DNA of 64,000 nucleotides, taken from the NCBI GenBank assembly GCA_012510495.1, contig JAAZHX010000292.1, positions 21,491 through 85,490 of the forward strand, given 5' to 3'. The notes beneath the pieces are model-generated. The model was not told the origin of the DNA. It worked only from the letters and a program-made list of their open reading frames with translations, and ran no database searches. A program made the translations under genes and the position numbers. This DNA is from Smithella sp. Lineage in GTDB: Bacteria; Desulfobacterota; Syntrophia; Syntrophales; Smithellaceae. The first letter of the stretch is position 1. Each line of letters starts with the position of its first letter. This document shows, piece after piece, positions 1 to 64,000 of this stretch.

Positions 1-209
1 TCGGGAATATAGCGGATGGTTATTTTAGCAAAGTCCGGCTGGCCGGTCACGGGGCAAACGCAGGTGAATTCATCCGTTGTGAGCGTCACGGTGTAGTCCC
101 GTTTCGTATGATTGGGAAACGTCTCCAGTTTGCGGGCTGGTTTCGCGGCACCCGTCGACCTCAAAAATGTAAGCCCGGCCAAATCGCTATTTTTTGTGTT
201 TTTCGCCAT
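1..209 (-). CDS. queF: NADPH-dependent 7-cyano-7-deazaguanine reductase QueF (N-terminal part, runs off window edge)
   Basis: Reverse strand reads [24 protein letters not shown]...[38 protein letters not shown] is the QueF signature. Confidence 0.9.
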
Positions 210-345
210 GCCTTTCTCCTTTGTTTCAGAGGCATCCCTCTTTACCGAAAGTTCTTACTTATTTCAAGTTTATTCGGTTGCCAAAGGGTTTTGGGGTGTG
301 GTAGAGATTGACCATCCAATTACAAAACCGAAGGAGGCAACCCCC

Positions 346-537
346 ATGGCCGAAATACCGATAACCCCGCCCGAAACCACCTGGAAGTGCAGCAACTGCG
401 GGAACACCATCGTCCAGCCGGCGCCGCCGCAAACCTGCCCCGTCTGTAAACAAAAATGTGAGTTTTTAAACGTCACCTGCTACCAGCCGGAATGCGGCTT
501 TACCGGCGTGGACAACCGGCTGAAGCCCGCAAAATAA
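346..537 (+). CDS. Small rubredoxin-like / zinc-ribbon protein
   Basis: ATG at 346 after AAGGAGG; MAEIPITPPETTWKCSNCGNTIVQPAPPQTCPVCKQKCEF... with CxxC pairs. Confidence 0.75.
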   Translation: MAEIPITPPETTWKCSNCGNTIVQPAPPQTCPVCKQKCEFLNVTCYQPECGFTGVDNRLKPAK

Positions 538-661
538 ACTTCACCGGCCAATACGGCGACGATGACGGCAAACCCCGCCCGGCTTCCCTGAAAACGCCAG
601 CATACGACGGTCTTGTAAAAAATCCTCATGCCCGGCGGTGCACAAGAAATGAAGAACTGGA

Positions 662-1123
662 AAGCGTTATTGTTTCAATGTTCGTCTTCTCATTGATGGC
701 GTCGGTCTCACGGGACCTTTGAGCGGAGCGGCCACCGAGTACGGTCAGGATTGCTACAACGGCGTGGATATGGCGGTGCAAGAAATCAATGCCGCGGGCG
801 GCGTGACCGTCAAAGGGGGAAAATATACCTTCAAACTGGCAAAGCTGGATGACCGGGCCGACCCAACCCTGGCAAAAAACAATGCGATTCGGTTTGTGAG
901 TCAGAACAAGGCCATTGCCGTTTTTAACCCCGTTGCGACAACGATCGGCGCGCTCATGGCCATCCCTGAACAAAACTTCATCATTGCGGCCTTCTCCGGC
1001 GTTCATACTATCATGGACAAGGGGCACCCGATGATCATCAATCCCGTTCCCAACTTTGTCGCCTACGCCAAAAACTTTTCCATTGTAGTCCGGGACAAAG
1101 GCTGGCGCAGCTACAAGAAATAA
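662..1123 (+). pseudogene. Relic of a branched-chain amino acid-type ABC transporter substrate-binding protein
   Basis: Open frame encodes GVGLTGPLSGAATEYGQDCYNGVDMAVQEINAAGGV...KLDDRADPTLA; no start or signal peptide, stops early after RDKGWRSYKK. Confidence 0.7.
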
Positions 1124-1174
1124 TCCGGGATTGGCAAGCAGATTCGAGTATCCCACCTGTTCCCCGCCACGGAC

Positions 1175-1525
1175 TCACAATTCCGGAACGCCCGACGGGA
1201 TGAGGCAGGCAAAAACCAGCTTTCCCCCGCCCGTGTTGCGGATCTGGTGCTCCTCCCCGGGCGCGATAAACAACACCGTTCCCGGGTAAACCGGATGCCA
1301 GGCCCCCCTGTCGTAAGCTTCCCCTTCGCCGGAATGGATGAAAATTTCATGATCCCAGGCATGCGCATGCTTCGGAGAATATCCTCCCGGAGCGATCTCA
1401 AACATCCGCATGCAAAAATGGCTTGCTCCGTCATCTTTGCCGATGACGACGCGGGCAGCGATGCCTCTGGCCTGGTCGTTGTCCACGTACGTCGGCGCCA
1501 CGGATGCGTAATGAAGAATTTTCAT
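1175..1525 (-). CDS. Cupin-domain protein
   Basis: MKILHYASVAPTYVDN...PGGYSPKHAHAWDHEIFIHSGEGEAY...PGTVLFIAPGEEHQIRNTG; cupin metal-ligand pattern. Confidence 0.85.
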   Translation of the reverse strand: MKILHYASVAPTYVDNDQARGIAARVVIGKDDGASHFCMRMFEIAPGGYSPKHAHAWDHEIFIHSGEGEAYDRGAWHPVYPGTVLFIAPGEEHQIRNTGGGKLVFACLIPSGVPEL

Positions 1526-1544
1526 ACCGTCCTCCCTTTCCCGT

Positions 1545-2903
1545 TCAATCCACCAGCGGTGCAAATACTTCGCTAAGCGTCGGGTGCGGAAGCACCCACG
1601 ACCGGAATTGCGCTTTCGTCCATTTCCCGGATACGGCAAGCGCAAGCGGCGAAAGAAGATCGGCCGCGTGGTCGCCGGCCACCACCGCGCCCGCGATGAC
1701 CTCCCGATGGAAAATAATTTTGACAAACCCCTGGCCCATCAGCTCGGCGCGGGCCATCAGGTTGGCGCTGTAGTCGGAGCGAATCACGCTGATTTCCAAA
1801 CCTTCGTCCAGGGCACGCCGCTCGGTCAGCCCCACGCGCGCAATCTGCGGATGGCTGTACACCACGGATGGAATGAGATCTTCATCGTATTGGCGAGTTT
1901 CTTCGCCGAACATGCTTTCGACGGCGACCTTGGCCTGTAGGGACGCCCGGTGCGCCAGCATCATGCCGCCGGTGACATCGCCCGCCGCGTAAACGCCCTC
2001 AACGCCGGTCATCATCTGTTCGTCCACCCGGATTCCCGCGTTCGTGTAGTCCACCCCCAGCGAGTCGAGCTGATCCTTGTGCAAAACCGGCGTCCGGCCC
2101 GTGCAAAGCAAGGCTGAGGAGGCCTGTATTTCCAGGTCTTCGTCTTTTTTCCGCGCAGACAGTTGGACGCGGTCCCCCGATTCCTCCAGGCGAACGAGCC
2201 GGGTCGAGGTATGGAGAACGACCCCCAGGCGCGCCAGCTCCTGTCTCAGCAGATCCGCCGCTTCTTCGTCCTCCCGGGGCAAAATGCGCTCCAGCAGTTC
2301 CACCAGCGTCACCCGGACACCCAGTTCGGCAAACAGCGTGGCGTATTCGACGCCGATAAAACTGCCGCCGACAATAATCATGCTGGACGGCAACTGGGCG
2401 AGCTCGAGAATGTCATCGGACGTCCGGATGCGCTCCGACGTCCGGAGGCCCGGTAAAATCTGCGGCTGAGATCCCCAGGCGATCAGAATCTTTCCCGTTT
2501 TCAAAGATAATTGCCCGCCGTCTTCACCCGTGAACCGCACCTCCCGGGGTGAAAGAATTTCTCCCAGGCCGGTTTTGCTTTCCACTTGCGGGCCGATGAT
2601 CATTTTTTGCGCTCCCAAAACCGCGATCCGGACCATCTGGTCGCGGTGTTTTTTCATGGCGGTAAAATCGACAGCCGCGCCGGAGACGTTCACGCCGATT
2701 CGCCTGAGCTTTTTCAAATCCGCGTAAAACTTGCTGCAGGCAAGCATCGCCTTGGTGGGAATGCAGCCGCGGTGCGTGCAGGTCCCGCCCCAGCCGTTTT
2801 TTTCAATGATGAGCACCCGCTTTTTCAGGGCGTTCGCCGTCCGGGCCGCCATCAGCCCCCCCGGCCCTCCGCCGATGACAATCAGATCATAGTTTTCGGT
2901 CAT
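1545..2903 (-). CDS. lpdA: Dihydrolipoyl dehydrogenase
   Basis: DLIVIGGGPGGLMAARTA, redox-active CTHRGCIPTKA, TGRTP, YAAGDVTGG, C-terminal HPTLSE. Confidence 0.9.
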   Translation of the reverse strand: MTENYDLIVIGGGPGGLMAARTANALKKRVLIIEKNGWGGTCTHRGCIPTKAMLACSKFYADLKKLRRIGVNVSGAAVDFTAMKKHRDQMVRIAVLGAQKMIIGPQVESKTGLGEILSPREVRFTGEDGGQLSLKTGKILIAWGSQPQILPGLRTSERIRTSDDILELAQLPSSMIIVGGSFIGVEYATLFAELGVRVTLVELLERILPREDEEAADLLRQELARLGVVLHTSTRLVRLEESGDRVQLSARKKDEDLEIQASSALLCTGRTPVLHKDQLDSLGVDYTNAGIRVDEQMMTGVEGVYAAGDVTGGMMLAHRASLQAKVAVESMFGEETRQYDEDLIPSVVYSHPQIARVGLTERRALDEGLEISVIRSDYSANLMARAELMGQGFVKIIFHREVIAGAVVAGDHAADLLSPLALAVSGKWTKAQFRSWVLPHPTLSEVFAPLVD

Positions 2904-3038
2904 GATTTTCCTCCCCGGAAAAATGTTTAACACAGGCCCGGGAGGCGGGCAAACAGAATTTAGCCGGGCGCGATTTGTCCGAATTGAAACTTGTCATCAC
3001 TGTTATTATCTGGTAGTTCACAAACCGGGATTGAGCGG

Positions 3039-4370
3039 ATGAAAAACATTTTGAGTGTTTCACAACTAAACGATAACATTAAAACCTTTTTAGAGGAGGC
3101 CTTCGGCGTCCTCTGGGTGGAAGGGGAGGTTTCCAATCTGCGCCGCCCCCAGTCGGGACACGTCTATTTCACCCTCAAGGACGACAAAAGTCAGATCCGG
3201 GCGGTGTATTTCCGCCCCTTCGGCGCCCGCACGGTCCGCTTTGATCTGGAAGACGGCATGAATATCCTCTGCCGGGCGCGGCTTTCCGCCTATGTTCCGC
3301 GCGGCGAATACCAGCTCATCGTGGAATCCGTGGAACCGCAGGGCGTGGGCGCCCTGCAAAAAGCGTTCGAGCAGCTCAAAGCCAGGCTCGCCGCCGAAGG
3401 CCTGTTTGACGTCGCCCGCAAAAGGCGACTGCCGTTTCTTCCGAAGCGCGTCGGCGTGATTACATCTCCTTCCGGCGCGGTCATCCGGGACATTCTCAAC
3501 ATTTCGCGCCGGCGTTTTCCCTCGGTGGACATTTTGATTGCGCCTTCGCGCGTGCAGGGCGCGTCCGCGGCGGAGGAAATCATCGCGGCTCTGTCTCGTC
3601 TCCAGACGGCGGGCGGGATTGATGTGATCATTATCGCAAGGGGCGGCGGTTCGCCGGAGGATCTGGCGCCGTTCAACGATGAAGCGCTGGCGCGCGCCGT
3701 ATCACGCTGCACGATTCCCGTTGTTTCAGCCGTCGGTCACGAAACGGACTTCACCATCTGCGATTTTGTCGCGGACCTGCGCGCGCCCACGCCTTCCGCG
3801 GCGGCGGAGCTGGTCTTCCCCGAACGGGACGAACTGATCGCTGGCGTCGATCTCCTGGCCGAAAGGCTGAACGCGGCCCAGCGCCGCTGGTTGGCCGCCC
3901 GACGGGCAAGACTCGACACCCTGCAGGCCCGTTTCAAAGACCCGCGCCGTTATCTTCAGGATTTCTCACTCCGTGTGGATGAACTCCACGAAAAGCTCAG
4001 CCGGGCCTGGGCACAAAAAACCGTGACGATCCGCAACCGGCTGGAAAAACTGAAAATCGGTTTGTCCGGCCACAATCCGCAGAAGCGTTCGCGGGAAATG
4101 ACCCTGCTGCTGGCCGGCCTGGGAAAAGACTTGCTCGCCGGCTGGCTTCGCACCGCACAGGATCACCGGGCCAGGCTTCAGAAAAACGCCGCGCTTCTGT
4201 CGTCGCTGAACCCGCTGGCTGTCCTGTCCAGGGGATTCAGCATTACCCGCCGCCTGCCGGATGGAACCCTTGTCCGGACGGCAGACCAGTTGACAACGGA
4301 TTCACAAATCAGTATTCAGCTGGCCCGGGGCGGCATCGAGGCGCGGGTCGAAAAACTGCAGACCGAGTGA
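3039..4370 (+). CDS. xseA: Exodeoxyribonuclease VII large subunit
   Basis: SVSQLNDNIKTFLEEAFGVLWVEGEVSNLRRPQSGHVYFTLKD; RGGGSPEDLAPFNDE. Confidence 0.96.
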   Translation: MKNILSVSQLNDNIKTFLEEAFGVLWVEGEVSNLRRPQSGHVYFTLKDDKSQIRAVYFRPFGARTVRFDLEDGMNILCRARLSAYVPRGEYQLIVESVEPQGVGALQKAFEQLKARLAAEGLFDVARKRRLPFLPKRVGVITSPSGAVIRDILNISRRRFPSVDILIAPSRVQGASAAEEIIAALSRLQTAGGIDVIIIARGGGSPEDLAPFNDEALARAVSRCTIPVVSAVGHETDFTICDFVADLRAPTPSAAAELVFPERDELIAGVDLLAERLNAAQRRWLAARRARLDTLQARFKDPRRYLQDFSLRVDELHEKLSRAWAQKTVTIRNRLEKLKIGLSGHNPQKRSREMTLLLAGLGKDLLAGWLRTAQDHRARLQKNAALLSSLNPLAVLSRGFSITRRLPDGTLVRTADQLTTDSQISIQLARGGIEARVEKLQTE

Positions 4371-4485
4371 AATAGTTCATCGTTCACAGCTCATGGCATC
4401 CTCTCCTCCCTTGATGGGAGGGGCCGGGGGAGGGGGAAACGCTGCGGAGGAGGCCGTCATAAAAAATATAGGAGAGTCAAAAGGA

Positions 4486-4722
4486 ATGGCGAAAGAAAAA
4501 TTTGAAGAAGCGCTCGACAAACTGGAAAACATCGTCAAGGAAATGGAAGCGGGCGAGTTGCCGCTGGATGCGGCGCTGAAGTCCTTTGAAGAAGGCATCC
4601 GCCTGATTCGCTTCTGCACGGCAAAGCTCGACGAAACCCAGCGCCGCGTGGAGCAGCTGCTGGAAAAAGAGAACTCCCTGCAAACCAAAACGTTTCCGGA
4701 CGGACAAGAAGATGAAGCATGA
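4486..4722 (+). CDS. xseB: Exodeoxyribonuclease VII small subunit
   Basis: KFEEALDKLENIVKEMEAGELPLDAALKSFEEGIRLIRFC; directly after xseA. Confidence 0.95.
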   Translation: MAKEKFEEALDKLENIVKEMEAGELPLDAALKSFEEGIRLIRFCTAKLDETQRRVEQLLEKENSLQTKTFPDGQEDEA

Positions 4723-5611
4723 TGATTTCCTTGAGGCCTATTTACAGGACCGGCGCAAGATTGTGGAAGAGGCGCTCGAACGCTATCTTCCGGGCAAGGA
4801 CAACGAGCCCCGGGAGCTGCACGCCGCCATGCACTACAGTGTTTTCGCCGGCGGCAAAAGGCTCCGGCCGATTCTCTGCCTGGCCTCGGCGGAAGCATGC
4901 GCGGGAGACCTGGCTCCGGTAATGCCGGTCGCCTGCGCGCTGGAACTGATCCACACCTATTCCCTGATCCACGACGACCTGCCGTCGATGGACAACGACG
5001 ACTTCCGCCGCGGCAAGCCCGCCAGCCACAAAGTATTCGGCGAGGCGACGGCGATCCTTGCGGGTGACGCGCTCCTGACGGAAGCTTTCACGCTGCTGTC
5101 CAGAGCGGAAAAAATCCGTCTGGCGGCGGAGCGGCGTCTGGCCGTCATTCAGGAAATCGCCCTGGCCGCAGGCGCGGCGGGCATGGTGGGCGGACAGGCG
5201 CTGGACATCCGGACGGACCAGCCGGCGCCGGAAATTGCAGCCCTGACAGACAGGCACAGGCGTAAAACCGGCGCGCTCATTCTGGCGGCGGTCAAAACCG
5301 GCGCGATCATCGCGGGGGCGGGCGACCGGAGGCTATCGGCGCTGGCCGGCTACGCCAACCACATCGGCATCGCTTTTCAGATTGCCGACGACATTCTCAA
5401 CGTGGAAGGTGATGAAAGACTCATGGGGAAAAGCACCGGAAGCGACGCAGCGCTGGGGAAAGTAACCTACGCGTCGTTGCTGGGACTCGAAACAGCCAAA
5501 ACCCAGCTGGCGGAAGAGGTCTGGGCGGCCACAGCCAGCATCGCATCTTTTGACGCGCGGGCGCTGCCGCTGCGCGCCATCGCCCGCTTCATCATGGAAC
5601 GAAAATCGTAA
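4712..5611 (+). CDS. ispA: Farnesyl/geranylgeranyl diphosphate synthase (polyprenyl synthetase)
   Basis: HDDLPSMDNDDFRRGKP and FQIADDILNVEGD Asp-rich motifs; overlaps xseB end. Confidence 0.94.
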   Translation: MKHDDFLEAYLQDRRKIVEEALERYLPGKDNEPRELHAAMHYSVFAGGKRLRPILCLASAEACAGDLAPVMPVACALELIHTYSLIHDDLPSMDNDDFRRGKPASHKVFGEATAILAGDALLTEAFTLLSRAEKIRLAAERRLAVIQEIALAAGAAGMVGGQALDIRTDQPAPEIAALTDRHRRKTGALILAAVKTGAIIAGAGDRRLSALAGYANHIGIAFQIADDILNVEGDERLMGKSTGSDAALGKVTYASLLGLETAKTQLAEEVWAATASIASFDARALPLRAIARFIMERKS

Positions 5612-5626
5612 AGGCTTGTTAACCCT

Positions 5627-7525
5627 ATGAAACCTCCCGAAATGATCCCTTACAGCGTCCTGGACAGCGTCAACGACCCGGCCGATCTTCGCGGACTTTC
5701 CGTCACGGAACTGCAAAAGCTGGCCGGGGAAATCCGCGACCTGATCATCTCCACGGTCGCGGTCACCGGCGGGCACCTGGCTTCGTCGCTGGGCGCCGTG
5801 GAGCTGACGCTCGCGCTGCACTACACCTTCAATACGCCCCAGGACCGGCTGATCTGGGATGTCGGCCATCAATCCTACGCGCACAAGATCGTTACCGGCC
5901 GCAAAGAAAAATTTGCCACGCTGCGCCAGCAGGGCGGTCTCAGCGGCTTCCCGAAGCGAACGGAGAGTCCCTACGACACGTTCAATGTCGGGCACAGCGG
6001 CACCTCGATCGCGGCCGCGGTGGCCTTTGCCGAAGCCCAATGCCTGAAGGGCGAACACAACAAAATCATCGCAGTGATCGGCGACGGATCGCTTACCACC
6101 GGCATGGCGTTTGAGGGATTGAACTGGTCGGGCGCGCGGAACAAGAACCTGATCATTGTTTTAAACGACAACGAAATGTCCATCTCGCCCAACGTAGGCG
6201 CTCTCTCGTCCTATTTGAACAGAATCATGACCGGCGACCGGGTCACCCGGTTCAGAAGCGAACTGAAAAATTTCCTCAAAAACATTCCCGGCATCGGCGG
6301 GCAGATCTTGAAGTTCTCGCAACAGATCGAAGAATCGGTAAAAACCTTCATAGTTCCCGGCGCCCTGTTCGAGGAGCTGGGGTTTACCTATGTCGGGCCC
6401 CTAGAGGGGCACCGTCTGGACTACCTTCTCAAGAACTTTGAAAACGTCAAGAATCTGGAAGGCCCCGTGCTGGTGCACGTCATCACGCAAAAAGGCCGGG
6501 GCTACAAATTCGCGGAAGAAAACTCCCCCACTTATCACGGCATCGCGCCTTTTAATGCGGAAACCGGCCGAACCATCCCTTCGGACAATCCCGCGCCTTC
6601 CTACACGGAAATTTTCGGCCGGACGATGATGGAATTGGCCGCGGACGATTCCCGGATTGTCGCCATCACGGCGGCCATGTGCGAGGGCACGGGGCTGGAA
6701 AAATTCCGCAAGACTCTTCCCGACCGGCTTTACGACGTCGGCATCGCAGAGCAGCTGGCCGTGACCTTTGCCGCGGGGCTGGCCACCCAGGGGCTGACGC
6801 CCGTCGTGGCGATTTATTCCACCTTTTTACAGCGCGCCTACGATCAGATCCTGCATGATGTCTGCCTGCAAAACCTGCCCGTCGTTTTTGCCGTGGACCG
6901 CGCGGGAATCGTCGGGGAAGACGGAGCGACCCATCAGGGGCTTTTTGATCTGTCCTATCTGCGAAACCTCCCCCGCCTGGTCATGATGGCGCCGAAAGAT
7001 GAAAACGAGCTGCGGCACATGCTCAAAACGGCCGTCGGCTGCGGTTCTCCCGTTTCCATCCGTTACCCGCGGGGCAAGGGCATCGGCGTTCCCCTCGACA
7101 GTGAGATTTCGACACTTCCTCTGGGAAAGGGTGAAGTGCTCCACAACGGAACGGATCTGGCCATGGTGGCTGTTGGCTCGACCGTCTATCCGGCCCTGCA
7201 GGCCGCCCGGAGGCTGGCGGCGGAAGGGATCGAAGTCAAAGTCATCAACGCACGTTTCATCAAGCCGCTCGACGCGGAGCTTCTGCTGGGCACGGCCCGA
7301 TCCGTCAAAAAAATCATGACCCTGGAAGAAAATGTGCTGGACGGGGGATTCGGCAGCGCGGTCCTGGAGTTGTTTGCCCAAAACGATGTGACCGGCGTAA
7401 CCGTCCGGAGACTGGGCGTCCGGGATGAATTTGTCGAACATGCCAGGCAGAGCGAATTACGCGCCCAACTCGGCCTGGATGAAGAGGGCATCCTCCGGAC
7501 GGCCAGAGAAATGCTCAACATTTGA
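5627..7525 (+). CDS. dxs: 1-deoxy-D-xylulose-5-phosphate synthase
   Basis: GGHLASSLGAVELTLALHY, GDGSLTTGMAFEGLN, DRAGIVGEDGATHQGLFDLSYLR. Confidence 0.97.
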   Translation: MKPPEMIPYSVLDSVNDPADLRGLSVTELQKLAGEIRDLIISTVAVTGGHLASSLGAVELTLALHYTFNTPQDRLIWDVGHQSYAHKIVTGRKEKFATLRQQGGLSGFPKRTESPYDTFNVGHSGTSIAAAVAFAEAQCLKGEHNKIIAVIGDGSLTTGMAFEGLNWSGARNKNLIIVLNDNEMSISPNVGALSSYLNRIMTGDRVTRFRSELKNFLKNIPGIGGQILKFSQQIEESVKTFIVPGALFEELGFTYVGPLEGHRLDYLLKNFENVKNLEGPVLVHVITQKGRGYKFAEENSPTYHGIAPFNAETGRTIPSDNPAPSYTEIFGRTMMELAADDSRIVAITAAMCEGTGLEKFRKTLPDRLYDVGIAEQLAVTFAAGLATQGLTPVVAIYSTFLQRAYDQILHDVCLQNLPVVFAVDRAGIVGEDGATHQGLFDLSYLRNLPRLVMMAPKDENELRHMLKTAVGCGSPVSIRYPRGKGIGVPLDSEISTLPLGKGEVLHNGTDLAMVAVGSTVYPALQAARRLAAEGIEVKVINARFIKPLDAELLLGTARSVKKIMTLEENVLDGGFGSAVLELFAQNDVTGVTVRRLGVRDEFVEHARQSELRAQLGLDEEGILRTAREMLNI

Positions 7526-7679
7526 AAACGGCATTTTTCGTTGACACCGCGCGCGTTGTTGTGACCATAAATAAAAAGACAATCAACGGCCGGATCTGAC
7601 AGGTCTGGCCGAACAACCTGATCGCGCTTTATAACACCTGATCGATTACCGCAGCCGGTCCATCCTGATCAGAACGGCA

Positions 7680-7715
7680 AGGGGCGCGGGGAGAATCTTC
7701 CCGCGCCCCTTTTTC
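7680..7715 (+). terminator. Rho-independent terminator
   Basis: AGGGGCGCGGG-GAGAATCTT-CCCGCGCCCCT followed by TTTTTC. Confidence 0.85.
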
Positions 7716-7802
7716 AATGCCTATTCCCGGCATCCTTTTTTCCGGCAGGTGGGCAATGAAAAAACCGTCCCACTCCCCGTCTTTCTTCCCGGCTGAATAT
7801 CG

Positions 7803-8936
7803 CTATTCGATCGTAATCAAATCCAGCGGGTATTTCGTAAAGACTTCCGCTTTCCCGGGCTTTACGCACACAACATATTCCAGCGCAAATATGCCGCAAT
7901 TTGTTTTGAGATCATAGATATGCGCGCAGGGGACGATCATGACGTTTTCCTCGAGGATGTAGTCGTCGTCGCGATAGAAGGTCGGGGGCAGGTGGCCGGT
8001 GCCGATGCCGTGGCCCAGGGGAACGGAACCGAAATCCGGGTAGCCGCCCTCCGCGAGACGGCTGATATACCATTGCTCTATCTCCCTGGTGCTCGCGCCG
8101 GGCACGAACATAGCGTTCAGTTCCTCGATAACCGGCCTAAAGAAGTCCATCATCTTCATGTAGTCCTTCGATTGTTTCCCGAACGCCAGCGTCCGGAAGC
8201 TGTCTGTCCGGTATTCGTGCCAAACGGGATGCAGGTCGTAATAGATCCTGTCTCCGTTGACCAGTATCCTGTCGGTCGGCAGGTGATCGCCGTAACCGAG
8301 CTTGGAGGTGAAAAGGCATTGATTCGGCGTGTAGTAATAAGAGGCCCCCAGCCTCCGCATTTCGAGCTCGGCATATCCGATCAGCTCCGCCTCGGTCACC
8401 CCGACCCGTGCGTTTTCGATGATCATGCTGGTGCCTGCGTCGGCGATCGCACAGGCGCGGCGGATCAGCTCCAGCTCCTCCTCATCTTTTTTCATCATGA
8501 CGTCGTCGATCATCCGTTCGCCGTCCACGAGGGTGGCATCCGGCAGATTCTTCAGCAGATGGTCGTACATCAGGTGTTCGATGGACGGCATCTGCACGGC
8601 AACGACCTTGTTGTGGCATTCGCGCTCCTTAAGGATCGTGACGACCGTGTCCAGGAAGCCGACGGGCTCGATCCCGGCATACGCGGGCATCCAGAAGCGA
8701 ATGTCCCGGATGTAGCCCTCCGTGATGAGCCTCCCCATCTCCGCGAGCGACACCAGGAGCGTAGGCTCCTCCTTCGCCCAAAGGAAAAGGCAGTTTCCGA
8801 GATTGAAGTCGTTGTGGAAAGTCCCCGCAACGTAGGAATACTTCTGCTGATGCGTCAGGATCATCACATCAATTCCTTCTTTCTGCATGGCCTGCCTGAC
8901 TTTTTCTGCGTTTTTCCTGAAGAAAGAATAGTTCAT
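7803..8936 (-). CDS. M24-family (Xaa-Pro peptidase/creatinase-like) metallohydrolase
   Basis: Creatinase N-like region then YYDLHPVWHEYRTDSFRT, LGHGIGTGHLPP and C-terminal pita-bread fold motifs. Confidence 0.8.
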   Translation of the reverse strand: MNYSFFRKNAEKVRQAMQKEGIDVMILTHQQKYSYVAGTFHNDFNLGNCLFLWAKEEPTLLVSLAEMGRLITEGYIRDIRFWMPAYAGIEPVGFLDTVVTILKERECHNKVVAVQMPSIEHLMYDHLLKNLPDATLVDGERMIDDVMMKKDEEELELIRRACAIADAGTSMIIENARVGVTEAELIGYAELEMRRLGASYYYTPNQCLFTSKLGYGDHLPTDRILVNGDRIYYDLHPVWHEYRTDSFRTLAFGKQSKDYMKMMDFFRPVIEELNAMFVPGASTREIEQWYISRLAEGGYPDFGSVPLGHGIGTGHLPPTFYRDDDYILEENVMIVPCAHIYDLKTNCGIFALEYVVCVKPGKAEVFTKYPLDLITIE

Positions 8937-9148
8937 TGATCAGCTTCCTCCCTTTAATGAATTTTAGACTTCTTGTTCGATGACCAAAACGGCTTGCACT
9001 GCCGGCAAGCCAGGTTGCGCCTTTCATCAAAACCCTGCCCGTGGGACGCCATGGGCAGGAACCAGCTTTTGCGGGGGAAAACGGTATAGGGAACAAAGTC
9101 TTGTGTCAAGGTTTTCTCCCATAAACTTTTCTTACATGCGGGCCGGGG

Positions 9149-10534
9149 CTACATCCTTTGCCTGATTCCGGCGTATTGCCGCATGCGGGCGAAGACACGG
9201 ACGGCCTGCTCCGGAAAATCGCAGCAGGGAACGCCGCCTGCCTCTAAAAGATGTTCGCAGGCCACCTTGTCCCGGTTGTCTCCCAGAAGCGATGCAAAGA
9301 CGGGCTTGCGGCGGTCCGCTTGAACGACATCAACCAGAGACTGATAAACCCCGGGATTCTCTTCGGCGAAGGATATGAACACAATTCCGTCAACACCCCG
9401 GTCATCCAGGAGGGCTTTCACCACTTCCGTGATGGTTTTCTCGTATCCGTGGGTGAGCCAGTCGGGAAAGATGTCGATGGGATTCTTTGTCTTGGAGGAT
9501 GTCGCGATCACCCGGCCGATCCGGGCTTGTGTGGCATCCGCGAGTCTGGCGGTTTGCAATCCCTGTTCCATCGCCGTATCGATGCTCATGATGGCCTGCG
9601 CGCCGCTGTAAGAAACAAAAGCCAGGCTATCGCCCGCGGGTAGCGGCATATTCACAAAACCTTTCAGGGTCCGGATAAACTCGTCAATGGCGTAAAGGCG
9701 GATGGCGCCGGCCTGCCGCACGATTCCGTCAAACACGGAATCCTCCACCGCCATGCTGGCGGTGTGCGAAGCGGACGCTTTCGCGCCGGCCTGTGTGCGG
9801 CCGCTTTTGATGATCAACACCGGCTTTTTTGCCGTCGCCTCTTTCAGGCTTTTCACAAACAGGTCTCCGTCCTTCACGTCTTCCAGATACAGGCCGATGA
9901 CGCTCGTGGGGTCATCGTCGGCCAGGAAGGAAAGGGCGTCCGATTCGTTGACGTCCACCTTGTTTCCCAGGCCGATGCCTTTGGACAGATGAAAGCCGTC
10001 AAGCGAACTCAGGTAGCGCAAGAGCGCGCCCACAAAAATACCGGATTGCGCTGCTAAACCGATGTTGCCGGGCTCAAGCATCCGGGAATTGGTGAAATAA
10101 GACGTGGTCAGTTTGGTTTGCGTATTGACCAGGCCCAGGGTGTTGGGGCCGAAACCCCTCATGCCGGAGGACTTCAAAATAGAACGGACATCCTCCTGAT
10201 AGCTTGCCCCCTGCGTTCCCGTTTCCGCAAAACCTTCGGCGGAGATCACCGCCCCTTTGACGCCTTTGGCGGCACAGTCGCGCAGGGCGTCAGGGATAAA
10301 GCGGGGGGGAATGAGCAAGACCGCCAGATCGATTTCAAACGGCACGTCCCGCACGTTCGGGTACAAGGGAAGACCGAACACCTCTCCCCCCTGCGGGTTT
10401 ACGCCCGCCACACGGCCCGCAAAGCCCACTTCCCTCAACACCTTTAAAAGTTGCGCGCCGGGTTTTCCCTGATCCCGCGACGCTCCGATCACGACAACGC
10501 TTTGCGCTTCCAGTATTTCACGAATCGGCCGCAT
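9149..10534 (-). CDS. CoA-binding / NDP-forming acyl-CoA synthetase alpha-type protein
   Basis: VVVIGASRDQGKPGAQLLKVL, GPNTLGLVNT, AAQSGIFVGALL, succinyl-CoA synthetase-like His region SHTASMA. Confidence 0.85.
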   Translation of the reverse strand: MRPIREILEAQSVVVIGASRDQGKPGAQLLKVLREVGFAGRVAGVNPQGGEVFGLPLYPNVRDVPFEIDLAVLLIPPRFIPDALRDCAAKGVKGAVISAEGFAETGTQGASYQEDVRSILKSSGMRGFGPNTLGLVNTQTKLTTSYFTNSRMLEPGNIGLAAQSGIFVGALLRYLSSLDGFHLSKGIGLGNKVDVNESDALSFLADDDPTSVIGLYLEDVKDGDLFVKSLKEATAKKPVLIIKSGRTQAGAKASASHTASMAVEDSVFDGIVRQAGAIRLYAIDEFIRTLKGFVNMPLPAGDSLAFVSYSGAQAIMSIDTAMEQGLQTARLADATQARIGRVIATSSKTKNPIDIFPDWLTHGYEKTITEVVKALLDDRGVDGIVFISFAEENPGVYQSLVDVVQADRRKPVFASLLGDNRDKVACEHLLEAGGVPCCDFPEQAVRVFARMRQYAGIRQRM

Positions 10535-10721
10535 TTGTTTTTCCTTTCCCCCGGGTGAGATCTCTGCCGGTTTTCAAAATAGTTTGATAAAAAGACGGTT
10601 TGCGCTTTACACATGCACGGAGGCATTAAATAACACAAATAAAGACTTGTCAATAACGAGGCAAACATGATGAATGCTAAAAAGTATGTCTTTCGGTTAT
10701 CTGTCTGCCGAATCCTGGAAG

Positions 10722-10871
10722 ATATTCAGATTCGGCTTCCCTTATTTCATCCAGGAAGTTTATAATCACAAACGTCTTCATCCCTCTCTGGGATACAGAC
10801 CGCCCGTGGCATTGGAAGAACGGTTCATAAACCAAAAACCCTGGCCGACTGCTCTAACCCAATCTGTCTAA
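10722..10871 (+). pseudogene. C-terminal relic of an IS3-family (IS150-like) transposase
   Basis: FIQEVYNHKRLHPSLGYRPPVALEERFINQ; typical end of IS3 OrfB integrase core without the DDE N-terminal part. Confidence 0.8.
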
Positions 10872-11041
10872 CCCCAGGGGTGCAGTCCATCGTTTATAGA
10901 GCGTTTAAACGAGTGGTTTCGGTAAAACTTAATCTTTATAAGGGTTGACACATTAAAAACAGGAAGGTATATTCGCCACATCAAGCAGTGATGTAAATAT
11001 GCCTTTGAAATAGCGGACATGCAAAACAACGGACGGGTGAA

Positions 11042-13927
11042 ATGAAAGCTCCGCAGGAAATCATTGCTCTTGTTGAACGCTTCGATCAAAATCTTCAAGC
11101 CTATCAATCCGGCAAATATAACGAAACGCAACTCCGGCGGGAATTTATCGATCCCTTTTTCAAGGCGCTGGGCTGGGATGTAGAAAACACATCCGGTTAC
11201 GCCGAAGCCTACAAAGATGTCATTCACGAAGACGCGATAAAAATCGGCTCTGCCAGCAAGGCTCCGGATTACAGCTTCCGCATCGGCGGCACGCGCAAAT
11301 TTTTTGTTGAGGCAAAAAAACCTTCGGTCAATATCGCCGAGGATATCGGTCCCGCCTATCAGCTCAGGCGCTATGCCTGGTCGGCAAAACTGCCCCTTTC
11401 CATTCTCAGCGATTTTGAGGAATTCGCCGTTTATGACTGCCGCGTCAAACCGGATAAATCCGATAAAGCATCCACGGCGCGCATCATCTACCTTAAATAC
11501 AAAGAATACCTCACCCGCTGGGAAGAAATAGCTTCTGTTTTTTCTAAAGATGCTCTGATGAAAGGCTCTTTCGACAAATACGCGGAAACGACCAAAACAA
11601 AAAGAGGCACAGCAGGCGTTGACGCGGCTTTTCTGTCTGAAATCGATTCCTGGCGGCAGGCGCTCGCGCAAAATATCGCCCTGCGCAATCTCAGTCTCAC
11701 CCAGCGGGAACTCAACTTTGCCGTAACTAAAACGATTGACCGCATTATTTTTCTGCGCATTTGTGAAGACCGGGGCATCGAACCCTACGGCCGGCTTATG
11801 GCGCTGCAAAACGGCGCGGACGTTTATCCGCGCCTGACAAAATATTTTTATGACGCCGATGATAAATATAACTCCGGCCTGTTTCATTTCAGACGGGAAA
11901 AAGATCGCTTTGAGCCGCCCGATGATTTGACTTTAACTCTTTCCGTTGATGATAAAATTTTAAAAGATATTTTCAAAAGCCTTTATTATCCCGAAAGCCC
12001 GTATGAATTTAGCGTTTTGCCCGCCGATATTCTCGGGCAGGTTTATGAACAGTTTCTGGGCAAAGTGATTCATCTCACGCCGGGGCATCGCGCCAAAGTG
12101 GAAGAAAAACCGGAAGTGCGCAAAGCGGGCGGCGTTTATTATACACCGACATATATTGTCGATTATATCGTCAAAAACACTGTGGGCAAACTTCTGGAGG
12201 GCAAAACCCCCAAAGCGGCGAAAAAACTACGCATCCTTGATCCGGCCTGCGGTTCCGGCTCTTTCCTTATCGGCGCGTATCAATATCTTTTGGATTGGCA
12301 CAGAGACAAATACATTGAAGACGGCGCGGAAAAACACGCCAAAGGCAAAGACCCAAAGCTTTACCAGAGAATCCGCAATGAATGGCGGCTGACCACGGCG
12401 GAGCGCAAGCGCATTTTGTTAAACAACATCTACGGCGTGGATATCGACCCGCAGGCGGTGGAAGTAACCAAGCTCTCGCTACTGCTCAAAGTTTTGGAAG
12501 GAGAAAGCGACGAGACAATCAAATCAGCTTTCAGATTATTCAACGAGCGCGCCCTGCCCGATTTGGGCAACAACATCAAATGCGGCAATTCGCTCATCGG
12601 CCCGGATTTTTACGAAGGCCAACAGACCAGCTTTCTGGACACGGAAGAAATGCAGCGCGTCAATGCCTTTGATTGGGAAAAGGAATTTCCGGAAATATTC
12701 AAAGCGGGCGGCTTCGACACCGTCATCGGCAATCCGCCGTATATTGATTCTGAGTGGCTTACAAAAACAAATCCTGAACTCAGAAGCTATTGTACTAAAA
12801 ACTACCAAAGCGCAAAAGGAAATTGGGATATCTTCTGTGTTTTTGTGGAAAAGGGCCTTGAATTATCGAGGCAATATTCAAGCCTGATTACCCCAAATAA
12901 GTTACTTTCGGCAGATTATGCACGTGCTGCAAGAAATTATATGGTTTCGAACCACTCAATTATAGTCATTCGTGATTACTCCAACATTCCTGTTTTTCCA
13001 GTTTCTGTTTATCCAATTGTATATGTGGCAAAAACAAAAACAACAAATTTGTCATTATCTTATGAATTGATGAAACAAACCGAGGGGATTATTAAGATAG
13101 AAAGGTCTCAATCAATTGATCGGGTAAAGTTCAATAAGGTTGACGGGAATAGTTGGACTTCTCTTTTCGGCGGCAAGGACAACACCTTTTTGGAAAAATT
13201 TGAACATTCATGTATTCTTCTTGATGAAATTGCCTCAGTAAATGGAGCAGCAACTGTATCTGAAGCATACGAATACAAAGAATATATTGCCGACGAACCA
13301 ACAAAGGAAGATTATTTCACTTTTGTAAATACGGGAACAATTGACCGCTATGCTGTCTTATGGGGTATTTATCCCACAACTTATATAAAAGCGAAATATA
13401 ACAGACCTATTATTCCAAGAAAATTTTGGCATAAGATGTCAGAACGTCGGCTCCAGCAAGCACGCTCAGAAAAAATTATTGTAGGAGGAATGAACAAACG
13501 ATTAGAATGCATTTATGATAGTGGAAATATTATTGCGGGTAAATCTACTTCAATAATTATTTCTAATAAAGTAAATTTACTTTATTTACTTGGTTTACTT
13601 AACAGTAAATTATTGAGTTATTTTTATCGCACAACTTTTTCAGGGCTATCTTTGCAAGGCGGATTTTTAAGAATTGGGCCACCGCAATTAAAAATACTAC
13701 CAATTAAAACTGTTGAAAATACCGATCCTAATTTTCAAAAGATGATTAACCTTGTAAAACAAATGCTCAATTTAAACAAACAACTACAAGAATCCAAAAC
13801 CGACCATGAAAAAACGTTAATCCAGCACCAAATCGACGCCATCGACAACCAAATCGACAAACTGGTTTACGAACTCTACGATTTAACTCCCGAAGAAGTA
13901 GAAATTGTAGAAGGAATATTTTTATGA
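11042..13927 (+). CDS. Type IIG restriction-modification enzyme (Eco57I-like; nuclease + N6-adenine methyltransferase + specificity region)
   Basis: N-terminal PD-ExK-like PDYSFRIGGTRKFFVEAKK, motif I DPACGSGSFLIGAY, motif IV GNPPYI, C-terminal IDNQIDKLVYELYDLTPEEVEIVEG. Confidence 0.92.
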   Translation: MKAPQEIIALVERFDQNLQAYQSGKYNETQLRREFIDPFFKALGWDVENTSGYAEAYKDVIHEDAIKIGSASKAPDYSFRIGGTRKFFVEAKKPSVNIAEDIGPAYQLRRYAWSAKLPLSILSDFEEFAVYDCRVKPDKSDKASTARIIYLKYKEYLTRWEEIASVFSKDALMKGSFDKYAETTKTKRGTAGVDAAFLSEIDSWRQALAQNIALRNLSLTQRELNFAVTKTIDRIIFLRICEDRGIEPYGRLMALQNGADVYPRLTKYFYDADDKYNSGLFHFRREKDRFEPPDDLTLTLSVDDKILKDIFKSLYYPESPYEFSVLPADILGQVYEQFLGKVIHLTPGHRAKVEEKPEVRKAGGVYYTPTYIVDYIVKNTVGKLLEGKTPKAAKKLRILDPACGSGSFLIGAYQYLLDWHRDKYIEDGAEKHAKGKDPKLYQRIRNEWRLTTAERKRILLNNIYGVDIDPQAVEVTKLSLLLKVLEGESDETIKSAFRLFNERALPDLGNNIKCGNSLIGPDFYEGQQTSFLDTEEMQRVNAFDWEKEFPEIFKAGGFDTVIGNPPYIDSEWLTKTNPELRSYCTKNYQSAKGNWDIFCVFVEKGLELSRQYSSLITPNKLLSADYARAARNYMVSNHSIIVIRDYSNIPVFPVSVYPIVYVAKTKTTNLSLSYELMKQTEGIIKIERSQSIDRVKFNKVDGNSWTSLFGGKDNTFLEKFEHSCILLDEIASVNGAATVSEAYEYKEYIADEPTKEDYFTFVNTGTIDRYAVLWGIYPTTYIKAKYNRPIIPRKFWHKMSERRLQQARSEKIIVGGMNKRLECIYDSGNIIAGKSTSIIISNKVNLLYLLGLLNSKLLSYFYRTTFSGLSLQGGFLRIGPPQLKILPIKTVENTDPNFQKMINLVKQMLNLNKQLQESKTDHEKTLIQHQIDAIDNQIDKLVYELYDLTPEEVEIVEGIFL

Positions 13928-14745
13928 AAGAAAATGACAAGTGCGATGAATCTTTGAGTGAATTTTTCAGACATTTGCAATTAGCAAGGGAACAACTAAA
14001 TAATAATCATCAAGCTATACGAAAAGCTCGCGCATTTATAATTGAACAATTGAAGAAGCTCAGTTTTTCGATAGAAAAATCAATAAGACCATTAATCCTA
14101 GGATTACAAAGAATTTTCAAAGAGCTTCCCCCGCGAACAAAAGAAGCTCTCATTTTGCTCGGTAAACATGGTTGGTACTTTGACTTACAAATGCCGCTTC
14201 CGAGCCTATGGGATTTAAAGGATTTGTTAGCAAATGGCAATATAGAAGAAGTTGAGAATATTTTAATAAAACATTTTGAAGATCAAATAGATATTATAGA
14301 AAAATCTATAATTGACAAGTTTCCTGAACGTAAAAAAATAATTACCGCTGCTTTCAATGCACACAGACGTCAAGAATATGAATTATCCATTCCTGTGCTC
14401 TTTGCGCAAACAGATGGAATCTGCAAAGAAGTGGTAGATCAATACCTATTTATGAAAATTAGAGGCAGAAGGATACCGCAAACAGCATTTTATGTCGAGC
14501 AAATTGCTGCTAATAAAATTATGATGGCATTCCTCAGCCCCCTTGCACAGACTCTTCCTGTTAATGCAGCGGAAAACGAGCGAGATGAAGGATTTGACGA
14601 ATTGAATCGGCATATGGTGCTGCATGGGCAGTCGCTGGATTATGGTAATAAAAAAAATAGTTTAAAAGCAATTTCACTGATAAATTATGTTAGTCATGTG
14701 CTTGATAAAAAACACTCATTGAATAAAGGTGAAGTTTCTTTTTAA
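13924..14745 (+). CDS. Uncharacterised 273-aa protein with HEPN-like Rx4H motif
   Basis: ATGA overlap with type IIG stop; C-terminal ELNRHMVLHGQSLDYGNKKNSLKAISLINYV, in which R-HMVL-H fits the HEPN RNase Rx4-6H pattern. Confidence 0.6.
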   Translation: MKENDKCDESLSEFFRHLQLAREQLNNNHQAIRKARAFIIEQLKKLSFSIEKSIRPLILGLQRIFKELPPRTKEALILLGKHGWYFDLQMPLPSLWDLKDLLANGNIEEVENILIKHFEDQIDIIEKSIIDKFPERKKIITAAFNAHRRQEYELSIPVLFAQTDGICKEVVDQYLFMKIRGRRIPQTAFYVEQIAANKIMMAFLSPLAQTLPVNAAENERDEGFDELNRHMVLHGQSLDYGNKKNSLKAISLINYVSHVLDKKHSLNKGEVSF

Positions 14746-14853
14746 TTGCAAAAAGTCGCGGCAAGCGTTGACAACCAAATCGACAAACTGGTTTATGAGC
14801 TATACGACTTAACTCCCGAAGAAATCGCCATCGTGGAGGGTGGCAGTACATGA
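14746..14853 (+). pseudogene. Stranded partial type IIG C-terminal tail (copy B)
   Basis: Frame starting TTG directly after TAA of upstream gene: LQKVAASVDNQIDKLVYELYDLTPEEIAIVEGGST*; matches tail of 11042..13927 gene (DNQIDKLVYELYDLTPEE identical; 50/54 nt identical). Confidence 0.9.
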
Positions 14854-17800
14854 GCAAAGACAATGAAACATTGATTCCTCAGAATATCCGCTCTTATTTT
14901 CATGAAATAGCAGAAAGACTTTGGTCAGGTCATGCAACAATAATGGTTGGTGCTGGTTTTAGTAGAAATGCGAAAAAGAGTGACCCAGCAAAAAAGGATT
15001 TCCCAACTTGGAACCAACTTGGAGATATCTTCTATAACAAAATATATGGGCACTGTCCAAGTGAGAAACATAATTATCTTAATGTCTTGAATTTGGCTGA
15101 TGAATTACAAGCCGCGTTAGGGCGACCAACTTTGGATCACATTCTTCGCAAGGAAATTCCTGATGAAGACCATGAACCTTCACATTTACATATCAAATTA
15201 ATGGAATTGCCATGGGTTGATATCTTCACAACTAATTATGATACTCTTCTCGAACGCGCATGTATTAATGTAACTTCCCAAAAATTCGATATCGTTATTA
15301 ATAAACAAGACTTGGTTTATTCTGAAAAACCAAGGATTATAAAACTCCACGGAAGCTTTCCATCAGAACGTCCATTTATCATTACTGAAGAAGATTATCG
15401 AAAATATCCAAAAAAATTCGCGCCTTTTGTAAATACTGTTCAGCAATCACTTTTGGAAAATACGCTTTGTTTAGTTGGTTTTTCTGGAGACGATCCAAAT
15501 TTTCTTCAATGGATAGGTTGGATTCATGACAATCTGGGAAAAGATAATTCACCCAAGATTTATTTAATTGGTTTATTAAACTTGTCTGACGCACAAAAGA
15601 AGTTGCTTGAACAAAGAAATGTTGTGTCTCTCAATCTTTCCTCTTTGCCAGGAATAGACGGTAATCATGAAAAAGCAATGAATACATTTTTGGATTTTCT
15701 TGCTTCCCAAAAAAAATCAGAGAAGAACATCGAGTGGCCAGGAACACAGAAATCATTGAGTCCCAAAGGTAATGAAGATAGCGTAAATCAACTTTTAGCA
15801 ATACTAAAAGAATGGAAAACTATTAGGAATGATTATCCTAACTGGATAATTGTTCCAGAAGATCGCCGTAGTGCATTATGGACACATACATTATTCTGGA
15901 TTCCTACTTTTAAAAGTATTTCCAGCCTTAGTATGCCAGATGATATAGAATTTTTATTTGAAATGAATTGGAGATTGGAAAAGTGTTTAAGTCCAATATT
16001 CAATAATATGATCGATGATTATGAAAAGATACTTAACCGATACAATCCATTTCCTGAAATAATAATCATAGAAGGAGCAATTAATCCAAAAAGCTTAGAC
16101 TATACGTCTTTGCCGTGGGAACGAATTAAAAATAAATGGCTTGAGCTTCATATTTCTATTATGCGTTTTTATCGAGAAGAAGGGTTCCTTGATAAATGGG
16201 ACACTATCAATGAAAAAATACAAAATATTTATCAATTTTTATCACCAGAATTGATTGCTAAGCTCCATTACGAACGCTGTTTGCACTTTTTGTTTTACTT
16301 GAAAATTTCTGAGGTAAGGTCACAAATCAAGGAATGGCCCGTAAACACTTCCCTTCCTTTATGGGAAGCGAAACGCGCTGGTATATTGGCCGAACTTGGC
16401 AATATTGAAGAAGCTGAAAAAATACTTGAAAATTCTTTGAGCTTTATCCGATCCCAATTAAATCTTGTCCCAATTTCACGTGATTATTCATGGGTATCCC
16501 AAGAAGCCTATGTTATGTCATTGTTTCAATATATTAAAGATGCACGTTCGTTCAGAGGCGAACAGTTTGAGGAACGACAAAAGATAAGACGAATTTTTAA
16601 TGAACGATGGAATGATCTTAAACAATATAAATGCGATCCATGGACCGAATTAAAACTTTTTGAAATTTATTTGGAACACGAAGCGGTTCCTGTTTCCAAT
16701 ATATCTCAAAAAAAAGAATTTGATATCGGACGCGTTACGGCGACACGACATTTCTCACGTGAAAATAAGGAGGCTGCTACTGCATATTCTTTTCTTCGAT
16801 ATTGTGAAGAAGCAGGCATGCCTTTTAAGATACCTGGTATCACGTATGGCAAAGGAGCGGCAAAAGGTGCAATTAAACGCATTGCAAATTATTCGCCATA
16901 TTGGGCTTTCGCTTCATTAGTTAGAATTGGTGATTCTAAAGTTGTTGATGAGATATTTAATCGCAAATCTATGGTGACGATGGACATATCCCAGGTGGAT
17001 CGCTTGATTGACCATTATATTGCGGCTATTGAGAGCATCTTTCCAGAAATCGAAATTGGCGATCGTTTTCACCAAGATAATTTTGCTATTGCTTTGGCTT
17101 CGGTAATCCCGGAAATTCTTTCCCGTCTTTGTGTTAAATGCTCAGGGAAAGCTAGGTTAAAATTATTAGCTTTTTTGAAGATTCTATATTCTTCAGATCA
17201 GAAAATCAAATTTACAAATGTTGCGCAATTTACAGAAAGACTAATTGGTTCGTTTTCAGAAGAAAAGCAATATAAACTCATTCCAAATCTGTTAAAGTTC
17301 CCTATATTAAGCAATCTCCATTTCTTGATAAAGAGAGAATTCCCAGAACCATTTCATTTCCTTTCAGTTGATAGCGAATTAATCACCGGCTATGATAAAA
17401 TCAAAATTGATCAGGATATTATCAGAGACCTGCTTCAGAAATTATATTCTACGATTAAGGAGGAAAGGAATAGAGCATTTCTCCGGCTGGAAAAGCTGTA
17501 TAGATTTAATCTACTTGATAATGAACAGGTTAAGAGTTTAGGTGTTGCCTTATGGAGTCAGATAAATGATAAATCAGGGTTTCCTAAAAATACTGATTTC
17601 TACAATTTTGCTTTCACTAAATTGCCCCACCCTGAAACAGTTGATCCAGTATATTTATTCAAAGAATTTGCTTTAAATGAACCTTTTCCAGTCCAAGGTT
17701 CAAATATAGGCCAAGGTATATCAATGACCGGAGGTAATATTCCAATATTTTATGAAATCCTTGGTGCTGCAGTAACAGGTATTGACTGGTCAAATGATGA

Positions 17801-18587
17801 AACTGTACAAATATTCAATAAATTAATTGAATGGTGGGATGCGGATAAACACTACTTAAAGGAAGATGCGATTTCCAATCCATTTAGTAATATTCAAGAT
17901 GAGTTCCGTGCCAGATTTTGGCACCTCGCTCCCATATTAGCCAATGTAATTGCACCGCGTCTATCCATTATGACTGATACCAATATTAAATCGACTGTAT
18001 CTCGCTTGCTAAATGAACTACATGAATATGAAATACCGTCCTTACGTGCGCATGTTGCTTTGGTGAATTTATTTCCAGATGACAAACCTCACTTATATTC
18101 AAAGATAGAAAACGCAATTAGCTCAAATGATCATTATAATATTGTTGACGCGATAGAAGCTATATGGGCAATTATTAAATCAGATAATGCATCATCCTTT
18201 GGAAAATCGGATATTGCTAATAGTCTGATCTTGGTGAGTCAACAGATTAAGTGGCGAAGGAAATTGGGGTTGGTTTCTTCCTTAAATCTAATGTCTAATA
18301 TTGTGGATATAACTCCTAAGTATCTGAGCAACATCCTGCTATCAGACATATTGATTGGGCTGAGTTTTTTAAGTAATGAAAGTGATCCTATAAACACAGA
18401 TATGGATACAGACATCGCAGATAAATTGGAATATAGAAAGCAGGCTGCATATTTAGCATACAGACTATACAGACATTTTTCCTGTAAGAGAGAAAACGTT
18501 CCTAAAGTTATTGCTGATTGGAAGGTCATTTGTACATCATTAAATGAATTTGCCGAAATTCGTAATGAATGGCTAGAAGTACATTAG
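14850..18587 (+). CDS. Large SIR2-domain protein (1245 aa), candidate DSR-like anti-phage NADase
   Basis: N-terminal TIMVGAGFSRNA, IFTTNYDTLLERA, IIKLHGSFPS, CLVGFSGDDPNFLQW (SIR2 NAD-binding/catalytic motifs) plus about 950 aa of helical sequence; ATGA overlap with copy B stop. Confidence 0.85.
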   Translation: MSKDNETLIPQNIRSYFHEIAERLWSGHATIMVGAGFSRNAKKSDPAKKDFPTWNQLGDIFYNKIYGHCPSEKHNYLNVLNLADELQAALGRPTLDHILRKEIPDEDHEPSHLHIKLMELPWVDIFTTNYDTLLERACINVTSQKFDIVINKQDLVYSEKPRIIKLHGSFPSERPFIITEEDYRKYPKKFAPFVNTVQQSLLENTLCLVGFSGDDPNFLQWIGWIHDNLGKDNSPKIYLIGLLNLSDAQKKLLEQRNVVSLNLSSLPGIDGNHEKAMNTFLDFLASQKKSEKNIEWPGTQKSLSPKGNEDSVNQLLAILKEWKTIRNDYPNWIIVPEDRRSALWTHTLFWIPTFKSISSLSMPDDIEFLFEMNWRLEKCLSPIFNNMIDDYEKILNRYNPFPEIIIIEGAINPKSLDYTSLPWERIKNKWLELHISIMRFYREEGFLDKWDTINEKIQNIYQFLSPELIAKLHYERCLHFLFYLKISEVRSQIKEWPVNTSLPLWEAKRAGILAELGNIEEAEKILENSLSFIRSQLNLVPISRDYSWVSQEAYVMSLFQYIKDARSFRGEQFEERQKIRRIFNERWNDLKQYKCDPWTELKLFEIYLEHEAVPVSNISQKKEFDIGRVTATRHFSRENKEAATAYSFLRYCEEAGMPFKIPGITYGKGAAKGAIKRIANYSPYWAFASLVRIGDSKVVDEIFNRKSMVTMDISQVDRLIDHYIAAIESIFPEIEIGDRFHQDNFAIALASVIPEILSRLCVKCSGKARLKLLAFLKILYSSDQKIKFTNVAQFTERLIGSFSEEKQYKLIPNLLKFPILSNLHFLIKREFPEPFHFLSVDSELITGYDKIKIDQDIIRDLLQKLYSTIKEERNRAFLRLEKLYRFNLLDNEQVKSLGVALWSQINDKSGFPKNTDFYNFAFTKLPHPETVDPVYLFKEFALNEPFPVQGSNIGQGISMTGGNIPIFYEILGAAVTGIDWSNDETVQIFNKLIEWWDADKHYLKEDAISNPFSNIQDEFRARFWHLAPILANVIAPRLSIMTDTNIKSTVSRLLNELHEYEIPSLRAHVALVNLFPDDKPHLYSKIENAISSNDHYNIVDAIEAIWAIIKSDNASSFGKSDIANSLILVSQQIKWRRKLGLVSSLNLMSNIVDITPKYLSNILLSDILIGLSFLSNESDPINTDMDTDIADKLEYRKQAAYLAYRLYRHFSCKRENVPKVIADWKVICTSLNEFAEIRNEWLEVH

Positions 18588-18651
18588 AATTATAAGTATT
18601 TATGAGAACAATATTTTAGAAAAATATTCCTGTATAAAAAGGGCTATATTG

Positions 18652-18726
18652 TTGCAAAACGCCAAAACCGACCATGACCAAACATTAATCCAGCGCCAAA
18701 TCGACGCCACCGATAATCAAAGGTAG
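18652..18726 (+). pseudogene. Stranded partial type IIG C-terminal tail (copy C), truncated
   Basis: LQNAKTDHDQTLIQRQIDATDNQR* matches LQESKTDHEKTLIQHQIDAIDNQ of the type IIG gene; homology stops where an IS-end-like sequence begins. Confidence 0.85.
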
Positions 18727-18727
18727 T

Positions 18728-18800
18728 GGTAGTGTAAAAGAATGTTCGCAATTTGATTTATTGTAGAGGGGTAGTGTCAAGAATCTTTCGCTTTTGTAGT
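18728..18800. repeat. Two tandem IS-end-like repeats
   Basis: GGTAGTGTAAAAGAATGTTCGCAATTTG (18728..18755) and GGGTAGTGTCAAGAATCTTTCGCTTTTGTAGT (18769..18800); related inverted copy at 42518..42550. Confidence 0.6.
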
Positions 18801-18903
18801 GGCAGTGCCCTCCGGGCTTGACCGGAAGACCGCTTTTATCTATAAGAAAACCGGCGAAAACTTCACGACGGAACAAAGAAGAAACGCAAAAGGAGCCGAA
18901 TTC

Positions 18904-20544
18904 ATGTCGTTGCATCTGAACAAACTGAAAACCTTTTCGGGTCGTAAAGGCCCCCTGCTGTTGATTATCATGGACGGCATCGGCCTGGGCAAAGCCGATG
19001 AAACCAACGCCGTTTTCCGGGCCGACACCCCCAACCTTGACGAATTGTTCAAGTCAAAGCTCTACACGCAACTCAAAGCCCACGGCACGGCCGTCGGACT
19101 GCCCTCGGATGACGATATGGGAAACAGCGAAGTCGGGCACAACGCGATGGGCGCTGGCCGGATTTTTGACCAGGGCGCCCGTCTGGTCAACGCCGCCCTT
19201 CAGACCGGCCGGATATTTCAGACCGACGTCTGGGACAGCATCGCCCGCCGCGCTCAAAACGGCGGCACGGTCCATTTTATCGGGCTGCTTTCCGACGGAA
19301 ACGTCCATTCGCACATTGATCAGCTTTACATCCTGATCGACCGGTGCGCCGAACTGGGCTTTAAAAAGGTCCGGCTGCACACCCTGCTCGACGGCAGGGA
19401 CGTCGGCGAAAAAACGGCGCTCGATTATCTGGGCCCCACCGAGGAAAAACTGAAAAAAATCTCGGCGGAAAAAGGCCTGGATTACACCATCGCCTCGGGC
19501 GGCGGGCGGATGACGACCACCATGGACCGCTATAATTCCGACTGGGACATCGTAAAGCGAGGCTGGGAGGCCCATGTCCTGGGAAAAGGCCGAGCTTTCC
19601 CTTCCGCTTCCGACGCGGTCAGAACTTTTTACGCACAGGACCCGAAAGCGACGGATCAGTATCTGCCCGCGTTTGTGGTGACCGACGGCGCGGGACAACC
19701 AGTCGGAAAAATCCAGGATGGGGATGCCGTCATCCTGTTCAACTTCCGCGGCGACCGCGCAATCGAAATTTCCCGGGCTTTTTCCGAAAAGGACTTTTCC
19801 GAATTCGACCGGGGCCCCCTGCCGGATGTCTTTTACGCGGGGATGATGGAGTACGACGGCGACGTCCACATCCCGCCTCATTTTCTGGTGCAGCCTCCGG
19901 CCATCGACCGCGTCATCGGCGAATACCTCTGCGCGGAAAAGGTCAAAACCTTCGCCGTGTCGGAAACGCAGAAATACGGACACGTGACGTATTTCTGGAA
20001 CGGCAACCGCTCCGGCCGCATCGATGAATCCCTCGAGAAATACGTGGAAATTCCCTCCGACCGGATTGAGTTTGACCGCGCGCCGAAGATGAAGGCCGAA
20101 GAAATAACGAATATGGTGATCGATCTGCTCCAAAGCGGCGATTACCGTTTCGGCCGGACGAATTATCCCAACGGCGATATGGTCGGTCACACGGGCGTCA
20201 TGGAAGCGGCCATTGTCGCGGTGGAAACCGTCGACCGGTGCGTCGGAAAACTGCTGGCCGTCATCCGGGAGCTGGAAGGCGTTGCCGTGATCACGGCCGA
20301 CCACGGCAACGCGGATCAGATGTTCACGATCGACAAAAAGGGCGTTAAATCCGTCAAGACCGCGCATTCTCTGAATCCCGTTCCCTTCGTCATTTACGAC
20401 CCCCTGTACGCGGGGGAATACCGGATGGCGGATCTCGACAAGAGAGGTCTGTCCAATATCGCGGCGACGCTTTTGAATCTTCTGGGTTATGAGAAGCCGG
20501 AAGAGTATGATCCGTCTTTGATCGAAATGACGCCGGACCGATAA
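18904..20544 (+). CDS. gpmI: 2,3-bisphosphoglycerate-independent phosphoglycerate mutase
   Basis: LLIIMDGIGLG, DDDMGNSEVGHNAMGAGR, SDGNVHSHIDQLY, ADHGNADQM. Confidence 0.96.
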   Translation: MSLHLNKLKTFSGRKGPLLLIIMDGIGLGKADETNAVFRADTPNLDELFKSKLYTQLKAHGTAVGLPSDDDMGNSEVGHNAMGAGRIFDQGARLVNAALQTGRIFQTDVWDSIARRAQNGGTVHFIGLLSDGNVHSHIDQLYILIDRCAELGFKKVRLHTLLDGRDVGEKTALDYLGPTEEKLKKISAEKGLDYTIASGGGRMTTTMDRYNSDWDIVKRGWEAHVLGKGRAFPSASDAVRTFYAQDPKATDQYLPAFVVTDGAGQPVGKIQDGDAVILFNFRGDRAIEISRAFSEKDFSEFDRGPLPDVFYAGMMEYDGDVHIPPHFLVQPPAIDRVIGEYLCAEKVKTFAVSETQKYGHVTYFWNGNRSGRIDESLEKYVEIPSDRIEFDRAPKMKAEEITNMVIDLLQSGDYRFGRTNYPNGDMVGHTGVMEAAIVAVETVDRCVGKLLAVIRELEGVAVITADHGNADQMFTIDKKGVKSVKTAHSLNPVPFVIYDPLYAGEYRMADLDKRGLSNIAATLLNLLGYEKPEEYDPSLIEMTPDR

Positions 20545-20607
20545 GGCATTGATGCAAAGCCTCAAACCGTAAAGGGCCGGGTGTTTTGAACGGCATCGAG
20601 CTTTTCT

Positions 20608-21363
20608 ATGCGCACAAAAAAGATTCGCCTGGATGAATTGCTGCTGTCACGGGGATTCGCGCCGACGGTTCAAAAAGCGCAGGCCCTGATTCTGGCGCGC
20701 GCCGTCAAGGTAAACGATGCGCCGGTGGACAAGGCCTCCTCGCTGGTTCCGGTGGACGCCGACATCCAGATCAAAGGCTCTGAAAATCCTTACGTCAGCC
20801 GCGGCGGATTGAAGTTGAAGGGGGCGCTGGATTTTTTTTCGCTGAACGCAGAAGGGACGGCTGCTCTGGATGTCGGCGCGTCCACGGGCGGCTTCACCGA
20901 CTGCCTCCTGCAGGCGGGCGCGAGAAAGGTGTTCGCCGTGGATGTCGCTTACGGCCAGCTCGCCTGGAAGCTGAGGGAAGACCCGCGCGTCACGGTCATC
21001 GAACGAACGAACATCCGCTATTACAACGGCGCGGGGATTGATGAAAAACCGTCGCTGGCGGTCATCGACGTTTCCTTCATCTCGCTTGCAACCGTGATTC
21101 CCGCAGTCCTGCCGCTTGTCGGAGATTCCGCGCGGATCCTCGCTCTCGTCAAGCCGCAGTTTGAAGCGCGCCGGGAGGAAGTCGGCAAAAACGGCGTGGT
21201 GGAAGACGCGGCGGTTCAAAGCCGGGTGATTGAAGAAATTACCTCGCTTTGTCAATCCCTCGGCCTGCGCGTGGAGGGAACCTGCGCTTCTCCCCTTTTG
21301 GGGCCGGCAGGCAACAAAGAATTTTTTATCCTGGCGCGGAAGATCGACGAACATGGAAATTAA
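20608..21363 (+). CDS. tlyA: TlyA-family S4/FtsJ rRNA methyltransferase
   Basis: S4 domain RLDELLLSRGFAPTVQKAQALILARAVKVN; YVSRGGLKLKGAL; DVGASTGGFTDCLLQAGA. Confidence 0.93.
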   Translation: MRTKKIRLDELLLSRGFAPTVQKAQALILARAVKVNDAPVDKASSLVPVDADIQIKGSENPYVSRGGLKLKGALDFFSLNAEGTAALDVGASTGGFTDCLLQAGARKVFAVDVAYGQLAWKLREDPRVTVIERTNIRYYNGAGIDEKPSLAVIDVSFISLATVIPAVLPLVGDSARILALVKPQFEARREEVGKNGVVEDAAVQSRVIEEITSLCQSLGLRVEGTCASPLLGPAGNKEFFILARKIDEHGN

Positions 21364-23086
21364 ACTGGCCAAAACAGCCGGGTTCTGCATGGGCGTCCGC
21401 CGGGCGGTGGACACGGTGCTGGACGTTTCCCAGCATGAAACCGGCCGAAAGATCTACACTTACGGCCCTCTGATCCACAACCCGCAAACCATTGAACTCT
21501 TGAAAAGCCGGGGCATTACGGCCATCCAAAGCATCGATGAAATCCCCGACCGTCACAACGCCCTGCTGATCATCCGGGCGCACGGCATCGCGCCCGGCCA
21601 GCGGCGGAAAATCAAGGAAAGCGGCGTTAAAATTATTGACGCCACCTGTCCGAAGGTCGGCTACGTGCAGGCCATCATTAAAAAACACACGGCGCTGAAC
21701 TACACGGTGATCATCGCCGGAGACCGCGAACATCCGGAGGTGGACGGCCTGTGGGGCTACACCGAAGGCCGGGGCATTGTTGTTTCGACGCTGGAAGACG
21801 TGGAAAAAATCCCCGCGCTGGGAAAGGTCTGCATCGTGGCTCAGACCACGCAGGACAGCGACCACTACCGGGAAATCGTCCGGAAAATTCAGCAAAAATA
21901 TCCGCAGGCCGTCGTTTTCAACACGATCTGCTCCTCCACGGAGAAGCGGCAGGAAGAAATTATTTCGCTCGCCGCGGAAATGGATGCTCTGTTTGTCGTC
22001 GGGGGCAAAAACAGCGCGAACACCCGCCGCCTGGCCGACCTGGCCCGGAAACAAAACACGCCGACATTCCATATTGAAACCGTCCAAGAACTGAAGAACA
22101 TCGATCTCGACCCGTATAAAAGCATCGGCGTGTCCGCCGGCGCCTCCACCCCCAACTGGATTATCGACCAGATTATGGATCATTTGGAGGAAGTCAGCTC
22201 TCCTGCCCCCAAAACAGCTTTTCTCCTGAAGCTCTGGCTGTGGATGGTGAAAACGGACCTTTACTCCGCCCTGGGCGCCGGGTGTCTTGCGCTTTCGGGA
22301 ATGCTGCTGCAAAATATCCCCGTCTCGGTCACGTCGCTTGCCGTCGCTTCTTTTTTTGTCTATGCCATGCACGTTCTCAACCGCCTGGTCACCTCGAAAG
22401 AATCCGGGTTGATCGGCTCGTTCCGTGAGCCTTTCTATCTGCGGCACGAGAAAATTTTCCGTCTGGCGGCCGTTGCCTCTCTGTTCGCCGCCCTGGTATT
22501 GTCGCTCGCGGGCAGTGTATATGCGTTCGGGCTGCTGCTATTCATCTCGCTGGCCGGCGGCTTCTATAACATGAAAATATTGCCGGGCAGAGGGCGCTTT
22601 CAACGGCTGAAGGACATCCCCGGTTCTAAAAACTTTTTTACCGCCTTCGCGTGGGGCATCGCCACGGCGGTTCTGCCCGCCCTGAGCATCGGCAAAGATA
22701 TCAGCGCCGGGACGGCGGTCGCTTTTATTTTTACATTTATCCTGGTGTTTATCCGGTCGGCCATGTCGGATATCATGGATATGCAAAGCGACAAACTCCT
22801 GGGGCGGGAGACAATTCCCGTCATGATCGGCAAGGAAAAAACGCAGGTCCTGCTGAAAGTTATTCTTTTGATATTATTTGTGGTTTTGTTGGCGGCGCCT
22901 TTGGCGGGATCTTGCTCAACATTATGTTTGTCCCTGATTTCATGCGTATTATATGTATGGATTTGTTTTGGGCTTTGTGATAGAAGGGCGGGGTTTTCGG
23001 GGGCGACCATTGAAGGACTTCTGGAAACCAGCTATATCATTGCCGGTTTTGCCGTTTTAGGCTGGTTGGTTTTTCGGTGGAGCTGA
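21353..23086 (+). CDS. ispH: IspH (HMBPP reductase) fused to a C-terminal UbiA-like membrane prenyltransferase domain
   Basis: AKTAGFCMGVRRAVD, IIRAHGIAPG, DATCPKVG, NTICSSTEKRQEE, SVGVSAGAST-type end; then multi-TM region with SAMSDIMDMQSDKLLGRETIPVMIG (UbiA second Asp motif). Confidence 0.93.
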   Translation: MEIKLAKTAGFCMGVRRAVDTVLDVSQHETGRKIYTYGPLIHNPQTIELLKSRGITAIQSIDEIPDRHNALLIIRAHGIAPGQRRKIKESGVKIIDATCPKVGYVQAIIKKHTALNYTVIIAGDREHPEVDGLWGYTEGRGIVVSTLEDVEKIPALGKVCIVAQTTQDSDHYREIVRKIQQKYPQAVVFNTICSSTEKRQEEIISLAAEMDALFVVGGKNSANTRRLADLARKQNTPTFHIETVQELKNIDLDPYKSIGVSAGASTPNWIIDQIMDHLEEVSSPAPKTAFLLKLWLWMVKTDLYSALGAGCLALSGMLLQNIPVSVTSLAVASFFVYAMHVLNRLVTSKESGLIGSFREPFYLRHEKIFRLAAVASLFAALVLSLAGSVYAFGLLLFISLAGGFYNMKILPGRGRFQRLKDIPGSKNFFTAFAWGIATAVLPALSIGKDISAGTAVAFIFTFILVFIRSAMSDIMDMQSDKLLGRETIPVMIGKEKTQVLLKVILLILFVVLLAAPLAGSCSTLCLSLISCVLYVWICFGLCDRRAGFSGATIEGLLETSYIIAGFAVLGWLVFRWS

Positions 23087-23117
23087 TTTTGGCAAAATTA
23101 AGAAAGGGGTCAGGACC

Positions 23118-23708
23118 ATGATGAAAAAAGCGTGCGCACGGTTTCTTCTGGTCGTTGCTGTTTTGAGTGTCATCGCCTGCGGCGGGCTGCGGTATTCCCA
23201 GCTGGACCCGGCAGCCAAGGATTATCACCCCAAACGGATTGCCGTGTTTCCGGCCGATGTCGGGACGTATGAAGAGGCGCGCAATCCCATCGAACAAATC
23301 GTTCCCGGCGTACTCATGGGCAAAAAATGGTTTACGGACGTCATCGACACGGCCACTCTGTTCCGCCAGATTCAGGCCAACGACGAACTGCGCAAAATCT
23401 CGACGGACTACATCTCCAAACTCCAGACCCTGAACTACTCCGACCCCATCTTAAGCAAAAGAATCGGCGAGCTTACCCAGACGGACGGCTTTTTACTGGT
23501 CGCCGTGGACTACTGGAATTACACGGTGGAAAAAGACAAGAAGCTGGCCAAGGTCAGCGTCGGTTTGAAACTGATCGATCCGGCCACCGGGAAAATCATG
23601 TGGAAAGCCGGCCACCACCTCAGCGAAAGCTACATGCTGATCAAGCCGGATCTGCCCGATGTCGCCCGCAACGTCGTCAAGGACCTGGTCGGTAAAATGC
23701 CGCATTGA
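23118..23708 (+). CDS. Putative lipoprotein (DUF799/GNA1162-like)
   Basis: Signal peptide with VIACGG lipobox; HPKRIAVFPADVG...DLVGKMPH. Confidence 0.65.
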   Translation: MMKKACARFLLVVAVLSVIACGGLRYSQLDPAAKDYHPKRIAVFPADVGTYEEARNPIEQIVPGVLMGKKWFTDVIDTATLFRQIQANDELRKISTDYISKLQTLNYSDPILSKRIGELTQTDGFLLVAVDYWNYTVEKDKKLAKVSVGLKLIDPATGKIMWKAGHHLSESYMLIKPDLPDVARNVVKDLVGKMPH

Positions 23709-23754
23709 CGCCGATTCAGCACCGGAAACCTTATAATAACCAAGGAGATGCATT

Positions 23755-23976
23755 ATGAAAGAACAGGTTCAAAAAGCGTTGGAAAAAGTCCGGCCGGGGC
23801 TCCAGGCGGACGGCGGCGATGTGGAATTGATTGACGTTTCTCCGGAAGGCTTGGTCAAGGTCAAACTGACCGGCGCCTGCCACGGCTGCCCGATGTCACA
23901 GATGACGCTGAAAATGGGCATCGAAAAGATCCTGAAACAGCAGGTGCCTTCCGTCAAGGAAGTTGTATCGGTCTAG
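23755..23976 (+). CDS. NifU C-terminal domain Fe-S scaffold protein
   Basis: [46 protein letters not shown]. Confidence 0.93.
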
Positions 23977-24036
23977 GCGCAGGCTTAAAAACGGTAAACG
24001 CGAAAAATTTTTGACGTAAAGGAGATTTCTAAAACC

Positions 24037-24216
24037 ATGGCCTATGTAATTACAGATGAGTGCATCGCCTGCGGCTCATGCGAGGATGAGTGTCCGGTGG
24101 GAGCGATATCCGAAGGCGAAGACAAGTATGTGATTGATGCGGCGCTGTGCAATGACTGCGGCGCCTGCTGCGATCAATGTCCGGTGGAAGCGATCGTTCC
24201 CGGAGAAGAAAAATAA
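24037..24216 (+). CDS. 2[4Fe-4S] ferredoxin (59 aa, missing from supplied ORF track)
   Basis: MAYVITDECIACGSCEDECPVGAISEGEDKYVIDAALCNDCGACCDQCPVEAIVPGEEK*. Confidence 0.95.
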   Translation: MAYVITDECIACGSCEDECPVGAISEGEDKYVIDAALCNDCGACCDQCPVEAIVPGEEK

Positions 24217-24411
24217 GTTCTGCGCGTCTTTTACGATGGGGGAATGTCCGCGCCGACCGGCGGATTTTCCCCTGCTTTTTTTGAACACCATCCGCCCCCG
24301 GGACAATCATCAAAATGAAGAAGGCTCTTCAGGTCTTTTGGCGCGAGGCAATCATTTTACGTATGAGCAAGGCTTTTTTTCATAAACTCCAGACTGCCGG
24401 GAGAACCGTTC

Positions 24412-25059
24412 ATGGAGACATTCATTACCTTTGAAGGAGTGGAAGGCTCCGGCAAATCCACGCAAATTCAACTTCTGGGCGATTATCTGGCCGGGGAAGG
24501 AATTCCCGTGCTGCTGACGAAGGAGCCGTCGGGAACGCCGATCGGACGTAAAATCGGCGATATTCTTTTTCACCGCGGCCATTTTGCCATGTGCCCGGAG
24601 ACGGAGCTGCTGCTTTTCCTGGCGGCCCGCGCGCAGCATGTGCGGGAGGTGATCCTTCCCGCGCTGCAAGACGGAAAAACCGTGCTGTGCGACCGGTATT
24701 CCGACGCGACATTCGCCTACCAGGCGGCGGGCCGGAGACTGGATCCCGCTTTCGTCGCCGCGGCCAACGACTTTTGCTCGAGCCGGGTAAAGCCCGCGCT
24801 GACGCTCCTTTTCGATTTGCCTGTGGAAACCGGACTGGAGCGGGCGGACCGGCGCGACGCCCGGCTTACAGATCCTGCGGCCGCCGATCGCTTCGAGCGG
24901 GAAGAACTCGACTTCCACAACAGGGTGCGGCAGGCTTACCTGAAACTATCCGCGGCGGAACCCGAACGGTTTCGATTGATCGACGCTTCCAGAGGCGTAG
25001 AGGAAATCGCAGACCAGGTCCGCGGACAGGTGATGGATTTCATCAACAAACAACGCTGA
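24412..25059 (+). CDS. tmk: Thymidylate kinase
   Basis: FITFEGVEGSGKSTQIQLL P-loop; CDRYSDATFAYQ; DRFEREELDFHNRVRQAYL. Confidence 0.95.
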   Translation: METFITFEGVEGSGKSTQIQLLGDYLAGEGIPVLLTKEPSGTPIGRKIGDILFHRGHFAMCPETELLLFLAARAQHVREVILPALQDGKTVLCDRYSDATFAYQAAGRRLDPAFVAAANDFCSSRVKPALTLLFDLPVETGLERADRRDARLTDPAAADRFEREELDFHNRVRQAYLKLSAAEPERFRLIDASRGVEEIADQVRGQVMDFINKQR

Positions 25060-25081
25060 TTTACCAGGCGGTTTTATTCCG

Positions 25082-26062
25082 ATGTCATTTGCAAATATTT
25101 ACGGCCATACGAAACAAATCATCATGCTGCAGAAAGCCATGGCCCAAAAGCGGGTCGGGCATTCTTACATTTTCAGCGGACTTGCGGGCATCGGCAAAAA
25201 AACGCTGGCCCTCGAATTTGCGCAGGCGCAGAACTGTGAAAACACCGCCCTCCGGCAGGATGCCTGCGGCCAATGCCTCTCCTGCCGGAAATTAACGCGC
25301 GGCAGCCACCCGGACATTCATGTGCTCCAGGCGCAGACACAGTTTATCCGCATTGACGACGTCCGCGGCATTCAGGACCAGATGACCTTCCGGCCGCTGG
25401 AAGGAGGAAAGCGCGTCTTCATCATCGACGATGCCGACAAAATGAACGAACCCGCGGCCAACGCCCTTTTGAAAACCCTGGAGGAACCGTCCGCCGACAA
25501 TGTTCTCATCCTGGTGACGGCCCGTCCCTTCCGGCTTCCGCAAACGATTCTCTCCCGCTGCCGCCATTTGCGCTTCAACCCGCTCGCCGCCGGAGACGTC
25601 ACGAGGTTCTTGACGGAGCAAAAACGCATGGAGCCCGCCCGCGCCTCGGCGCTCGCCTCCCTTTCCGGCGGCTCGATCGGCCGGGCGCTGGAACTGGACT
25701 CGGAGGACATGATCGCCTTTCGCGCCGGATTGAGCGGCCTGATCAGGGATGCCGGACGCCGCGATCCGATGAGCCTGTTCGTCCTTGCGTCTTTCCTCGG
25801 CCAGGATAAAAAACACACGCAGCAGGGCCTGTCCATTCTCCATACGTATTTCCGCGACGCGCTGGTTTACAGGGAAACGGCGCAGGCGTCCATGATCCTC
25901 AACGCGGACGACCTGCCGGTCGTCGAGTCGCTGGCAGGCCGCCTGGAAGGCGAGCAGTTGTTGCACAATATTGCCGTGGTGGAAAAAGCCAGGCAATCGC
26001 TGGACATGAACGCCAACAAATCGTTGACATTGGACGCAATGGCATTTAAGCTTCATCTGTAA
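25082..26062 (+). CDS. holB: DNA polymerase III delta' subunit
   Basis: HSYIFSGLAGIGKKTLA, QCLSCRKLTRGSHPDIH, EPSADNVLILVTARP. Confidence 0.9.
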   Translation: MSFANIYGHTKQIIMLQKAMAQKRVGHSYIFSGLAGIGKKTLALEFAQAQNCENTALRQDACGQCLSCRKLTRGSHPDIHVLQAQTQFIRIDDVRGIQDQMTFRPLEGGKRVFIIDDADKMNEPAANALLKTLEEPSADNVLILVTARPFRLPQTILSRCRHLRFNPLAAGDVTRFLTEQKRMEPARASALASLSGGSIGRALELDSEDMIAFRAGLSGLIRDAGRRDPMSLFVLASFLGQDKKHTQQGLSILHTYFRDALVYRETAQASMILNADDLPVVESLAGRLEGEQLLHNIAVVEKARQSLDMNANKSLTLDAMAFKLHL

Positions 26063-26082
26063 AAAGAGGCAAAGCAGGGCGC

Positions 26083-26862
26083 ATGCAGATCAACATCATT
26101 GGGGTAAAATTCAAAAAAGAAGGCAGAATTTATCATTTCGACGCGGACGACCTGATCCTGCGCAAAAATGATCAGGTGCTGGTCAATACGGACAACGGCG
26201 TCGCGATGGGCACGGTCGTCACCGACGTTCGTCGCTCGGAGGCCTCCGATCTCCCCCCCAATCTGAAAAACGTCATCCGCAAGGTCACCGCGGACGATTT
26301 GCGGGTCCGCGAAGAACTGGATCTGCTCGAAGAGGAAGCCAAAAGATACTGCATCGGCAAAATCGCCGAAAGAGGCCTTTCCATGAAACTGATCACGGTG
26401 GAATGCCTTTTCGACCGGAGCAAAATGATCTTTTATTTTACGGCGGACGCGCGGGTAGATTTTCGGGAGCTGGTCAAGGACCTGGTCTCCAGATTCAAAA
26501 CGCGGATCGAGCTCAAGCAGATCGGGGCGCGGCAGGAAGCGAGAATCGTCAAAGGGATCGCGGTGTGCGGCCGAACGGTCTGTTGCGCGGGCATTTTGCA
26601 GAATCTGGACCGCGTGACCGTCAAGATGGCCAAAGAACAAAGCATGTCGCTGAATCCGGAGAAAATTTCCGGCTTGTGCGGAAGACTGATGTGCTGTCTG
26701 TCCTTTGAACACGAGGGATACGCCGACGCCCGAAAGGGCGCCCGCGAAGCGGCCAGGGCCCAGCCCGTCCGGGAAGGCGCACAGGAAGGCGAGCCGCAGC
26801 ATCAGATCCGGCAGAAAACAGACGGTCCGCGCGAAACCAGAAGGAAGCGGAAAACGGGATAA
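26083..26862 (+). CDS. PSP1-domain regulatory protein (RicT-like)
   Basis: LITVECLFDRSKMIFYFTADARVDFRELVKDL, CGRTVCCAGILQNLDRVTVKMAKEQSMSLNPEKISGLCGRLMCCLSFEH. Confidence 0.9.
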   Translation: MQINIIGVKFKKEGRIYHFDADDLILRKNDQVLVNTDNGVAMGTVVTDVRRSEASDLPPNLKNVIRKVTADDLRVREELDLLEEEAKRYCIGKIAERGLSMKLITVECLFDRSKMIFYFTADARVDFRELVKDLVSRFKTRIELKQIGARQEARIVKGIAVCGRTVCCAGILQNLDRVTVKMAKEQSMSLNPEKISGLCGRLMCCLSFEHEGYADARKGAREAARAQPVREGAQEGEPQHQIRQKTDGPRETRRKRKTG

Positions 26863-26878
26863 GGAGCAGCCAACGACC

Positions 26879-28771
26879 ATGTCCAGACCCTTTTACATTA
26901 CCACGCCGATTTATTACGTCAACGCCTCGCCGCACATCGGCCACGCTTACACCACCATCGTCGCCGACGTCCTGGCGCGCTTCGCCCGCATGGCCGGACG
27001 AGAAACATTTTTTGTGACCGGCACGGACGAGCACGGCGACAAAATCGCCGAGGCCGCGCAAAAAGCGGGCATCACACCGAAAGCTTACGCGGACAAAATC
27101 AGCGCGCAGTTCCGCGGCCTCTGGCCCGAACTGGCCATCACCAACGATTTTTTCATTCGCACGACCGATGAAAATCACGTGGAGACCGTCCGGCGCATCC
27201 TGCAGAAGGTTTACGACGCGGGCGACATCTACTTCGGCTCCTACGAAGGTTTCTACTGCGTCGGCTGCGAACGGTTTTATACGGAAAAAGAGCTGGTGGA
27301 AGGCAAATGCCCGGACCACCAGACCGAACCGGAGCACCGCAAGGAAAGCAATTACTTTTTCCGCATGAGCAAATACCAGGACTGGCTCGTCCGGCACATC
27401 CAGGAAAATCCCGATTTCATCCGGCCGGAACGCTACCGCAATGAAGTTCTGGCCTTTCTGCGCGAGCCGCTGGAAGACCTGTGCATCTCACGCCCGAAGA
27501 CGCGCCTGGAATGGGGAATCACGCTGCCGTTCGACGACCAGTATGTCACGTATGTCTGGTTTGACGCGCTCATCAACTACGTCACGGCCGTCGGTTATCC
27601 GGACGGGCCGAACTTCAGCAAATTCTGGCCCCAGGCCCAGCATCTGATCGCCAAGGACATTTTAAAACCGCACGGAATCTACTGGCCCACCATGCTCAAA
27701 GCCGCGGGCATCGACCCTTACCTGCACCTCAACGTGCACGGCTACTGGAATTCCGATTCGAGCAAAATGTCCAAGAGCCTCGGCAACGTGGTCCGGCCGC
27801 TGGACCTGAAAGACAAGTATGGCCTGGACGCCTTCCGGTACTTCCTGCTGCGCGATATGGTGTTCGGCCTCGACTCCAATTTCTCGGAAGATGCGTTTGT
27901 CGCGAGGCTCAACTCCGATCTGGCCAACGACCTGGGCAACCTGGTGAGCCGCTCGGTCACGATGGCCGTCAAATATTGCGACGGAAAGATTCCCGCACCG
28001 CCCGACGGGGCGCTGGAAGCCAGACTCCCCGGGCTGGCGCAAAAAACCGTGGCGGAGGTGGAAGCCTGCTTTGCCGACCTGTCGCTGCACAAGGCGCTCA
28101 TGGCCATCTGGGAGCTGGTCGGCGCCGCCAACAAATACATCGTGGAAAACGAACCCTGGAGCCTGGCCAAAGACCCGGCCTGCCGCGAAAAACTTCTTGC
28201 CATTATGTATCGCCTCCTGGAGGCCCTGCGCGCCGTGGCGATTCTGATTTCCCCGTTCATGCCGCAGGCGGCGCAAAAAATCCTGCAGAACCTCGGACTG
28301 GATGCCGGGGAGCCATATGATCTGGACGTGATCCGCGGCAACAAGCCCCTGCCGGCGGGCGCGGCGCTTTCCCGCGGCGAGTCGCTCTTCCCGCGCGTCA
28401 GCGCCGAAAAGGAAGCGCCGCCGAAGAAGAAACCGGCCGTCGAACTCAAACCGGAAATCGACTACGATGAATTTTCCAAGGTGGATTTGCGCGCGGCGAA
28501 GATTCTCGCGGCGGAGGCAGTTCCCAAATCCAACAAGCTGGTCAAGCTGCGCATTGATATTGGAGAAGAGCGGACGATTGTGGCGGGCATCGGCAAAGAC
28601 TACAAGCCGGAAGACCTGGTCGGCAAATCCATCGTCATCGTGGCCAACCTGAAACCGGCCAAACTGATGGGCGTCGAGTCGCACGGCATGCTGCTGGCGA
28701 CGGATTCTCCGGAAGGATTGACGCTGATCGGATTCGACCGCGAGCCCAAAACCGGCGCGAAGGTGAGATAA
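26879..28771 (+). CDS. metG: Methionyl-tRNA synthetase
   Basis: FYITTPIYYVNASPHIGHAYT, TGTDEHGDKI, KMSKSLGN, C-terminal tRNA-binding (EMAP) domain. Confidence 0.97.
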   Translation: MSRPFYITTPIYYVNASPHIGHAYTTIVADVLARFARMAGRETFFVTGTDEHGDKIAEAAQKAGITPKAYADKISAQFRGLWPELAITNDFFIRTTDENHVETVRRILQKVYDAGDIYFGSYEGFYCVGCERFYTEKELVEGKCPDHQTEPEHRKESNYFFRMSKYQDWLVRHIQENPDFIRPERYRNEVLAFLREPLEDLCISRPKTRLEWGITLPFDDQYVTYVWFDALINYVTAVGYPDGPNFSKFWPQAQHLIAKDILKPHGIYWPTMLKAAGIDPYLHLNVHGYWNSDSSKMSKSLGNVVRPLDLKDKYGLDAFRYFLLRDMVFGLDSNFSEDAFVARLNSDLANDLGNLVSRSVTMAVKYCDGKIPAPPDGALEARLPGLAQKTVAEVEACFADLSLHKALMAIWELVGAANKYIVENEPWSLAKDPACREKLLAIMYRLLEALRAVAILISPFMPQAAQKILQNLGLDAGEPYDLDVIRGNKPLPAGAALSRGESLFPRVSAEKEAPPKKKPAVELKPEIDYDEFSKVDLRAAKILAAEAVPKSNKLVKLRIDIGEERTIVAGIGKDYKPEDLVGKSIVIVANLKPAKLMGVESHGMLLATDSPEGLTLIGFDREPKTGAKVR

Positions 28772-28788
28772 AAAAGGAGCTTCCTCTT

Positions 28789-29486
28789 TTACTCTTTTAA
28801 CAAAGCTTCAATCACCGGCCTGTCAAAACCCGGTACGACCTGCCCTTTGATATAAAACAAAGGCGTCGCGCGCACACCGATTTTCGCGGATGCCTCCCGG
28901 TGCGCCGCGATCAGAGCCTCGGCATCCTTATCGCCGCAAAGATTCAGCGGCTCCTTTCCGTCCAGCTTCCCCGACAAAACTTTCCCGTATTCTACGGCTT
29001 TGTCGGAAGTGCAGAAAATATGCCGGATTTTGTCTTCCGCGTCCCCGGACAAGGGGTAGAAAAAGACATACAGAGTTACGTCCTTCAAGCGCCCGGCAAA
29101 AAACGCATGGGACTGGCGGCAGTAATAGCAGTTCGGATCGATGAACTCCACAACAGGAATTTTCCCTGCGCCGATTTTCAGGGCCTTGTCGAGCGACAGA
29201 CCCGCCAATTTGGAGGTCATTTTTTTCCCGTTGCTCTCCTGCGTGAGATTGGTCCCGTCTTTGGAAATCATGCTGCCCACGAAAATCAAGTCGCCATCCG
29301 GAAGATAATAATAAATCTGGTTGCCGTTATAGACTTCATAGACGCCCCTTGCGGAGGTTTGCGTCATGGTTTCGTAGGAAGGCCGGGGAAAGCTTTTTTA
29401 AACTGTTCTTCCGGCGATATCTTTTGCGCCGGAAAACATCCTGAAAGCAAAATCAGCAAAATCCCGGCAAGCAATAATTTCTTCAC
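28789..29486 (-). CDS. DsbC/DsbG-like thiol:disulfide interchange lipoprotein; appears frameshifted between signal peptide and body
   Basis: Body VVEFIDPNCYYCRQSHAFF...VRATPLFYIKGQVVPGF; upstream GTG frame gives MKKLLLAGILLILLSGCFPAQKISPEEQFKKAFPGLP in a different frame. Confidence 0.75.
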
Positions 29487-29503
29487 GGAAAAGCTACTTT
29501 GCG

Positions 29504-29860
29504 CTATTTATTCCGGATCAGATATTTCGGATAGGCGGCAAGCAGGGCGCTGCGCACCAGGAGCGCGGCCGGTTTATCCCATTTACCGGGGTTTTTCTGC
29601 AGGTAATCGGCAACGATTTTATACAACGTGTCGGGGGTGACGCCGCTGGGCAAAGAGTAGTCGGAAACCGTGGCTTCCGCCACTCCCTGAATATATCCCA
29701 TGTAGTTTCCCGCCAGCAGGTAATCCGCTTTGGTATAGTCCTGCTCGGCTTTTAAATAAGACTTCATTCCATCGGCAAGATCATGCCCGCTCATGGCCTG
29801 CGCGGAGGAGCCGCCAAGGACCAGGACGATCAACAACAAGGCAACGGATAGTTTCTTCAT
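29504..29860 (-). CDS. Small secreted protein, Rap1a/Tai-like domain
   Basis: Signal peptide, YMGYIQGVAEATV...YKIVADYLQKNPGKWDKPAALLVRSALLAAYPK. Confidence 0.6.
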   Translation of the reverse strand: MKKLSVALLLIVLVLGGSSAQAMSGHDLADGMKSYLKAEQDYTKADYLLAGNYMGYIQGVAEATVSDYSLPSGVTPDTLYKIVADYLQKNPGKWDKPAALLVRSALLAAYPKYLIRNK

Positions 29861-29968
29861 GGGGAACATCCTGTTTGATTTTTTATTTTTCCTTCCGCCG
29901 CTGAAAGGCGGCGGTCCGAATGTCGCACAATCTTCCCTGTCCGTCAACAACCCAGATTCTTCCCCCTC

Positions 29969-30748
29969 TTAAAACCGGTAGTGGAGCTCCAGCATGTGAA
30001 AATCCGCTCCCGTCGTGTCATGTCCGTACAGGGCCGCGTCGGAATAGTGCAGAAACCGGTAGCCGAATCCCAGACGCTTATAAACCGGCACGCTGAGGCC
30101 CGCGGTCAGCGCAAACTGAAAATATCCGCCGTAATCCTGCTCCCCAAAGCAATGCCTGCTGAGGAGGGCCGGGCCTGCCCCCATATCCAGGTTGAACCTT
30201 CCGTCCCGGCTGCCGAAAACCAGCAGGGGAATCAGCGAAACGGCCAGCGCGGTTTCTCCGGCACCGTAAAGAGCGCCCGCGCTGGCCATCAGCCTCAGGC
30301 CTCCTCCCCAGCCGGACGGGGAATACCATCCCCAGGGCAGCCGGAACTGCGCCGCCGCGTCAAACTCCTGAAATTCTTCCGTCGCCGTGCCGCCCAAAAC
30401 ATCAAGACCCGAAAAGCGACCCCGGACGCTGATGTTCAAAAGGTTTGACCGAAGAACCCCGGGCTTTTTCCCGGATTCCGCGGCGACGCCCTGACCATCG
30501 GGATCAGCGGCGGCAATACCCGGATTCACCGCAACCGGATGCGCAGGCTGCACTTCTGCCCGTTCCGGTGAAGACGCGGTCTCACGGGCATGAGACAGGG
30601 CCAGAAAAGGTCCGATCACCAGCAGGATTGCAGAAGTAAAAATCAGGAGACAACGATCACGGAAATAATCATTTCTCCTGCCGCGTCCTGCCTCCGGGAA
30701 AAGCGGCTCTCCCTGCTCTTTTTGTTTGCCCGTGCAGATGTTCTTCAT
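29969..30748 (-). CDS. PagL-like acyloxyacyl hydrolase (lipid A 3-O-deacylase family)
   Basis: C-terminal GFGYRFLHYSDAALYGHDTTGADFHMLELHYRF, PagL His-Ser active-site motif and beta-barrel terminal aromatic. Confidence 0.75.
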   Translation of the reverse strand: MKNICTGKQKEQGEPLFPEAGRGRRNDYFRDRCLLIFTSAILLVIGPFLALSHARETASSPERAEVQPAHPVAVNPGIAAADPDGQGVAAESGKKPGVLRSNLLNISVRGRFSGLDVLGGTATEEFQEFDAAAQFRLPWGWYSPSGWGGGLRLMASAGALYGAGETALAVSLIPLLVFGSRDGRFNLDMGAGPALLSRHCFGEQDYGGYFQFALTAGLSVPVYKRLGFGYRFLHYSDAALYGHDTTGADFHMLELHYRF

Positions 30749-30944
30749 CCCGCCTCCCGGCCCCGCGATTTCACTCGCCACTCGCTGCTCATCTTCCTAT
30801 AATCCATTACCCCTGGCCTGTCACCCCGAGCCCGTCGAGGGACATCATCCACCAGGCACGTTTTTTCTATACCATAAAACTCCGGTCCGTCAAAAGCGTT
30901 CACGGAGCTTGACTTTTGAGCGCAGTCCTGCTGAATAGTCGTCC

Positions 30945-31679
30945 ATGAATCACTGTTCTCCTGATTCGGCAGAACCAAAAATCCGCACGGCTTTCATCCT
31001 GGGCGCAGGGCTGGGAACGAGGCTCCGGCCGCTTACGGATCATATGCCCAAACCGCTGCTGCCGGTCGGGGGGCGCCCGATTATCACTTACGTAATGGAG
31101 CATCTGCGCGCCGCGGGCGTCACGCGGCTGATCATCAACACGCATCACTGCCCGGAAAAATACCAGGAAGCGTTCCCGGAGAGCCGCTGGAAGGGTGTTC
31201 CCATTACCTTCCGCCACGAACCGGTTCTTCTGGACACGGCGGGCGGCATCAAGAACATTGAGGATTTGATCGGGCAGGACCGCCGCATCATTGTTTACAA
31301 CGGCGATATCATCACCAACCTGCCGCTGGCGCCCCTGCTCAAAAGGCATGAAGAGCTGGGCGCGGAGGCGACCCTGGCGCTGCGCAGCTGCGGCGAGCCG
31401 GCCAATGTCCATATTGACTCGCGGGGATTTATCTGCGATATGAGAAACACTTTGCGCAACCCGGGCGTCCAGGCCTGCCTTTTTGCGGGCATTTATGTTC
31501 TGGAAACAGTCTTCCTGCGACGGCTTTCGGCGGGGAAAGTCGAATCGATTGTGCTGCCGTTCGTCGAGAGCATCCGGCAAAATCCCCGGTCTATCGGCGG
31601 AATCGTCATCGATGAAGGCTTCTGGCACGATCTGGGCACAATTGAAGAATATCACACATTACGCAAGCAGGTCCTATGA
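30945..31679 (+). CDS. murU: MurU-like sugar-1-phosphate nucleotidyltransferase
   Basis: AFILGAGLGTRLRPLTDHMPKPLLPVGGRPII; overlaps AmgK-like kinase. Confidence 0.75.
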   Translation: MNHCSPDSAEPKIRTAFILGAGLGTRLRPLTDHMPKPLLPVGGRPIITYVMEHLRAAGVTRLIINTHHCPEKYQEAFPESRWKGVPITFRHEPVLLDTAGGIKNIEDLIGQDRRIIVYNGDIITNLPLAPLLKRHEELGAEATLALRSCGEPANVHIDSRGFICDMRNTLRNPGVQACLFAGIYVLETVFLRRLSAGKVESIVLPFVESIRQNPRSIGGIVIDEGFWHDLGTIEEYHTLRKQVL

Positions 31680-32659
31680 ACCAGGACATCCGACAATTCG
31701 TAAATCATCATCTGAGCACGGCGGAATTTCAGTACGACCCGATCCTCAAGGGCGGCTCCGACCGCACCTTTTATCGTGTGGGCGTGCCCGGAGGCGCCGC
31801 CTTCATCTTCATGGAATACGGAACCGAGGTGGAGGAAAACGCCTGCTGGGCGGAGATCAACCGCTTCATGACGGAAATCGGCATACCGGTTCCCCGCATC
31901 ATCGCCTTCGACTTCCGGAAGCGATTCATGCTGCTCGAAGATCTGGGCGACGAAGATCTGTATTCTCTGCGCGAGCTGCCCTGGCGCAAACGGAGGACCT
32001 ATTATCTGACGGCGCTTTCCGCAATCCACAGGCTTCACCGGATTCCGCTATCCGACGTGCCGGCTTCCCTGGAACTGTGCCCGGGGTATGACCGGTCTCT
32101 ATACGCGTGGGAGCATGCCTATTTTAAAGAAAACTTCGTCGAGGCCGTCTGCGGTCTTTCGCTTTCCGGCCCGCAGGAGCGCGACTGGGCGGAAGAGATG
32201 GAGGCGCTGATCGACCGCCTGCAACAAATCCCGGAATGCCTGATTCACCGGGATTTTCAGTCCCAAAATATCATGATCCGAAACGACCGGCCGGTTTTTC
32301 TCGACTTTCAGGGCATGCGGAAGGGCAATCTTTTTTACGACCTGGGCTCTCTGATCTGTGACCCCTATGTCTCTTTCTCTGTGTTCGAACGAAACGAACT
32401 TGTCGCTTTTTATTACCGGATCATGGAGCCGGATTACAGTTTCGAAAAGTTCACCGACTATTTCTGGGAAGGAGCGGCCCAGCGGTTGATGCAGGCGCTG
32501 GGCGCCTACGGGTTTCTGGGACTCAAGAAAAACAAGCCGGACTTTCTCCGGCATACCGCGGGCGGCATCCGGAATCTGGCCGCCGCTGCGTCCCGGGCCG
32601 GCAGTCTGCCGGTCTTGCACGAACTGGCCCGGACCTGCGCAAACAAACTTTCCGCCTGA
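31676..32659 (+). CDS. amgK: AmgK-like sugar (MurNAc/GlcNAc) kinase, aminoglycoside phosphotransferase fold
   Basis: LLEDLGDEDLYSL, CLIHRDFQSQNIMI, VFLDFQGMRKGNLFYDL; ATGA overlap with murU-like gene. Confidence 0.75.
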   Translation: MNQDIRQFVNHHLSTAEFQYDPILKGGSDRTFYRVGVPGGAAFIFMEYGTEVEENACWAEINRFMTEIGIPVPRIIAFDFRKRFMLLEDLGDEDLYSLRELPWRKRRTYYLTALSAIHRLHRIPLSDVPASLELCPGYDRSLYAWEHAYFKENFVEAVCGLSLSGPQERDWAEEMEALIDRLQQIPECLIHRDFQSQNIMIRNDRPVFLDFQGMRKGNLFYDLGSLICDPYVSFSVFERNELVAFYYRIMEPDYSFEKFTDYFWEGAAQRLMQALGAYGFLGLKKNKPDFLRHTAGGIRNLAAAASRAGSLPVLHELARTCANKLSA

Positions 32660-32935
32660 TTGGAAGAGAGCCCGGAGGGCACGGTTGGAAATGCCGGTCC
32701 TCCTGTATTCAGCCGCATACGGTTATTTCCGGCGAAGCGCAGAATCTTGATGAAAAAGAAACAATAGCCCAACCCCCCCCCGCAACATCGGCATGACCGT
32801 TAGCCGTGCAAGCGATTCATTGGTCTTTCGCGGCGGAAAGCCGCCTTGGAGACCCGACAAAGCCGTTGCGCTGCCCCATCCAATATGTTAAGCAAATCCC
32901 CGATTATTGAACTCTTTTGGGAGAAAACCACCGTT

Positions 32936-35515
32936 ATGAAGTACGATCCGATCGCCATCGAAGAAAAATGGCAAAAGAAATGGGAAGAAGAAAAGACCTT
33001 TAAAGCCACGGAAGATCCGCGGAAAAAGAAATACTATCTCCTGGAAATGTTTCCCTATCCGTCGGGGAAAATCCATATCGGCCACGTCCGTAATTACACG
33101 ATCGGCGACGTGGTCGCCCGCTACAAGCGCATGAAAGGATTCAACGTTCTGCACCCGATCGGCTGGGACGCCTTCGGCATGCCCGCGGAAAACGCCGCCA
33201 TCGAGCACAGGATTCATCCGTCCAAATGGACGCATGAAAACATCGGGCACATGAAGGAGCAGCTCAAGCGGATGGGCTTCAGCTACGACTGGGACCGCGA
33301 ACTGGCCACCTGCGAGCCGGAGTATTACCGCTGGGAACAGCTCTTTTTCATCCGGATGGCCGAAAAAGGCCTGGCTTACAAGAAGCGCTCCAGCGTGAAC
33401 TTCTGCGGCAAGTGTGACACGGTGCTCGCCAACGAACAGGTCGAAGGCGGCCTGTGCTGGCGCTGCGGCACGGAAGTCACGGAAAAAACGCTCGATCAGT
33501 GGTTTTTCAAAATCACGGCTTACACCGAGGAGCTTCTGGAGTATTGCGACCGCCTCCCCGGCTGGCCGGAGCGCGTCATGACGATGCAGAAAAACTGGAT
33601 CGGCAAAAGCTACGGCTGCCTGGTCGATTTTCCGCTGGCGGAAGGCAAAGACGTCATTCAGGTCTTCACCACGCGCCAGGACACGCTTTACGGCGCGACT
33701 TTCATGCTGGTGGCGGCCGAGCATCCGCTGGTCACCGAGCTGGCCCGCGGCAAACCCTGCGAAAAGGACGTGCGGGAGTTTGTGGAAAAAGTCAAAAAGC
33801 AGGACAAGCTCATGCGGACCTCCGAATACTACGAGAAGGAAGGCCTCTTTCTGGATGCTTACTGCCTCAATCCGCTCACCGGCTGGAAAATGCCGATTTA
33901 CGCCGCCAACTTCGTTTTAGCCGATTACGGCACCGGCTGCGTCATGGCCGTGCCCACGCACGACCAGCGCGATTTTGAATTCGCCAAAAAGTTCAATCTG
34001 CCGCTCGTCGTCGTGATTTCGCCCAAAGACCGGACGCTCGACGCGGCGACGATGACCGAGGCCTACGTCGATGAAGGCGTGCTGGTCAATTCCGGCCCCT
34101 TCAACGGCATGGAAAACACAAAGGTGCTGGAAGCCATCGCCGATTTTCTGGAAGCCGAAGGCAAGGGCAAACGGACGATCCAGTACCGCTTGCGCGACTG
34201 GGGCATCTCCCGCCAGCGCTACTGGGGCGCGCCCATTCCCATGATCACCTGCGAAAAATGCGGCATCGTGCCGGTGCCGGAAAAAGACCTGCCGGTCCTC
34301 CTGCCGGAAAACGTCGTCTTCAGCACGGACGGCGGCTCGCTTTTGGCCGCGCTGCCGGAATTCGTGAACACCGCCTGTCCCCAATGCGGCGGCCCCGCGA
34401 CGCGTGAAACCGACACGATGGACACGTTTGTCGAATCGTCCTGGTACTTCGACCGCTACTGCTGCCCGAATTATGACGTAAAACCGGGGCTCGACCGTGA
34501 GGCGCTCGACTACTGGATGCCGGTGGATCAGTACATCGGCGGCATCGAGCACGCCATTCTGCACCTGCTTTACGCGAGGTTCTACACCAAGGTCCTGCGC
34601 GACCTCGGCATGATCGGCGTCGATGAGCCTTTCACCAACCTCCTCACGCAGGGCATGGTCTGCAAGGAAACAATGAAGTGCCCCGAACACGGCTACCTCT
34701 TCCCCGAACAGGCCCAGGACGGCAAGTGCCATCTCTGCGGCAAAGACATCATCATCGGCAAGACCGAAAAAATGTCCAAGTCACTCAAGAACGTCATTGA
34801 CCCGGATTTTCTGGTGAAAACCTACGGCGCGGACACGGCTCGCATCTTCTGCCTGTTCGCCTCGCCGCCGGAAAAAGATCTGGAATGGAGCGAACAGGGA
34901 GTGGAAGGGTCTTTCCGCTTCCTGGGCCGCCTGTGGCGGATTTTTGACGACTATGTTGAAGACATCCGGGCGGTCGCGCCGACCGCCGGTCCGTTGGAAC
35001 TGACGGGTGACATCAAGGCGCTCAGGCGAAAAACGCACCAGACAATCCGCAAGGTTTCACAGGATATCGAAAACCGCTTCCACTTCAACACGGCCATCAG
35101 CGCGGTCATGGAACTGGTCAATGTTCTTTACGGCGTCAAACACCCGGCCGCCGAAGACAGGGCATCTCTGTCCGTCGTCCGCGAGGCGCTGGAGGCGGCC
35201 ATCCTGCTGTTGACGCCGATCGTTCCACACATCACGGAAGAGCTCTGGGAGAGGCTGGGCAAGGACAAAGCTGCGGCCGACATGCCCTGGCCCGACTTCG
35301 ATCCCGCCGTCGCCAGCGAGGAAGAAATGACGATCGTCATCCAGGTCAACGGGAAGCTGCGCAGCCGGATGACCGTGCCGGTCGATTGCGACGCGGAAAA
35401 AATCAAGACCGACGCGCAGATGGATGAAAAAATTGCCGCGTTCATCGGGGGGAATAAAATCCTGAAAGTGATTTACGTTCCCCAAAAGCTGGTCAACATT
35501 GTCGTCGCTCCCTAA
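32936..35515 (+). CDS. leuS: Leucyl-tRNA synthetase
   Basis: [44 protein letters not shown]. Confidence 0.97.
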
Positions 35516-35528
35516 AGGAAACGGATCC

Positions 35529-36062
35529 ATGAAAAAACCAAGAGGATTATCCGCGATCAAACTGTCGCTTTTGGCCCTGTCCTGCGTTTTGTTGCTCAGC
35601 TGCGGCTACGGCTTCGCGCCGCAGGGCGAACATATCGACAAACGAATCGTCAATATTTACGTCGCGCCTTTCGTCAACAAAACCGCGGAAGCGGAAGCGG
35701 AAAATATTTTGCGCAACGCCTTCATCGACCAGATTATCCAGGGCAAACGCTTCAAAAGCGTGCCCACCCTCGAGCAGGCGGACGCAATCATCAACGCCAG
35801 CATCACCAGAATCACCACGGGCGTGCTTTCCTACCGCGACAACATTCTGGCCGCGGAAGAGAGAATGACTCTCATCCTGGAGGTCGGCTTTCGCGAAAAG
35901 GACAGCGGCAAAACCATCTGGTCTTCGCAGAACGTTGTCGGAACATCGGATTACAAGCTGCAGGACAATGTCAATCCAAGGCCGGCCAGGCAGCAGGCCC
36001 TGAGCAAGCTGGCGAAGGACACGGCGGAAAATGCCTTCAACCTGATGATGTCCGACTTCTGA
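35529..36062 (+). CDS. lptE: LPS-assembly lipoprotein LptE-like
   Basis: Lipobox [40 protein letters not shown]; position after leuS. Confidence 0.85.
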
Positions 36063-36078
36063 CGGCGCCAGGAAAATC

Positions 36079-38487
36079 ATGAAAACTTCAGTGTATCGAT
36101 GGGGACGGCTTTTGCTCTGGAGCGCCGCGGATGAAACACCGGCGGCGCTCCACTGGCCTTCCGGCAGCGGGTCTTTCCGGCTTGTGAAACGGCCGTCAAT
36201 GTTCTTCAAAAACCTGACGGCGGATTATCTGCTGGCGATGGATACCCAAAAAGATGTGCTTTGCGGCCTCCCGGAGCTCAAGAGACTGCTGGCCGTCGCC
36301 CGCGACACCGGGGCGGGCCTGGTCTATTCGGACTACGCCGAAAAAGTCAACGACCGGTTTGCCGTTCGCCCGTTGAACGACTACCAGCCCGGCTCCCTGC
36401 GCGACGATTTTCATTTCGGCCATTTTTTCATTTTATCGGTCAGGGCTGCCCTGTCCGCGATTGAACAATACGGGACCCTGCCGGCCGATCCGGACCTGGC
36501 TTTCTACGATTTGCGCCTGAGAATTTCGCTGGAGCATGACCTGATCCGCGTGCCCGAATCCTTATACACGGTATCCGCAAAAAAAAAGATGCCGTCAAAA
36601 AAATCCGGCAGGCAATCCGAAGCGCATTTTTCCTACGTTGCCGGGGAAAATCTCCTCCGGCAAAAAAAACTGGAAAAAATCGCCACCCGCCATTTGCAAC
36701 GTCTGGGCGCCTGCCTGCCCGCGCGGCCCGTCATGGAGGAATGGAAGCCGAAAGACCTTCTCTGGAAGGCCAGCGTCGTCATCCCCGTATTCAATCGCCG
36801 GAAAACCATTGCCGACGCGATCAAGAGCGCGCTGGCGCAAAAGACGGATTTTCCCTTCAATATCCTGGTCGTGGACAACTTCTCCACGGACGGGACGACG
36901 GAACTTTTGAAAACATTTGCAGCGCGTTATCCCCATGTCCATCATCTTGTGCCGTCCCGACGTGATCTGGGCATCGGCGGATGCTGGAACGAGGCGATCA
37001 ACTCGCCTTGCTGCGGCCGCTACGCCGTTCAGCTCGATTCCGACGATCTTTACGAATCGCCCGGCACACTCCAAACCATGGTGGACGCCCTGCGCCGGGG
37101 ACCCTGCGCCATGGCCGTGGGCGCCTATACCCTGGTGAACGAACGCCGGAAAAAGATCCCGCCGGGGCTCATCGACCACCGCGAATGGACCGCGAGAAAC
37201 GGCCACAACAATCTTCTGCGCGTGGGCGGCATCGGCGCGCCGCGGGCTTTTGACACCGCCATTTTACGCCGGATCGGCTTTCCCAATGTGAGCTACGGAG
37301 AAGACTATGCCGTGGCGCTGAGGCTCTCCCGCGAGTACCGCATCGGCCGGGTTTTTGAAAGCGTTTATCTCTGCCGCCGCTGGAAAGACAATACCGACGC
37401 GGACTTGTCCGTCGAACAGCAAAATCGTAATGACCACTACAAAGACAAACTGCGAACGCTGGAAGTCAAAGCCAGACAACGTCTCTGCAGGGAACGGCCT
37501 CAACCGTTCCCTGCGAAATCGAATCAAATTGCCGCCCGCTTTCCAGGTAAGGACAGAAAAACATTGCCCGCCCTGTGTCGCGCGCTTGTTGAGTCGCAAA
37601 AGAAAAGCTGGCCTGCCTTCGCGGCCGCCTGCCGCGGCCTGGCGTCGGTGCAAACCCGAAAACTTTCCTTGGGCGACTACGGCGTCACCCTGCAGTTCAA
37701 TCCCGCCCGCGCCAAAAGCAGCGGCGCAGCGGTCGATGCGGAATCGATCCGGAAACGGCCCTGTTTCCTCTGCGCCGAAAACCGCCCGGACGAACAGTCC
37801 GGCATTCTCTACCGCGATCATTATCAAATCCTGTGCAACCCGGCGCCCATCTTCGAGCGCCACTTTACCGCAGCAGCGCTCGGGCACCTGCCGCAGGACA
37901 TTCGGTCGTCGCTGGATACGCTTTTGGACCTCGCCCATGACGCAGCGCCCGGCTATACCGTGCTTTACAACGGCCCCGCCTGCGGGGCTTCCGCGCCGGA
38001 TCACCTGCACTTTCAGATGATTCCATCCCGCGCGCTCCCCTTTTTGAATGAACTGAAAAGAGAATCTTATCCGATTGCGTCATCCGCCGTTTTGCACCGG
38101 CCGGGGAAAACCTGCGATCGCTGCGTCCTGCTCTTCAAGTCGAACCAGACCGGACTCCTCAAAGAGCGCCTGACGCTATTTCTCGCCGCCGCCCGGAAGT
38201 CACTTGCGACGCAGGAAGAACCTCTGCTGAATATTTTTTGCACTTACGGGAAGCACGGCTGGACAATCACCGTCTTTCTGAGGCGGAAACACCGGCCCGA
38301 CGCCTATTTCGCGCCGGGGAAAAGCGGCGTCTTCGTCTCGCCCGGCGCCATCGACATGGCCGGCGTCCTCATCACGCCAAGGCTTTCCGATTTCCAGCGA
38401 CTCACCGCCGACACCGTCAGGAGCATCTACCGGGAGGTCTCGCTGGAGGAAGCGGCGCTGAATAAAATCATCGCCGGCATCTCTTAG
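36079..38487 (+). CDS. Multidomain protein: degenerate GT-like N-domain + GT2 glycosyltransferase + DUF4922 (HIT/phosphorylase-like) domain
   Basis: [24 protein letters not shown]...[13 protein letters not shown]...[10 protein letters not shown] (GT2); [16 protein letters not shown]...[21 protein letters not shown] (DUF4922-like). Confidence 0.8.
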
Positions 38488-38540
38488 CGCCCGTGCCGCA
38501 TGCTGTAAAGACAAGTACGGCGAAAAGGATGGATTCTGAA

Positions 38541-39089
38541 ATGTCTGAAAACACCATCATCGACAGCGACATGAGCTTTGCGGATGCCATTGAAGGCACC
38601 ACCGCGCCGATGGAAGTGATCGATTCCCTGTCCATGATCGACGTCCTGTATTATTCCTTCGACGGACGGCGCCACCAGGGCCAGATGCTAGTGGATGCGC
38701 GCCTCGAAGACGACGTTTATGAAATCTTTCTTTTGATCGAGAAACTGAAATTTCCCGTCGGCAAAGTCATTCCCATCGTCGCCTACAAGTGGGACGATGA
38801 AGCCTCGATGGTGGACAACAATTCCTCTTCTTTCAATTTCCGCGTCATTGCCGATACCAACAAGCTGTCCCTGCATTCTTTCGGCCGCGCCGTGGACATC
38901 AATCCCGTCCAGAATCCGGTGATTTATCCCGCCGGCCTGATCGCGCCCGCAGGCGCGGTTTACCGCCCGCAAAGCAAAGGAGCATTTACCGCCGACCACC
39001 CCGTAGTTCAGGAATTCCTCGGACACGGCTGGCACTGGGGCGGAAATTTCGACCAGCCCAAGGATTATCATCACTTCGAGAAGACGTAA
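38541..39089 (+). CDS. M15-family D-Ala-D-Ala carboxypeptidase-like protein
   Basis: LSLHSFGRAVDINPVQNP and GWHWGGNFDQPKDYHHFE metal-ligand motifs. Confidence 0.85.
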   Translation: MSENTIIDSDMSFADAIEGTTAPMEVIDSLSMIDVLYYSFDGRRHQGQMLVDARLEDDVYEIFLLIEKLKFPVGKVIPIVAYKWDDEASMVDNNSSSFNFRVIADTNKLSLHSFGRAVDINPVQNPVIYPAGLIAPAGAVYRPQSKGAFTADHPVVQEFLGHGWHWGGNFDQPKDYHHFEKT

Positions 39090-39209
39090 GGATTGTGAAA
39101 AGAAATTTACACTCCCAATTCTTGGGCTGTATCAACAAGCGTAACATTGAAGTGTCCTGAACAGTACTTGAGTTGACAGTGGCCAGTTTTCTCCGGATTG
39201 TCCTCGGGT

Positions 39210-39976
39210 TTAAGCTGCTACCAAATCATCCAAATTTTTCTCGGGCGGGGATAGGGGATATGGGACGTACTTCAAAATATCAATACATCTTCATTCAAGC
39301 TCATATGCATGGTTCTCAATGATCGCCTTCCCCCCCTGCGGACAGCATAAGTAATTGCCGATTGTGTTCGGTTTTGCACCTTTTTGAAAAAGATGTCCGT
39401 ACCGGTTATGACGACGATTAAAATTTACAGCATAACCCGTCAGCAGTCTTTTCATCACAATTGAAATGGGAATACGGTTCGCAGTAAAAGATGAAAGTGG
39501 TTGGGGATAAGCGCCCAGGCAAAGCAGGATGTCTGCGTCTCCATCAACAAATTCCCAAGCCGTTTCAGAAACAACTGGTAGTCATCTTTATCCGTAAAAT
39601 CTTCGCCGATTAATGCCTCTGCAAATAACATGATGCAGCGCTCCGGGGGCATCAATGCGTGATTGTCTAGGCATGGATATCTCATAGCGTGCGGCTTATA
39701 GCAGTTCCATTGATATTTTGAAGTACGTCCCCTATTTGTCCCTTCGATGTGAAAACCCGTTGAGGTGACAATGCGAATGCCGGTATCCGTTCCCGCAGGA
39801 GAAAGTTCGATGAATCCATGTTTAACCCTCTGGCGTTTTCTAATCCTGCTGCGCCAGGCATAGTAATATGACGATCGGATGTTCTCATTCCGGCAATACT
39901 CGGCAATGCTCAAACCGCTTGTGTTTTGTTTCCCGATCACTTCCCGCCAATGCGCATAGCGTTCTTCGGTGGTCAT
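39210..39976 (-). pseudogene. IS66 TnpA-like accessory gene, interrupted
   Basis: MTTEERYAHWREVIGKQNTSGLSIAEYCRNENIRSSYYYAWRSR...GFHIEG before 39731 and PEKNLDDLVAA* after 39262, split by a RAYT-like element. Confidence 0.75.
39262..39731 (-). mobile_element. RAYT/Y1-transposase-like element relic with 23-bp terminal inverted repeats
   Basis: GGGACGTACTTCAAAATATCAAT at 39262..39284 and exact reverse complement at 39709..39731; inside, frameshifted HUH transposase MPPERCIMLFAEALIGE...NHFHLLLRT / RIPISIVMKRLLTGYAVNFNRRHNRYGHLFQKG. Confidence 0.8.
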
Positions 39977-40129
39977 GCTCCCACCTCCAGTTGAAAATAT
40001 TTTCTTACTGCCGGAGGGCGTCATATCTCGATTGGCGGCAAACGTAAAGATGGGGGGGAGACGGTTACGCCGGAAGGGCCAAAATTAAATTAAAACTGCT
40101 TTATCCGACATTATAAAAGTTACATGGTA

Positions 40130-40221
40130 CTAGAGTTGGCGGAGTATTCGAAGAATGTATCGGAAGCCTGTAAGATCAATGGCATATCGAGACAGCATTT
40201 TTACGTGTCACCGATTATGTA
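40130..40221 (+). pseudogene. N-terminal helix-turn-helix relic of an IS481/IS3-like transposase
   Basis: LELAEYSKNVSEACKINGISRQHFYVSPIM*; followed by IS21-end-like AAAAGTGTACCACCC. Confidence 0.5.
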
Positions 40222-40302
40222 AAAGTGTACCACCCGGAGAGTAGTCAGGTTATGGTAGCATCCCATTTGGAAGGGGGTGATACCGATGATCTCTTGGGAC
40301 TC

Positions 40303-41235
40303 TTATAGATAAAGCATTCCAGAAATTGCCGGCTTACTTTCATCGTTGCAATATAAATCAAATCTATTGCCTTTTTCTGTTTTGATATTTTTCAGGATCA
40401 GAGTATTGTCGTAATACACAGGACCCTTTAAATAAAAATCGAGCTCCTTTGGCAGAGCAGCTGGGGTTCTTGGACGAGATATTATGCAACTGTCATTAAG
40501 TTCCTCAAGCCAGCTTTTAATACCGTGAGCTATCGGAAGAGATGACACGCATTTTGCTACGACTCGTATCGGCTGGGCAAAATCTCTTTTAAATCCCATT
40601 ACGCGCGCATAGAATGATACATAATGGATACCATTTGTGTCCCCAGATATCCTAGCAAACCTGAATCTGTTCTTAGCAGGGAGATACCATTTGTTTATGA
40701 CAGGGGCATCGTTTATAAGATCAAGTCGAGGTGAGCTATATGAAGCATCTGCAGGACCGAATTTCCCTGGATAAAAATATGTTGTAATGTTTTCCCAAAC
40801 ATTTTCTCCTTTAGAAGAAATAATAGATTTTATGTCAAGTTCTAGCCCTTTAGGAATTATTCGCATAGAGGAATTAAAACAGTCTATATCAATAAGTTCA
40901 TCGGGAAATATGTATCGGTGCATTTTAATACAATTATGTGTATTTAATACTTTGAACATTGATACCGGTATTTCTTTAGAGCTCAATACTTGCATGATAT
41001 ACGGATATACCAGAGTAAATGGGTATAACATATGCAAGCAATCATATTGCTTAATATCGCATACTTTGTGAAAAGCCTCCACATGGGCCTTATTTATGAC
41101 AAAGCCCTTTCTTGAAACATGGATAATCGGGTATTTAACGTCTGAAGAATATGCACTCTTTTTTGTTTTAAAAGCTTTCCATAATATATACAGTGCAGAT
41201 GGTTTATTTTTGAAGATCATTTCAATTTCGTTCAT
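40303..41235 (-). CDS. MaoC-like (double hot-dog) acyl dehydratase/hydratase-like protein
   Basis: Two hot-dog-like halves: AHVEAFHKVCDIKQYDCLHMLYPFTLVYPYIMQVL and FARISGDTNGIHYVSFYARVMGFKRDFAQPIRV. Confidence 0.65.
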   Translation of the reverse strand: MNEIEMIFKNKPSALYILWKAFKTKKSAYSSDVKYPIIHVSRKGFVINKAHVEAFHKVCDIKQYDCLHMLYPFTLVYPYIMQVLSSKEIPVSMFKVLNTHNCIKMHRYIFPDELIDIDCFNSSMRIIPKGLELDIKSIISSKGENVWENITTYFYPGKFGPADASYSSPRLDLINDAPVINKWYLPAKNRFRFARISGDTNGIHYVSFYARVMGFKRDFAQPIRVVAKCVSSLPIAHGIKSWLEELNDSCIISRPRTPAALPKELDFYLKGPVYYDNTLILKNIKTEKGNRFDLYCNDESKPAISGMLYL

Positions 41236-41857
41236 AATTCTTCCCCCATTTTTTTTCTGACGCTAATGCCCGCCAAACTACATCAGAAAGATTACGAACT
41301 GCTTGTTCAATTTTTAAATTTGCTTTTCCTGAATAGTACAACCGTGCGTACTCCTGGCATGGTCCAAAAACCATCGCGATAATGATCTCCCAAGGCAGGG
41401 GTCTAAATGTTCCCTTTTCAATATGCTTGACAAACCAACCTATGACTTTTTTAGAAAAATTTATATTTAGAACATTCAATTGATCATTAGCACCATTTAA
41501 AAAAGTGTAGTGACGTTTTTGAAAGAGAAAGCTTGACCATTCTGGGTTCTTGACAATCCAATTGAGATGATACCGTATGATTGAACTAATACCTCGAAAT
41601 CCATCTTTTTGTTTTTCCAGATTTTTAATCAACCCTGTCTGGTATTCCTTAATACCTTCTAGATACACAGCTGCGGCAAGTTGCTCTTTGCTCTTATAAT
41701 GATGATATACGCTGCCTGTACTGGCTTTCGCTCGCGAACATATATCCAACATGCTAGTTTCAGTGTATCCCTTTTCGGAAAAACACTTCAATGCTGCTTG
41801 AATTATCTCTCTCTTTTTTCCAATTGATCGAAAATGTGTTGAATCTACTAGCTTCAT
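41222..41857 (-). CDS. TetR-family transcriptional regulator
   Basis: KKREIIQAALKCFSEKGYTETSMLDICSRAKASTGSVYHHYKSKEQLAAAVY HTH; overlaps downstream MaoC-like start. Confidence 0.95.
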   Translation of the reverse strand: MKLVDSTHFRSIGKKREIIQAALKCFSEKGYTETSMLDICSRAKASTGSVYHHYKSKEQLAAAVYLEGIKEYQTGLIKNLEKQKDGFRGISSIIRYHLNWIVKNPEWSSFLFQKRHYTFLNGANDQLNVLNINFSKKVIGWFVKHIEKGTFRPLPWEIIIAMVFGPCQEYARLYYSGKANLKIEQAVRNLSDVVWRALASEKKWGKNYERN

Positions 41858-41937
41858 ATCACCTTCTAAAATATTGCTCGACGTCTATCATTATAGAAAT
41901 TAGAGCACTTCCTGCAATAATTTATTATATTCATAAT

Positions 41938-41954
41938 CTAGAATTATATTCTAG
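41938..41954. promoter_or_regulatory. Candidate operator palindrome upstream of tetR-like gene
   Basis: CTAGAAT-TAT-ATTCTAG perfect 7-3-7 palindrome about 80 bp upstream of TetR start in AT-rich DNA. Confidence 0.45.
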
Positions 41955-42084
41955 TCAAGAAAAATGTTATATTGATATCTAGATTAAGTTAGTCCTCCCT
42001 GAAAATGTCATAACATATTGATATTATTATTTGATTATCGAAATATTCTATGTTATAAACTGCCGAAATTTCAGAGAAAGGGAC

Positions 42085-42525
42085 GAGAACCCGGCAAATA
42101 ATTTATGCAACCGAAAGACAAGAGTTTTGCAGAATCCCACGGAGACTTATTCCGGTCGAGCTTGGAACAGATCGTTGATAGCACCCATCCATTGTATGTT
42201 CTGGCCAACAAGATTGATTGAAAGCGATTTGATGTTTCCTTTGCGCCCTGTTTGCGCAGAAGCAAGACAGACCGGCTTTGCCTACCCGACTGGTTGTGGG
42301 TCTTCATTATCTGAAACATGCCTACAATGAGAGTGACGAATCCGTTGTAGCCAGACTGCTGGAGAACCCATACTGGCAGTATTTTTGCGGGTTCAAATAC
42401 TTTCAGCACGAATTGCCAATTGATCCGTCCTCTCTGACCCGGTGGCGCAAGCGCTCCGGGAGTTTTAAGGACTCCCCGAACGCTTGGCTTACCGATTACC
42501 GGATTGATGGGTTGCTAAACTAAAA
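42085..42525 (+). pseudogene. IS5-family transposase N-terminal relic (frameshifted)
   Basis: LPTRLVVGLHYLKHAYNESDESVVARLLENPYWQYFCGFKYFQHELPIDPSSLTRWRKRSG. Confidence 0.8.
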
Positions 42526-42574
42526 GTGCGAAAAATTGTTGACACTACCCAACTCAAGTACTGTTCAGGACAAT

Positions 42575-42715
42575 TTATCGTAGCCGGAAGGATGCCAGAA
42601 GTGATGTGACCCATTACATTGAGATGTTTATAACAGCCATCGTTTGCATTCTTCTTTGGACTACAAAAATCCAAATGAGTATGAAAAGAATTTTATGATG
42701 GCAAAAGCAGCTTAA
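42575..42715 (+). pseudogene. IS3-family OrfB C-terminal relic (frameshifted)
   Basis: SRKDARSDVTHYIEMFITAI then, in another frame, RLHSSLDYKNPNEYEKNFMMAKAA*. Confidence 0.75.
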
Positions 42716-43032
42716 CCGAGTGTCCGTTTTTACTTGACCAGATCATCTGACACCAATGTTCTAATTACCGCCTTTCTGATGGAAGGGGATTAGCAAACGA
42801 CTGGAAAAAGATTCATCTCCTTGATTACTTTAAACGCTTGTGGCAAACTCCAAACGTAATCTTGGGACATGGGGCACCTCCTTAATCTAGATTTGGGCAA
42901 ATCTATTACGTTGGTACCCCTTCCCCTTCTCTGACACAAGATATGATACATTACCTAAACAGGAAAGCGGATTGACTTACGGCGGCGGTTCGCCTATAGT
43001 ACGGCGACTTCCCGGAGAGAAGGAGATTCCCG

Positions 43033-43617
43033 GTGGACATCGCCGCCCTGTATCATTCAGAAATCTTTAAATTTGTCCTGCTGCCGATCCTGATTTTTCT
43101 CGCGCGGATTTGCGACGTCACGCTCGACACGCTGCGCATCATCTATGTCGGGCGGGGAATGAAATTTCTGGCGCCGGTGATCGGCTTCGTGGAAGTGCTG
43201 ATCTGGCTGACCGCGATCACGCAGATCTTCAAGAACCTGTCCAACCCGGTCTGCTATGTGGCCTATGCGGGCGGTTTTGCGATGGGCAACCTGGTCGGCA
43301 TCCTCATTGAAGAAAAAATGGCAATCGGCACCGTGGTGATCCGGACTATCACGCAAAAGAACGCGGAGTTGCTCATCCGCTACCTCAAAGAAAACCGCTA
43401 CGGCGTCACACACGTGGACGCCGAGGGGGCCATGGGACAGGTAAAGATTATTTTTACCATCGCCAAAAGGAAGGACATCGATTCCGTGCTAAAAATTATC
43501 CGCGGCTGCAATCCGCTGGCGTTTTATACGATTGAAGATGTTCGTTCCGTCCGCAAGGGGGTCTTTCCTCTCGTCAAATCCCCGGACAGCAAGCCCAGAC
43601 CGTCCGTGGACAAATAG
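43033..43617 (+). CDS. UPF0316/DUF2179 membrane protein
   Basis: RICDVTLDTLRIIYVGRGMKFLAPVIGFVEVLIWLTAITQIF...AYAGGFAMGNLVGILIEEKMAIG. Confidence 0.85.
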   Translation: MDIAALYHSEIFKFVLLPILIFLARICDVTLDTLRIIYVGRGMKFLAPVIGFVEVLIWLTAITQIFKNLSNPVCYVAYAGGFAMGNLVGILIEEKMAIGTVVIRTITQKNAELLIRYLKENRYGVTHVDAEGAMGQVKIIFTIAKRKDIDSVLKIIRGCNPLAFYTIEDVRSVRKGVFPLVKSPDSKPRPSVDK

Positions 43618-43977
43618 GCGGGCAGCGCCAGGGATGCCAAAAGTTGATTGGCGGAACCGAAGATCGGCCAGATTGACGCTGACGCCTCTTTTATACACCA
43701 GCCAGCCGATGACCGCCCACAGCCAGACGGGCAGATAACCGAACAGCAGGGCGACGGTAGGCCCGATAATCGGCCCGTCCTCGGCAATGCTGGCAAAATG
43801 ATTCCCGAACAGAATCACGGGCTTGGTCGGTGCATAGTCGCAATCGTCCCTGAGCGCGCAGGCCGGCGTGGGCTGGTTGTCGTTTTCGTTAAAAAGCTTT
43901 GCGATAAAACGGGTATAAAAGCGATACGCCAGAAAGAACAAAACCACCGCCACAATCAACAGCACAGTAACATTCAT
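43618..43977 (-). pseudogene. Internally deleted CstA (carbon starvation/peptide transporter) relic
   Basis: N-terminal FGNHFASIAEDGPIIGPTVALLFGYLPVWLWAVIG joined out of frame to C-terminal IWPIFGSANQLLASLALPAYL. Confidence 0.75.
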
Positions 43978-44236
43978 AACCTTCTCCTCAGTACCGCACG
44001 GAATGGATGGTCGCCGCCATTTTTTGTTGATTCATGAAGCTCTGTTCCTCCGCAGGACGCCGGAATCATACACCTTGTTTTTGGGGTTTCAAGAAAATTC
44101 GGCAGGCGGCGCTTTGCCTGGCGGCCGGTTGCTGTTTCTTCTTGACACGCTTTTGCGTTCTTTCTATAGTGCCCGCGGCACTTTTTTAACCGGTTTCCTG
44201 AAAATCTTTAAAATCAATATCGAAGGAGGATAGGAC

Positions 44237-45019
44237 ATGGCTTTTGAGTATGAAAAACTGGCGGTGGAACAAGACGGTATGGTTGTGGTGGCGGCCATCA
44301 ATCATCCGCCCGCAAACGCAATGGCACAGGGGGTTTTACGGGATTTAAACGATCTTTTGGACAAATGCGAAAAAGACGACAATGTGCGCGTCATCATTAT
44401 TACCGGCACCGGTCCGAAATGCTTTTCGGCGGGAGCGGACATTACCGAGTTTGCCGATCTCCAGTCGGGCAAAGTGCCCCAGTACGACGGCAACGACGTG
44501 TATTTCAAAATTGAAAATTACCCGAAGATCGTTATTGCAGCCATTCAGGGTCTGGCCCTGGGCGGAGGCCTGGAACTGGCCTGCTCCTGCCATTTGAGAA
44601 TCATGGCGGAAGAAGCGGTAGTGGGCCTTCCCGAAGTGAAGCTGGGTTTGAACCCCGGCTGGGGCGGAACCCAGAGACTGCCCCGCTATATCGGCAAAAC
44701 CAAGGCTCTGGAACTGATGCTCACCGGCGATTTCATGCCGGCCAAAGACGCCCTGGCGCTGGGATTGCTCAACAAGGTAGTCCCGCAGGCTGAAGTGCTG
44801 GAAGCCGCCAAGAAACTGGCCAAAAAGCTGGCGGGCGGCGCTCCTGTGGCGCAGCGCGAGATCATGAAGGCCGTTCGCCTGGGATTGGAAGGCACCCTTT
44901 ACGACGGCGTCACCAAAATTGAGAAAGCCGCCTTCCAGACCCTGCTGGTCACCGAAGATTTCAAAGAAGGCTCCAGGGCGTTTCTGGAAAAGAGGCAGGC
45001 CCGGTTCAAAGGCCGCTGA
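44237..45019 (+). CDS. Enoyl-CoA hydratase/isomerase (crotonase) family protein
   Basis: FSAGADITEFADLQ, IQGLALGGGLELACSCHLRI, LPEVKLGLNPGWGGTQRLPR. Confidence 0.93.
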   Translation: MAFEYEKLAVEQDGMVVVAAINHPPANAMAQGVLRDLNDLLDKCEKDDNVRVIIITGTGPKCFSAGADITEFADLQSGKVPQYDGNDVYFKIENYPKIVIAAIQGLALGGGLELACSCHLRIMAEEAVVGLPEVKLGLNPGWGGTQRLPRYIGKTKALELMLTGDFMPAKDALALGLLNKVVPQAEVLEAAKKLAKKLAGGAPVAQREIMKAVRLGLEGTLYDGVTKIEKAAFQTLLVTEDFKEGSRAFLEKRQARFKGR

Positions 45020-45039
45020 CGAAGAGACGCGAAAAGTGC

Positions 45040-45070
45040 AAAACGGCGACCGTCCGGGCTGCCGTTTTTT
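45040..45070 (+). terminator. Probable terminator after crotonase gene
   Basis: AAAACGGC...GCCGTTTTTT stem plus T tract. Confidence 0.65.
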
Positions 45071-45094
45071 ATGCGCCCTGAACGCACAACAAAA

Positions 45095-45126
45095 GAGGGG
45101 CGGCCTTCACAAGAATGCCGCCCCTC
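45095..45126. terminator. Strong hairpin, possible bidirectional terminator
   Basis: GAGGGGCGGC / GCCGCCCCTC perfect 10-bp stem, 12-nt loop, flanked by A and T runs. Confidence 0.5.
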
Positions 45127-45494
45127 CCTTTCAACCTTCAGCCTCGTATAATACTCCCCAAAAACTGGACAGGTGAATAAGGTGCATGTTAGTCTGCCAT
45201 GGTTGAGAAGGAGAAAGAAATGGAAATGCCCAATAATTTCTTACCTAAAAAAACAATTCTTGATAAAGGCGCGATTTATAAATTGTTTTAAAGTGTTACG
45301 CTATGTTTTACTTTTTACAAAACCGTCATCCTTTAGCCTTCGGTCTTCAGCCTGACAGCCCCTCAGCCTATTATTTCATTGACTTGTACCTGTTTTTTTC
45401 TGTATATTCCGGACACAGAGGTTGCCCGTCCTGACCAAGGGGGGGGTATCAAAATCCGGCGCGGATCATAGAATCATCAACAGGAAGACAAACT

Positions 45495-47168
45495 ATCAAT
45501 AAAATATTCGGCAATACTTCAGGCCTCGGCGCCCAGCAAATCAAATCCCTGGAACGGCTTTACCGGCGCGGCATTCCGCCGGAAAGCCTGATCAGCCATG
45601 ATCTTGCCCGGGAGATTTCATTTTTGTCCGGCTCGCTCAACCGGCAGATCGGCCTGCTGATTAACCGCAAAGGCGAGATCAGCATGGTCATCCTGGGCGA
45701 CCACAGGGGCATCTTCATCCCCGGCCTGGATGCTTTTCGCGCGGCGTCCACCCGCTTCAAGGGCCTGCGCCTGATCCACACGCATTTGAACGGCGCAGGC
45801 CTCTCGCCGGAGGATCTGACGGACCTGTCCCATCTGCGCCTGGATATGATAGGCGCTCTTCAGGTTCAGGAAGACGGCTCGCCCGGCAAGCTTTTCTGGG
45901 CGCATCTGATTCCCGAAAATCCGCAGGGCGCCTACTGGTTGATCCATGATCCCCAAGAACCGCACCGGATGAACCTCAACTTTTTATCTTTTATCACGGC
46001 GCTGGAAGACGAGTTTGCCCGCCGGCAGAAAAGCCGGCGAATTGACGCGGCGGAAAAAGCCATCCTGGTCCGGGTGGAAAAAAATCCCCCGGGAGACGCG
46101 GAAGCCTCGCTGGAAGAACTTCGGCAACTGGCTTCCACCTGCGGGGTGGAGGTTTTTGACGCACAGATTCAATACCGTGCGCAGCCGGATCCGAAATACC
46201 TGGTCGGCCGGGGCAAACTGTCGGACATTGATCTTCGGGCCACCCAAATCGGCGCAAACCTGCTCATCTTTGATCACGAACTGACGCCCGCGCAGGCGCG
46301 CTCCATCGGCGATTTTACCGGCCTGAAAATTATCGACCGCACGCAGGTGATTCTGGATATCTTTGCCCGTCGCGCGCACAGCCGCGAAGGAAAAATTCAG
46401 GTAGAGCTGGCGCAGCTCAAATATCTGCTGCCGCGCCTGGCGCACAAGGACACGTCGCTTTCCCGTCTGGCGGGAGGCATCGGCGGCGTGGGACCGGGCG
46501 AAACCAAGCTGGAAATCGACCGCCGCCGGATCCGTGAGCGCATCCACCGGCTGGAAAAGGATTTGAAATCCGTGGCCAGGTCGCACGGCCAGCGAAGGGG
46601 ACGGAGGGAAAAATCAGGCCTGCCGGTGATTTCCATTGTCGGCTACACCAACGCGGGCAAGTCCACGCTGCTCAATACCCTGACGAAAAGCGCCGTCCTG
46701 GCGGAAGACAAACTGTTTGCCACGCTCGATACGAAAAGCGCGAGACTGCGGTTTCCGCAAGACACGGAAGCCATCATTACCGACACCGTCGGGTTTATCC
46801 GGAACCTGCCCCGGCAATTGTTCAGCGCTTTTAGGGCAACGCTGGACGAGCTTCAGGAAGCGGATTTGCTCCTGCACGTCATTGATGTGAGCAGCAGCCG
46901 GTTTGAAGAACAGATATCGGCGGTCGAAAACATTCTGGAAGAGCTGGAAATCCACGACAAGCCGGGCATACGCGTTTTCAACAAGTCCGACCGCTTTCCC
47001 GACAAGGAACTTCTGCAAACCCTCTGCCGGCGCTTTGACGCCGTGGCCGTATCCGCCCCGGACAAAACGTCTCTCTTCGGACTGCTCCAAAAGATTGAAG
47101 CGGCGCTCCCTGACAAAAACTTTTCAGGCCGGAGAAATTATGATAGTGAGGCGGGGGATAGTGGATAG
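45495..47168 (+). CDS. hflX: GTPase HflX (start codon uncertain)
   Basis: Homology extends upstream of supplied ORF: NTSGLGAQQIKSLERLYRRGIPPESLISHDLAREISFLSGSLNRQIGLL; GYTNAGKSTLLNTLT; DTVGFIRNLP. Confidence 0.9.
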   Translation: MNKIFGNTSGLGAQQIKSLERLYRRGIPPESLISHDLAREISFLSGSLNRQIGLLINRKGEISMVILGDHRGIFIPGLDAFRAASTRFKGLRLIHTHLNGAGLSPEDLTDLSHLRLDMIGALQVQEDGSPGKLFWAHLIPENPQGAYWLIHDPQEPHRMNLNFLSFITALEDEFARRQKSRRIDAAEKAILVRVEKNPPGDAEASLEELRQLASTCGVEVFDAQIQYRAQPDPKYLVGRGKLSDIDLRATQIGANLLIFDHELTPAQARSIGDFTGLKIIDRTQVILDIFARRAHSREGKIQVELAQLKYLLPRLAHKDTSLSRLAGGIGGVGPGETKLEIDRRRIRERIHRLEKDLKSVARSHGQRRGRREKSGLPVISIVGYTNAGKSTLLNTLTKSAVLAEDKLFATLDTKSARLRFPQDTEAIITDTVGFIRNLPRQLFSAFRATLDELQEADLLLHVIDVSSSRFEEQISAVENILEELEIHDKPGIRVFNKSDRFPDKELLQTLCRRFDAVAVSAPDKTSLFGLLQKIEAALPDKNFSGRRNYDSEAGDSG

Positions 47169-47344
47169 TGGATAGTGGCTGGTGGATGTAGCACGGAAGG
47201 AACGCTCGCGAGTGTTCCCTGCTGGAGCATGCGGGATTGTCGAGGGGTGAACCAACCAAATCATAAGTGCAAGGCAATGAGGGATGGGCGACAAGTAAAA
47301 ACCTGTCCCGGTGAGCTTGCCTAACCATGAAGGGAAAAGGAAAA

Positions 47345-49297
47345 ATGCTGAAAACAAGATACGTCATCGTTGTTTGGGCTGTCGTGTTTTTTGCGGCGAA
47401 TGTTTTGGCGGCCGAAAAATCGATTACCATCGTGCACACCAATGACATGCACTCGCATTTCCAGGGCTTTTCGCCGGAAATTGACTATCAGCCCTTCAAA
47501 GTCAACGCCGATGAGACCGTCGGCGGCTGGTCGCGCGTGGCCGCCGTCATCCAAAAAATCAAAAGAGAAAAATCCAATCCCGTCTTGGTCGTGGATGCGG
47601 GCGATTACACCATGGGATCGTTTTTTCACATGCTGAACCGGGAGGAGGCTTTTGAACTTCGCCTGCTGAAAGACATGGGCTATGACGTCGTTGCGCTGGG
47701 CAACCATGAATTCGATCTCAAGCCGACGGGCTTGGCCGCCACCCTCCGGACAGCCAAAGCCAGGGGCGGCGCGCCTCAGATTGTTTTCGCCAACGCTGTA
47801 TTTGACCGCCAAAAGCCGCAGCTGGCGGATCTGGAAGACGCGTTTTCGGAAGCCGGCGTAAAAAGCCATACGATTCTGGAGCGCGGCGGACTGAAGATCG
47901 GCGTCTTCGGAATTCTGGGAAAAGACGCCATCGAGGTCTCGCCTTTCGCCAAACCCCTGAAATTCCGCGATCCCATTCAAACGGCTCAGGAAATGGTGAA
48001 TATCCTCCGGGACCGGGAAAAAGCGGACTTGGTGATCTGTCTGTCGCACAGCGGACTCCGCGACAACCCCAAAAAATCAGAAGACCAAATCCTGGCCGCG
48101 GAAGTCAGGGGCATTGACGTTATCGTGAGCGGGCACACGCACACCAACCTGGAAAAACCGATTCTCGTCAACGATACGATCATCGTCCAGGCCGGGAGTT
48201 ACGGAAGATTCGTCGGCGTTCTGGACATCATACAGGAGGCAGGCCGGACGACGCTGAAAGACTACACCCTCGTCCCCGCCAACAGTTCCGTTGCCGGAGA
48301 CCCAAAAATTCAGAAGACAATCGACGCCTTCAAACAGCAGTTGAACGCGCGGCTCCTGAATCCGAAAAATTTGTCTTACGATCAGATCGTCGCTGAAACC
48401 GCGTGGGATTTGAAGATCGATGCAACGGAATCGCCGCTGGGCAATCTGCTGGCCGATTCCATTCGCTGGTCCGTCAACCGGGTTTCGTTCGATCCCAATG
48501 ACCCGACAAGCGCCGTGGTGGTCGCCGTCGAATCCAACGGCGTCATCCGGGACTGGCTGCTGCGGGGAAAAACCGGAATGATCACCGTAGGCGATTTGTT
48601 CCGCACGATTCCGCTGGGCATCGGCGTGGACGATACCATGGGCTACCCGCTGATTTCCTTTTACCTGTACGGCTATGAACTCAAAAGAGCGCTGGAAATT
48701 CTGACCAGCGTCCGGCCGCTCAAGAGCAATGACGACTATTATCTGCAAGTCTCCGGACTCCGCTTTACCTACAATCCCCGCCGGGTCTATTTCGACCGTG
48801 TCACCGCCATAGAAATCGGCGGCGAGGAAGAAGGATACCGGCCTTTGGATTATAGCCGGTCCAACCGGCAACTTTACCGGGTTGCCGCCAATATTTACAA
48901 TGCGACGTTTTTAAAAATCGTGGGCCGGTTTACCTATTCGCTTTTGGAAATCGCTCCGAAAGACAAAAACGGTAAACCTCTGGAAAATCTCTCCGAGGCG
49001 CTCGTTGACGCAGATCCTTCTGTGCCCGGCATCCAGGAGCTGAAAGAATGGGAAGGCGTTCTCCGGTATGTCCAGTCCTTTCCGGACGTCAACGGCAACG
49101 GCATCCCTGATCTGCCGGAAAAATATTCCGGCAAACTCGGACGTATCGTGGAGAGGCCCAGTTGCAATCCGGTTCATCTGTTTGCAAGGCCCGCCACTCC
49201 GACGGTGATTGTGCTGGCCGCCGCGGGCGTTGTTTTATTGTTGATTGTTGCAGCGGTTATGGTAAGAAAAGGTCGAAGGCGGAAGGCGGAAAACTGA
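47345..49297 (+). CDS. 5'-nucleotidase / metallophosphoesterase (UshA-like), membrane anchored
   Basis: ITIVHTNDMHSHFQGF, VDAGDYTMGSFF, ALGNHEFD, SGHTHTNLEKP; C-terminal TM helix. Confidence 0.92.
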   Translation: MLKTRYVIVVWAVVFFAANVLAAEKSITIVHTNDMHSHFQGFSPEIDYQPFKVNADETVGGWSRVAAVIQKIKREKSNPVLVVDAGDYTMGSFFHMLNREEAFELRLLKDMGYDVVALGNHEFDLKPTGLAATLRTAKARGGAPQIVFANAVFDRQKPQLADLEDAFSEAGVKSHTILERGGLKIGVFGILGKDAIEVSPFAKPLKFRDPIQTAQEMVNILRDREKADLVICLSHSGLRDNPKKSEDQILAAEVRGIDVIVSGHTHTNLEKPILVNDTIIVQAGSYGRFVGVLDIIQEAGRTTLKDYTLVPANSSVAGDPKIQKTIDAFKQQLNARLLNPKNLSYDQIVAETAWDLKIDATESPLGNLLADSIRWSVNRVSFDPNDPTSAVVVAVESNGVIRDWLLRGKTGMITVGDLFRTIPLGIGVDDTMGYPLISFYLYGYELKRALEILTSVRPLKSNDDYYLQVSGLRFTYNPRRVYFDRVTAIEIGGEEEGYRPLDYSRSNRQLYRVAANIYNATFLKIVGRFTYSLLEIAPKDKNGKPLENLSEALVDADPSVPGIQELKEWEGVLRYVQSFPDVNGNGIPDLPEKYSGKLGRIVERPSCNPVHLFARPATPTVIVLAAAGVVLLLIVAAVMVRKGRRRKAEN

Positions 49298-49455
49298 AGA
49301 TTGCATTCGGTTTCTTAAGAGAACTGCGTTATCAGTTGAATTTATCCCAGCGGCTGGGCTTCCTGAAAAATGGAGCATTATTAAGTATTGAACCAAAAGT
49401 TACTGAAACTGAAAAAGTGCTGAACGGCTTGATCAAATCTTTGCAAAGAGATTAA
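49288..49455 (+). pseudogene. C-terminal fragment of a four-helix bundle (23S rRNA IVP-like) protein
   Basis: GKLKIAFGFLRELRYQLNLSQRLGFLKN...ETEKVLNGLIKSLQRD without the N-terminal half. Confidence 0.7.
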
Positions 49456-49501
49456 TGTTCCACCTTCAGTCTTCAGCCTAACCCCCTCAGGATGTTTTAA
49501 C

Positions 49502-50062
49502 ATGAACAAAGAGTTTATTGCCATCCGCTGGCACGGACGCGGCGGCCAGGGCGCGATCACGGCGGCCAAGATTGTGGCCGCCGTCGCATTCGTTTCCGGC
49601 TATGCGGGCGTGGTCATGGCGCCGACCTTCGGCACCGAGCGCAGAGGCGCGCCGGTCATGACGTCCCTGAAAATTTCGAAGACGAAAATATACGATCTGT
49701 CGCCCATCGAAACGCCGGACATCGTCGTCGTCCTGGACCATCTACTCCTCAAGGAGGCGGATGTCACCCACGGCCTCAAGCCCGGCGGCATCATCGTCCT
49801 GAACACGCCGATGGCCCACGAATTCTATCATTTTCAGGATTACCGGCTGGCCACCGCGGATGTCACGGCCATATCGGTGGAAGCGGGCCTGCCGCACGGC
49901 ATGGTCAACACCGGCATTATCGGCTCCCTGGAAAAAGCCACGAACCTCTTGGGAATCGACCTTTTGGTTTCAGGCATCGAAGACGAATTTCGTACAAGAA
50001 AACCGACAAAGAACTCCCTGGCGGCTAAACTCGCCTACGAGAGAACCGTGGCGGGAGGCTGA
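49502..50062 (+). CDS. porG: 2-oxoacid (pyruvate-type):ferredoxin oxidoreductase gamma subunit
   Basis: EFIAIRWHGRGGQGAITAAKIVA, APTFGTERRGAPV. Confidence 0.9.
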   Translation: MNKEFIAIRWHGRGGQGAITAAKIVAAVAFVSGYAGVVMAPTFGTERRGAPVMTSLKISKTKIYDLSPIETPDIVVVLDHLLLKEADVTHGLKPGGIIVLNTPMAHEFYHFQDYRLATADVTAISVEAGLPHGMVNTGIIGSLEKATNLLGIDLLVSGIEDEFRTRKPTKNSLAAKLAYERTVAGG

Positions 50063-50064
50063 AC

Positions 50065-50373
50065 ATGGGAACCCGAAATTATCGAAGAAAAACGTCACAC
50101 AGCGAACACGGGGCGGGAGACGGCGGAAGGACGGGGTCCTGGAGGGTGGAGCGGCCGGTTCTCGACCCAAGCCTCTGCATTCCCTGCAAGAGAAACAAAG
50201 AAGCCTGCTTTATCTGCTGGCTGTTCTGTCCCGACGTCGTGATCTCGCGGACGATTCCGCCCACCATCAACCTGGAATACTGCAAGGGCTGTGGCATCTG
50301 CGCCGAAGAATGCCCCACCAAGGCCATAACCATGGTGGATGAAGCCAAATTCGCGGAAGAAGACAAGGAGTAG
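50065..50373 (+). CDS. porD: 2-oxoacid:ferredoxin oxidoreductase delta (4Fe-4S) subunit
   Basis: CIPCKRNKEACFICWLFCPDVVI and YCKGCGICAEECPTKAI. Confidence 0.9.
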   Translation: MGTRNYRRKTSHSEHGAGDGGRTGSWRVERPVLDPSLCIPCKRNKEACFICWLFCPDVVISRTIPPTINLEYCKGCGICAEECPTKAITMVDEAKFAEEDKE

Positions 50374-50378
50374 AGGCC

Positions 50379-51578
50379 ATGCATATCATCGAAAACGGAA
50401 ACGCGGCGGCGGCTCTGGGCGTCAAACTCTGCCGCGCCAGTGTGATCGCGGCCTATCCCATCACTCCTCAGACGCCGCTCACGGAAAAGCTCTCCGAGTA
50501 CGTCGAATCCGGCGGGATGAAGGCGGAATATATTCCCGTGGAAAGCGAGCACTCCGCGCTGGCGGTCTGCATTGCCGCCTCCTCCGCCGGCGCTCGGGCG
50601 TTTACGGCCACCAGCGCCAACGGGCTTTTATACATGCACGAGCAGGTGCAGTGGGCGTCGGGCGCGCGGCTGCCGATTGTCATGTGCGTGGTCAACCGGG
50701 CGGTGGGGGCGCCTTGGAATGTCTGGAACGATCAGCAGGATTCCATCTCGCAGCGGGACACGGGCTGGATACAGATCTACTGCGCGGATCACCAGCAGAT
50801 TATCGACACGGTCATCAAAGCTTACTGGCTGGCCGAGCAGGTGAGCATTCCCGTCATGGTCTGCTACGACGGATATATTTTATCCCACACGTTTATGCCG
50901 TTTGATCTCCCCGATCAGGAAATGGTGGATGCTTTTCTGCCGTCGTTCCAGCCGGATTACTTTCTCGATCCCCAGCATCCGGCCAACCTCAATACGGTGA
51001 CGCTGCCGGATGTGCGGATGGACGTCAAAGGCGAGCTGGCCCACGGATACATGGAAATCCGCTGCCTGCTGCAGGAAGATCTGCGCAAAACGCTCCAAAC
51101 CGCGGCCGAGGCGGAAAGGCGCTTTGCCGGCATCTTCAACCGCGGCGCCGATCCCTACATCGAACCGTACCGCTGCGACGACGCGGAGCACGTCGCCGTC
51201 GGCCTGGGATCGATCACCTACCAGATGCGCGTTTGCGTGGACCAGTTGAGAACGGAAGGAATCAAAATCGGCGTGATGGGCGTTCGCTATTACCGCCCGT
51301 TTCCGGATGAGGCGCTCGCGGCGGCCCTGAAAGGGAAAAAAGGCGTGATCGTCGTCGAAAAGGCGCTGAGCTACGGATATGAGGGTGCCCTGATGTCGGA
51401 TTTGAAGTCGGCGCTTTACGAACACCTGGCCGGAACCGGATCGCTGCCGGTCGTCCAGAATTTCATCGCGGGAATCGGCGGCCGCGAAATTCGAACCGAT
51501 GATTTGACGCAAACCCTCCGTTTTGCAACAAAGGGCCGTGTTTCCCAAGAGCCCCTCTGGATCGGGCTTCGGCTATAG
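50379..51578 (+). CDS. porA: 2-oxoacid:ferredoxin oxidoreductase alpha subunit
   Basis: AAYPITPQTPLTEKL, VESEHSALAVCIAASSAGARAFTATSANGLLYMHE. Confidence 0.92.
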   Translation: MHIIENGNAAAALGVKLCRASVIAAYPITPQTPLTEKLSEYVESGGMKAEYIPVESEHSALAVCIAASSAGARAFTATSANGLLYMHEQVQWASGARLPIVMCVVNRAVGAPWNVWNDQQDSISQRDTGWIQIYCADHQQIIDTVIKAYWLAEQVSIPVMVCYDGYILSHTFMPFDLPDQEMVDAFLPSFQPDYFLDPQHPANLNTVTLPDVRMDVKGELAHGYMEIRCLLQEDLRKTLQTAAEAERRFAGIFNRGADPYIEPYRCDDAEHVAVGLGSITYQMRVCVDQLRTEGIKIGVMGVRYYRPFPDEALAAALKGKKGVIVVEKALSYGYEGALMSDLKSALYEHLAGTGSLPVVQNFIAGIGGREIRTDDLTQTLRFATKGRVSQEPLWIGLRL

Positions 51579-51587
51579 GAGAATGCC

Positions 51588-52490
51588 ATGCAGGCGAAAT
51601 CAACCATTTTAAGTTTACCGACGGAAGAACTGGTCCATCCGGGAACCAGGGCATGCACAGGCTGCGGCCTGTCCATCGCCTATCGGGTAGGGCTGAAAGC
51701 CCTGGGCCGTGACACGATCCTGGTGGTGCCGCCCAGTTGCCTTACCGTGCTGCAGGGGCTTTTCCCGGTGGCCTCGACGAAACTGCCCAGTCTGAACGTG
51801 ACATTCGCTTCAACGGCCGCCGCCGCCACGGGCATACTGGCCACGCTCAAAGCCCAGGGCAACGAGCACACCACGGTCGCCGGCTGGGCTGGCGACGGGG
51901 GAACCAGCGACATCGGCCTGCAAGCTTTGTCCGGCGCGGCGGAGCGCGGCGACAACTTCATTTACTTCTGCTACGACAACGAAGGCTATATGAACACGGG
52001 CGCGCAGCGCTCGGGAACGACGCCCATCGGCGCCATCACCGCAAACACGCCGTTCAAGGGAAAGCTTCAGCAAAAAAAAGATGTGCCGGCCATCATGGCC
52101 GCGCACCATTTAAGCTACGTCGCGGCCTGCTCCGCGGCCTACCCGCTGGACCTCTACGACAAAATCAAAAACTGCCTCGCGCTGCCCGGCACCAAGTATT
52201 TCCACATTCACATTCCCTGTCCGCCGGGATGGGGCTATGATCCGCGCTACGGAATCAAAATCGGGCGCCTTGCCGTGGAAACGGGCTACTATGACCTTTA
52301 TGAAATTGTGAACGGTGAATTCAAACTGACGGCCGCCTCGGAAAAGCTGATCGAAAAGCGAAAGCTGGTCCCGGTCCGCGAATACTTCCGTGCTCAGTCC
52401 CGCTTCCGGAAGCTGACCGACGCGCAGATTGACGACATCCAGAAAACCATCGACGAGAAATGGGCGGGATATTACAAGCAAGACTACTAA
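51588..52490 (+). CDS. porB: 2-oxoacid:ferredoxin oxidoreductase beta (TPP-binding) subunit
   Basis: RACTGCGLSIAYRVGLKALG, GWAGDGGTSDIGLQALSGAAERGDNFIYFCYDNEGYMNTGAQRS. Confidence 0.92.
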   Translation: MQAKSTILSLPTEELVHPGTRACTGCGLSIAYRVGLKALGRDTILVVPPSCLTVLQGLFPVASTKLPSLNVTFASTAAAATGILATLKAQGNEHTTVAGWAGDGGTSDIGLQALSGAAERGDNFIYFCYDNEGYMNTGAQRSGTTPIGAITANTPFKGKLQQKKDVPAIMAAHHLSYVAACSAAYPLDLYDKIKNCLALPGTKYFHIHIPCPPGWGYDPRYGIKIGRLAVETGYYDLYEIVNGEFKLTAASEKLIEKRKLVPVREYFRAQSRFRKLTDAQIDDIQKTIDEKWAGYYKQDY

Positions 52491-52528
52491 ACATCTCTTT
52501 TTGGTTGCCCAAAAAGAGATGTTTTTGC
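52490..52528 (+). terminator. Rho-independent terminator after porB
   Basis: AACATCTCTTTTTGG-TTGC-CCAAAAAGAGATGTTTTT. Confidence 0.85.
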
Positions 52529-52594
52529 TTTTCTGAAAAGCATTTTCAATAAAATAATGACGCCCTCGTAAAAAAGCTGACGGCTGCCATTCCT

Positions 52595-53512
52595 CTATCG
52601 GGCAGGCAAACGGCCTCCGGCGCTCAGTTTTTCCACGATATTCCGTATTTCAGGCAGCGCGGCCGTAGCCGCCTTTTCTCCCTCGAAGATCGCCTGGTTG
52701 AATTTCTCCATGTCGGTCGATCCGATTTCCTTCACGTTCGGACGGATGACGACATCGGCGTTTGTGAGCTGGGTGGCAACGTTTTTGGCGTACATGATGT
52801 TGAACGTTTTCTGCATGGTGTTCATCACTCCGCTGGGGGCGTCCTTGTCCAGGCCGCCGGAGATGTCCACGGCGATGACGACATCCGCGCCATACCGTCT
52901 GGCCACATCCACGGGCACCGGACTGACCACGCTGCCGTCAACATAAGTGTCCTTCCCGATCCTGACCGGCTGAAACACCCCCGGCACGCTGCAACTGGCG
53001 TGCACGGCGACGCCGGTGTTGCCCCTGCCGAACACCATTTCCTCGCCGGTGCCGACGTTGGTCGCCACGGCGTAAAAAGGAATTTTGAGCTTCTCGATGG
53101 GGGCATGGTTTACAGCGGCATTGATGAAACGCTCGAGCTTTTCCCCTTTGATGAGTCCACCCTTCCAGATCTTCCAGTCGTAGTCGATCACCTTGTCTTT
53201 TTCCATCTTCATGGCAATCGCCTGCAGTTCGAAACCGTTTTTGCCCGACGCGTAAAGGCTTCCCACGACGCTGCCGGCGCTGGCACCCACCACCATGTGA
53301 ACGGGAACCTGCTGGGCTTCCAGAACTTTCAGAACACCGATATGCGCAAAGCCCTTGGAGGCGCCGGCCCCCAGGACGACGGCAATTCTGGCCGGCTGGA
53401 CGGGCTTTGCGGTAAACATCGAGCAGGCGGCCAGAAGCGCCGCCATAAAAAACAACAGCACCGGAAGACGGGCTGCCGCAAACCAGCGATCAATCAGAGA
53501 ATTTAATTTCAT
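52595..53512 (-). CDS. Patatin-like phospholipase lipoprotein (RssA-like)
   Basis: LLAACSMF lipobox; GAGASKGFAHIGVLKVLE, GASAGSVVGSLYA, VDGSVVSPVPVD. Confidence 0.88.
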   Translation of the reverse strand: MKLNSLIDRWFAAARLPVLLFFMAALLAACSMFTAKPVQPARIAVVLGAGASKGFAHIGVLKVLEAQQVPVHMVVGASAGSVVGSLYASGKNGFELQAIAMKMEKDKVIDYDWKIWKGGLIKGEKLERFINAAVNHAPIEKLKIPFYAVATNVGTGEEMVFGRGNTGVAVHASCSVPGVFQPVRIGKDTYVDGSVVSPVPVDVARRYGADVVIAVDISGGLDKDAPSGVMNTMQKTFNIMYAKNVATQLTNADVVIRPNVKEIGSTDMEKFNQAIFEGEKAATAALPEIRNIVEKLSAGGRLPAR

Positions 53513-53626
53513 AAGACCTTTATGTTTTCTCCTCATCAACAGGTGGTTTTCTGTAAAACCCCGGGCGTCGTTATACTGCAGCTTGCGTAAAATGGCAATG
53601 GGATGTTGGGGTTCCCGGCCGCTGTC

Positions 53627-54322
53627 TCATTTCCATGCTTTTACCATGACATAGGGACAGGCGGCGACCGGCCTACGTTCGACCGGATGAAATCCGGCCC
53701 GGATCGCTGCGTCCGCCAGTTGATCTTCCGACAGGCTCTGACCGAAGACGACGTGGCGCAGTCCCCAAAAAAGAAGACCTTCCGGCACAAAAGGGATGGG
53801 AAAGCGTTTGACGAATTGCCGGAGTTCGTCGTCCGGCGTCTCCCGGTCCGTTTCCGCGATCATCAGGCAGCCGCCCGGTTTGATCACCCGCCGCAGCTCA
53901 GTCAGCCCCCGATGAGGATCGGACCAGTGCTTGATCGATCCCACGCTGACCGCCGCGTCAAAGACCGCTTCCTGAAACGGCAGATTCAGAACATTGTTCT
54001 GCCGGAAAAAACAGTTGAAGATTTTTTTCTCACGGCGGTAGCACTCGGCCCTGCGAACCTGCATCCGGGAGTAATCGATTCCCGTAAACCGGGCGTCCGG
54101 ATGAAGCTCTGCGAGCAGAAGCGACAGGTGCCCCCGGCCCGCGCCCGCCTCGAGGATCTGTGCTTGCTTTTGCAGGGTCAGCTCTTCCGCGATGGATTGG
54201 TAGAGTCCGTCAATCAGTGGGTATATTCTCGTGTTGTAAAGGGATCCCATGACATCCCAGACGAGGCGCGCGTCGCGCAGACGGGTCAAAAGCCGGATCA
54301 TCCAATGGCTCAAATTCTTCAT
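53627..54322 (-). CDS. Class I SAM-dependent methyltransferase
   Basis: ILEAGAGRGHLSLLLAELHPDARFTGIDYS, VIKPGGCLMIAE. Confidence 0.85.
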   Translation of the reverse strand: MKNLSHWMIRLLTRLRDARLVWDVMGSLYNTRIYPLIDGLYQSIAEELTLQKQAQILEAGAGRGHLSLLLAELHPDARFTGIDYSRMQVRRAECYRREKKIFNCFFRQNNVLNLPFQEAVFDAAVSVGSIKHWSDPHRGLTELRRVIKPGGCLMIAETDRETPDDELRQFVKRFPIPFVPEGLLFWGLRHVVFGQSLSEDQLADAAIRAGFHPVERRPVAACPYVMVKAWK

Positions 54323-54459
54323 GCGGCCCTTTCCTCCCGGACGAATGTCGTTGTTGTCGGGGAGCGCCTCCATCAATGCGGGGTTTCCTTAAAAAGCCCG
54401 GCCTGAAAATTTCAGAGCCGGGCTCGTTTTTTAGAGGGAAGGGGCAAGATGTAAACCGT

Positions 54460-55173
54460 TCAGCGGCATTCCGTGCAGACGGACAGCTCCGCCATGGACG
54501 TGCCGGTTTTCTTGCTGATGAATTTCAACTGGTCCACGGGAGCGAAGAATTTACCGCACTTGGAGCAGGCCTGCATTTTAAAGGTGCGTCCCCATATTTT
54601 GCGCCGGTCGCCGGTCGAGGTCATTTCGATATGCCCGGTGGGGCAAACATAGACGCACGCGCCGCAGCCGATGCAGGCATCCGATTTTTCGTTGTACGGC
54701 GTTCCGACTTCTTTGTAAGGCCCCCGGGAGAATAACCCGATGGCGCTTACGCCGACCACCTCCTCGCAGACACGCACGCAGGAGCGGCATAAAATGCACT
54801 TGCCCTTGTCCGTATCGACGGCATACCGGGGCTGCGGCGCCACCCCCATGTCCCGGGCCATCTTTTGCAGAACGTCGGATTCCGGGCAGCGCGCCAGAAG
54901 CAGCTCCATGACCAGCCGGCGCACATTGAGAACCCGCTCGCTTTTGGTGTCAACGATCAGACCTTCTTCCACGCCGTAGAGGCAGGAAGTGACGATCCGG
55001 GTCCGGTTTCCCTTCTTGATTTCCACCACGCAAAGGCGGCACGCTCCGGACCGGGAGACCGCTTCATGCGCGCAGAGGGTGGGAACGGCAATGCCCGCGC
55101 CGCGAATGGATTCCAGAAGCATCGTGCCTTTGGGCGCCGATACGTTTTTTCCGTCTATCATCATATTTACCAT
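54460..55173 (-). CDS. NuoG-N/HoxU-like 2Fe-2S + 4Fe-4S ferredoxin-type subunit (237 aa, no hydrogenase/molybdopterin domain)
   Basis: CRLCVVEIKKG, CILCRSCVRVCEEVVG, ACIGCGACVYVCPTG, C-terminal CSKCGKFF...CTEC. Confidence 0.85.
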   Translation of the reverse strand: MVNMMIDGKNVSAPKGTMLLESIRGAGIAVPTLCAHEAVSRSGACRLCVVEIKKGNRTRIVTSCLYGVEEGLIVDTKSERVLNVRRLVMELLLARCPESDVLQKMARDMGVAPQPRYAVDTDKGKCILCRSCVRVCEEVVGVSAIGLFSRGPYKEVGTPYNEKSDACIGCGACVYVCPTGHIEMTSTGDRRKIWGRTFKMQACSKCGKFFAPVDQLKFISKKTGTSMAELSVCTECR

Positions 55174-55187
55174 GGCTTATTCCACCT

Positions 55188-57031
<1,844 letters not shown>

Positions 57032-57035
<4 letters not shown>

Positions 57036-57517
57036 GACTGCGCCCCCTCCCCACTGATCTTTTTGATGATTTTATCCACTTTGTTGATGGTAACCTGCCC
57101 GTGATAATCGGCGTTGATGACCACCACCGGCCCCAGCGCGCAGGCGCCGACACAGTTCACGGTTTCCAGCGAGAATTTTCCGTCAGCCGTCGTTTGCCCC
57201 GGCCTGATGCCCAGCGTGGTTTCGAACCGGTCCTGAAGGATGGCCGCGCCGCGGACGTGGCAGGCGGTTCCCTTGCAGATCTTGACGACATGTTTGCCGC
57301 GCGGTTTCAGGCTGAACGCGGCGTAAAACGTCGCCGCTTCATAGACCCGGCTCATCGGGATCTTCATCGCTTTGGCCGCCGTTTTCAACGCTTCCTTCGG
57401 AAGGTAATTGAAGGCCTCCTGAATATCCTGCAACACGGCAATCATGGCGCTTTGGCCGCCCCCGTGTTTTTTTACTATTTGCCTCGTGATTGCTGCAACG
57501 CTCCTGGCTTTCGTCAT
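57032..57517 (-). CDS. NuoE/HndA-like 2Fe-2S subunit
   Basis: [34 protein letters not shown]...[18 protein letters not shown]. Confidence 0.92.
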
Positions 57518-57563
57518 TCTTCCTTCACCTCGGTATTCTTTTGAGAGACTCCCTTTTCGTGGT

Positions 57564-58502
57564 TTATAAATATTTAGCCTTTTCCATCAGCTTTTGATAT
57601 TCCAGGGTCACGCGCTCCTGGATTTTATCGATTTCATCCTCTTTCAAATGGCGGAAGCGCCCCTGCGGCTTGAAGTACTGCCGGATCGGCCGAAGTTTTC
57701 TGGGCATGTCCGGAGATATCCGGTAATGGCCGTGCTCGACTTCAAACAACGGAAAAACGCCGGTTTCCACGGCCAGGCGCCCTATAGAAACGGCCGTGTG
57801 CGAAGGGGAACGCCAGCCGGTCGGGCACATGGAGAAACAATGGATATAGGAGGGTCCCTTGATGCTTTTCGCCTTTTCAATCTTGCGGATAAAATCCAGC
57901 GGATAGCTCGGACATACGGTGGCTACATACGGAATTTCGTGGGCGACCATGATTTCGGCCATGTTCTTTTTCCACGTCTTCTGACCGGAGCTCACCTTGC
58001 CCGCCGGCGCGGTTGTGGTGGAAGCGCCCATCGGCGTGCCGCTGGACCGCTGAATGCCCGTGTTCATGTAGGCTTCATTGTCAAAGCAGACAAAAATCAT
58101 GTCGTGGCCGCGCTCCATCGCGCCGGAAAGCGCCTGAAGGCCGATGTCCATCGTACCGCCGTCGCCGGCCATCCCGACCACTTTGACATACCGATCGTCG
58201 ATTTTCCCCTTTCGGCGCAGCGCCTTCAGGCCCGCTTCAACACCCGAGGCCACGGCCGCCGTATTTTCAAACGCGACGTGGATCCAAGGCACGCGCCAGG
58301 CCGTTGTGGGAAACATGCTGGAGATGATTTCCATGCAGCCGGTCGCGGAAGCGATCACCGTATTTTCACCGAGCGCCTTGCACATCAACCGTACAGCCAG
58401 CACTTCCGCGCAGCCGGAACAGGCGCGGTGACCGGAAGAGATCAATTCCTGCCGATTGATCAAACGCGGCGCAAACAAATCAAAATTTTCGACAATATTC
58501 AT
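57564..58502 (-). CDS. Second 2-oxoacid (pyruvate-type):ferredoxin oxidoreductase beta subunit
   Basis: MNIVENFDLFAPRLINRQELISSGHRACSGCAEVLAVRLMCKALG; GMAGDGGTMDIGLQALSGAMERGHDMIFVCFDNEAYMNTGIQRS. Confidence 0.92.
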   Translation of the reverse strand: MNIVENFDLFAPRLINRQELISSGHRACSGCAEVLAVRLMCKALGENTVIASATGCMEIISSMFPTTAWRVPWIHVAFENTAAVASGVEAGLKALRRKGKIDDRYVKVVGMAGDGGTMDIGLQALSGAMERGHDMIFVCFDNEAYMNTGIQRSSGTPMGASTTTAPAGKVSSGQKTWKKNMAEIMVAHEIPYVATVCPSYPLDFIRKIEKAKSIKGPSYIHCFSMCPTGWRSPSHTAVSIGRLAVETGVFPLFEVEHGHYRISPDMPRKLRPIRQYFKPQGRFRHLKEDEIDKIQERVTLEYQKLMEKAKYL

Positions 58503-59677
58503 TATTCTCTCACTCCCCAAAATTCATAGGTATCCACCGCTTTGTTCTCCTGATCCGCCAGCACTTTTTCAAACATGCCGATAAAATCACCGACCGTCAC
58601 GTCGCGTCCGCCCAGCCCGTAAATATAATTGTACATCAGAGGGCGACGGGCCTGGGCATACATCGCGGATTTGATTTCCGAAAAAACCGGGCCGCCGGGG
58701 CCGCCGAACGATACGGCGCGGTCGGTTACAATCAGTTTTTTTGCCTGTTGAACGGCGGTTCTCAACTCGGCAAACGGGAAGGGGCGCCACAGACGCAATT
58801 TGACCAGACCGGCTTTGATGCCTCCGGCGCGCAGCGCGTCGATCGCCATCTGGGCGGTCTCCCCCATTGAGCCTATCGTCAGCAGGAGAACTTCCGCGTC
58901 TTCGGATTGATAGGTTTCCACCGGTTTGTACGCCCGGCCGAATAATTTTGCCCATTCCTCCCAAACCTCCAGAATGACTTTTTGGGAGTTCTTGAGGGCT
59001 TCATCCTTGGCCTTCATGATTTCCGTGAAATAATCGGACATGGCAAAAGCGCCCATGGTTACTGGTTTTGCAGGGTGCAGCGTCGCATGCGGAACAAACG
59101 GCGGGAGAAATTTTTCCACTTCCTCTTTGGAGGGCATTTCAAAAGGCTCCACCATGTGCGTCAACTGAAAACCGTCGATATTGACGCAGACCGGCAACAT
59201 GACCTCCTTGTGCTCGGCAATTTTGAAAGCCTGAATGGACAAGTCAATGGCTTCCTGGCCGTTTTCCACAAAAAGACAAATCCACCCCGAATCGCGCTGG
59301 GGCATGATATCGGAATGATCATTTAAAATATTCAGGGGGCCGGAAACGGCCCGGTTGGCAATGGACATGCAAATCGGCAGACGCATCGCCGAGGCAATCG
59401 GCAGCAATTCGTGCATCAGCATCAGGCCCTGGGAGCTGGTCGCCGTAAAAGAACGGGCGCCCGCGCCGGAGGCGCCGATCACCGCGCTCATGGCCGAATG
59501 CTCGGATTCCACCGTCACAAATTCCGTATCCACTTCACCGTCGGCAACCAGATCGGAAAGATGTTCCGCGATATGCGATTGAGGAGTAATGGGGTAAACG
59601 GCGGCCATGTCAATATCGCAAAGCCCCACCGCTTCCGCCACGGCCATGGCCACTTCCATTCCAATACGTTTTGCCAT
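58502..59677 (-). CDS. Second 2-oxoacid:ferredoxin oxidoreductase alpha subunit
   Basis: MAKRIGMEVAMAVAEAVGLCDIDMAAVYPITPQSHIAEHLSDLV; VESEHSAMSAVIGASGAGARSFTATSSQGLMLMHE. Confidence 0.92.
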   Translation of the reverse strand: MAKRIGMEVAMAVAEAVGLCDIDMAAVYPITPQSHIAEHLSDLVADGEVDTEFVTVESEHSAMSAVIGASGAGARSFTATSSQGLMLMHELLPIASAMRLPICMSIANRAVSGPLNILNDHSDIMPQRDSGWICLFVENGQEAIDLSIQAFKIAEHKEVMLPVCVNIDGFQLTHMVEPFEMPSKEEVEKFLPPFVPHATLHPAKPVTMGAFAMSDYFTEIMKAKDEALKNSQKVILEVWEEWAKLFGRAYKPVETYQSEDAEVLLLTIGSMGETAQMAIDALRAGGIKAGLVKLRLWRPFPFAELRTAVQQAKKLIVTDRAVSFGGPGGPVFSEIKSAMYAQARRPLMYNYIYGLGGRDVTVGDFIGMFEKVLADQENKAVDTYEFWGVRE

Positions 59678-59678
59678 G

Positions 59679-59957
59679 CTACTCCTCCTCCACCATCTTG
59701 ATCGCCCGGGGCCAGCATTCATGCGCGCAAATGCCGCAGCCCTTGCAATAATCCAGGTCCGCCTTGAAAAAACCGTCTTCGGTCTGCTGCACGCAGCCTT
59801 CCGGACAATAAACATAACAGATGCCGCACTTGATGCATTTCGCATCATCCCAGATCGGCCGTTGAGACCGCCAGCTTCCCGTATGATATTCGCTGGCGCT
59901 TCCCGGCTCGGATACCACACAGCCGATGGGAAGCTCTTTCCATGTTTTTAATGCCAT
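59679..59957 (-). CDS. Second 2-oxoacid:ferredoxin oxidoreductase delta subunit
   Basis: CIKCGICYVYCPEGCV, YCKGCGICAHECWPRAIKM. Confidence 0.92.
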   Translation of the reverse strand: MALKTWKELPIGCVVSEPGSASEYHTGSWRSQRPIWDDAKCIKCGICYVYCPEGCVQQTEDGFFKADLDYCKGCGICAHECWPRAIKMVEEE

Positions 59958-59970
59958 TGAAATCTACCTC

Positions 59971-60534
59971 TTAATTGTATATTTTTATTTCGTCGTAAGC
60001 CCGTTTCATAGCAGACAAGTTCTTCTGGGCGATTCGGCCGAAGCGGCGCTCTATCGATTCTTTCATCGCGTCCAGCTCCATAATGCCGGTGACCTTCAGA
60101 AGGGCGCCGATCATTGTCGTGTTGGCAATGGGCACGCCCATCTCCCGGCGCGCGATGCCTGTGCCGTCCACGATGGCCAGGGTTCCTTTGTAATCGAGCG
60201 CCTTGCGAATGTCCTCCGGTGATTTATGCGTATTGACGATCAATGTGCCGTCCGGTTTTAAGCCTTCGGTAACATTGACCAGGCCGATCAAACTTGAGTC
60301 CAGCACCAACACGACATCCGGCTCATAGATTCCCGAACGGACGTTGATTTTTTTATCGGCAATACGGGTAAATGCCGCAACAGGCGCGCCTCTTCTTTCC
60401 GGACCGAAACTGGGGAACCCCTGGGCAAATTTTCCGGCGGCGATGGCCGACACGGCCAGCAATTCCACCGATGTGACCGCCCCCTGCCCCCCCCGTCCAT
60501 GCCATCTCACTTCAATCATGCAAGTCTCCTTCAT
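59971..60534 (-). CDS. Second 2-oxoacid:ferredoxin oxidoreductase gamma subunit
   Basis: MIEVRWHGRGGQGAVTSVELLAVSAIAAGKFAQGFPSFGPERRGAPV. Confidence 0.92.
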   Translation of the reverse strand: MKETCMIEVRWHGRGGQGAVTSVELLAVSAIAAGKFAQGFPSFGPERRGAPVAAFTRIADKKINVRSGIYEPDVVLVLDSSLIGLVNVTEGLKPDGTLIVNTHKSPEDIRKALDYKGTLAIVDGTGIARREMGVPIANTTMIGALLKVTGIMELDAMKESIERRFGRIAQKNLSAMKRAYDEIKIYN

Positions 60535-60619
60535 TGAATGTTAACAAAATGACCGTATCCCATAATATAGATGGTTTCTTGAGTCAATACCTTTTCTTGG
60601 ATCTGTCAAACAGCCGATA

Positions 60620-61198
60620 TTACAAAAAGATGCGCCATTTGTTCTGTTCGGTCCGGTACAGATCATTCCCCTGCGGATCATTTGCGACGACGAGAGGCAA
60701 ATCCACAAGCGTCAGGCAGCGGATGGCTTCCGGGCCCAGATCCTCAAAGGCTATCGGCTTCATACGGGTTACCGAGCGCGCAATCAGAGCAGCGATACCG
60801 CCGATGGCGCCGAAATAAACCCCCCGGTATTTTTTGATGGAAGCAACCACTTCCGGAGAGCGGCTGCCTTTGCCGATCATGACCCGCAATCCTTGTTCCA
60901 CCAGTAAAGGCGTGAAAGCATCCATCCGGCAGCTGGTCGTCGGTCCGATGGCGCCGATGACTCTTCCCGGAGGCGTGGGAGACGGAGCGGCGTAAAAAAT
61001 GACGGCCGTCTTCAAATCAACCGGCAGGGGCAGGCCCTTTTGGACGGCATCAACCATCCGACGATGCGCCGCATCGCGGGCCGTATAAACCTCGCCGCTG
61101 AAAAGGACCATATCGCCCGCGCGCAGCGACATGATGACGTCTTCCGTCAGAGGGGTTTGAATTTTTCGTGCTGTGCTCATATTTTTTTCGTCGGCCAC
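60620..61198 (-). CDS. Class I fumarate hydratase beta subunit (two-subunit type)
   Basis: LRAGDMVLFSGEVYTARDAAHRRM, GPTTSCRMDAFTPLLVEQG, GGIAALIARSV. Confidence 0.9.
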   Translation of the reverse strand: MADEKNMSTARKIQTPLTEDVIMSLRAGDMVLFSGEVYTARDAAHRRMVDAVQKGLPLPVDLKTAVIFYAAPSPTPPGRVIGAIGPTTSCRMDAFTPLLVEQGLRVMIGKGSRSPEVVASIKKYRGVYFGAIGGIAALIARSVTRMKPIAFEDLGPEAIRCLTLVDLPLVVANDPQGNDLYRTEQNKWRIFL

Positions 61199-62044
61199 TT
61201 AAATGACTATTTCTTTGTGCCGGGCGACGTGACACTGTATATTCACCGCCACCGGCAGCGATGCAATATGGCAGGGCATCATTTCCGCGGAAACCGCCAG
61301 GGCCGTAATTCTCCCGCCGAAACCGGCCGGGCCGATCCCGAGAGCATTGATTTTCTCCAGCAGCTCCCGTTCCATCCGCGCAAGGCGTTTATCCGTTTTA
61401 TGTTTCTTTCCCACGGGACGCAAAAGCGCTTTTTTCGCGAGAAGGCAGGCCTGCTCCAGCGATCCGCCAATTCCAACCCCCACGATGATCGGCGGACAGG
61501 GATTGGCGCCGGCGGCTTCCACCGTTTCCAGAATAAATTTTTTGATTCCTTCGATTCCCGCTGCAGGCGTCAGCATTCGCGCCGCACTCATGTTTTCACT
61601 GCCGCCGCCTTTGGGCATGGCAGTGATTTTCAATTGATTGCCGGGCACAAGATCCACATGAATGACGGCGGGCGTGTTGTCTTTGGTATTGGCGCGGGTG
61701 AGCGGATCACACACGGACTTGCGGAGATATCCGTCGGCGTAAGCCTGCCTGACGCCTTCCCCGACAGCTTCCCGCAAATCGCCCCCGGTGATATGGACCT
61801 CCTGCCCGATTTCCACAAACAAAACGGCCAGTCCCGTGTCCTGGCAGATCGGCATTTCCGCCCGGCGGGCGACCCGGGCGTTTTCCAGAATCTTTTCCAG
61901 CACCTGGCGACCGATGGGCGATTCTTCCTTTTTGAGCGCGCGCTTCAGGGCGGAAATCACATCCGGGTTCAATGCAGTGTTGGCTTCGATAAAAAGCTTC
62001 CTGACCGCCCGGGTGATTTGTTGCGCACGGACCCTCCGTATCAT
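61199..62044 (-). CDS. Class I fumarate hydratase alpha subunit
   Basis: [58 protein letters not shown]. Confidence 0.92.
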
Positions 62045-62045
62045 G

Positions 62046-62645
62046 CTACATACCCCGCCGGAATTCCAATGATTTCGAGATGGTCATTTTATCGACATAT
62101 TTCAAATCCCCTCCCATGGGCACGCCCATGGCGATGCGGGTGATTTTCATGCCGCTGTCTTTGAACATCCGCATGATCAGAAGCGCCGTGGCCTCGCCGT
62201 GGACATTGGGATTGGTGGCCAGAATCAGCTCCTCGATCCTTCCCTCCGAAACTCTTCTCTGCAGTTCGCCGAGGCGCAGATTTTCCGGTCCGATGCCGTC
62301 GAGCGGGGCCAGCGCGCCGTGCAGAACCTGGTAGGTCCCGTGGAAAACGCCGCTTTCCTCAATGGCGGCCAGCGCGTCAGGTTCTTCCACCACGCAGATC
62401 ACCTGCGGATCGCGGGTGGGATCGCCGCAAATATGGCAGAGGTCTCCCTCGGTAGGATTGAGGCATATCCGGCAAAGACGGATTTTACGTTTGACCTCAA
62501 CGAGGCTTTCCGCCAGTTTTTCCACATCTTCGGGTGTGGCCCGCAAAATATAATTCGCCAGCCGGGCCGCCGTTTTCTCTCCGATGCCCGGAAGCTTGGC
62601 CAGCTCCGCGATCAGACGTTTAATGGGTTGCGCATAAGATTTCAT
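62046..62645 (-). CDS. recR: Recombination protein RecR
   Basis: [59 protein letters not shown]. Confidence 0.96.
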
Positions 62646-62654
62646 GGGATGTTC

Positions 62655-62972
62655 TTACATACCGCCCAGACCCGGGATGGACAAACCGCCCGTAATCTTG
62701 GCCATTTCCTGCGCGGCCATTTCCTGCGACTTGCGGATGCCCTCGTTCACGGCCGCCGCGATCAGGTCCTGAAGCATATCGATATCTTCCGGATTGACAA
62801 CATCTTTTTCAATCGAAAGCGATACGATCTCAAATTTGCCGTTGACCAAAACCCGCACCATCCCTCCGCCCGACTGCGCTTCCACGGTTCTCGTTTCAAG
62901 CTCCTGCTGAAGCCGGCCCATTTTTTCCTGCATCTTCTTGGCCTGTTTCATGATGTTACCGATATTCTGCAC
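62655..62972 (-). CDS. YbaB/EbfC nucleoid-associated protein
   Basis: NIGNIMKQAKKMQEKMGRLQQELETRTVEAQSGGGMVRVLVNGKFEI; between dnaX and recR. Confidence 0.93.
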   Translation of the reverse strand: MQNIGNIMKQAKKMQEKMGRLQQELETRTVEAQSGGGMVRVLVNGKFEIVSLSIEKDVVNPEDIDMLQDLIAAAVNEGIRKSQEMAAQEMAKITGGLSIPGLGGM

Positions 62973-62976
62973 TTTG

Positions 62977-64000
62977 CTACCCCCTGTTGTTTTTATCCGT
63001 AATCGGTTTTATTTCCACCAGCTGTGCGCCGTCAAATTCGGAGAGCACCTTCTGAAAAAGCGGCGAATTCACGGCCTCGCGCTTGAGGTCGGCAAGATTG
63101 TTCGGCCTTGCGCTTCGCCCGCCGCCATTGGCTTTCGGCGCCTCGATGGTGGCAATTTTCAAAGAAACTTCCTGTGAATAATACAGCCCCGCGATTCTTT
63201 CCAATTCTTCTTTCTGCGATTTTTCCAAAAGATTATCGAGAAAAATATAGCCCTGGGGGAAACCCAGCGTCAGAGAGCCGTTTTCGAGCTGCAGCGTTTC
63301 CGCTGCGTAAATTTTCGCCCCCAGGCGCGGATTCTCTCTTTTGATAAATTGTTTCAGATCATCCTCCGACCCGAATCCTTCGACAGGCCGATGCGCCTCC
63401 GTCTCCACAATCTTTGACGGGGGCAAACCGGGCTCGTCTCCGGCGCCGTCCGTCCGCGGATACGCAGATGACTGTTTTGCCGCAACCGGTCCCGCATCCG
63501 TTGTGCCTTGCGCAGCCGGCACACCGGACCTGATCTTCTGTTCCAGTGATTCCAGAGCCGCCAGAATTTGTCCCACGGGCAAAACCGGCGCCAGGTAAGC
63601 CAGCCGGACCACAACCGCCTCGACTTTCATCCGCGCTTCCTGGCTGCGGCGCAGGCTGTCGGCCTCGTCGAGCAGAATCTCCAGATAACGCTGCAGCGTT
63701 TCGCGGGTCACGTTTTTCGTTTGCATTTTCAGCTTTTCCACCTGCTCCGGCGCAATGTCAAAAGACGAACTTCCGTCGGCGGCAATTTTGATAAGAAGCA
63801 AATTGCGGAAATGCTTCAAAAGCGTTGTATAGAATTGCTTCACATCGACGCCCGCCAGGTAGGCTTCTTCCAGAACCATCAAACAATCCGAGGCATTATG
63901 GGCCAAAACCGCTTCGGACAGACGGTACAGATACTTGCGGTCGGAAAGCCCCAGGATTTCTTCCACCTCCTCATCCGAAATATTTTGGCCGGCATAGGAG
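62977..64000 (-). CDS. dnaX: DNA polymerase III gamma/tau subunit (C-terminal part, runs off window)
   Basis: Frame continues upstream of supplied M (SYAGQNISDEEVEEILGLSDRKYLYRLSEAVLAHNASDCLMVLEEAYLAGVDVKQFYTTLLKHFRNLL); synteny with ybaB-recR. Confidence 0.9.
   Translation of the reverse strand, partial: SYAGQNISDEEVEEILGLSDRKYLYRLSEAVLAHNASDCLMVLEEAYLAGVDVKQFYTTLLKHFRNLLLIKIAADGSSSFDIAPEQVEKLKMQTKNVTRETLQRYLEILLDEADSLRRSQEARMKVEAVVVRLAYLAPVLPVGQILAALESLEQKIRSGVPAAQGTTDAGPVAAKQSSAYPRTDGAGDEPGLPPSKIVETEAHRPVEGFGSEDDLKQFIKRENPRLGAKIYAAETLQLENGSLTLGFPQGYIFLDNLLEKSQKEELERIAGLYYSQEVSLKIATIEAPKANGGGRSARPNNLADLKREAVNSPLFQKVLSEFDGAQLVEIKPITDKNNRG

Follow-up and report, generated by a model that had tools for sequence, protein, structure and literature searches.

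A candidate gene-cassette array at the 3′ end of a type IIG restriction-modification gene

Introduction

How defence islands are put together, one gene after another, has yet to be explained. The window analyzed here, a stretch of 64,000 nucleotides from Smithella sp., raises this question in a compact form. In this window, the 3′ end of a type IIG restriction-modification gene (hereafter the tail) recurs, without the rest of the gene, behind each of the next two genes (Table 1). Why should pieces of a restriction gene stand behind neighbors that are complete genes of their own? A preliminary description of the window proposed that cargo genes travel coupled to type IIG 3′ ends and that recombination at the conserved tail stacks them behind a single resident type IIG gene. 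The tails in the window, their counterparts in other genomes, the genes that they enclose, and the explanations that compete for them are considered in turn. An earlier description of tail-bounded cassettes was not found in the literature searched, the coverage of which excluded subscription journals and preprints.

The type IIG gene and its tails in the window

The first gene of the island is predicted to encode a type IIG enzyme, in which a nuclease, an N6-adenine methylase, and a target recognition domain are carried on a single polypeptide. Its product matches the Pfam domains HSDR_N (residues 25–137), Eco57I (461–652), and TaqI_C (767–888). When the closest pairs of type IIG genes are compared, their bodies match at 80–95% and their last 130–300 nt at 80–92%, with the recognition region between the two left unmatched. 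This conserved-variable-conserved layout looks like a signature of domain exchange. Since the body and the tail are conserved and the recognition domain is exchanged, the tail has the appearance of a right-hand homology arm for that exchange.

Table 1. Features of the type IIG locus (positions in the window)
Feature	Position	Strand	Description
Island absent from G012 and G014	~10889..18809	.	Contains the type IIG gene, both cargo genes, and the stranded tails
Intact type IIG restriction-modification gene	11042..13927	+	961 aa; PADLOC REase_MTase_IIG, 685 bits
Conserved type IIG body (nuclease/methylase part)	11042..12744	+	95% identity to the type IIG gene of G010 (L049)
Variable target recognition region	12745..13757	+	Without nucleotide similarity to G010 though both flanks match; TaqI_C (767–888)
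Tail A, conserved type IIG 3′ end	13758..13927	+	Over 159 nt, 82% identity to G010; directly repeated as copies B and C
Cargo gene 1	13924..14745	+	273 aa; ATGA overlap with the tail A stop
Tail B, stranded	14746..14853	+	Starts directly after the cargo gene 1 stop; homologous part from 14770
Cargo gene 2, predicted DSR2 (defence-associated sirtuin 2)	14850..18587	+	1245 aa; ATGA overlap with the tail B stop
Tail C, stranded	18652..18720	+	5′ part only, ends after DNQ; 85% identity to tail A over 67 nt

A search of the whole genome for the tail returned exactly three places, all in the window. One is the match inside the intact gene (tail A, matched at 13784–13915), and the other two are the stranded copies B and C, both homologous to tail A at the nucleotide level. 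Copy B is 85% identical to tail A over 71 nt (14770–14840), and its stretch between LQ and DNQ has no match to the tail. The three tails of the preliminary description are thus all present, as are the ATGA overlaps at both cargo starts (13924 and 14850) and the four differences in 54 nt between A and B over DNQIDKLVYELYDLTPEE, every one of them synonymous. The start shared by B and C, ‘TTGCAAAA / LQ’, had been remarked on. As a boundary it does not generalize, as stranded tails elsewhere start at many positions.

Are copies B and C products of the tail that now precedes them? Local duplication of tail A was considered as their origin and rejected, because both are closer to another allele. The type IIG tail of G010, which is a different species of the same genus, is 94% identical to copy B and 92% identical to copy C, compared with the 85% identity of these copies to tail A. 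Neither copy is thus a fresh duplicate of tail A; the proposal that copy B came from a different type IIG allele holds, and both copies would fit an allele that was resident earlier. In the order of events that we infer, tails B and C were probably in place before the current type IIG specificity of the window, with tail A, arrived.

The island as a whole is absent from the two closest relatives of the genome. To its left, similarity to G012 breaks off at 10888; to its right, similarity returns at 18810 for G012 and at 18813 for G014. The contigs of both relatives end near the island edges, so that the intervening content is only partly visible. A full empty site at this locus was considered and not accepted: the relatives are without the island, but their contigs break near its edges.

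The two cargo genes differ in how much can be said of them. Searches of Pfam, PADLOC, and NCBIfam returned no family match for cargo gene 1. Read by eye, its product contains a HEPN-like RHMVLH motif, which is retained in its single relative, a 60% identical protein of G042 whose contig is without a tail. Cargo gene 2 is predicted to encode DSR2, given an N-terminal SIR2 domain (Pfam SIR2_2) and a full-length match to the Dsr2 model (PADLOC, 1551 bits, residues 9–1242 of 1245; also NCBIfam Dsr2). DSR2 was absent from the other 154 genomes of the order that were searched. Neither cargo gene was thus found beside a tail in these relatives.

Tail arrays in other genomes

Had stranded tails been confined to this genome, the module model of the preliminary description would have been reduced to local decay. 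They were found in numerous genomes from several phyla. Among 149 relatives searched, many have several consecutive tails, and further arrays are spread over the phylum. GTDB contigs, when scanned, added Planctomycetes, Chloroflexi, Verrucomicrobia, an Akkermansia record, and methanogenic archaea. The window is one case of a widespread pattern. Among the loci that were fetched, 57, with Desulfobacterota-type bacteria among their hosts, contain 2–6 tails on the same strand, and tails on both strands were seen at one locus only. In 1.17 Mb of loci, the tail profile gave 206 matches of at least 25 bits, and it gave none in the reversed sequence. Most loci come from metagenome-assembled genomes; one array (L137) lies in a single-contig genome of 1.8 Mb (G274). 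Chimeric assembly is very unlikely to be the source of the arrays, because the same tail-bounded junctions occur in independent genomes.

The arrays have a regular form. The 85 segments between tails have a median length of 941 bp, and 42 of them hold exactly one gene of at least 90 aa. Cargo genes are found on the tail strand in 82 cases and on the opposite strand in 21, and ATGA is present at 45 of 191 tail stops. When the most similar tail was sought for each of 71 stranded tails, it was located in another genome in 42 cases and in the same array in 22.

What do the tails enclose? Cargo genes match, among others, DSR2, RhuM/PDC-S05, a HEC-03B-like ATPase, 6A-MBL, TrlF, Ppl, AbiEii, ParE, MqsA, and PIN, Schlafen-type, and YhcG nucleases. 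Other cargo has no known link to defence, namely flavodoxin-like proteins, an HXXEE membrane protein, and unknowns. The wide range of defence genes anticipated behind the tails was observed, and toxin-antitoxin genes are found there as well, but some cargo is not defence. A set of 78 cargo genes matched 306 PADLOC families, compared with 57 in 78 size-matched control genes from the same loci, a comparison that counts families rather than genes and is indicative only. A single helicase accounts for 36 of the 57 control families.

Cassettes shared, gained, and lost

Do cargo genes and tails move together, or were they brought together once and left in place? In the second case, each cargo gene would have been inserted a single time by homology-assisted illegitimate recombination, with the type IIG gene as an anchor; the cassettes would be immobile, and shared ones would be inherited. 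The truncation points of stranded tails do vary, as one-off scars would. Two common cassettes are each found within one genus (L033/L044, 88% over 573 bp; L133/L134), and cassettes that are confined to close relatives may also be explained by common descent. The distribution of other cassettes argues against such scars. In four methanogen genomes, what precedes the RhuM/PDC-S05 cassette is different each time. In L107, L067, and L062, three different genes lie upstream, each with a tail or tail remnant before the cassette, and in L070 the RhuM/PDC-S05 gene is fused to a type IIG N-terminal piece. Its start has the same ‘GK-stop/ATGA’ junction in L067 and L070. L062 and L107 are 82% identical over 1431 bp, from inside one tail to the end of the next, and their flanking genes differ; in L062, the tail that starts this block is a 3′ remnant. 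A distant relative of the RhuM/PDC-S05 gene (48%) is found in the bacterial tail array L134. Furthermore, the cassette common to L042 and L047 (92% over 1280 bp) spans two genera.

The clean occupied/empty evidence is one pair of archaeal loci, L076 and L109. These share an 89-aa cassette (83%) and a downstream flank (85%), and they differ by exactly one tail-bounded cassette of 235 aa, which L109 has in addition and which lies exactly between the shared cassette and the downstream flank. The difference may be a gain in one locus or a loss in the other, and its ends are tails either way. The comparison of related loci with and without cargo, which the preliminary description had called for, has thus provided shared cassettes and one pair in which the change falls exactly at the tails. 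Insertion once and for all is, on this evidence, unlikely. The ends of shared blocks point the same way: about 18 of about 100 informative left ends fall in tails compared with about 5% expected, with few right ends, and because many blocks are broken type IIG bodies or plain synteny this test is used only as support.

The cases above also bear on how the portable module is drawn. It had been described as a tail together with the cargo that follows it. The coupling of cargo to tails stands, but the unit is better drawn as cargo plus its downstream tail, because any one cassette keeps the same junction between the two.

Recombinases, folded sites, and vehicles

In their size, mostly single-gene content, common orientation, and array form, the tail-bounded units resemble integron cassettes. 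Could they be site-specific cassettes, moved by a recombinase as yet unseen that acts on the tail, in the manner of IntI on attC or of the integrases that restore 3′ ends at tRNA genes? In a search confined to tyrosine recombinases, none was found within 10 kb of an array among the matches listed for 20 array genomes. Those listed on array contigs are limited to G221 (Xer-like, 11 kb away), G039 (48 kb), and G274 (hundreds of kb). An integron integrase scored over the cut-off in 12 of the 20 array-bearing genomes, never on the array contig, and in the remaining 8 none did; the genome of the window likewise has none over the model cut-off. The DNA of the tail shows no excess folding energy (z −0.54, compared with −0.50 for the type IIG body), a result that concerns the coding tail and not a dedicated attC scan. 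A folded recombination site in the tail was rejected, as there was no folding signal. The arrays are thus without the adjoining integrase of an integron array and, as far as folding of the coding tail can tell, without cassettes that end in a folded attC. They are also without a listed tyrosine recombinase inside the insert and without the fixed crossover point of integrase-type islands at gene 3′ ends, the start points of the tails being scattered. Site-specific movement is therefore considered quite improbable. A plasmid or phage vehicle was rejected as well: the tail had 0 matches in 50,697 phage records and 3 partial matches in 72,556 plasmids, all of them haloarchaeal.

Stranded tails and gene decay

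A simpler history would be local decay, in which tandem type IIG genes, each with its own neighbor, lost their bodies by deletion and left their tails behind. Broken type IIG bodies are indeed found near tails, and N-terminal remnants occur in L041, L051, L070, L108, and L110. The lengths of the remnants tell against this history, as they are bimodal, either a full type IIG gene or less than about 95 aa. The open frame upstream of the tail is 0–199 aa long in 99 matches, 200–799 aa in 6, and at least 800 aa in 41. Stranded homology begins anywhere in the last 95 aa and reaches the C-terminus in 89 of 99 cases. Other parts of the gene are rarely stranded. The 51 genomes of the family gave 80 tail matches, 43 of them on frames shorter than 150 aa; a few of these 43 lie where a contig ends, and chance may account for the weakest. 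In the same genomes, short frames account for 3 of 22 matches to the type IIG N-terminus (44 aa) and 0 of 43 matches to a central methylase piece (one is at 150 aa), the tail having been searched by profile and the two controls by single sequences. Moreover, the cargo-tail junction is identical in different genomes. Both the spread of lengths and the controls within the gene contradict decay of tandem genes, the outcome that would have reduced the modules of the preliminary description to local debris: tails are found on a full type IIG gene or on almost nothing, and N-terminal and central pieces are rarely stranded. Such decay is accordingly held to be highly improbable. The least probable explanation is that REP/MITE-type repeats beside the tails, rather than the tails themselves, drive the rearrangements: palindromic GTAGGGGC...GCCCCTAC repeats and an element of about 110 nt lie beside or inside tails in L033, L035, L044, L046, and L047, but neither the window array nor the methanogen junctions that were read contain them.

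A proposed mechanism

The reading that we favor, at a probability of roughly 0.7, is that the locus is an integrase-free gene-cassette array on a type IIG 3′ end, the members of which would be moved by homologous recombination between tails. The tail would act as the right-hand homology arm during recognition-domain exchange. A gene would become portable once a single end-joining event had joined it to a piece of tail. One such founding event per cassette, with the junction then inherited with the module, would account for the variable 5′ truncations. RecA-type recombination between the tail of a cassette and the tail of the resident type IIG gene, or that of another cassette, would then lead to insertion, removal, or swapping. 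Stacking could occur by a single crossover with a circular molecule of cargo plus tail, and swapping by a double crossover, in which the left arm would be the type IIG body or another tail. A cargo start that overlaps a tail stop may allow expression by translational coupling to the preceding gene. The recombination engine, the circular intermediates, and the translational coupling are features that we infer from sequence, and the same is true of the stacking behind a resident type IIG gene in the preliminary description, the other part of which, the coupling of cargo to type IIG tails, is supported. The tails are 60–130 nt long and often 70–90% identical. Tails this short and diverged are a poor RecA substrate, so the proposed events would have to be infrequent, draw on close donors, or involve longer arms.

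Parallels with known systems

The closest parallel is found in rhs C-terminal displacement and orphan CdiA-CT modules. For rhs, homologous recombination by way of circular intermediates, with core pieces of variable length, has been proposed (Jackson et al., 2009; PMC2935791). As in these systems, type IIG arrays contain dissociated modules downstream of the host gene, with pieces of that gene of variable length as repeats, and modules are gained or lost at the repeat (L076/L109, L062/L107, L042/L047). The repeat in rhs and CdiA-CT is a conserved core 5′ of a variable toxin tip, whereas in type IIG arrays it is the constant 3′ end. The cargo also differs. In rhs and CdiA-CT, it is the gene’s own tip with an immunity gene, whereas type IIG tails are followed by unrelated, complete, stand-alone genes that do not form an alternative end of the host gene.

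Three other systems share features with the arrays. Integron cassettes, including the chromosomal ones that store defence genes, are likewise short, mostly single-gene, co-oriented, and repeat-ended, and hold many defence and unknown genes. They differ in that no integrase or folded attC-like site was found with the type IIG arrays and in that the repeat of the arrays is protein-coding sequence of a restriction-modification gene. In type I and type IIG systems, exchange of the target recognition domain also involves a variable recognition region between conserved arms. Known exchange of this kind swaps specificity inside the gene, whereas in the arrays the right arm appears to carry whole downstream genes as well. 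Finally, defence islands at integration hotspots also show clustering of defence genes and fast turnover. Hotspots are usually attributed to phages, integrases, or recombination of flanking core genes, whereas every gene in a type IIG array comes with a repeat of its own that stems from a defence gene.

Conclusion

How far might this pattern extend? Type IIG genes may serve, in bacteria and archaea alike and without an integrase, as a platform for gene capture. Their constant 3′ end, as a portable arm for recombination, would turn stand-alone defence genes into cassettes by ordinary homologous recombination, and a single restriction gene would thereby build up a defence island downstream of it; the chances for and against this wider claim seem to us about even. 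If the tails are recombination arms, the growth of a defence island would be readable from sequence, as each tail would mark an event and a boundary. A list of what stands between tails could then lead to new defence genes, in bacteria and also in methanogens, for which few such genes are known. Swapping of restriction specificity would, in that case, be tied to the acquisition of other defences.

Cargo genes and the island edge

The NRHMVLHG motif of cargo gene 1 was kept in a 60% identical relative (genome G042). Its R-x4-H pattern suggests a candidate HEPN ribonuclease, an assignment supported by no family model. The IS3-type transposase-like ORF beside the island is also present in the relative G012, so it is older than the island. 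Elsewhere, stranded tails in L040 and L050, from two different families of the order, are each followed immediately by homologous ~105-aa genes.

Rearrangements and repeats at IIG tails

Cargo or deletions lie between an IIG N-terminal remnant and the tail in L041, L070 and L051. The IIG N-terminus of L070 is joined to the tail end at a short match (IVEG codons), immediately before the start of the cargo gene RhuM. The IIG body was therefore probably lost there through short-homology recombination. In several Smithellaceae-type loci, REP/MITE-like palindromic repeats (GTAGGGGC...GCCCCTAC) and a second element (~110 nt, terminating in GAGTGTCACTAAA) adjoin or lie within the tails; some tails are split by one or the other.

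Features in the window and in fetched loci (L numbers)
Feature	Location	Remark
Cargo gene 1	window 13924-14745	conserved NRHMVLHG motif
ORF like C-terminal end of IS3-type transposase	window 10674-10871	directly upstream of island; likeness by eye
IIG N-terminal remnant-to-tail region, cargo or deletion	L041 3655-7315	
Same	L070 6390-6680	
Same	L051 about 7600-8400	
REP/MITE-like repeats/~110-nt element at tails	L033 8560-8880	tail strand
Same	L035 7410-7760	tail strand
Same	L046 3640-3950	tail strand
Same	L047 5800-6040	tail strand
~105-aa gene	L040 8541-8858	tail strand; start MKPLDFIKSCI..
~105-aa gene	L050 6754-7071	tail strand; start MDALDFIKNHI..

Several array-bearing genomes (G007, G009, G004, G033, G021, G039, G221 and others) encode a true integron integrase elsewhere. 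Thus, two cassette systems, tail arrays and integrons, may coexist in some genomes.
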